This document shows positions 1 to 34,727 of a stretch of 34,727 bases of DNA, one piece after another. Origin of the DNA: Spirochaetota bacterium (lineage in GTDB: Bacteria; Spirochaetota; Spirochaetia; JABEVK01); the NCBI GenBank assembly GCA_020049045.1, contig JAIFLN010000165.1:1-34727 (forward strand), in the 5' to 3' direction. Made by a program: the position numbers and the translations under genes. How positions within the stretch are numbered: position 1 is the first letter of the stretch; every line of letters starts with the position of its first letter. The notes under the pieces were generated by a model that made no database searches, was not told the DNA's origin, and was given only the letters and a program-made list of their open reading frames with translations.

Positions 1-883
1 CGGCGGCTTTGCGCCAGCGTTCCACCACACCCTCGGCCAGAACGTGGTCACGGGTGTAGGGGTTGTCACGCCCCAGCTGGTGGTACTTTCCAGCGGCCAG
101 TTCGTGGTAGGGCAAAATGTCTACCTTGGGAGCCTCGGTCGAGGCCCGCTCCAGTGAGCCGATAAACTTAAAAATCCGCTGTCTGTCCTCATCGCTGTCG
201 TTGAACCCGGGAATCAGGGGAATTCGAAAAGTCACGTTGGGAGAGACCTTGGCGACGGTACGTGTGTTGGCCAGAACCAGCCCCAGATCGCCGGAGGTCT
301 GCAGCAGGAACCGTTCGTCCTCGACCTGCTTCACGTCGATCAGCCAATCGACGCTTTGGGCCGCTACAGCCGCCACGGCGGAGGGCTCGACGGCCAGACA
401 GCTTTCGATGGTCACCGATATTCCCAGCCTCTCCAACCGCCCGATACAGGACAGCAGAAACTCGGTTTGCGCCAGGGGTTCCCCGCCGGAGAACGTCACC
501 CCGCCGCCGCTTTTAGCGAAGAAGACCTTGTCCTTCAGGACTTCTTCAATCAGAGCTTCCACCTCAACCTCGCGCCCGGCCAGGCGGATGGCCAGCGAAG
601 GGCACACCTTGGCCAAGCCCAGGGGAACAGGCTTGCTCCGGTCGGGGACAATCTGTCCGTCGGGCAGTTCCTGCATGGCACCGCCGAAGCTGGGGTGCAG
701 ACACGAGCGGCACCGTATGCAGCGTTTGGCGTCGAAGAGAATTTCCACCTCGGTCTGCTGGCTTTCCGGATTGGAGCACCACCAGCAGCGCAACGGACAA
801 CCTTTGAAGAAGACGATGGTACGGATTCCCGATCCATCGTGGGTGGAATAGCGTTGGACATCGAAGGTCAACCCTTTGCTCAT
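1..883 (-). CDS. Glycyl-radical-enzyme activating protein (radical SAM, PflA-like), 3' end outside window
   Basis: Reverse-strand reading from ATG at 883: MSKGLTFDVQRYSTHDGSGIRTIVFFKGCPLRCWWCSNPESQQTEVEILFDAKRCIRCRSC...GGGVTFSGGEPLAQ. Has CxxxCxxC-type radical SAM motif (GCPLRCWWCSNPE), an extra CxxC cluster motif and the SGGEP motif. Absent from the ORF track because it runs off the edge. Confidence 0.9.
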   Translation of the reverse strand, partial: MSKGLTFDVQRYSTHDGSGIRTIVFFKGCPLRCWWCSNPESQQTEVEILFDAKRCIRCRSCLHPSFGGAMQELPDGQIVPDRSKPVPLGLAKVCPSLAIRLAGREVEVEALIEEVLKDKVFFAKSGGGVTFSGGEPLAQTEFLLSCIGRLERLGISVTIESCLAVEPSAVAAVAAQSVDWLIDVKQVEDERFLLQTSGDLGLVLANTRTVAKVSPNVTFRIPLIPGFNDSDEDRQRIFKFIGSLERASTEAPKVDILPYHELAAGKYHQLGRDNPYTRDHVLAEGVVERWRKAA

Positions 884-925
884 AGCATGAGATTAGGCCT
901 TTTCCTTCATATTGTCAATATTTAT

Positions 926-939
926 CTTTCATATGAAAG
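926..939. promoter_or_regulatory. 14-bp perfect palindrome CTTTCATATGAAAG, candidate operator between divergent genes
   Basis: Sequence equals its own reverse complement; lies between the activase start (883, -) and the MFS start (1003, +). Confidence 0.5.
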
Positions 940-1002
940 TTTATTCGTGATTTTTGAAAAGGAAAAAAACACCGGCGGGACATTAAGAGGTATGATGGTC
1001 CT

Positions 1003-2166
1003 ATGTTCCCCCTCATGCCGACTCATTCCCACCCTACATCCCGGGCTGTCTTCGTAGTCCAAAGCTGGCTGCTTTGGGGAAGCCTCCCCGTGCTCAGCAT
1101 GTTCCTGCCGCTGTACCTGAACACCATCGGCATGAATACCGCACAAATCGGAATTCTCATGGCCTTGAGCCCGGCGATGGCGGTGATTCTGCCGCCGTTT
1201 ATTGGTATGTACGCCGACCGCTCTCCCTCCAAGAACCGGGTTCTGCTGATTCTGACGGCGGGAGCTGCCGTTGTCGCCCTGCTCTACCCCTTGGCCAACG
1301 ACTTTTGGTACTTGTTGCTGGTCGGGTTGCTGCTGGCGGTGTTTCAGTCGGCCCAAGGACCCCTTTCGGAGGCCATCACCCTCGAGGGGCTGGCGCATAT
1401 GGGCAAAGCCTACGGCCCCGTGAGGCTGGCGGGAACCTTCGGGTTCATGGTGGCAGCCCTGGCCATTGGGCCTCTCCTGAAAATCGACGTGCGGTTTTTG
1501 TTTTTTACGGTGGGAGCCCTGGCCCTGCTGAACGTTCTAGCCGTGTCGCGCCTTCCCCTGGTCAAAGGCCACCAGGCGGACGGTAACCACGTTCCGGTAT
1601 CGCACCTGTTCCACGATAAAATGCTGACCATCATGCTGGGGTTCGCCTTGGTCACCAACCTGACCCTGCAGTTCTACAACTCGTTTTTTGCGGTGTATTT
1701 TGTGGACCTGGGTGGGTCCCCCGACCAAGTCGGCTTCCTTTTGGCTCTGATGGCCATCAGCGAGCTGCCCTTTTTGTTGTGGGCGGAAAAGATTCTGGCC
1801 AAACTGGGCCTGAGGTGGACCCTGGTGGCATCGATGGGTGTGGTCGTTGTGCGTTTTGCCGCCCTGGCGCTGCTGCAGGCCCCCCTGTGGCTCTACCCTA
1901 TTTCGCTGCTCAACGGCCTGACCTTCATCGTGTTCGCCTACAGCCTGGCCACCTACATTGCCAAAAACGTCCGCAAGGAACTGCGGGCCACTGGTCAGAC
2001 CTTTCTGGGCGTCGCCTCGGCTTTGGGCCGCACGGTCGGTTCCCTTGGCGGAGGGTTGCTGGCGCAGAGCATCGGGCTGACGGCCACGTTTATCGTCATG
2101 GGAGTGGTCGCGCTGGCTGCCACAGCGGTATTCTTGGCGATGACCCGGGAAAAACAAGCAACTTGA
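1003..2166 (+). CDS. MFS transporter
   Basis: 387 aa, about 12 hydrophobic segments, MFS-like loop GMYADRSPSKNR after TM2/TM3. Confidence 0.85.
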   Translation: MFPLMPTHSHPTSRAVFVVQSWLLWGSLPVLSMFLPLYLNTIGMNTAQIGILMALSPAMAVILPPFIGMYADRSPSKNRVLLILTAGAAVVALLYPLANDFWYLLLVGLLLAVFQSAQGPLSEAITLEGLAHMGKAYGPVRLAGTFGFMVAALAIGPLLKIDVRFLFFTVGALALLNVLAVSRLPLVKGHQADGNHVPVSHLFHDKMLTIMLGFALVTNLTLQFYNSFFAVYFVDLGGSPDQVGFLLALMAISELPFLLWAEKILAKLGLRWTLVASMGVVVVRFAALALLQAPLWLYPISLLNGLTFIVFAYSLATYIAKNVRKELRATGQTFLGVASALGRTVGSLGGGLLAQSIGLTATFIVMGVVALAATAVFLAMTREKQAT

Positions 2167-2177
2167 AGGAGATACAC

Positions 2178-3109
2178 ATGGAATACACCAAACTAGGCCG
2201 CAGCGGTCTGGATATCTCGCGGATCTGTCTGGGAACCATGGGTTTCGGGGTGCCTCAGCCCAACTTTCACTCCTGGGTCATCAACTACGATGATTCCCGA
2301 AAAGTCGTCCGCCAGGCCTACGAGGCCGGAATCAACTTTTTCGATACCGCCAACGTCTACAGCGCCGGCACCAGCGAAGAGTTCCTCGGCAAGGCGCTGA
2401 ACGAGCTGAACGACCGGGACCGGATTGTGGTGGCCACCAAGGTCTACTCCAAAATGCATGAAGGTCCCAACGGCATGGGCCTGTCGCGCAAGGCCATCCT
2501 TTCTGAAGTAGACAAGTCTTTGCGCCGCCTGGGGATGGAATATATCGACCTGCTCCAGATCCACCGCTGGGACTACACCACTCCCATCGAAGAAACCATG
2601 GAGGCCCTCCACGACCTGGTCAAGGCCGGCAAGGTGCGCTACCTGGGGGCGTCGGCCATGAAGGCCTACCAGTTTCTCAAGGCCTTGAGCACCGCCGAAG
2701 GCCACGGCTGGACCAAGTTTGTGTCGATGCAGAACCACCTCAACCTGATCTACCGGGAGGAGGAGAGGGAAATGCTTCCGCTGTGCCGGGAAGAAGGAAT
2801 CGGGGTCATACCCTACAGCCCCCTGGCCGGAGGACGGCTGACCCGGGACTGGAGCGAAACCACCGAGAGGGAAGCCTCCGACAAGACCCTTCACCTCAAA
2901 TACGACAAAACCATGGAGAACTTCCCCGGGCTCAGGTGGGTCTGGCGTGGCTGCTCCAGAAGCCTGGGATAACAGCCCCCATTGTCGGGGCCACCAAGGC
3001 CCAGCACCTCGAAGATGCATTGGCGGCCCTGGCAGTGAAACTCACCCCCGAAGAAGTGGCTTTGCTGGAAGAGCCCTACGTGCCCCACCCTGTGGTGGGG
3101 GCGTTGTAG
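2178..3109 (+). pseudogene. Aldo/keto reductase, disrupted by an internal deletion/frameshift near 2912-2924
   Basis: N-terminal part MEYTKLGRSGLDISRICLGTMGFG... reads in the frame of 2178 up to KTMEN; the C-terminal part LPRAQVGLAWLLQKPGITAPIVGATKAQHLEDAL...PYVPHPVVGAL reads in the frame of ORF 2783..3109. SD AAGGAG upstream of 2178. Confidence 0.85.
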
Positions 3110-3131
3110 ATCTTGAAACAAGGAGCCTACC

Positions 3132-4046
3132 ATGAAGTTGGGATTTGTCAGCGCCGTTCTGGCCGACTTACGCTACGAGGAAGTGATCGATTTTGCTGCA
3201 GAGCAGGGGTTTACCTGCGTCGAGATGCTGTGCTGGCCCGTTGGCCGCGCCGAACGCCGGTATGCCGGGGTAACCCATATCGATGTCTCGGACCTTGATG
3301 CATCCAAAGCAGCCGGTTATCTCGATTACGGCAAAAAGAAGGGCGTCGAAATCTCCTCCCTGGGGTACTACCCCAACCCTCTCGACCCCGATCCGGCCAA
3401 GCGCCAGGTTTACACCGACCATATTCTCAAGCTGATCGACGCTTCGGCCCTGCTGGGGGTCAACCGTGTCACTACCTTTATCGGCCGGGACAAGGCCAAG
3501 ACCGTGGCGGAAAACCTGCTGGCTTTCCAACAGGTATGGACCCCTCTTGTGGCCCATGCCGAGGCGAAAAAGGTGCAGGTGGCCATCGAGAACTGTCCCA
3601 TGTGGTTTTCGGACGATGAATGGCCGGGCGGCCTCAACCTGGCAACCACTCCCGCCATCTGGCGGGAAATGTTTAAGGCGATTCCCAGCCCATATTTCGG
3701 GCTGAACTACGACCCGTCGCACCTGGTTTGGCAGCAGATGGACTATATCAAGCCCATCGCCGAGTTCAAGGACCGGATCTTCCACATCCACTTCAAGGAT
3801 GTGAAGATCTACCGCGACAAACTCGATCAGGTCGGCATCATGGCAAAACCACTGGCCTACATGGCCCCGAAGCTCCCCGGACTGGGCGATGTGGACTGGG
3901 GGAATTTTGTGTCGGCGCTCAACGACATCGGATTCCGTGGCCACGCCTGCATAGAAGTCGAGGACAAAGCCTTCGAGGATTCCCTCGAGTCGCGCAAGAA
4001 GTCGGTGGTCCTCAGCCGCAATTACCTGAGTCAGTATCTGTTGTAA
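3132..4046 (+). CDS. Sugar phosphate isomerase/epimerase (xylose-isomerase-like TIM barrel)
   Basis: 304 aa; motifs [43 protein letters not shown]. Confidence 0.85.
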
Positions 4047-4070
4047 GGAACGGAACATGGCAAACCCATA

Positions 4071-4107
4071 TCTTGCAACTTTCAAGTTCAACTTGAAAGT
4101 TGCAAGA
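4071..4107. repeat. 37-nt perfect inverted repeat (18-nt arms, 1-nt centre), candidate operator
   Basis: TCTTGCAACTTTCAAGTT-C-AACTTGAAAGTTGCAAGA; arms 4071-4088 and 4090-4107 are exact reverse complements. Confidence 0.95.
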
Positions 4108-4121
4108 ATCTGCCCTACTAT
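4093..4121 (+). promoter_or_regulatory. Candidate promoter TTGAAA-N17-TACTAT, -35 inside the palindrome
   Basis: TTGAAA at 4093-4098, 17-nt spacer, TACTAT at 4116-4121, ATG at 4128. Confidence 0.5.
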
Positions 4122-4127
4122 TGAGCC

Positions 4128-5318
4128 ATGATCCCTCGGAAAATCCAGCCCATCCTTCTCCAACGAGCTGCAGAGTATCCCATTGTCACGGTACTGGGTC
4201 CGAGGCAGGCCGGAAAGACGACGTTGGTGAGACAGACCTTTCCTGGGGCTTCCTATGCCAGTCTGGAAGACCCCGAGCTGCGGAACTGGGCCCAGAGCGA
4301 TCCCCGTGGATTCCTGGACCAGCATCCTACCCCTGCCATTCTGGATGAGATCCAAAGGGTTCCGGAACTGTTGTCGTACCTGCAGGGCCGGGTGGATCAA
4401 CACGCCGGACACGGCCAATACATCCTGACGGGGAGCAATCAGCCGCTGTTGGGCCAGGCAGTGTCCCAATCGCTGGCAGGCCGCACCAGCCTGCTCACCC
4501 TTCTGCCGTTTTCGTTGGAAGAGCTGGGGACTTCCGCACCGGACCGCGACCTCTGCCTGGTCAAGGGCTTTCTCCCGCGCATTCACCACGAAAATCAGCC
4601 CTGGCACCAGGCCTACCTCGACTACCTTTCCACCTATGTGGAGCGAGACCTGCGCCTGCTGATCCAGCTGAAGGACCTTTCCAAGTTCGAGATCTTCCTG
4701 CGGCTGCTTGCCGGGCGGGTGGGGCAGATTCTCAACCTCTCGGCGCTGGCCAACGACATCGGTGTGTCCTCGACCACCCTGGGCCATTGGCTAAGCGTCC
4801 TTGAGGCCTCGTTTGTTGTTTTCCGCCTGCCGCCCTACTTCAGCAACCTCGGCAAGCGGCTGGTGAAGAATCCTAAGGTCTATTTCACGGAACCGGGACT
4901 GGCGGCCGCTCTGCTTCAGATCGGCACTCCACAGCAGGCCTCCCGCGATCCTCTGATGGGGAATCTGTTTGAGAATCTCGTCGTGGTCGAAATCCTCAAG
5001 GCGCTTCTGAACCGGGGCCAACCGCCCCACCTGTCGTTCTACCGTGACAGCCAGGGCCATGAGGTTGACCTGATCCGCGAAGTGGAGAGAAGACCGGTTC
5101 CCCTCGAGATCAAGGCGTCGCAAACCTACGCTCCCGAAATGTCGCGCGGATTGGACTGGTTCACAAAGAACGTGCCGGGTACCTGGCCGGGATGCGTGGT
5201 CTACGGTGGTTCCGAAGTCCGCACGGCCCCCGGAGTCCAGGTGCTGTCCTTTTCTGAGTCGGCAAGGTGGGTCGATGAGGGGACTCCGGGTTTCGACAAT
5301 GACTCCCAAAACAAGTAA
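4128..5318 (+). CDS. AAA ATPase with DUF4143-type C-terminal domain
   Basis: 396 aa; Walker A GPRQAGKTTL, Walker B AILDEIQ, YILTGSNQ; C-terminal GHEVDLI...PLEIKAS resembling a PD-(D/E)XK-like core. Confidence 0.85.
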   Translation: MIPRKIQPILLQRAAEYPIVTVLGPRQAGKTTLVRQTFPGASYASLEDPELRNWAQSDPRGFLDQHPTPAILDEIQRVPELLSYLQGRVDQHAGHGQYILTGSNQPLLGQAVSQSLAGRTSLLTLLPFSLEELGTSAPDRDLCLVKGFLPRIHHENQPWHQAYLDYLSTYVERDLRLLIQLKDLSKFEIFLRLLAGRVGQILNLSALANDIGVSSTTLGHWLSVLEASFVVFRLPPYFSNLGKRLVKNPKVYFTEPGLAAALLQIGTPQQASRDPLMGNLFENLVVVEILKALLNRGQPPHLSFYRDSQGHEVDLIREVERRPVPLEIKASQTYAPEMSRGLDWFTKNVPGTWPGCVVYGGSEVRTAPGVQVLSFSESARWVDEGTPGFDNDSQNK

Positions 5319-5364
5319 AATCCTCTCACAGAGAATCCGTAAAATGGTTTGGGGGAAATCAATC

Positions 5365-6246
5365 ATGTCCATTATCAACTTCGGGTCACTCAATATCGAC
5401 GATGTTTATACCGTTGACCATATTCTACGACCTGGGGAAACCCTGGCAGCCTCAAGCTACCAGATTTTCCCCGGAGGGAAGGGAAACAACCAGTCGATAG
5501 CCCTGGGCCGGGCCGGCGCTTTGGTGGCGCACGTGGGCAAGGTCGGCGCCGACGGCCTGTGGCTGCTTGATCTGCTCGAGAAAGCCGGGGTCGACACCAG
5601 CCGGGTACGGAAGTCCGACGGCCCCACGGGCCGCGCCATCATTCAGGTCGACTCAACGGGCCAGAACAGCATTCTCCTGTTTGCCGGGGCCAATAAGACC
5701 CTGACCCACGACGAACTGCGCGCGGCCCTCGACACCTGCCGTCCCGGCGATTGGATTTTGACGCAGAACGAAATCAGCGGCGTATCGTACCTGCTTGCCG
5801 AAGCCAAGGCCCGGGGCCTTCCCGTAGCCTTCAACCCGGCTCCCATGGGGCCGGAAGTTCTGGACTACCCCCTCGATGCGGTAACACTTCTGGTGGTCAA
5901 CGAAACCGAGGCCGAGGCCCTGGCTGGCTGTTCAGGTTCCCCCGAACGGTTGCTGGACGCTCTGGCAATCCGCTACCCCGATATGCAGATTGTCTTGACC
6001 CTGGGAGGCGACGGTGTCGTCTTCCACTCGGCCTCCGAGGGACGCCTCCGGGTCAAGGGCCAATCCGTGAAGGTGGTCGATACCACAGCGGCTGGCGACA
6101 CCTTTCTGGGGTACTTCCTGGCTGCACGCCAACGGGGTTTCGACATCCGAAAAGCACTTGAGACCGCCAATCAGGCTGCTGCCATCACGGTCACCCGGCC
6201 TGGGGCCGCGTCTTCGATTCCCCTGTGGGACGAGGTCCGAATCTAA
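5365..6246 (+). CDS. PfkB-family carbohydrate kinase, ribokinase-like
   Basis: MSIINFGSLNIDDVYTVDHILRPGETL...FPGGKGNNQSIALGRAGA...VVDTTAAGDTFLGYFLA; start chosen inside ORF 5206..6246. Confidence 0.88.
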   Translation: MSIINFGSLNIDDVYTVDHILRPGETLAASSYQIFPGGKGNNQSIALGRAGALVAHVGKVGADGLWLLDLLEKAGVDTSRVRKSDGPTGRAIIQVDSTGQNSILLFAGANKTLTHDELRAALDTCRPGDWILTQNEISGVSYLLAEAKARGLPVAFNPAPMGPEVLDYPLDAVTLLVVNETEAEALAGCSGSPERLLDALAIRYPDMQIVLTLGGDGVVFHSASEGRLRVKGQSVKVVDTTAAGDTFLGYFLAARQRGFDIRKALETANQAAAITVTRPGAASSIPLWDEVRI

Positions 6247-6351
6247 TCTTTGTATTTTCGTTTGATACGTGGAACCCAGGTTCGGAGGCCTTGCTGAAAA
6301 CCCCATTGGGAATTTGATTCAATCCTGTCAGGGAGGTAGAATAGGAGAAAG

Positions 6352-6525
6352 ATGGAATTTCACTACACCTACCGGGACTACCGGGAGTGGCCCGACGATG
6401 AACGGTGGGAACTGATCGACGGCGTGGCTTATAACATGCGCCCGGCTCCCAGGACCGGACATCAGGACATCGCCGGCAACCCGACGGCCTCTTCGGCATC
6501 GAGATCACCTTTGAGCAGCGTCTGA
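6352..6525 (+). pseudogene. Truncated Uma2-family (DUF820, PD-(D/E)XK) endonuclease N-terminus
   Basis: SD AGGAGAAAG then MEFHYTYRDYREWPDDERWELIDGVAYNMRPAPRTGHQDIAGN, typical Uma2 N-terminus; similarity stops near 6480 and the ORF ends at TGA 6523-6525. Confidence 0.75.
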
Positions 6526-7151
6526 ACCTCCATCGTCGCCAGCGTCGGAGCCGAAAGGTCGGCCAGTGCCGAGGCGGCCGCGCCGCCCACACCCAAAACC
6601 CGCATTCCCCCGCTTCGGGCGGCCATCAGCCCTGCCTCGGCGTCTTCCACCACAAGGCATTCCGCCGGGGACTTTCCCAGCCTCTGGGCGGCGAGAAGGA
6701 ACACCTCGGGGTCGGGCTTGCTCTTCTGGATGTCGTTGCCGTCAGCAACCGCGTCAAAGGCAGAGGCCAAGCCGATCTTCTGCAGAATCAAAGGGGTGTT
6801 TTTGCTGGAGGAACCGATGGCGATGGCGACGCCGGCTTGTTTCAACTCTTTCAGAATGCGCATCACCCCGGGCAGAATGTCCTGGGGGCTGAGGGTCTGC
6901 AGCGAGTCGCGGTAGTATGTGTTCTTGGTCTCCATCATCCGGTTCTTCTCGTCCTGAGACCAGAGACGCTTCGATTTCGCTAGAATGATCTCCAAACTTT
7001 CGGCCCGGCTGACGCCCCTCAGGGCTTCATTGTCGTGGCGGGTGAAGACAATTCCGGCCTCATCGGCCAAGCGCTTCCATGCCTGAAAATGAAATTCGTC
7101 CGTAGAAACGATAACGCCGTCCAAATCAAAAATAACCGCTGTAATGCTCAT
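6462..7151 (-). CDS. HAD-superfamily hydrolase, beta-phosphoglucomutase-like
   Basis: MSITAVIFDLDGVIVSTDEFHFQAWKRLADEAGI...IGSSSKNTPLIL...KPDPEVFLLAAQRLG...VVEDAEAGLMAA; start at 7151. Confidence 0.88.
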   Translation of the reverse strand: MSITAVIFDLDGVIVSTDEFHFQAWKRLADEAGIVFTRHDNEALRGVSRAESLEIILAKSKRLWSQDEKNRMMETKNTYYRDSLQTLSPQDILPGVMRILKELKQAGVAIAIGSSSKNTPLILQKIGLASAFDAVADGNDIQKSKPDPEVFLLAAQRLGKSPAECLVVEDAEAGLMAARSGGMRVLGVGGAAASALADLSAPTLATMEVQTLLKGDLDAEEAVGLPAMS

Positions 7152-7164
7152 AGGGAGGTCTCCT

Positions 7165-8868
7165 TCATAGGTGGGTGTCCCACCGTCCGCAGAACGCATC
7201 CACTGGACTGGTTCCCCGGAAGGTATCACGACCGACAAGCTTGTTCACCAGTGAATCCAAAATGGTATCGGTGGAACCGTAGGTATTGATAAAGGTGCGC
7301 ACCCGGGGCACGTCGAGCAGATGGTAGGGGTTTTCTAACGAAATGAACACCGTGGGCACCGAAGTCATATAGATGGGCACATTGGCTCCCATGGGCTGGG
7401 CCCACTCGATGCGCACTACGGTCTGGTTGCTCTTGGTCGACAGGTTGGCTACGTACACCAGCACGTCGTACTTGCCCACCACAGAAGAGGTAGGTGTTGC
7501 CATGCCTTCCATACCCGGAGAAGGAACGTACACATCGATTTGGAACCCTTCGGCCTGGAGCTTCTGCTTCAGCAGCTCGACGGCCCCAACCCTCGCCGAG
7601 TAGGCCACACCGGCCTGTGACTCAATGCCGTAGAACAGAACCCGGGGGTAGCGCTTTGCCGTCAAAGGCAAGACTCCCGACTCCTCTTTGACCAGGGTGA
7701 TGCCCTTGTCGGCGCAGTCGCGGGCCCAGCCCTGATGTTCCTTCGAGGGGAAAGCGCGGGCAGCCTCGTCAACCTTGGGGGCCAGTTGACCGGCTTTGGC
7801 CTTGGCGGGAAGCTTGAGGGCGGCTTTCAGCGCCAGAATGCGGGTGACGGCTTCGTTAAGGCGGTCGTGTGTAATGACGCCGTCCATCACCCCCTTTTTC
7901 ATAAAGGCGTAGTCTTCCTCGAGGTTGCGGGCAAACAGGAACATATCGCAACCAGCGGCAATGGAGGCCGGCACCATCTGGTTTCGGGGCATGGGGATGA
8001 CCATTCCGGCCATGGTGGAGGCGTCGGTCACGATCAGACCGTTGAAGCCCAAGCGCTCGCGCAGCAGGCCGCCCAGCAGTTCGGGGGCCAGCGAAGCCGG
8101 CAGAATGTCTTTGTCCTGAATTCCGGGGCTGAGAACCCTCGACCAGGCGGGCTGTGCAATATGGCCGATCATGCAGGTCATCGCCCCGGCTTCAATGCTG
8201 GCCTTGTACACTTCGCCGAACGATTTGTCCCATTCGTCACAGGTGAGGCTGTTGATGCTGGTGACCAGGTGCTGATCGCGCTCGTCGACACCGTCGCCGG
8301 GAAAATGCTTGATCGAGGCGGCCACGCCGTGGGCCTGCACAGCCTTGACGTAGGCCGCTCCCATGGTTTTGACGCGCTGGGGGTCAGACCCGAAGGTGCG
8401 CAGGTTGGTGATGGGGTTGCGGAAGTTATAGTCGATATCGATGATGGGCGCGAAGGCCCAGTTGGCTCCCACAGCCTTCCCTTCCCGTCCGCAGACAGTG
8501 CCGAGTTTTTCGGCCATGGTCACGTCGCCGGTGGCGGCGATTTCCATGGGCGAACCCAAAAAGGTTCCTTCGGCGATCAGCCCGTTGCCGCCCTTTTCCA
8601 GGTTGGCCGCGATCAGCATGGGAACGGGCGAATGGGTTTGAAGGTAGGCGATGGTCCCCACCACCTCGGCCAGGGGCATGGGACGGCACATCAGTCCGCC
8701 GGGCTGATACTTGCGCAGCATTTCGCCCATCGAGGCCTCGTCGATTTCGCGGGCAATCAGGCAGAACAGCTGTCCGATCTTCTGGTCTTCGGTCATTCCT
8801 GCCAGAGTGGTTTCCACCCAGCGGATTTCTTCTGGGCTCAGGTGAAACGGGGCGGCGTTCAACTTCAT
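7165..8868 (-). CDS. Glycoside hydrolase family 3 (beta-N-acetylhexosaminidase/beta-glucosidase-like)
   Basis: 567 aa; KHFPGDGVDERDQH and GLIVTDASTMAGM motifs; SD AAGGAA. Confidence 0.85.
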   Translation of the reverse strand: MKLNAAPFHLSPEEIRWVETTLAGMTEDQKIGQLFCLIAREIDEASMGEMLRKYQPGGLMCRPMPLAEVVGTIAYLQTHSPVPMLIAANLEKGGNGLIAEGTFLGSPMEIAATGDVTMAEKLGTVCGREGKAVGANWAFAPIIDIDYNFRNPITNLRTFGSDPQRVKTMGAAYVKAVQAHGVAASIKHFPGDGVDERDQHLVTSINSLTCDEWDKSFGEVYKASIEAGAMTCMIGHIAQPAWSRVLSPGIQDKDILPASLAPELLGGLLRERLGFNGLIVTDASTMAGMVIPMPRNQMVPASIAAGCDMFLFARNLEEDYAFMKKGVMDGVITHDRLNEAVTRILALKAALKLPAKAKAGQLAPKVDEAARAFPSKEHQGWARDCADKGITLVKEESGVLPLTAKRYPRVLFYGIESQAGVAYSARVGAVELLKQKLQAEGFQIDVYVPSPGMEGMATPTSSVVGKYDVLVYVANLSTKSNQTVVRIEWAQPMGANVPIYMTSVPTVFISLENPYHLLDVPRVRTFINTYGSTDTILDSLVNKLVGRDTFRGTSPVDAFCGRWDTHL

Positions 8869-9067
8869 GATGTTCCTTCTTTGTGAATAAACGTATCAGA
8901 AGACCGTCGGAGGTGGCAACGGCCGTCTCTTGACCCTTCTGGACCAGGACGGCACCGTCACGAGGAAATATCCTTCCGCCGGGGGAACCCGGGCCTACCT
9001 CACCCGCATCCGCATCGAAATCGCTGCGCTTATTCTCCAGAAGAAAACCTTATCGATCCTTAATGGA

Positions 9068-9835
9068 CTAGGCAATGACGCGGATGGCTTTAGCGCCCTT
9101 GTCTCGGAAGAATTCTCGGTAGGCATCGTTGGTTTCCTGGGGAACATTTTCTTTGGGAAGGCGGGGATCGAGCGGTATACCTAGTTTTTCATACTTGGCG
9201 TTGCCCATGGTGTGCCAGGGGAGGACCTCGATGCCCATCAAGCCAGGGTATCGGGACTCAAGGTTCACAATAGCCTGAAGGTGATCGGTATCGTCGTTGA
9301 GCCCTGGAATCATCGGACAGCGGAGCAGGATATTGGCACCCCGGGCCACCAGAAAATCCAGGGTCTTCAAAATAGGCGCTAACAAACATTCCACGAGGTC
9401 GAGATGTTGCTCAGGGGCCGCCTTATAATCAAACAGGTAGAGGTCAGTAAATTCCAGGCTTCGTTCGTACACGGACAAAGGGCCATAGCCAGTGGTGTCC
9501 AAGGTAGTGTGGATGCCCTCTTCTTTCATCCGGCGAAGGATCTCGAGGGTGAATTCAGGCTGGGCGAGGGGCTCTCCCCCCGACAAGGTGACCCCACCGC
9601 CGCTGAGCTCGTAGTACACCCTGTCCTTGAGGCACTCAGCGACAATCTCATCCACCGACACCACCCGCCCATAGCCCTTTTCGATGAAAAAGCTCTGGGT
9701 TTCGGGATTGTGACACCATACGCAACGCAGGGGGCAGCCTTTGGTGAACACCGTAGTCCGAATTCCGGGACCATCTACCGTCGAGGTCCGGTGGATGTCG
9801 GTGATGATGCCCGTGGAGGCGTTTGTCTCAGCCAT
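9068..9835 (-). CDS. Pyruvate-formate-lyase-type activating enzyme (radical SAM)
   Basis: 255 aa; IHRTSTVDGPGIRTTVFTKGCPLRCVWCHNPET, GGGVTLSGGEPLAQ; overlaps the upstream GRE gene by 8 nt. Confidence 0.92.
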   Translation of the reverse strand: MAETNASTGIITDIHRTSTVDGPGIRTTVFTKGCPLRCVWCHNPETQSFFIEKGYGRVVSVDEIVAECLKDRVYYELSGGGVTLSGGEPLAQPEFTLEILRRMKEEGIHTTLDTTGYGPLSVYERSLEFTDLYLFDYKAAPEQHLDLVECLLAPILKTLDFLVARGANILLRCPMIPGLNDDTDHLQAIVNLESRYPGLMGIEVLPWHTMGNAKYEKLGIPLDPRLPKENVPQETNDAYREFFRDKGAKAIRVIA

Positions 9836-12029
9836 GCTCGGTCCGGGAGAGTATCTCCTGTTGGGTAGCCTTGTCCAAGTCGATGAACCGAGCCGAGAAA
9901 CCGCCCACCCGCACCAACAAATTGGCGTAGTTTTCGGGGTGTTCCAAGGCTGCCATCAAGTCCTTGCGGTTGGTGACGGTGACCATGGTCTGGGCCCCGC
10001 CTTGCTTCCAATAGCCGGCGAAGAGGGCGTGGTACAAGTCGCGGTTCTTTTGAGGAAAACTCGATGAGAGTTTGACATTCTGCACGGCTCCGGCGTGGAC
10101 CGAGGGGTCTACCTTGGCCTGACTGTTAAGCAAGGCGGTGAGGCCGTTTTTGTCTGACCCGGCCGAGGCCGAGTTCCCTGGGGCCATTGGCTCACCGTAG
10201 CGACGACCATCGGCAGAGGCCCCCGTGGTTTTTCCCCATAGCGTGTTGTGGTTGTTGTTAATGATGACCACCAGAAAGTGATGAAGGTTTGTCTGTCGTG
10301 CCGCAGCTTGGGTTTCAAGGCAGATATGATTGTCCACTTTCTGCACCATGCTGTCGGCGAGGTCTTCGTCGTTGCCGTACTTGGGGGCGTTCTTGAAGTC
10401 CTCCCGCATGGCCTCAAAGCCTACCCAGTCCGCCCGTAAGGCTGCCAAAACATCGCCTCGGGAGTACTTCTTGAACTTGTAAACCAGCTCGTTCAAGGCG
10501 GTGAGGCTGTCGGCGGTGTTGTTATTGCCGTATGTCTCATTAGTACCCCCCAGATATCGGATTCCTCCCCTTAAAAGAGGCCGTTGACGGGCCACACAAT
10601 CATCGTACAACAGGCTGATCAATGAGAAAGGACATTCTCTACCAGTGGTTTGATAAATGGAACCTTGCCCCAGGGCTCCGGCGTTTACCAGCCACTCGGT
10701 GGTCTTGGTGTAAACCTGCCATAGTTCTTCAAAGGAGGAATACTTCTCGAGGCATCCCAAGTCGGGGGCCATGGCACGTCCTGCTAGGTTTTTTCCGTGG
10801 TTCAGGGCCAATTCGAGGGCCATCTGCAGGTTGATGATGAAGTTTGGGGTGCCGCAACTCTGGTGATCAATGATGTATTCGCCGCAGCCAAAGGGGATGT
10901 ACTGCTCAGCGGTTGCTTGGTCCACTCCGAAGGCCTTGGCTGCCGCTGGAACATTCACATCGTCGTTGTAAAGCATGGGGAAAGTCTTGCCATGGCCGAT
11001 GACATCGTAGGCCTTGGTAAGGAGTTCCGGATTCTGGCCCTGGTAAAAGCGAAGGGTCAGCTGGGGCAGTGGCAGGCTGAGGCTGTCGGTGGTCTCAATG
11101 GCTAGCAAGGCAAACCGGTCAGCGGAGGCCTCGTTGGCCCGACCCTTGCCACCCACGATGATCCGGGCGTCCCAATGCGCGATTTCCTCTTCCAAAATGG
11201 TGTAGAAGTTCTGCATCAACTCCAAGGCTTCTGACCACAACAGCGAACCCGAATCCAAATCTTGGCATAGAAGGGGACCCAGGGCGATGTCGAGCCGGCC
11301 AAAATTGATGGTCCCGGTGATGGTTTGCACCCCTAGCACCAACTGAAGACCTTCGTGGAAACTCTGAGGCGCATGTTCCGTCAGACCCTGGAGTACCTCT
11401 TGTAGCCGAAGGGACCGGGGCGTTTCGGGGAGCTTGGCCGCTTCGGCCCTCCAATGGAGCAAACACCGGCTCAGGCGTTTGACCGAGGCAAGGGTGGCTT
11501 CGAGGAACTGGCGGCCCTCGTCGTCCCTGGTCTTTTCCAGCGCCGTGGTGACCAGTTCTTCCAGGCCGGGAACACCGAGGTTGACGAGTTTACCGTAATC
11601 GAGTTGAAGACCGGCAATCCGGAACAGAGCGTAACCGGGACTGCTCAAATCCCCGTTGCCTCCCCCATACTGCAGGGGCAAACGCTCCCGGACTAACGCC
11701 GGAAACTCTCGCCAACACTGAGCGGCGGTGGCTTCCTTGTCCCAAAAATCCCGGAGCTCGTTCCAGTGTTCCTGGGGACCAGAACACGCGGCGGAGTTGA
11801 AATAGTAGCCCATGCCGCCATACTGGGGCGAATAGCCCACCTCGGGGTACAAACGCTTGCCGCAGAGCCAGTCGGTGGCCCGGGGTGAGACAAGAACCGC
11901 CGGGAATTGGACATCTTCACACAGTTGCTCCCGAAGGTAGGCGTTGTGTCTCGAACCTTCTTGGTAAGCCCGGGTAAAGTTGAGGGCGTATTCGAGTCCT
12001 AAGACATCGAGGGGTCGGTTGGTTGCCAT
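9828..12029 (-). CDS. Glycyl radical enzyme (PFL/dehydratase superfamily), uncharacterised subtype
   Basis: C-terminal RVGGFSARFIDLDKATQQEILSRTEHG glycyl loop; active-site loop YIPFGCGEYIIDHQSCGTPNF. Start ATG chosen at 12029 inside ORF 9828..12080. Confidence 0.9.
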   Translation of the reverse strand: MATNRPLDVLGLEYALNFTRAYQEGSRHNAYLREQLCEDVQFPAVLVSPRATDWLCGKRLYPEVGYSPQYGGMGYYFNSAACSGPQEHWNELRDFWDKEATAAQCWREFPALVRERLPLQYGGGNGDLSSPGYALFRIAGLQLDYGKLVNLGVPGLEELVTTALEKTRDDEGRQFLEATLASVKRLSRCLLHWRAEAAKLPETPRSLRLQEVLQGLTEHAPQSFHEGLQLVLGVQTITGTINFGRLDIALGPLLCQDLDSGSLLWSEALELMQNFYTILEEEIAHWDARIIVGGKGRANEASADRFALLAIETTDSLSLPLPQLTLRFYQGQNPELLTKAYDVIGHGKTFPMLYNDDVNVPAAAKAFGVDQATAEQYIPFGCGEYIIDHQSCGTPNFIINLQMALELALNHGKNLAGRAMAPDLGCLEKYSSFEELWQVYTKTTEWLVNAGALGQGSIYQTTGRECPFSLISLLYDDCVARQRPLLRGGIRYLGGTNETYGNNNTADSLTALNELVYKFKKYSRGDVLAALRADWVGFEAMREDFKNAPKYGNDEDLADSMVQKVDNHICLETQAAARQTNLHHFLVVIINNNHNTLWGKTTGASADGRRYGEPMAPGNSASAGSDKNGLTALLNSQAKVDPSVHAGAVQNVKLSSSFPQKNRDLYHALFAGYWKQGGAQTMVTVTNRKDLMAALEHPENYANLLVRVGGFSARFIDLDKATQQEILSRTEHG

Positions 12030-12040
12030 GGTTTCAACAC

Positions 12041-12083
12041 TAGTGCGGAAATATGATGTCGTCCTGTACATTAGTGCCAAAAA
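12041..12083. promoter_or_regulatory. Direct repeat TAGTGC(N2)AAA x2, 31 bp apart, between the divergent GRE and AraC genes
   Basis: tagtgcggaaa at 12041-12051 and tagtgccaaaa at 12072-12082. Confidence 0.4.
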
Positions 12084-12111
12084 ACTGTATTAAAATGATG
12101 CAGGAGTGTCT

Positions 12112-12951
12112 ATGCGTCATCTTTCTTGGGAAGAAATTCAACTCCCGGGTTCGGTGTTTCACCTTTCACTGACCACCTACAAGCCCCACGAGAGGTTCCC
12201 CCTCCACGACCACAACTTCGGGGAATTGACCTTGATCGGTTCAGGCCAGGGGTGGCAACTTTTGAATGGACAAAGAGACGAGCTGGTACCAGGGTGTCTC
12301 TGGATGATCCGCCCCACCGACCAGCACCTGTTGGTGGCGGGGCCCCAGGGGCTGGAGGTTCTCAATTGTGCCTTTCCTGTTGGCCTTGCCCTTGAGTTGG
12401 AAGACCGGTATTTTCCCGGTGAAAACGGCTACTTCCGCTCCACCGAGACCCAACCGTGTTCGCAAGTCCTGGCCGGAGAAACCTTGGTGAGGTCGGTGAA
12501 CCTGTTTCACCAGAACGCGGGCAAAAACCGGACACTTTTCGAGTTGCACCACCTGCTCCTCAATTTCTACTCCATCCTTCGATTTCCCTACTCGGATTCA
12601 CTCATCATGGGTGCCCCCGATTGGTTGCGTCACGCCTGTCTCGAGGTTCGCAACCCAGAAGACCTCATCCAAGGTCTTCCCCGGTTTTTCTTCCTTGCCG
12701 GACGCTCCCCCGAACATGTCTCTCGCGAAATGAAGCGTCTGATGGGGAAAACCCCTACCGAGTTCCTCAACGAATTAAGACTGGACCGGGCGTCCCAGCT
12801 GCTGTGCACCACCGCCCTGGGCACCCTGGAGGTGTCCCTGGAGTGCGGCTTTGAGAATCTCAGCTGGTTCCACAGGCTGTTCAAAAGTCGCTTCGGGGTC
12901 ACCCCGTTGCAGTACCGCAAACGGGGCGCCGCAGCGATGGCGAATAGTTGA
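12112..12951 (+). CDS. AraC-family transcriptional regulator (cupin + HTH)
   Basis: RFPLHDHNFGELTLIGSGQGW cupin; C-terminal AraC HTH ...SLECGFENLSWFHRLFKSRFGVTPLQYRK; SD AGGAG before ATG 12112. Confidence 0.9.
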   Translation: MRHLSWEEIQLPGSVFHLSLTTYKPHERFPLHDHNFGELTLIGSGQGWQLLNGQRDELVPGCLWMIRPTDQHLLVAGPQGLEVLNCAFPVGLALELEDRYFPGENGYFRSTETQPCSQVLAGETLVRSVNLFHQNAGKNRTLFELHHLLLNFYSILRFPYSDSLIMGAPDWLRHACLEVRNPEDLIQGLPRFFFLAGRSPEHVSREMKRLMGKTPTEFLNELRLDRASQLLCTTALGTLEVSLECGFENLSWFHRLFKSRFGVTPLQYRKRGAAAMANS

Positions 12952-12956
12952 CCGCG

Positions 12957-12988
12957 CAACGATCATCCTGAATTCGTTGTTCAGGAGG
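12957..12988 (+). promoter_or_regulatory. Competing hairpins overlapping an AGGAGG Shine-Dalgarno
   Basis: CAACGA (12957-12962)/TCGTTG (12974-12979) versus TCCTGAA (12966-12972)/TTCAGGA (12980-12986); SD AGGAGG at 12983-12988. Confidence 0.4.
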
Positions 12989-12994
12989 AAACCC

Positions 12995-13228
12995 ATGGCC
13001 ACCATTCTCACCTTGATCCCCTGGGAAGCAGCTTCATGGCCCAACATCTGGGGCTACCGATCCCTTTGCACCTTCTCTCCCGGTGCCACCCTGTTGGGCT
13101 TGCTGGTTTGGAGCACCGTGGTGTGGGCCGACGCAAAAGCCCGTTCCACCGACGCCTCCACCGCAGCGACCGAGCTCGAAGATGAGGACGAGGACGAGGA
13201 CGAAGAAGAGGATTATCGGAGATATTGA
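12995..13228 (+). CDS. Small membrane-like protein with acidic C-terminal tail, function unknown
   Basis: 77 aa MATILTLIPWEAASWPNIWGYRSLCTFSPGATLLGLLVWSTVVWADAKARSTDASTAATELEDEDEDEDEEEDYRRY; strong SD AGGAGGAA; internal start of ORF 12851..13228. Confidence 0.65.
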   Translation: MATILTLIPWEAASWPNIWGYRSLCTFSPGATLLGLLVWSTVVWADAKARSTDASTAATELEDEDEDEDEEEDYRRY

Positions 13229-13456
13229 GAACGGGAAGTAAAAGATCTCCCATGGGGATTTCTACGCGGCGAGGCCAGCAGCCTGAAAGTCTTCTTCACT
13301 CAGGGCTCCTATGATTCGATCAGATTTCAGCCCTGGTAAAGGTTGGTTTCGGGACCATAAAAGATTATTCCACGGCACAAAACGAACGTCTCGACCTCAG
13401 AGGCCCTTCGGGGTAAGCTGAGAGGATTCAAACCATGCCCCTATGGAGATGCCCCC

Positions 13457-15277
13457 ATGCTCTCACTCTTTCAGAATCTCGAAGCAACCCTCAAATCCCC
13501 TTCGTCCCAGCCGATTCTGTCAGAAGCGCTCGAGGCAACCACTTGGGATCGCCTTCGCCGGACAAGCTTTGGCCAACAAAAACTGGCGGACCTGTTCGAC
13601 ACCGCCGAAAAACTGCTCCAGCAACCCTTCGAACCCAACACGTTCCAGCACTTTATGCGCTACTACCGGGACGGCGACCGTCTGGACTACGAAACCCGGT
13701 ACTTTAACCAGAGGCAGAAGCTCGAAACCTACGCCCTCGCCATCTTGGCCGGTGGTGAGACGAAATACCTGACGGCCCTGGAAAACTGCCTCTGGGCCAT
13801 TTGCGATGAGTATTCGTGGTGTTTTCCGGCCCACATGCCGCTCCAACCTGCCGAAGGCCAGTGGGACCACCGCCACTTCGTCGACCTGTTTGCCTCCGAA
13901 ACGGCCTTCGCTCTTTCCGAAATCCGAAACCTGTTGGGCCATCGGTTGGCCCCCGAGTTGTGTCACCGAATCAAGCGGGAGGTTCTAGACCGGGTGGTCG
14001 ATTCGTGGGCCGACAACACCTTTGACTACCAATGGAGTTCGACTACCAGCAACTGGGCGGCCGTCTGCGCCGGCAGTGTGGGGGCAGCGGCTTTGTATCT
14101 GGTCGAAGACCCTCGGCGACTGGCAGCCATCCTTACCAAGCTGGCGGGTCCCCTGTCCCACTACCTCGAGGGGTTTGCCGAAGACGGAGCCTGCACCGAG
14201 GGTATGGGGTATTGGATTTACGGGTTTTCGTTCTACGTGTCGTTTGCCGACCTTTTGGCCCGGCGTACCGGCGGCCGGGTCGATTTGCTGCGCGCCCCCC
14301 TGGTGAAGGCCAAGATCGAAGCCATCTGTCTTTTTCCCCAGCGCAGCCGGCTATTTGGCCGGGCTTTGGTCTCCTTTGCCGACTCCTTTCCACCCTACCG
14401 TTATCCCCTGGGGGTGAGTTCTTACCTGGCGGGATTTGTTCCTGGTATGAAGCTTCCGGGGCTAGAAGTGGCCGAAACTTTGGTAGAGGACCATGCCCGA
14501 CGCTGGTGCAAGCATGTGCGGGATTTTGTCTGGTTCAACCCCGACGCTCCACTGATGAACGAAGAGACCACCGACGGACACCACTACTTCCCCGACGCCC
14601 AATGGTTGGTGGTCCGCAAGGCGGGTCAGCCCTCGTTTGGCTTCGCGGCTAAGGGGGGGCACAACGAGGAACCCCACAACCACAACGACATTGGCTCGTT
14701 CCTCCTGGTGCGAGGGCAAGATACTTTTCTAGCAGACCTGGGGGCAGGTCTGTACGATCGAGCCTACTTTGGACCGGGGCGGTATGATCTCTTGGTCAAC
14801 GCCTCAAGGGGACATTCGGTTCCCCTGATTGATGGGGTGGAACAAGCTTTTGGCAAGAGTTTTGCCGCGAAACAGACCCGACACCGGCACGATGGCGATG
14901 ACCATGAGTTTTCTATGGACTTGGCCGGGGCCTACCCCGTGGGACCTCAAAGCCTGATTCGCACCTTTGGGGTGAACACCGGTCCCCTTCCCTGGCTCAA
15001 GCTGAAAGACACCTATGATTTCCCAACCTCGGGGTTCCACACCCTGAGGGAGCGGTTTGTCACCGAACTCGAAGTCACCAAAACGGACTCGTCCTCGGTT
15101 GTCATCCAGGGAATTCAAGGCATCCTCACTCTCAAGGCCGACCGTCCCCCCACCCGCATCGAGGTAGTCGTCGAGCACTACCTGGAACACCACGGAGCAT
15201 CGGTACCGGTTTGGCTGGTGGATTTTGTCTATGAAGAAACCGCGAGCCATTGGGAACTCTCGTTTGAGTTCTCCTAA
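13457..15277 (+). CDS. Heparinase II/III family protein (polysaccharide lyase-like)
   Basis: 606 aa; EDGACTEGMGYWIYG, GHNEEPHNHNDIGSFLLVRGQDTFLADLGAG, NASRGHSVPLIDG motifs. Confidence 0.85.
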   Translation: MLSLFQNLEATLKSPSSQPILSEALEATTWDRLRRTSFGQQKLADLFDTAEKLLQQPFEPNTFQHFMRYYRDGDRLDYETRYFNQRQKLETYALAILAGGETKYLTALENCLWAICDEYSWCFPAHMPLQPAEGQWDHRHFVDLFASETAFALSEIRNLLGHRLAPELCHRIKREVLDRVVDSWADNTFDYQWSSTTSNWAAVCAGSVGAAALYLVEDPRRLAAILTKLAGPLSHYLEGFAEDGACTEGMGYWIYGFSFYVSFADLLARRTGGRVDLLRAPLVKAKIEAICLFPQRSRLFGRALVSFADSFPPYRYPLGVSSYLAGFVPGMKLPGLEVAETLVEDHARRWCKHVRDFVWFNPDAPLMNEETTDGHHYFPDAQWLVVRKAGQPSFGFAAKGGHNEEPHNHNDIGSFLLVRGQDTFLADLGAGLYDRAYFGPGRYDLLVNASRGHSVPLIDGVEQAFGKSFAAKQTRHRHDGDDHEFSMDLAGAYPVGPQSLIRTFGVNTGPLPWLKLKDTYDFPTSGFHTLRERFVTELEVTKTDSSSVVIQGIQGILTLKADRPPTRIEVVVEHYLEHHGASVPVWLVDFVYEETASHWELSFEFS

Positions 15278-16464
15278 GATTGCACCTCGGCCTGGCAGTA
15301 CGCCTTGCCACCTTTGAGGCGCGGTCCCAGCAGCACCAGCTGGGCGATTCCCAGTGCCAGAACGACCCCGGCGGTCCAGACAAAGGCGGCGTTCATAGAG
15401 AAGGTCTCGCTCACCCAGCCGCAGGTGAGATTTCCCAGAATGTAGCCGGTGTTGATCACGATTTCGTGCAAGGTGTTGCCCCTGGTCCTATCGTTGTACC
15501 CGGCGTTGTTGTGAAACTGGACAAAGCTGTATTGAAAGCTGAACAACGCTCCTACGAAGGCGTAAAGGATGAAAACCAGAACCGGGTTACCCGCCAGAGG
15601 GAACAGCAGCGCCAACAACGCGAGACCGGCCTGGACTCCTGGAATGACCCAGGGTTGAAAGTGCCAGAACTTCAGGCGGCTCCAGAGAATAAATCCAAGA
15701 GCATTGACCGTCATCCGGGCCATCAGAAAGGTCGCGATCAGGGCTTCGTTGATGTGGAAGGCATCGCGGGCATAAACCGGGTAGATATTCATCAGTGTCC
15801 CCACAAAAAAGGTGAGGGAGATCATTCCCAGCCTGGCAGGAAACCGCAGCGGCGTCTTGAAGGACCCGGCCCGAGGGAGGGCGGTCTTTTCAGCCGCAGC
15901 TGGTTTCACAAGGTCTTTTGCCAGGCCCAGATACGCGACAGCGAAAATCAGAACTGCCATGACAATGCCCACGATAAAGGGCAGCCGGACGTCGGCGGTC
16001 AACAGAAGTCCGCCCATCAAAGGGGCCAGGATACCGCCGCTGGACCAGGCCAAATTGAACCGGCCCATAATTCGACCCAGGTCAGCACCGTCTTTTCCTT
16101 TCGAAATCCAAGCCCCCATGCGGGGCCAGAACAAAGCCATGCTCACACCGAACACGGCATGAAACACCAGTGTTACCCCAAGAAAAGGAACAACGAGGTA
16201 GACTGCAATACAGATGGGAGCCCAAAGGATACCGGTCAGAATCCCCGTTCGGAACGATCGGAGGTTCCATTTCAACAGGATGAGCATCGCTGCGACATAC
16301 ACCAGGCCCTGAAGCGAGACGGCCAAACCGATCAGACCCTTGTCTGCCTGAAATAAATCCTTCAGATAGAAAAGGATAGAGTAGTTGACAGCACCCATGG
16401 AGACACTGAAGAAGAATGAACAGATCAGCAGAATAGGAACAGGATCGGCTTTCGGTCGAAGCAT
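15274..16464 (-). CDS. MFS transporter
   Basis: MLRPKADPVPILLICSFFFSVSMGAVNYSILFYLKD..., about 12 TM segments; SD AAGGAA before ATG 16464. Confidence 0.82.
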   Translation of the reverse strand: MLRPKADPVPILLICSFFFSVSMGAVNYSILFYLKDLFQADKGLIGLAVSLQGLVYVAAMLILLKWNLRSFRTGILTGILWAPICIAVYLVVPFLGVTLVFHAVFGVSMALFWPRMGAWISKGKDGADLGRIMGRFNLAWSSGGILAPLMGGLLLTADVRLPFIVGIVMAVLIFAVAYLGLAKDLVKPAAAEKTALPRAGSFKTPLRFPARLGMISLTFFVGTLMNIYPVYARDAFHINEALIATFLMARMTVNALGFILWSRLKFWHFQPWVIPGVQAGLALLALLFPLAGNPVLVFILYAFVGALFSFQYSFVQFHNNAGYNDRTRGNTLHEIVINTGYILGNLTCGWVSETFSMNAAFVWTAGVVLALGIAQLVLLGPRLKGGKAYCQAEVQS

Positions 16465-16469
16465 TTCCT

Positions 16470-17588
16470 TCAGCTCCCCAGAGCGGCCACCACGCGCTTG
16501 AGGTCCTGACGGATGGGCAGATGCTGGGGACACAGTGGTTCGCACTCCCCGCAGTCGACGCACTGGTGCGCCTTTTCCTTGTCCCCTATCCAGTTGTATC
16601 CGCCCTTGGCGGCGGCGCTGCGGTCAAACATCGCATAGGAATTGAACACGGCAAAGTTGCGGGGAATATCCACACCGTGGGGACAGGGCATGCAGTAGCG
16701 GCAGGCGGTGCAGTTCACTTCAATCAGTCGCCGGTACTCGGCCTCGACTTCTTCGAGCATCACGCGTTCTTCGGGGGCCAGGCAGCCTGGTGAGGCAGCA
16801 CCGGCGATGTGCAGGTTTTCCTCCAGCTGGTCCCGGTGGCTCATTCCGCTCAAAACCGTAGCCACACCTGCCTTGTCCCACACCCACCGCAGACACCAAT
16901 CGACCGGCGAACGTTCCACCCGGGCCTGGTCGTAGCGGGCCTGAACGTTGACAGGAATGGGGCCAGCCAGGTTCCCGCCGCGCAGTGGCTCCATGACGAT
17001 CACATCGGTGCCACGGGCCACCGCCCTGTCCAGACCCGCCTGCCCCGCCTGAAAACCGCGGTCGAGAAGGTTGTATTGAATCTGACAGAATTCCCAGGGG
17101 TAGGCGTCCAGTACGGTGTTGAAAACCGGAGCTTCATCGTGGAACGAGAATCCGAAATGACGGATCTTCCCTGCTATTTTGGCCCGTTCGCAAAACCCGA
17201 TGGCGTCAAAATCCTGGCACATCTTCCAGCGCGCTGCATCCATGGCATGAAGCATATAGAAATCGATGTGGTCGGTTTGCAGCCGGGCCAACTGCTTGTC
17301 CAGGTATTCCTCGAAGTCGGCGGGCTTCTGAATCAGCCACAGCGGCGATTTGGTGGCCAGAAAGGTCCGGTTGCGGTAGCCGTCAAGCAGGGCCTTTCCC
17401 ACCACGACTTCGCTTTCACCCCCGTGATAGGGCCACGCGGTGTCGACGTAGTTCACACCGGCGTCGATGGCCCGGCGGATCATCCAAATCGCTTCCGCCT
17501 GGTCGATGGCTCCGTCTTTCTGCGGCAACCGCATCGCTCCAAACCCGAGTTGGGAGACCTTTTCTCCGGCCAACGTTCGATACATCAT
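16470..17588 (-). CDS. Aldo/keto reductase with C-terminal 4Fe-4S ferredoxin-type region
   Basis: MMYRTLAGEKVSQLGFGAMRLPQ...VDTAWPYHGGESE; CTACRYCMPCPHGVDIP and CVDCGECEPLCPQHLPI. Confidence 0.9.
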   Translation of the reverse strand: MMYRTLAGEKVSQLGFGAMRLPQKDGAIDQAEAIWMIRRAIDAGVNYVDTAWPYHGGESEVVVGKALLDGYRNRTFLATKSPLWLIQKPADFEEYLDKQLARLQTDHIDFYMLHAMDAARWKMCQDFDAIGFCERAKIAGKIRHFGFSFHDEAPVFNTVLDAYPWEFCQIQYNLLDRGFQAGQAGLDRAVARGTDVIVMEPLRGGNLAGPIPVNVQARYDQARVERSPVDWCLRWVWDKAGVATVLSGMSHRDQLEENLHIAGAASPGCLAPEERVMLEEVEAEYRRLIEVNCTACRYCMPCPHGVDIPRNFAVFNSYAMFDRSAAAKGGYNWIGDKEKAHQCVDCGECEPLCPQHLPIRQDLKRVVAALGS

Positions 17589-17646
17589 AACCAGGCACCT
17601 CTTAATGCGAGTTTACAGGTTAAAGTGTACTCGAAGGCAAGGGGGT

Positions 17647-18540
17647 TTAGGAAAGAATTGACCCTGGTTTGAGCTTTTCGGCGTTGAGGCCTCCCCACAA
17701 GGTTCCCCTGCGAAGGCCTTCGACCAGGGACCCACCCTCTACCAGGACAGCAGCGAGACCAGCCGTAAAGGAGTCGCCCGAACCTGTGGGGTTCAGCGCT
17801 TTTCGGAGGCCTACCGGCTCCTCGGCCAGGAACTCACCATTCCAGTACCACGTCGGTTTTGATCCCCGGGTGAGGACCAGATGGGTGCCGAATTTGATCG
17901 ATAACTCCCTCGCCACGTTTTGGGCATGGGCACGAACGTCCGCCCCGGCCTCAGGGACCGGCCAGGTAGTCAGAAACTCCGACAAGTTGGGTTTGACCAC
18001 GAGGGGCCGGTGCGCCAGGCTCGCCAAGAGGTCGTCCCCCTTCACATCGAGGATCAGGGGAAGGCCGGCAGCGTGGGTCCGCCGTGCCATTTCGGGAATG
18101 ACCTGGGTATCAAACCCGGCGGCCTTGGTGCCCGAGATCACCACAGCGCGGCATTCAGGCAGGGTGGCGTCGAACAGCGCGAGAACCCGTTCTCCGGTGC
18201 CCGGTGACACAGCGGCAGCCTCCTCGACCAGCTCGGTGGCGTGGCCTGATATTTCGTCAATCACGGTGTAGCAGAATCGGATTTCAGACCCCGAATCGGC
18301 GGTTCTCACGTCGATGCCGTCGGAGGCGCACATTGCCAAAAACCAGTCGCGGTTGACCCCTCCGGCCTGGGTCAGGTGGATCGCTCCGATACCGGACTCG
18401 GTGAGAACCCGTGCCACATTGAGTCCCTTGCCAGAAGCATCGACACGATGCAGCGCCGTGCGGTTCACCTCCCCCGGAACAAGGCTTCGAAACACCAGCG
18501 TTTTTTGAAGGACGGGGTTGAGGCAGACACAAAGAATCAT
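17647..18540 (-). CDS. PfkB-family kinase (1-phosphofructokinase/tagatose-6-phosphate kinase-like)
   Basis: MILCVCLNPVLQKTLVF...VDASGKGLNVARVL...NPTGSGDSFTAGLAAVL; SD GGAGGGAG. Confidence 0.87.
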   Translation of the reverse strand: MILCVCLNPVLQKTLVFRSLVPGEVNRTALHRVDASGKGLNVARVLTESGIGAIHLTQAGGVNRDWFLAMCASDGIDVRTADSGSEIRFCYTVIDEISGHATELVEEAAAVSPGTGERVLALFDATLPECRAVVISGTKAAGFDTQVIPEMARRTHAAGLPLILDVKGDDLLASLAHRPLVVKPNLSEFLTTWPVPEAGADVRAHAQNVARELSIKFGTHLVLTRGSKPTWYWNGEFLAEEPVGLRKALNPTGSGDSFTAGLAAVLVEGGSLVEGLRRGTLWGGLNAEKLKPGSILS

Positions 18541-18644
18541 TGCAACGCTCCCTCCGCGAAAGGTAGCATACGGTACTCTTGAGCGGCAACAGGACCAGGA
18601 AAGTTCCACCCAGAGGGAGCACTGTTTTACCTAATGAAACAACC

Positions 18645-18673
18645 TTGACAGGATACGGCACTCGGGGTAGGGT
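18645..18673 (+). promoter_or_regulatory. Candidate promoter TTGACA-N17-TAGGGT for the IclR gene
   Basis: TTGACA 18645-18650, TAGGGT 18668-18673, ATG 18681. Confidence 0.4.
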
Positions 18674-18680
18674 CGAACCT

Positions 18681-19463
18681 ATGTCAGACCAGGAAAAACC
18701 CGGTGCTGTTGTCCAGACGTTGGACAGGGCGTTGAAAATCATTGAGTTGCTTGCCCTGCACAGCGAAGGGTTCGGAGTCACCGAAATCGGGGTGCGGGTG
18801 GGGCTCCACAAGAGCACGGTGCACCGACTTCTCAGCCACCTCGTTTCGCAGGGCTATATTGAAAAGGACGAGGCACGCTCGGTGTACACCCTGGGCCTCA
18901 AGTTTATCGAGCTGGCCAGCCTGCGGCTCAACCAGGTTGAGCTGAAAACCGAGGCAGGGCCCTACCTGCGCAAGTTGGCCGCCACCCTCGACCAGCCTGT
19001 CCACCTGGCCATTCTGGCCGGTGCCGAGGCAGTCTACATCGAGAAGATTGAACCCCGCGCCCACCTTCGAATGTATTCCCAGATCGGCAAACGAATTCCG
19101 GTCTCGTGCTCGGCCCTGGGTAAGTGCCTGGTTGCCGATTTTACGTCCGAGTCTCTTCAGAACCTGGCGCGATCCATGAGCTATGAACGCTTCACGCCCA
19201 CCACCCGCACCACACCCGAGGCGTTCCTGGCCGACGTCGCCCTGGCCCGCCAGCGAGGCTGGGCCTTGGACGACGAGGAGCATGAACCGGGCATCCGTTG
19301 TATTGGGGCACCCATCCGCGACTTCACCGGTAAAACCGTGGCCGCGCTGAGCGCCTCGGGCGACCTGTCTGTCATCCGGCCCGAGCCCGAGGCGCGCATC
19401 AGCGACCTGGTTGTCGAAACCGCCAAGTCCATCAGCCGTCGCCTGGGCTGGCTAGGAAAGTAA
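18681..19463 (+). CDS. IclR-family transcriptional regulator
   Basis: MSDQEKPGAVVQTLDRALKIIELLALHSEGFGVTEIGVRVGLHKSTVHRLLSHLVSQGYIEKDE... and effector domain ...GWALDDEEHEPGIRCIGAPIRD. Confidence 0.93.
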   Translation: MSDQEKPGAVVQTLDRALKIIELLALHSEGFGVTEIGVRVGLHKSTVHRLLSHLVSQGYIEKDEARSVYTLGLKFIELASLRLNQVELKTEAGPYLRKLAATLDQPVHLAILAGAEAVYIEKIEPRAHLRMYSQIGKRIPVSCSALGKCLVADFTSESLQNLARSMSYERFTPTTRTTPEAFLADVALARQRGWALDDEEHEPGIRCIGAPIRDFTGKTVAALSASGDLSVIRPEPEARISDLVVETAKSISRRLGWLGK

Positions 19464-20546
19464 ACCCTCGGGTTTGTGGCAGCTGTTCTTGATCGTGTAG
19501 CGGGCTCCCGACTCGGCCGAGCGGTGGATGCCGTGCATGATTTCCAGAACATGCAAAGCCAGAGCCCCGTCGGCGCGGTGCGGTTTCCCTTCGACCAAGC
19601 CTGTTGCCAGATCACTGACCCCCAGTCCCCGGGAATTCTCGGCGTACCCGAACAGCAGCGGCAACTCGGTCCACTCCTTCGACCCTTTTTTACGGAACCG
19701 GATGGGACCGCCGAAGGTGTTGGGGTCGGGAACCTGCAAGGTGCCTTCGCTGCCGTAGATTTCGATGGGAACGTGGCTGGTACCGCCAAAGGCGTCGAAG
19801 CTGGTGCTGATGGTCACACTGGCCCCGGCCTCGAACTCGAGAATGGCGCTGACATGGGTGGGAACCTCGACCGTGACAATCTCGCCCTTTTTGGGCTGGC
19901 TGCCGATGGTCCGGGTGGCGAAACTTTTCTTGGCGCTTCCCATCAGTGACTTGACAGGTCCCAAAAGGGCCGTCAGGGCCGTCAGGTAGTAGGGCCCCAT
20001 GTCGAACATCGGACCGGCGCCGGGTTTGTAGTAAAAAGCGGGATCGGGATGCCAGCCTTCGTGACCGCCGCAGAGCATGAACGCAGAGCCTCCGATGGGC
20101 GTGCCGATCCAGCCGTCTTCGATGAGCTTTCGGCAGGTCTGAATACCGGCACCCAAGAAGGTGTCGGGAGCCGCCCCGATGCGAACCTTTTTCTCGGCGG
20201 CCAGTCTTACCAGCTCTTCGCCGTCTGCCAGTTCCACCGCAAGCGGTTTCTCGACATACAGACTCTTCCCAGCCTTGAGAATGGCCCTGCCGACCGTGGC
20301 GTGAGCCAGGGGTATGGTCAGGTTGACCACAACAGAAATGGACGGATCGGCCAAGAGTTGCTCAACGGTCAAAGCCTTGACGCCGGGAAACTCTTCCGCT
20401 TTAGCCTTTGCCCGGGAAGGGTCCAAATCGGCAACCGCTTTCAGTTCCACGTTGCTGAACACCGAAGTCAGATTCTTCAGGTAGATGCCGCTGATGTTGC
20501 CGCAACCGATGATTCCAACCCCGGTTTTGCTTATCGCGCTGCCCAT
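19452..20546 (-). CDS. Gfo/Idh/MocA-family oxidoreductase
   Basis: VGIIGCGNISGIYLKNL...YVEKPLAVELADGEELVRLA; start ATG 20546. Confidence 0.92.
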   Translation of the reverse strand: MGSAISKTGVGIIGCGNISGIYLKNLTSVFSNVELKAVADLDPSRAKAKAEEFPGVKALTVEQLLADPSISVVVNLTIPLAHATVGRAILKAGKSLYVEKPLAVELADGEELVRLAAEKKVRIGAAPDTFLGAGIQTCRKLIEDGWIGTPIGGSAFMLCGGHEGWHPDPAFYYKPGAGPMFDMGPYYLTALTALLGPVKSLMGSAKKSFATRTIGSQPKKGEIVTVEVPTHVSAILEFEAGASVTISTSFDAFGGTSHVPIEIYGSEGTLQVPDPNTFGGPIRFRKKGSKEWTELPLLFGYAENSRGLGVSDLATGLVEGKPHRADGALALHVLEIMHGIHRSAESGARYTIKNSCHKPEGLLS

Positions 20547-21184
20547 AACATTCCCCTTTCCATGATGGTGCGGGCCGGTTCGGCCGCCAAGATGTCTTCG
20601 TGGTGACCCAGGGCTGTGTAGAACACCCGCCCCTTGCCCCAGGCCTTCGTCCAAACGACGGGCATGTCGACACGGCCGTTAGGCACATGGGGACCGTCTG
20701 CAACAGGAAACTCGGTGACAGCCATCACCCGGTTGGCTGGATCCACATGCATGTAGTACTGCTCCGACTGGATGGTGAAATCGCCGATTCCCTCGACAAT
20801 GGGGTGCGAGCCCTTGAGAACCCGCACGGTATACTCGGTGCCGTCGTTGCCGGGGTGAGCCACCCACTGACCGCCGGTCATAAACTGCCACTCGGTGCTC
20901 TCGCGGAAGGCGTCGCACATGCCGCCGTGACAGCCGGCCAGACCGACCCCGGACTCAACGGCCGCAGTCAGAGCCTTGACTGCTTCTTTTTCAATTTTGC
21001 CCATGGTCCACATGGGAAGAATCAGGTCAAACGCCTTGAGGCGGACCTCATCGTCCAGACGCTCCAGCGTCGACTGGACCTCAACTTCGTAACCATTTTT
21101 CAGCAGAAGGGTGCGATACAGCTCAGCAATCTTCTGCGGTTCGTGGCCGTCCCAGCCACCCCAAAATATCAGTGCTTTCTTCAT
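20531..21184 (-). CDS. ThuA-domain protein
   Basis: MKKALIFWGGWDGHEPQKIAEL...GLAGCHGGMCDAFR...HPIVEGIGDFTIQSEQYYMHVDP...GRVFYTALGHHEDI. Confidence 0.88.
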   Translation of the reverse strand: MKKALIFWGGWDGHEPQKIAELYRTLLLKNGYEVEVQSTLERLDDEVRLKAFDLILPMWTMGKIEKEAVKALTAAVESGVGLAGCHGGMCDAFRESTEWQFMTGGQWVAHPGNDGTEYTVRVLKGSHPIVEGIGDFTIQSEQYYMHVDPANRVMAVTEFPVADGPHVPNGRVDMPVVWTKAWGKGRVFYTALGHHEDILAAEPARTIMERGMLWAAR

Positions 21185-21217
21185 GCAGTCAGCGTAGGAC
21201 GAACCCTTCTTTTTCGC

Positions 21218-21246
21218 TTGCCGGAACTTGCCCAATGCTGGACAAT
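21218..21246 (+). promoter_or_regulatory. Candidate promoter TTGCCG-N17-GACAAT for the AraC gene
   Basis: TTGCCG 21218-21223, GACAAT 21241-21246, ATG 21254. Confidence 0.35.
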
Positions 21247-21253
21247 ACTTGCT

Positions 21254-22042
21254 ATGCACGCCGACCATGAGATCCGCCGGTATGAAAACGCTCAGTTTCC
21301 CTATTCAGCCCATATCAGCCGCAATATGCAGTTTATGGCCCACTGGCACGACGAAGTCGAAGTCCTGCTGGTGCTGGAGGGGCAGCTGATTCTGGGTGTC
21401 AATCAAAAGGAGATTCTGCTAGGGCCAGGCCAAATCGGTGTTTCGGCCTCACAGGACATCCATTATTATGCCCGCAGCGGTGAATCGACCATCATCATCC
21501 TGATTTTCCGTCCCGAACTGGTGCGTGACGCTGCCGAATGGCTGACCTACCCGCAGGAAGCCCAGGGTCCCCGGTCGCTCCCCGGTGACAAGGCGGGACT
21601 GGTTATCCGGCAGATCCATCAGGAATTCACCGACAGGAGCCAGGATTGGGAACAGGCCGTCTTGGGTCATACGGCGGTTCTGAGCACCCTCATCGGGCGG
21701 GCGCTGTTTCCCAAGACGTCGGGAATCGGCACAGGCATGCAGCGTTTACGGATGCAGAAGGCGCTCGACTACCTTGCTCAGAATTTTCGGGAAGACCTCA
21801 CCATGGAACAAGTGGCCTCCCAAGTGGCCCTTAGTCCCTGGGCCTTTTCGCACCAGTTCTCACCCACCGTAGGCATGCATTTCCGGGCCTATCTGAACGG
21901 TTTGAGGGTGCAGGCGGCCCGTAGGCTGCTGACCGACCCCTCGCGAAAGGTGATCGATGTGGCCCACGAATGCGGTTTTACCAGCCTTCGGTCGTTCAAC
22001 CGTGCTTACAAGGCCTTGCTAGGAGCCCCTCCCCGGGGTTAG
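21254..22042 (+). CDS. AraC-family transcriptional regulator (cupin + HTH)
   Basis: MHADHEIRRYENAQFPYSAHISRNMQFMAHWHDEVEVLLVLEG...; HTH VIDVAHECGFTSLRSFNRAYKALLGAPP. Confidence 0.9.
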   Translation: MHADHEIRRYENAQFPYSAHISRNMQFMAHWHDEVEVLLVLEGQLILGVNQKEILLGPGQIGVSASQDIHYYARSGESTIIILIFRPELVRDAAEWLTYPQEAQGPRSLPGDKAGLVIRQIHQEFTDRSQDWEQAVLGHTAVLSTLIGRALFPKTSGIGTGMQRLRMQKALDYLAQNFREDLTMEQVASQVALSPWAFSHQFSPTVGMHFRAYLNGLRVQAARRLLTDPSRKVIDVAHECGFTSLRSFNRAYKALLGAPPRG

Positions 22043-22054
22043 GCTCGACACGAT

Positions 22055-24319
22055 ATGCGTTCGCCCTCGATCCGTTTAACCTGGATTTTCTCCTATATGG
22101 CTCTTCTGGCTGTTCCCATCTTGGTCTTCTTAATGGTGTCTTGGACCATTTCAAGAGTTCTGGAGGACCAGCTGGCGGAATCCAGCGCCACCCTGGTCGA
22201 TCTGATGGGCAAGGAGATTGATGGCAAGCTGGATTATGTCGGCCGCATGTTCAACGACATCACCTGGGATCCTCTCACCCTATCTCTGATGAATCAGACC
22301 CGCCTAAACGACGGTTCCAAGCGTTTCGACATGGTCCGCCTCGCTGACCGAATGGCCATTTTCAACGGCTACAGCCGGTTCTCCGATTTCTTCTTTCTGG
22401 CGCTGCCCAACCTAAAAACCGTGCTCATCCCCCGCTACTCGTACCACTTCGACAGATTTCAGGAATCCTACTTTGAAGGACCGGGGATCAACCAGGAAAG
22501 CCTGAGTGCCGTCCTGGCCGTGCGCCATGAGGGCGGATCAGTGCCAGTCGTTTATAAGGATGCCTTGGGACAGCCTCAGCAGGCCGTCGCCATCCTGCAG
22601 TCACTGCCGGCGGGTGCCTCCAGCCCCATCGACGCGGTCATCGGAGTCTTGGTCAACCGGGACACCATCATCGACAGCCTCCACGCCACCATCAAGGCCA
22701 GCCGTTCCGAAATCCGGATTCTCAATGAAAAAGGCCAGGTGATCGTCACCTCACTGGAACTACCGTGGCTTGAGGACCAAAACGGGCAGAAAGGCGTACA
22801 GATCGGCGGCGAGGACTACACCGTCTTGCAGAGGAACACCCGGCAGTTTGGGTGGACGGTCCAACTGCTGGTCCCCGATTCCATCCTCAAGGAAAAACTG
22901 CTGTTCGCCCAGCTGATCACTCTGACAGGCCTCCTGGCCTGTCTGGTATTGGGCTTCTTTCTGACGGCCTACCTCGTGCGGCGAAACTACGGTCCCGTCA
23001 GCCGCCTGGTTCAGAGTCTTTCCGGCAGGGACTCGAGGGTTTCCGCAGATGAAGACGAATTCAGCCAGATCCACCGCGCGGTCCAGCGGGTACAGGACAG
23101 GTTCGAACGGAACAAGGAACCACTGCGGCAGAACCTGGTGGCACGGTTGTTGAGAGGCCAGGGGGAGACAGGCATCAGCCTCGAGGACAGCCTGAGCGCT
23201 CTCGATCTGACTTTTACGATACCGGAATTCCTGGTCTACCTGGTGCACTTTCACGACGACGGGGAAAGCGGCGGGAAAATTCCCGAAGTGTTCCAACACG
23301 AGCTGGAACACCAGATGGAATCCGCAGCCCTGGTTCTCAGGGCTCCCGAAGACAATCCCATGACCTATCTGCTCTGTCTCCAGAACGACGCCACCCCGGA
23401 AACCCTGACAGACCTGCAGGAGCGGGTGATTCTTTGTGGACAGCAGCTCCGGGAGCGGCTCGGCTACCCCCAGCTGAAATTTGCCAGTGCGTTCAGTTCC
23501 GTCGTCCACAGTGTTTCTGCCATTCCCACCGCCTGGCAGCAGGCCAAAACCGCCCTGGAATACCGGTTTGTGGTCGGTGGGGACCATCCTTTTACCTGGG
23601 ACGAGTTGAAGTTGGAAAAGCCGGCCGCCTTGTACCACTACGATGCCGAACGCGAAATCAAACTGATGACGGTCATTAAAGCCGGGGATGAAAAAACGGC
23701 CATGGGAATTGTGGATGAAATCATTGACGAGAACACCCGGCCGACAGGTCCCCGGTTATCCGCTATGGCAGCCCAGGCGTTGATCTGGGATGTGAGTGCC
23801 ACCATTATGAAAGCGCTGACGGAACTTTCGGAGGGCGATGAGACGTTTACAAGTCTGTTTGAGTCAATTCCGATTCTGGCCCAGAGTCCCCAGCTGGACC
23901 GGGTCCGCCAGGGCATGCATGTCGTCATCGGGAACGCCTGCCAATATGCCCGCGACTGGAACCAGGACCACACCCTGCAGCTGAAAACCAGCGCCAACCG
24001 TCAGTTTATCCAGCAGGTCTGTTCCTACCTTCAGGCGCAGTTTCGCGATCCCTCCTTAAATCTGACCAAGATGGCCGAGGTTCATAATCTAACACCGGCA
24101 TACCTGTCACGGTTGTTCCGCGAAAACATGGAAGAGGGAATTTTCGACTATTTGAACCGGATTCGCATCGAACAAGCCAAAATCCTTTTGCGCACCTCCG
24201 GTACGAACCTTCAGGAGACTGGGTTGGCCTGTGGCTTTCTCGATGTGAAAACCTTTATCCGCATCTTCCGGAAGTTCACCGGTGTCACCCCTGGAAAGTA
24301 CAGGGAGACCGCAAAATAG
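22055..24319 (+). CDS. Membrane-anchored AraC-family regulator (YesS-like: two TM, extracytoplasmic sensor, cytoplasmic HTH)
   Basis: 754 aa; TM near residues 8-33, extracytoplasmic sensor region, TM2 AQLITLTGLLACLVLGFFLTAYLV; C-terminal HTH NLTKMAEVHNLTPAYLSRLFRENMEEGIFDYLNRIRI...GVTPGKYRE. Confidence 0.9.
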   Translation: MRSPSIRLTWIFSYMALLAVPILVFLMVSWTISRVLEDQLAESSATLVDLMGKEIDGKLDYVGRMFNDITWDPLTLSLMNQTRLNDGSKRFDMVRLADRMAIFNGYSRFSDFFFLALPNLKTVLIPRYSYHFDRFQESYFEGPGINQESLSAVLAVRHEGGSVPVVYKDALGQPQQAVAILQSLPAGASSPIDAVIGVLVNRDTIIDSLHATIKASRSEIRILNEKGQVIVTSLELPWLEDQNGQKGVQIGGEDYTVLQRNTRQFGWTVQLLVPDSILKEKLLFAQLITLTGLLACLVLGFFLTAYLVRRNYGPVSRLVQSLSGRDSRVSADEDEFSQIHRAVQRVQDRFERNKEPLRQNLVARLLRGQGETGISLEDSLSALDLTFTIPEFLVYLVHFHDDGESGGKIPEVFQHELEHQMESAALVLRAPEDNPMTYLLCLQNDATPETLTDLQERVILCGQQLRERLGYPQLKFASAFSSVVHSVSAIPTAWQQAKTALEYRFVVGGDHPFTWDELKLEKPAALYHYDAEREIKLMTVIKAGDEKTAMGIVDEIIDENTRPTGPRLSAMAAQALIWDVSATIMKALTELSEGDETFTSLFESIPILAQSPQLDRVRQGMHVVIGNACQYARDWNQDHTLQLKTSANRQFIQQVCSYLQAQFRDPSLNLTKMAEVHNLTPAYLSRLFRENMEEGIFDYLNRIRIEQAKILLRTSGTNLQETGLACGFLDVKTFIRIFRKFTGVTPGKYRETAK

Positions 24320-24347
24320 CGGAGAATTCCTGTTTTTATCCACGTTT

Positions 24348-24405
24348 GTTCACTTTTTGACCGTGACAGCAAGCTGAACTGGCCATGATGTTCTCTTTTT
24401 TGACC
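24348..24405. promoter_or_regulatory. Direct repeats GTTCACTTTTTGACC / GTTCTCTTTTTTGACC, starts 42 bp apart
   Basis: 24348-24362 and 24390-24405, upstream of the solute-binding-protein gene. Confidence 0.45.
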
Positions 24406-24463
24406 ATTTCCTGATTCGAAGACTCGCCGCACCATAAGGTAAGTTTTCTTTCAGGAGGATCTC

Positions 24464-26032
24464 ATGAAGAGATTGCGAATCAGTTCACTATTGATTGCGG
24501 GTGTCCTGTTTTTGGCCGGTGCCTTTCAGGCGTCCGCCCAGAGCTACCCGCTCAAGAATGCCCCAAGCCTCACCTATTGGATGGGTGTCAACACCGCCTG
24601 GTCAGCCCGCTACAAGACCTTGGGCGACACTCCCTTTGGTATGGAACTCGCCAAGCGCACGGGAGTGAACGTCATCTATACCCACCCCGTCCCCGCCCAG
24701 TTCGACCAGAGCTTCAACTTGATGCTGGCTTCAGGAGATCTCCCCGATCTGATTGAAAACAACTTCTTGACCAAAATTCCTGGCGGTCCTGATAAGGCCA
24801 TTAAGGACGGGTACATCACCCGCCTGAACGAAGCCTTTGCGAAATGGGCCCCCAACCTGATGGCCTACCTCAAGGCCCACCCCGAAGTCGACAAAATGGT
24901 CAAGAGCGACGAAGGCAACTACTACGCCTTTCCGTTCATCCGCACCGACCCCTACCTCATGGTGTTCCAAGGACCCATTATCCGCCAAGACTGGCTGGAC
25001 GAGCTGAAACTGAAGGTTCCTGAAACCATCGCCGATTGGGAAGTCATGCTCAAGGCCTTCAAGGAAAAGAAGGGAGCCACGGCACCTTTTGCCATGGCAC
25101 CCTACTGGGGAGCCACCAACGCTGCTTGGGCCAGCCCAGCCTTCTCTGGTGCTTACAAAACGGTGAAAGGTTGGTACATCGACAACGGCAAGGTGAAGTT
25201 TGGTCCAGCTGACCCCCAGTACAAGGATTTCCTGAAACTCTTTGCCGGCTGGTACAAGGCGGGACTGATCGACCCCAACTTCGCCTTGGCTGACAGCAAG
25301 CAGCGCGACGCTCTGTACGTCGCTGGCGAGTCAGGTGCCACCGTGGGGAACGTTGGCGCCGGAATCGGTTACCTGGTGAAACTGATGGCGGAAAAGGATC
25401 CCAAGGCTAAGTTCGTTGGCGCTCCCTATCCCGTCCTAAAGAAGGGTGATAAGCCTTGGAGCGGTCAGATGGACCTGGCTTACAACGGTACGGCCGTGGC
25501 TATTTCTACCAAGACCAAGAGCCTGGAAACCGCCGTTCGCTGGCTAGACTATGGCTACTCGAAAGAAGGTGCCCTGTTCTACAACTTCGGCACCCCTGGT
25601 TTGAGCTACAACATGGTCAACGGGTACCCCACCTACACTGACTTTATCATGAAGAACCCCACACTTTCGTTGAACGAAGCCATGGGCGAAATGATCCGCG
25701 GTTCCTCCGGTGGTCCCTTCCTGCAGGACAAGCGCTACGCCGAGCAGTACTTCCTTTTGCCCGAGCAGAAAACGGCGTTGACCGCCTGGAGCAATACTGA
25801 CGCGGCCAAGCACCAGTTCCCCAATATTTCCCCCGACAAGGCTGACATCAACGAAATGTCGAAAATCATGTCCGAAGTGAACACCTACGTCGACGAAGCC
25901 TTCATCAAGTTCGTCATCGGCGCCGAGCCCGTGGAGAACTTCGACAAGTACATGGCCAACCTGAAGAACCTGAAGATCGACCGGGCCATCGCCATCTACC
26001 AGAAGTCCTACAACGACTATTTGAAGCGCTGA
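24464..26032 (+). CDS. Extracellular solute-binding protein (LplA/YtcQ-like)
   Basis: 522 aa, Sec signal peptide MKRLRISSLLIAGVLFLAGAFQASAQ; strong SD AGGAGG; followed by two Lpl-type permeases. Confidence 0.88.
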   Translation: MKRLRISSLLIAGVLFLAGAFQASAQSYPLKNAPSLTYWMGVNTAWSARYKTLGDTPFGMELAKRTGVNVIYTHPVPAQFDQSFNLMLASGDLPDLIENNFLTKIPGGPDKAIKDGYITRLNEAFAKWAPNLMAYLKAHPEVDKMVKSDEGNYYAFPFIRTDPYLMVFQGPIIRQDWLDELKLKVPETIADWEVMLKAFKEKKGATAPFAMAPYWGATNAAWASPAFSGAYKTVKGWYIDNGKVKFGPADPQYKDFLKLFAGWYKAGLIDPNFALADSKQRDALYVAGESGATVGNVGAGIGYLVKLMAEKDPKAKFVGAPYPVLKKGDKPWSGQMDLAYNGTAVAISTKTKSLETAVRWLDYGYSKEGALFYNFGTPGLSYNMVNGYPTYTDFIMKNPTLSLNEAMGEMIRGSSGGPFLQDKRYAEQYFLLPEQKTALTAWSNTDAAKHQFPNISPDKADINEMSKIMSEVNTYVDEAFIKFVIGAEPVENFDKYMANLKNLKIDRAIAIYQKSYNDYLKR

Positions 26033-26058
26033 TCCTTTCTGATCACTGAACCATCCAC

Positions 26059-26080
26059 CCCCGGACAATTCCGTCCGGGG
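26059..26080. promoter_or_regulatory. Intergenic hairpin (8-bp stem, 6-nt loop) between SBP and permease genes
   Basis: CCCCGGAC-AATTCC-GTCCGGGG, no following T-tract. Confidence 0.6.
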
Positions 26081-26097
26081 ACGAAAGGAACCACACC

Positions 26098-27033
26098 ATG
26101 GCGAAGAACAAACCTGGAAAGCTGATCAACAAAAACTCCCTTTCGTGGGATTTGTTTCAGAACCGCTCCCTTTACATTCTGATGATCCCCGTGATCGTGT
26201 ATTATCTCTTGTTTCATTATCTACCGATGTACGGTGCCATTATGGCCTTCCAGGACTACAGCCCCATGAAAGGCCTCTTTGGAAGTGACTTCGTCGGTTT
26301 TGACAATTTTCTTTCGTTTTTCGATAGTTTCTACTTTTACCGAGTGGTTGGAAACACCCTCATCATTAGTTTCCTTTCATTAGCCTTTGAGTTCACCACT
26401 CCCATCATCCTCGCCCTCCTCATCAATGAACTACGGTCCAAAAATCTTTCCAGTCTGGTGAAAACCATTTCGGTCTTCCCCCACTTTATCTCCTTGGTCA
26501 TCGTCATCGGTATGGTGAAGGACTTCACCAGCATGAACGGCATCATCAATCAATTGATGATGGGCTTGGGTTACGATGGTTTGGGTATGTTGCAAAAGCC
26601 CGAGTTGTTCCGCCCCATTTACATCCTTTCAGGAATTTGGCAGAACGTGGGCTGGGACTCGATCATTTACATTGCGGCACTGATGGCCATCGACCAAACC
26701 CTTTACGAAGCCGCCGAGATCGACGGAGCCGGGCAGTGGCAGAAGTTGTTGAAAATCACGATTCCGTGCATCCTTCCGACCATCGTGGTCATGTTTATCC
26801 TACGGGTAGGCAATATCATGAACGTCGGTTTTGAGAAAATCATTCTTTTATACAACCCCATCAACTACGAAACCTCTGACGTTATCTCGTCTTTCGTCTA
26901 CCGTAAAGGACTCATTGACTTCCAATGGAGCTATGCATCGGCCGTCGGGTTGTTCAACTCAGTGATCAATCTCGTTCTGCTCTTGATGGCCAACAAGCTG
27001 AGCAAGAAAGTCACCCAGTCGAGTCTATGGTAG
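26098..27033 (+). CDS. ABC sugar permease (LplB-like)
   Basis: 311 aa; YYLLFHYLPMYGAIMAFQDYSPMKG, EAAEIDGAGQWQKLLKITIPCILPTIV permease EAA motif. Confidence 0.9.
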   Translation: MAKNKPGKLINKNSLSWDLFQNRSLYILMIPVIVYYLLFHYLPMYGAIMAFQDYSPMKGLFGSDFVGFDNFLSFFDSFYFYRVVGNTLIISFLSLAFEFTTPIILALLINELRSKNLSSLVKTISVFPHFISLVIVIGMVKDFTSMNGIINQLMMGLGYDGLGMLQKPELFRPIYILSGIWQNVGWDSIIYIAALMAIDQTLYEAAEIDGAGQWQKLLKITIPCILPTIVVMFILRVGNIMNVGFEKIILLYNPINYETSDVISSFVYRKGLIDFQWSYASAVGLFNSVINLVLLLMANKLSKKVTQSSLW

Positions 27034-27042
27034 GAGCAGCGC

Positions 27043-27924
27043 ATGCTAAAGAAACAATCCTTTTCTGAAAAAATTGGTTCCAACCTCATCACGGTATTTA
27101 TGCTTGTTTTTCTTGTAGTGACCTTGTATCCGCTGATCCACGTGCTCTTCGCCTCGGTCAGCGAGCCTGCCGAGCTGGTCGCCCATCGAGGCTTAATCCT
27201 CTATCCTTTGGGGTTCAGCTTTGAGCCCTTTGAATACTTGTTCCGTAACCAGTACATCATTAGCGGCTTGATCAATTCGGGGCTACTCATCATCGGTGGC
27301 GTCAGCGTGAACATCGTTATGACGGCCATCGCGGCCTACGTGCTTTCCAAACGCTACGCCAAGCTGACCAAGTTTTTCACCATGTTCATCATCTTCACCA
27401 TGTTGTTCTCGGGCGGCTTGGTGCCACTGTACCTGACCATCCGGGGGTTTGGCATGTACAACTCATACGCTTCGTTGATTATCCCCTTTGCCATCAACAC
27501 GTTCAACCTGATCATTCTGCGGACCGCTTTCGAGGGGGTACCGGCCAGCTTGGACGAATCGGCCCGTATCGACGGCGCTGGACACTTCACCATCTTGTTT
27601 AAGATCACCATCCCCCTGGTTATGCCCATGATTGCCGTCATCGTGCTTTACTACGCCCTCGACCGGTGGAACGGATGGTTTTTCGCCTCCATCTTCCTGA
27701 AGGACAAAGAGTTGTTCCCCATTCAGGTCATTCTCCGCGAAATGCTCATCGACGGGGATTCAGGTGCCATGATGGCAGGTAATGACAACGCAGACATGAT
27801 GATGTTAGCCCAATCGGTTAGGTACGCTGGCATCGTGATCGGTACCCTCCCCGTGTTGTTCTTCTACCCCTTCTTGCAACGCTACTTCGTCAAAGGCGCG
27901 CTCTCCGGCGCCGTCAAGGAATAA
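27043..27924 (+). CDS. ABC sugar permease (LplC/YtcP-like)
   Basis: 293 aa; DESARIDGAGHFTILFKITIPLVMPMIAV EAA motif; ...FFYPFLQRYFVKGALSGAVKE C-terminus. Confidence 0.9.
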   Translation: MLKKQSFSEKIGSNLITVFMLVFLVVTLYPLIHVLFASVSEPAELVAHRGLILYPLGFSFEPFEYLFRNQYIISGLINSGLLIIGGVSVNIVMTAIAAYVLSKRYAKLTKFFTMFIIFTMLFSGGLVPLYLTIRGFGMYNSYASLIIPFAINTFNLIILRTAFEGVPASLDESARIDGAGHFTILFKITIPLVMPMIAVIVLYYALDRWNGWFFASIFLKDKELFPIQVILREMLIDGDSGAMMAGNDNADMMMLAQSVRYAGIVIGTLPVLFFYPFLQRYFVKGALSGAVKE

Positions 27925-27927
27925 ACC

Positions 27928-29046
27928 ATGGCAATGGATGATCTCTCAAACCGCATTCTGACCAAGCTGGCCAAGACCAGCCGCCGCATTGGCGCTACCT
28001 TTCCCTTTGTGTCGATCAACGGGAAGTACCAGGACTTTGCCGGGCGCGAAGAACCCCTCAACTGGTGGACAAACTCATTTTGGTCAGGCCAGTTATGGCT
28101 GGCCTACCGCGAAACCAAGGACGAGTTTTTCCGGCAGACTGCCGAGTCGTGCGAAAAGCAGATGGACGTGGCGCTGCAGCGTTTTGACGGGCTGCACCAC
28201 GACGTGGGTTTTATGTGGTCGCTGACCGCTGTCGCCGACTACAAGCTGACGGGCAACGACCAGTCGCGGCGCAGAGCCCTGCTGGCGGCCGCGACTTTGT
28301 CGTCACGCTTCAACCTTAAGGGCGGCTATATCCGAGCCTGGAACGACGACAAGGTGGGCTGGGCCATCGTCGACTGTCTGATGAATCTGCCCCTTCTCTT
28401 CTGGGCCTCAGAAGTCACCAAAGACCAGCGCTTTGCCCATATTGCACGAGCCCATGCCGACACAGCCATCCGCGCGGTTCAGAGGCCCGACGGGTCGGTC
28501 AATCATATTGTGTGCTTTGACCCGGAAACCGGCGACGTTGTGGAAACCCTGGGAGGCCAGGGCTTTGCCGTGGGTTCTTCCTGGTCGCGCGGACAAGCCT
28601 GGGCTCTTTACGGTTTTGCTCTCAGCCATAAATATACCAAGGAGACCCGGTACCTCGATGCGGCCAAACGGGTGGCGCACTACTTCATCGCCAACATCTG
28701 CGAGGACTGGGTACCCCGGGTCGACTTCCGTTCGCCGCCCCTGGCAGGCAACGACAAAGACAGCACCGCCGGGGCGATTGCCGCAGCGGGTCTTCTCGAG
28801 ATTGCCGACAATGTCCCTGAACACGAGCAGGCTCTGTACCGTGGCGCGGCCGTCAAAATGGTCCAGGCCCTTGATCAGACTTGCGGAGCCTGGGACAAAT
28901 CGGAGGAGGGCCTTCTGCTCCACGGAACCCACGCCTATCACCACCTGGGTAAGGACTTTCCCAACGACACCCCCATCATCTACGGTGACTATTACTTTAT
29001 GGAAGCGGTGTTGCGGCTGAAGGGGCGAACCGAGCTGTTTTGGTAA
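27928..29046 (+). CDS. Glycoside hydrolase family 88-type unsaturated glucuronyl hydrolase
   Basis: 372 aa; HHDVGFMWSLTAVADYKLTGN, WSRGQAWALYGFALSHKYT, DSTAGAIAAAGLLEIA; follows the ABC importer on the same strand. Confidence 0.85.
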   Translation: MAMDDLSNRILTKLAKTSRRIGATFPFVSINGKYQDFAGREEPLNWWTNSFWSGQLWLAYRETKDEFFRQTAESCEKQMDVALQRFDGLHHDVGFMWSLTAVADYKLTGNDQSRRRALLAAATLSSRFNLKGGYIRAWNDDKVGWAIVDCLMNLPLLFWASEVTKDQRFAHIARAHADTAIRAVQRPDGSVNHIVCFDPETGDVVETLGGQGFAVGSSWSRGQAWALYGFALSHKYTKETRYLDAAKRVAHYFIANICEDWVPRVDFRSPPLAGNDKDSTAGAIAAAGLLEIADNVPEHEQALYRGAAVKMVQALDQTCGAWDKSEEGLLLHGTHAYHHLGKDFPNDTPIIYGDYYFMEAVLRLKGRTELFW

Positions 29047-29876
29047 TCCCGCGGGGTGACCCCCACACGGCTTTTGAACATGCGGCTGAAATGGGCATGG
29101 TTGCGGTAACCGACGGCCTGGCCGACTTCTGAAACAGCCATTCCTGTTCTCAGAAGTTCGCGGGCCCGGTTCATTCTCCGGCTGATCACGTAGTCGGCCA
29201 GGCTGGAACCGGTGACCGTTCGGAACAAAGCCGCCAAGTGGGAGCCACTGACAAAGAACCGCCGGGCCAGCGCGGTGCGGCCAAGGTCTGCTGCCAGGTT
29301 CCGCTGGATGTACTGCACCACCGCTTGCACTCGCCGGGAATTCTGGTCGAGTTCCGGAGGCTCGAGGGGAACGTCGGTGTGGTAGAGCCGGTTCACCAGC
29401 AAAAGGATTTCGGTCAGCACGAGCTTTTGTCGCACATCGTTGCCGGGGGCAGGAGTTTGAGCCAGCGCCAGAAGGGCTTGGAGCAACCCCTCCAGCTGGG
29501 CCAAAGCCGCCGAGTCCAACCGCATCCGCCAGGAGAATCCTGAAGGCCGCTTTCGAAAACAGGCCAGCACATCGGTCTGGTCGGTGGACAACCCCTCCAC
29601 TACCTCGGGCAGAAAGGTCAGAACCCACCGGTCGTACAGCAATCCCTTTGGCACCACCGACTGGTGCATGTCCTCGTGATTGAAGACAAAGAGATCACCC
29701 TTGGAAACGGAATACACCCGATCCTCGACGAAGTATTGAATGCCGTCGGTCAGTGACAAGTAGATTTCGTATGCATCGTGAAAATGAAAGCCCTGCATCT
29801 TCCAGCCATAATCGGCATGGTGAGAAATAGACAAATTGCCGAGTTCGAGTTTCATCGTATTCGCATAGTATTCCAT
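28992..29876 (-). CDS. AraC-family transcriptional regulator (cupin + HTH)
   Basis: FHFHDAYEIYLSLTDGIQYFVEDRVYSVSKGDLFVFNHEDMH; HTH VGQAVGYRNHAHFSRMFKSRVGVTPRDYQ. Start 29876 or 29855 (MKLELG). Confidence 0.88.
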   Translation of the reverse strand: MEYYANTMKLELGNLSISHHADYGWKMQGFHFHDAYEIYLSLTDGIQYFVEDRVYSVSKGDLFVFNHEDMHQSVVPKGLLYDRWVLTFLPEVVEGLSTDQTDVLACFRKRPSGFSWRMRLDSAALAQLEGLLQALLALAQTPAPGNDVRQKLVLTEILLLVNRLYHTDVPLEPPELDQNSRRVQAVVQYIQRNLAADLGRTALARRFFVSGSHLAALFRTVTGSSLADYVISRRMNRARELLRTGMAVSEVGQAVGYRNHAHFSRMFKSRVGVTPRDYQNSSVRPFSRNTASIK

Positions 29877-29922
29877 CTTTTTTGCACAACCTATTGAAAT
29901 CAAAGGACTGTATTCTGATTCT

Positions 29923-30972
29923 ATGTTATCTTTCCAGAAATTCAACGATTCGGAACTGGCCAGGTTTGAAGCCCTTCGAGCCGCATACCGGACCATGCAC
30001 ACCGATCCGGAAAACAGCACCCCCAAGCTCCTGATCAGCGTTCCTGTCCCCGGACCCACAGTAGAACAGAAACTGGCTGATCCCCTCGTCATGCTCAAGG
30101 CTGCTTTGGACATATCGCGGATGCATTCGGAAATCGGTGACGACTACCTGCCGACCGTCCGGGTCGACTTTGGCACGGCCCAGATTGCGGCCGCCTTCGG
30201 GTGCGAAATGTATGTGCCGAACAACAGCCTGCCCTGCGCCGGGAATCATGTCCTGAAAAACGCCAGGGATATCGAGAATTGGGAACTGCCTTCGCTGGAT
30301 GCCGGTTGGTATGGAAAGCTCAAACACTTCACCGAGGTCTTCCAAGAGAATCTACCCCAGGGGTTTGAAATTCAGCACCCCGACATTCAGAGCGCGTTCA
30401 ACTCGGCCCACCTGATCCGGGGCAACGAGATTCTCACCGACTTTTTTGACGATCCAGAAGCGGTGGATCTGCTGCTCGACAAGGTGACTGACTATATGAT
30501 CCGGCTGGTTCCCCACCTCAAGGCCATGATCAGCCAGGACAAGCAGTACTTTCTCGACTGGGGCGTTTTATGGAAGGGAGCAGCCCGCATCAGCAACTGT
30601 TCCATGCACATGATCAGCCCGCAGATGTACGTCGACCACGTCTTTCCCCGGGATGTGCGTTTGATGCAATCGATCGGGGGCGGGCGCATGCACTACTGCG
30701 GCACCCACGGAACGGTGATCGACGAGTTTTTCAAAAACCCCTACATCCATGGCCTCGATTTTGACCCGAATTACCATGATCTGTGGGAACTGTCAGAAAA
30801 GGCTCCGCGCAACCTGATTTTGTATCAACTGCAAGACGACAAAGAGGGCAAAACTCTCCAGCGTTTGCTGGCCGGAAACTGGCCGAAAAAGCGGAATGTG
30901 ATCTTTCAGTTGACCGCGGGGTCGGTGGAAGAGGGCCGGGATTTGCTGAAGCAGTTGCGGAGGTTTTTATGA
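29923..30972 (+). CDS. Uroporphyrinogen decarboxylase (URO-D)-family protein
   Basis: 349 aa; MHYCGTHGTVIDEF motif, URO-D-like C-terminal region; within a catabolic operon. Confidence 0.75.
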   Translation: MLSFQKFNDSELARFEALRAAYRTMHTDPENSTPKLLISVPVPGPTVEQKLADPLVMLKAALDISRMHSEIGDDYLPTVRVDFGTAQIAAAFGCEMYVPNNSLPCAGNHVLKNARDIENWELPSLDAGWYGKLKHFTEVFQENLPQGFEIQHPDIQSAFNSAHLIRGNEILTDFFDDPEAVDLLLDKVTDYMIRLVPHLKAMISQDKQYFLDWGVLWKGAARISNCSMHMISPQMYVDHVFPRDVRLMQSIGGGRMHYCGTHGTVIDEFFKNPYIHGLDFDPNYHDLWELSEKAPRNLILYQLQDDKEGKTLQRLLAGNWPKKRNVIFQLTAGSVEEGRDLLKQLRRFL

Positions 30973-31913
30973 AGCTGCCCCTCGCCGTTCTTGTCAGGCG
31001 GAACCTGTACCACCGCATCATGACCCCAGCGGTTCTTCAAAAGCTGAAGCCGTACTACACCCTGCAAACCAAGGACGTCGAAGAGTGGACCCAGTCGGAT
31101 ACGGCCGAGGTTCTGGCCGGGGCTGAAGCCTGTATCACGGCCTGGGGCACCCTCCCCTTTGACCAAGCCACCCTGAAAGGTGCCCCTGGCTTGAAGCTGA
31201 TTGCCCACGCGGCAGGCAGTGTGAAACACCTGGCAACCCCTGCCGTTCTGGCTCGGGGCATCCGCATCACAAGTGCGGCCCAGGCCAATGGTTTGAGCGT
31301 GGCCGAGCACTGTCTTGGGATGATGTTGTATCTCTTGAAACAAAAATGCGGCAAAGCCCTTTACCACCTCACGGTGGGTCTGGTGGGGCTGGGCTTTATC
31401 GGTCAGCACGTGGCGAAGCTGCTGCAGGCCTTCGAGGTTGAAGTGGTTGCCTTCGATCCCTTTACCACCGACGAAGTCTGCCGGTCCCTGGGGGTGCGGC
31501 GATTGGGGTCCTTGGAGGAGTTGATGCGCGTCTGTGATATTTTATCACTTCACTCGCCGTCAATTCCCGAAACCTATCACAGCCTCAACGCAGCCAACTT
31601 GCCTTTGCTGAAAGACGGCTGCCTGTTGCTCAACACCGCCCGTGGTTCACTGATCGACGAGAGAGCCCTGTACGAAGAGGCTAAAAGCGGGAGAATTCAA
31701 GTGTATCTGGATGTCACCGACCCCGAACCCATGCTTTCTGACAACCCCCTGCAGACTCTGCCGAATGTTGTGCTGACCCCGCATCTTGCCGGTGCAAAGT
31801 TCAATGATATCGAACGCATGGGGCACCTTGCAGCGGATGAACTGGTGGCCTATGCCCGGGGGGAGCCATTGAGCCAAGAAGTTGATCCGACAGCCCTGGC
31901 GCACCGGGCATGA
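30969..31913 (+). CDS. D-isomer-specific 2-hydroxyacid dehydrogenase, unusually short between substrate and NAD domains
   Basis: TVGLVGLGFIGQHVAKLLQAFEVEVVAFDPF, NTARGSLIDE, DVTDPEP, LTPHLAG; ATG overlaps the preceding stop (ATGA). Confidence 0.82.
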   Translation: MKLPLAVLVRRNLYHRIMTPAVLQKLKPYYTLQTKDVEEWTQSDTAEVLAGAEACITAWGTLPFDQATLKGAPGLKLIAHAAGSVKHLATPAVLARGIRITSAAQANGLSVAEHCLGMMLYLLKQKCGKALYHLTVGLVGLGFIGQHVAKLLQAFEVEVVAFDPFTTDEVCRSLGVRRLGSLEELMRVCDILSLHSPSIPETYHSLNAANLPLLKDGCLLLNTARGSLIDERALYEEAKSGRIQVYLDVTDPEPMLSDNPLQTLPNVVLTPHLAGAKFNDIERMGHLAADELVAYARGEPLSQEVDPTALAHRA

Positions 31914-32692
31914 TCCACCCCGGTCTGGTTTCCGTGAGTTTTCGCACTCTCACGCCGCCACAAATCATCGCGCTGGCCGTCAAGGCGGGTTTGGAGGCGA
32001 TTGAGTGGGGAGGAGATGTCCACGTGCCCCCTGGCAGCCTCGCTACGGCTCGGCAGGTCCGTCAGGATACCCTCGAGGCTGGGCTGACCGTCAGTTCCTA
32101 CGGCTCGTATTACCGCGCAGGACCGGCCGCAGACCCGCAGGCGCCGTTTGAAGCCGTGCTGGAAACTGCGGTTCACCTCGAAGCGCCCGTCATACGCGTC
32201 TGGGCAGGTAACCGGGGTTCGGCCGAGGCCGATACACCCTACCGAGGGGCGGTGGCGGCTGACCTGGGCAGGATAGCCCGTTTGGCAAACGATGCGGGTA
32301 TCGGCGTGAGCCTTGAGTTTCATGACGGCACCCTGACTGACACAGTGGAGTCTACCCTTTCTCTGCTGGAAGAAGCCGGCCCCGAGCTCGGCACCTACTG
32401 GCAGGCTCCCCACAGGGTCCCCGAGGAACAACGGCTGGCAGGACTACGTCTGTTGGGCAACCGCGTGACCAACCTGCACGTGTTCCACTGGACCCTGGTG
32501 GCCGGAACTCAGGTCAGGCACCCGCTGTCTGAGGGGGTACCGCAGTGGAAGCGCCGCCTGGCTTGGGCAGGCGCTCTTCCCGGCGATCGCTTCGCTCTGC
32601 TGGAGTTTGTCCGCAATGACGATCCAGCCCAGCTGCTCGAGGACGCACAGACCCTGAAGAGGCTCCTAGACACATCCGCCTCCGTTCTGTAA
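31910..32692 (+). CDS. Sugar phosphate isomerase/epimerase (TIM barrel)
   Basis: 260 aa; MIHPGLVSVSFRTLTPPQIIALAVKAGLEAIEWGGDVHVPPG..., VSLEFHDGTLTDT; ATGA overlap with the preceding gene. Confidence 0.83.
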   Translation: MIHPGLVSVSFRTLTPPQIIALAVKAGLEAIEWGGDVHVPPGSLATARQVRQDTLEAGLTVSSYGSYYRAGPAADPQAPFEAVLETAVHLEAPVIRVWAGNRGSAEADTPYRGAVAADLGRIARLANDAGIGVSLEFHDGTLTDTVESTLSLLEEAGPELGTYWQAPHRVPEEQRLAGLRLLGNRVTNLHVFHWTLVAGTQVRHPLSEGVPQWKRRLAWAGALPGDRFALLEFVRNDDPAQLLEDAQTLKRLLDTSASVL

Positions 32693-32824
32693 TTTGCGGC
32701 AGGACGCCATCGGAAAAGCCGCCATGACTACGTGGTAATGCAAAGCCCCTTCATCGTTCGGGAATCATCCGGTCCAGCTCCCATGTATAAGAACATCGAC
32801 GAGGTGGGAGTCCACTGGGGGCCT

Positions 32825-33619
32825 TCACAGCCGTGGCACCTGCATTCCCCCGTCAACGTGGATCACCGACCCCGTGGAATACCCCCAGTCCCCCGACAGC
32901 AGGGACCGGACAGCACGGCCGACGTCTTCGGGACTTCCCCAGCGGTGGGCGGGAACCAAGCCTTGGGCAATCAGAGCATCATACTTTTCCTTGACTCCAG
33001 CCGTCATATCGGTGGCCATCAGTCCCGGGCGGACTTCAAACACGCCGATGCCCTCGGGTGCCAAACGGGAAGCCCAGAGTTTCACCGCCATGGCCAGTCC
33101 CGCCTTGGAAACGCAATAGTCCCCCCGCTGAATCGAGGCCATTTCGGCAGAAACAGAGGTGATAAAAACCACGTTTTTCTGAGTCAGAGCCTCCGAGCCG
33201 GCACGACCGCGCTCGGCCAACCAGCGCCGGGCCACCGCCTGGGTCAAAAAGTAGGGGCCGTGCAGATTGGTCTCCAGCAGATCGGCAAAAGATTCCTCGG
33301 TGGCGTCCAACAGGTCACAACGAACTTTGGGCGCCACTCCAGCGTTGTTGACCAGCGCCTCCAGGCCGCCGTTCCAGGCACAGGCCTGCTCAACCAGCCT
33401 GGTCCGGTCAGCCGCCAGAGAAATATCGGCCTGCACGGCGGTGAAGCGCTGTCCGGGAGCGTTGGCGCGGGCCTGGCAGGAGGCCACCGTCTGCGCGGCG
33501 GCTTCGGCATTGGCGCAGTAGTTGATGACAATGGACCAGCCTGAGGCCGCCAGTTCTTCGGCGATTCCTCGGCCGAGGCCGCGTCCAGCCCCGGTGACCA
33601 GGGCGGTAGGTGTTCTCAT
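32825..33619 (-). CDS. Short-chain dehydrogenase/reductase (SDR)
   Basis: ALVTGAGRGLGRGIAEELA, VNNAGVAP, YCVSKAGLAMAVK; SD CAGGAG. Confidence 0.92.
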   Translation of the reverse strand: MRTPTALVTGAGRGLGRGIAEELAASGWSIVINYCANAEAAAQTVASCQARANAPGQRFTAVQADISLAADRTRLVEQACAWNGGLEALVNNAGVAPKVRCDLLDATEESFADLLETNLHGPYFLTQAVARRWLAERGRAGSEALTQKNVVFITSVSAEMASIQRGDYCVSKAGLAMAVKLWASRLAPEGIGVFEVRPGLMATDMTAGVKEKYDALIAQGLVPAHRWGSPEDVGRAVRSLLSGDWGYSTGSVIHVDGGMQVPRL

Positions 33620-33621
33620 GA

Positions 33622-34611
33622 CTAAAAATCTCCTGTAATTCTTTTTCCCAGACGACGGATGCGTTCTGGATCGGCATTCAGCGGCAAAACCCCTGTACCG
33701 ACGAGCAGCCTCCGGCCGGTCACGGCAGTCTGCCGGGCAACGGCAACCACCCGGTCAGCCTCCTGTTCGGCCACCTTGATGTCGGCGGCCATCAGGGCTG
33801 AGACGTTCATGTTGAGTCGAACCCCGATTTCGGGCCGGGAACGCAGGGCTTCCATAAAGGCCGTCTGGTCGGTTTCGGCCGGACAAATCAAAAAGCCGGG
33901 GTTAAGCGAAATCAACTGATCGAGAACCTGCAAGGCATCTCCCCCTAAAATCAGTGCCGGCGGCGGCGAAATCTGTTGCGTGTACAACCTGAGGGCTGGA
34001 AGTTCCAGCTGGCGGAACAAGTCAGGAGACAGCAGGGGCGGAGCGGCCGCCGATTCGAACAACACTGTCCCAAAACCGTGGGCGGCGGCGGCCTTGACCA
34101 CCTCAACCTGCTTGCGGGCGAGAAACGCCAAGGCCCGACTGACAGCCTGTGGATCGGTCAGGCACTCGCACAGAAGGTTATCGAAACCCAGCAGGGTGGC
34201 GGCGATGGAGAACGGCCCTCCCAGGGGGATTCGGATGTCGGCTTCCGGAAAACGGTGCTTCAGCAGAGCGCCCGCCTCGAAGGCCAGGCCAAAGCGGCTC
34301 TGGGTGGCAACATCCCAGTCGGGCAGACCGGAGATCTCGGCGGCGGTCTGCACCAGGGGTCCGTCTACCGAGGGAACCTCGCCTCCCCCGGTATCCACCA
34401 CGATTGCCCCGAAAGCCTCGGCCTCGAGGTTGTACACATCGATTCCCACCGCGATGGGACGGTGCCAGTAGAACTCATAGGCCGCGGCGTGCGCCCGGAA
34501 CAAACTTTCGATCGTGCGGGAGGCCTGGTAGGGGCTGAGCCCCACAAACGCTGCGGCGTGTTCATAAACCACGGGCGCAAACCCTATCGGTAAATTCACC
34601 GGGTCATCCAC
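33622..34611 (-). CDS. URO-D-family protein, probable GTG start
   Basis: ...YEFYWHRPIAVGIDVYNLEAEAFGA...LGGPFSIAATLLGFDNLLC...FESAAAPPLLSPDLFRQLELPALRLY...LILGGDA...; GTG at 34611 overlaps the stop of the upstream reading frame. Confidence 0.75.
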   Translation of the reverse strand: MDDPVNLPIGFAPVVYEHAAAFVGLSPYQASRTIESLFRAHAAAYEFYWHRPIAVGIDVYNLEAEAFGAIVVDTGGGEVPSVDGPLVQTAAEISGLPDWDVATQSRFGLAFEAGALLKHRFPEADIRIPLGGPFSIAATLLGFDNLLCECLTDPQAVSRALAFLARKQVEVVKAAAAHGFGTVLFESAAAPPLLSPDLFRQLELPALRLYTQQISPPPALILGGDALQVLDQLISLNPGFLICPAETDQTAFMEALRSRPEIGVRLNMNVSALMAADIKVAEQEADRVVAVARQTAVTGRRLLVGTGVLPLNADPERIRRLGKRITGDF

Positions 34612-34727
34612 GGTTTCTGTTCCCGGAGTAGAGCGTACCGTCCAAAAACCTCTTCCAGACGGTTTCAAACCAGTCGTCGGCCTCTGGTATGGGCCGGCGG
34701 GGTTCCCATCGTATTTCAAAGCCCTGC
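34604..34727 (-). CDS. C-terminal 40 residues of an unidentified upstream gene (partial)
   Basis: Reverse-strand open frame QGFEIRWEPRRPIPEADDWFETVWKRFLDGTLYSGNRNRG* ending TGA at 34606-34604, overlapping the start of the URO-D gene. Confidence 0.55.
   Translation of the reverse strand, partial: QGFEIRWEPRRPIPEADDWFETVWKRFLDGTLYSGNRNRG

Follow-up and report, generated by a model that had tools for sequence, protein, structure and literature searches.

The window, i.e., the whole 34,727-nt stretch of Spirochaetota DNA analyzed here, contains a perfect 37-nt palindrome at bp 4071–4107, immediately upstream of a gene for an AAA ATPase. The palindrome reads TCTTGCAACTTTCAAGTT-C-AACTTGAAAGTTGCAAGA. 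Direct reading bears out an earlier note on this DNA, which had described two 18-nt arms around a 1-base center. No further long perfect inverted repeat is found within the window, and none of 100 dinucleotide shuffles reproduces a match to the 37-nt palindrome. The features of the locus are collected in Table 1.

Table 1. Features of the palindrome–ATPase locus. Positions are those of the window; promoter numbering takes the A of the ATG as +1.
Feature	Position	Strand	Remarks and basis
Probable operator, 37-nt palindrome	4071–4107	.	Center at 4089, i.e., −39 from the A of the ATG; supported by homologous operators
Outer specificity box, index 3–5, CTT	4072–4074	+	Mirror at 4104–4106; covaries with residues 308, 309
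Inner specificity box, index 13–15, TCA	4082–4084	+	Mirror at 4094–4096; covaries with residues 215, 216
−35 element, TTGAAA	4093–4098	+	In right arm; −35 to −30; family position profile
−10 element, TACTAT	4116–4121	+	−12 to −7; spacer of 17 nt from −35 element
AAA_14 + DUF4143 protein, 396 aa, PADLOC PDC-S01	4128–5318	+	Pfam, PADLOC, AlphaFold2
Predicted winged helix-turn-helix	4737–4829	+	Helices 204–211 and 215–227, wing 231–234; AlphaFold2 secondary structure, fold neighbors
Codons S215, T216	4770–4775	+	First residues of predicted recognition helix; strongest inner-box couplings
Codons S308, Q309	5049–5054	+	Hairpin tip of predicted PD-(D/E)XK-like domain; outer-box coupling
PD-(D/E)XK-like motif, D314 ... 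E327-x-K329	5067–5114	+	Conservation among 288 homologues

The downstream gene product was expected to be an AAA/DUF4143 ATPase, and Pfam agrees: an AAA_14 domain (PF13173, E 9e-26) is followed by DUF4143 (PF13635, E 2e-44). The protein also matches seven PADLOC PDC-S01 models (best E 1e-98). An NCBIfam search with the protein gave 0 matches, and a sequence search of the PDB gave no relative. AlphaFold2, given the window protein and 18 viral-contig homologues, returned a pLDDT of 89.5. Two parts of the prediction matter below. A winged helix-turn-helix (HTH) is predicted, in which residue 215 starts the second helix (215–227), with the wing (231–234) following. In the predicted PD-(D/E)XK-like domain, residues 308 and 309 form a hairpin tip that joins strands 302–306 and 312–319, just before D314. 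The motif residues are strongly conserved, D314 being kept in 285, E327 in 269, and K329 in 271 of the 288 homologues.

The window's 37-mer occurs once. The earlier note had proposed a genome-wide search with it; the inner 16-nt arm proved unique, with no second copy in the 3.97-Mb genome at up to two mismatches, and the homologous sites differ from it in sequence. Scanning a 257-Gb sequence collection with the inner 16-mer gave 116 hits, where about 120 are expected by chance. The only palindromic hit is in Bifidobacterium aquikefiri (L008:3125–3166), where this 16-nt arm (TTGCAACTTTCAAGTT..ACTTGAAAGTTGCAA) forms a near-perfect palindrome around a loop of roughly 11 nt. It lies between a gene for an amino-acid ABC binding protein and the permease gene that it precedes, and it has no DUF4143 neighbor. 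Sequence identity is thus the wrong search key, and it was abandoned. The note had looked to the identical 37-mer and held its absence upstream of all orthologues to be decisive, whereas the properties found conserved upstream of homologues are palindromicity, position, and register, not sequence.

The source genome has 23 DUF4143 (PF13635) matches. Many of these genes have a near-perfect palindrome at the same position ahead of the start codon, each of a different sequence; TTGGCAAATCCGGATTGACATTCCGGATTTGCCAA (L127) and GTGAATATTCGGAGTTGACCTCCGAATCTTCAC (L121), for example, are found upstream of P-loop codons. In the closest homologue (62% identity), the palindrome, TCCGGCAATATTCAAGTTGAACTTGAATATTGCCGGA, is again perfect and 37 nt long, with both arms altered symmetrically relative to the window. 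Homologues were gathered from relatives and from other lineages, mostly as assemblies. A palindrome score of at least 8 was reached by 48% of 145 family genes, compared with 8% of 138 control genes drawn from the same loci and 1.4% of shuffles. A detector relying only on the conserved half-site positions and symmetry, and making no use of the identity of the coupled bases described below, gave a score of at least 9 for 132 of 288 homologues versus 2 in shuffled upstream regions. With this detector, about half of the 288 family genes, including several in the source genome, show no operator. Thus, the operator is either not universal or differently built in those genes. Many Bacteroidales-type members likewise show no clear site under the start-codon and promoter assumptions used, and they may use another promoter geometry or spacing.

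Two observations on the wider family lie outside this set. In the source genome, paralogues from other DUF4143 subfamilies (loci L138, L139, and L133) have long perfect palindromes at or near the start codon, e.g., TAGCATCCTTCATGTATACATGAAGGATGCTA; these fall outside the modelled register and may represent a second operator type. In a relative, genome G015, the family has undergone a strong expansion specific to that lineage, with 42 DUF4143 matches in 5.7 Mb.

The promoter layout of the earlier note, with TTGAAA, 17 nt, TACTAT, 6 nt, and then the ATG at 4128, is correct in every coordinate. Transcription starts, for the window and the family alike, are taken from promoter geometry, and so are predicted. 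Because the −10 element spans −12 to −7, the −35 element −35 to −30, and the palindrome is centered at −39, the window transcript is predicted to be leaderless, with the A of the ATG as +1 and the palindrome untranscribed. The same arrangement recurs in the family. In 95 of 216 family genes, exactly 6 nt separate the end of a TANNNT from the ATG. With start codons chosen without promoter information, a −10 element at −12 to −7 is present in 54% of operator-bearing genes versus 6% of controls. Shine-Dalgarno-like sequences are rarer in operator-bearing genes (9%, versus 29% in controls). The palindrome centers cluster at −39, −38, and −37, with smaller clusters at −34 to −31, −20 to −18, and −11, all of which are positions at which a protein on the DNA would obstruct RNA polymerase. 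Across family sites, then, the symmetric site lies on the gene's own promoter and usually overlaps the −35 element of a leaderless promoter.

The operators have a common half-site register: variable positions 3–7, a conserved A-rich/T-rich segment at 8–12, variable positions 13–15, and conserved A16 and T18. The variable positions 3–7 and 13–15 agree across the dyad in 65–91% of cases, against 25–44% expected from composition. Of 100 strong palindromes, 89 are base-centered. About ten bases, i.e., one helical turn, separate the inner box from the outer. The smaller dyads nested within each arm, to which the earlier note drew attention, are indeed present in both window arms, but they are incidental, as they are complete in only 5 of the 264 arms of 132 homologous sites.

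The variable boxes covary with the protein. Correlating protein segments with operator similarity in a sliding-window, Mantel-type test proved uninformative, as gappy C-terminal columns dominated the result, and per-column mutual information took its place. Mutual information with average-product correction was calculated for each protein column against each half-site position, 6,354 pairs in all. For the 132 genes, the strongest couplings are T216 with index 14 (Z 15.6), S215 with index 13 (Z 14.0), and Q309 with index 4 (Z 11.2), followed by T216 with index 15 (Z 9.8) and Q309 with index 3 (Z 7.4); all remaining pairs are below 5. S215–index 13 and T216–index 14 were already the top two pairs in a first set of 81 genes. 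Relatedness does not explain the coupling, since it persists between proteins of 30–50% identity: there, S215, T216, and Q309 each stand far above the rest of the 260 columns, and index 13 agrees in 80% of genes with the same residue 215 versus about 30% otherwise.

The resulting residue-to-base code is chemically sensible. At 215, D, E, or Q goes with C; H, K, or R with G; and S, V, T, or N mostly with T. At 216, T goes with C; P, V, or S with A; and K or H with G. At 309, K or H goes with G, N with A, and T or Q with T. The window fits the code, S215/T216 being paired with T/C and Q309 with T. Predictions for left-out genes from the discovery genes had accuracies of 0.81, 0.83, and 0.65 (shuffled: 0.42, 0.27, and 0.33). 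For plasmid, phage, and viral-contig genes found afterwards, 12–15 genes per accuracy, prediction from all 132 gave 0.81, 0.53, and 0.92 (shuffled: 0.51, 0.26, and 0.47). That is, by covariation and by prediction, the specificity residues of the product's putative DNA-binding domain match the site.

Many homologues (L309, L310, L312, L314, L322, L330, L337, and L338) share a near-identical half-site core, CGGAGATT, and their loops, R-N-S-N/K-G-L-E, are identical or nearly so. Some operator specificities are thus common to several species, and cross-regulation might be possible.

Very probably, the ATPase-nuclease docks on the palindrome and in this way controls its own gene. The earlier note had offered an operator for autoregulation of the ATPase as one possibility, a proposal supported by homologous palindromes at the same promoter position, their symmetric change, and the covariation with predicted recognition-helix residues. 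Palindrome, position, promoter geometry, symmetric change, covariation, and held-out prediction together make a strong case at the sequence level. From them we infer binding and its consequences as follows. We consider it highly likely that the palindrome is a cognate operator, bound by the gene's own protein as a symmetric dimer with two reading heads per half-site, and that the protein represses the gene's own leaderless promoter. Two subunits would sit symmetrically on the operator. Within a half-site, the inner box would be read by residues 215 and 216, on the recognition helix of the winged HTH, and the outer box, one helical turn outward, by residues 308 and 309, at the hairpin tip of the PD-(D/E)XK-like domain. 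Because the boxes are one turn apart, a single subunit could read both from one face of the DNA. Binding would shut the gene off, as negative autoregulation; repression, rather than activation, is the proposed direction because the site overlaps the −35 element of a leaderless promoter. ATP state, a trigger, or titration would then release the protein from the operator. Operator and reading residues would have diversified together, with the result that paralogues in one genome have different sites.

Autorepression does not account for everything. The apparently intact nuclease motif is unexplained by pure repression, and some sites are centered at −34 to −31, −20 to −18, or −11 rather than at −39. 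A tentative elaboration, which we think possible though unlikely, gives the site two roles, as a switch for the promoter and as a substrate for the nuclease. The STAND-like ATPase would rest on its operator with the active site of its PD-(D/E)XK-like domain kept beside the outer box; an invader signal, or turnover of ATP, would free the protein, which would lift repression and at once license the nuclease; and private operators would keep the paralogues independent. If so, a very abundant candidate immune family would possess a programmable head for reading sequence, formed by a hairpin of the PD-(D/E)XK fold.

An alternative makes the palindrome a site that the nuclease domain recognizes, and possibly cleaves or uses for attachment, in a homing or mobile unit, its place on the promoter being secondary. 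Two features of the PD-(D/E)XK-like domain speak for this proposal: nearly all homologues retain its motif, and coupled residue 309 lies only five residues from D314. So does the occurrence of gene and site together in different neighborhoods, on plasmids, and on viral contigs, which also fits, in part only, the earlier note's idea of an attachment site travelling with the gene (viral contigs gave 0 homologues in a single-protein scan and 20 in an alignment-based scan). Against it, the sites lie at fixed promoter coordinates on the −35/−10 elements, and a half-site copy beyond the 3′ end is rare: only 3 of 76 genes have a 15–16/16 copy within 300 nt downstream, so that a mobile element with site copies at both ends of the unit is not what is seen. 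A neighbor-gene search for an empty, gene-less site found no comparable locus, leaving none for comparison. On balance, we regard a site serving primarily the nuclease as improbable.

The transcript strand has a strong predicted fold (z −6.1), as would suit an RNA hairpin acting in the 5′ region as attenuator, terminator, or mRNA stability element. Yet the promoter geometry, from which the start is predicted, places the site upstream of +1, and the covariation is with predicted DNA-reading residues. Moreover, arm mismatches are not enriched in the G-U type (0.17 versus 0.15 expected), which favors a DNA over an RNA element. A structured RNA, that is, a transcribed helix maintained with G-U pairs, was rejected on these grounds, and we give the hairpin hardly any credence. 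The palindrome might instead serve as operator for another regulator of the host, or be no more than a generic repeat or a chance occurrence, given that palindromic operators are common and that a few control genes also have palindromes. This reading is extremely improbable, as each paralogue has a different site, the window site is unique in its genome, and the site covaries with the gene's own protein.

The proposed autorepression resembles a known arrangement. Autoregulated winged-helix/HTH repressors and antitoxins act at a symmetric operator on their own −35/−10 elements, with specificity residing in the recognition helix and with diverging paralogues, and the window system appears to work alike in all three respects. 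What sets it apart is the predicted binder, a STAND-like AAA ATPase whose second reading head lies in a PD-(D/E)XK-like domain. The closest folds found by Foldseek are STAND and Orc/Cdc6-type AAA+ winged helix proteins: the archaeal ATPase 2qen (the best match), MalT (8bob), Apaf-1, and Cdc6/Orc1 on origin DNA (2qby); the phage-defense proteins Avs3 and Avs4 also match. Cdc6/Orc1 binds DNA through its winged helix, as predicted for the window protein. The likeness has limits, in that query TM-scores are only 0.2–0.4 and the window site is a promoter palindrome, not an origin.

The window protein shares its domains and PADLOC models with PDC-S01, the AAA_14/DUF4143 ATPases, a candidate defense family unvalidated in the literature. 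PDC-S01 is reported to be the fourth most common defense across prokaryotes, experimental validation being pending for most such candidates (PMC12988326), and in rumen genomes no other individual locus is reported to be as frequent (PMC13356809). Our search covered the open literature and found no operator, DNA specificity, autoregulation, or recognition code for DUF4143/PDC-S01; among 5.4 million open papers, DUF4143 was matched in a single one, and in none together with palindromes. The same AAA_14–DUF4143 pair is present in TT_P0211 of Thermus thermophilus HB27, whose RNA increases 6.6-fold in response to a plasmid, provided that the strain has Argonaute (PMC4406477). The authors tie several such genes to CRISPR transcription and propose no mechanism for TT_P0211 (PMC4406477). 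This response is suggestive, and only that, of such a gene being inducible. A related plasmid gene in L477 (strain SNM7-6) has no clear operator with our detector.

DUF4143/PDC-S01 proteins are among the most abundant candidate prokaryotic defense proteins, and our literature search turned up almost nothing on their binding or activity. Since each gene of the family carries its own probable ligand alongside it, and three residues predict specificity, the behavior of these proteins is directly testable. The arrangement suggests a way for dozens of paralogues to share a genome with no cross-talk between them, and it further suggests sequence reading as a possible function of a PD-(D/E)XK-like domain.

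Elsewhere in the window, at 6350–6480, a short reading frame (MEFHYTYRDYREWPDDERWELIDGVAYNMRPAP...) follows a PfkB gene and is apparently cut short. It appears to resemble the start of a Uma2/DUF820-type nuclease, and it is possibly a gene remnant.
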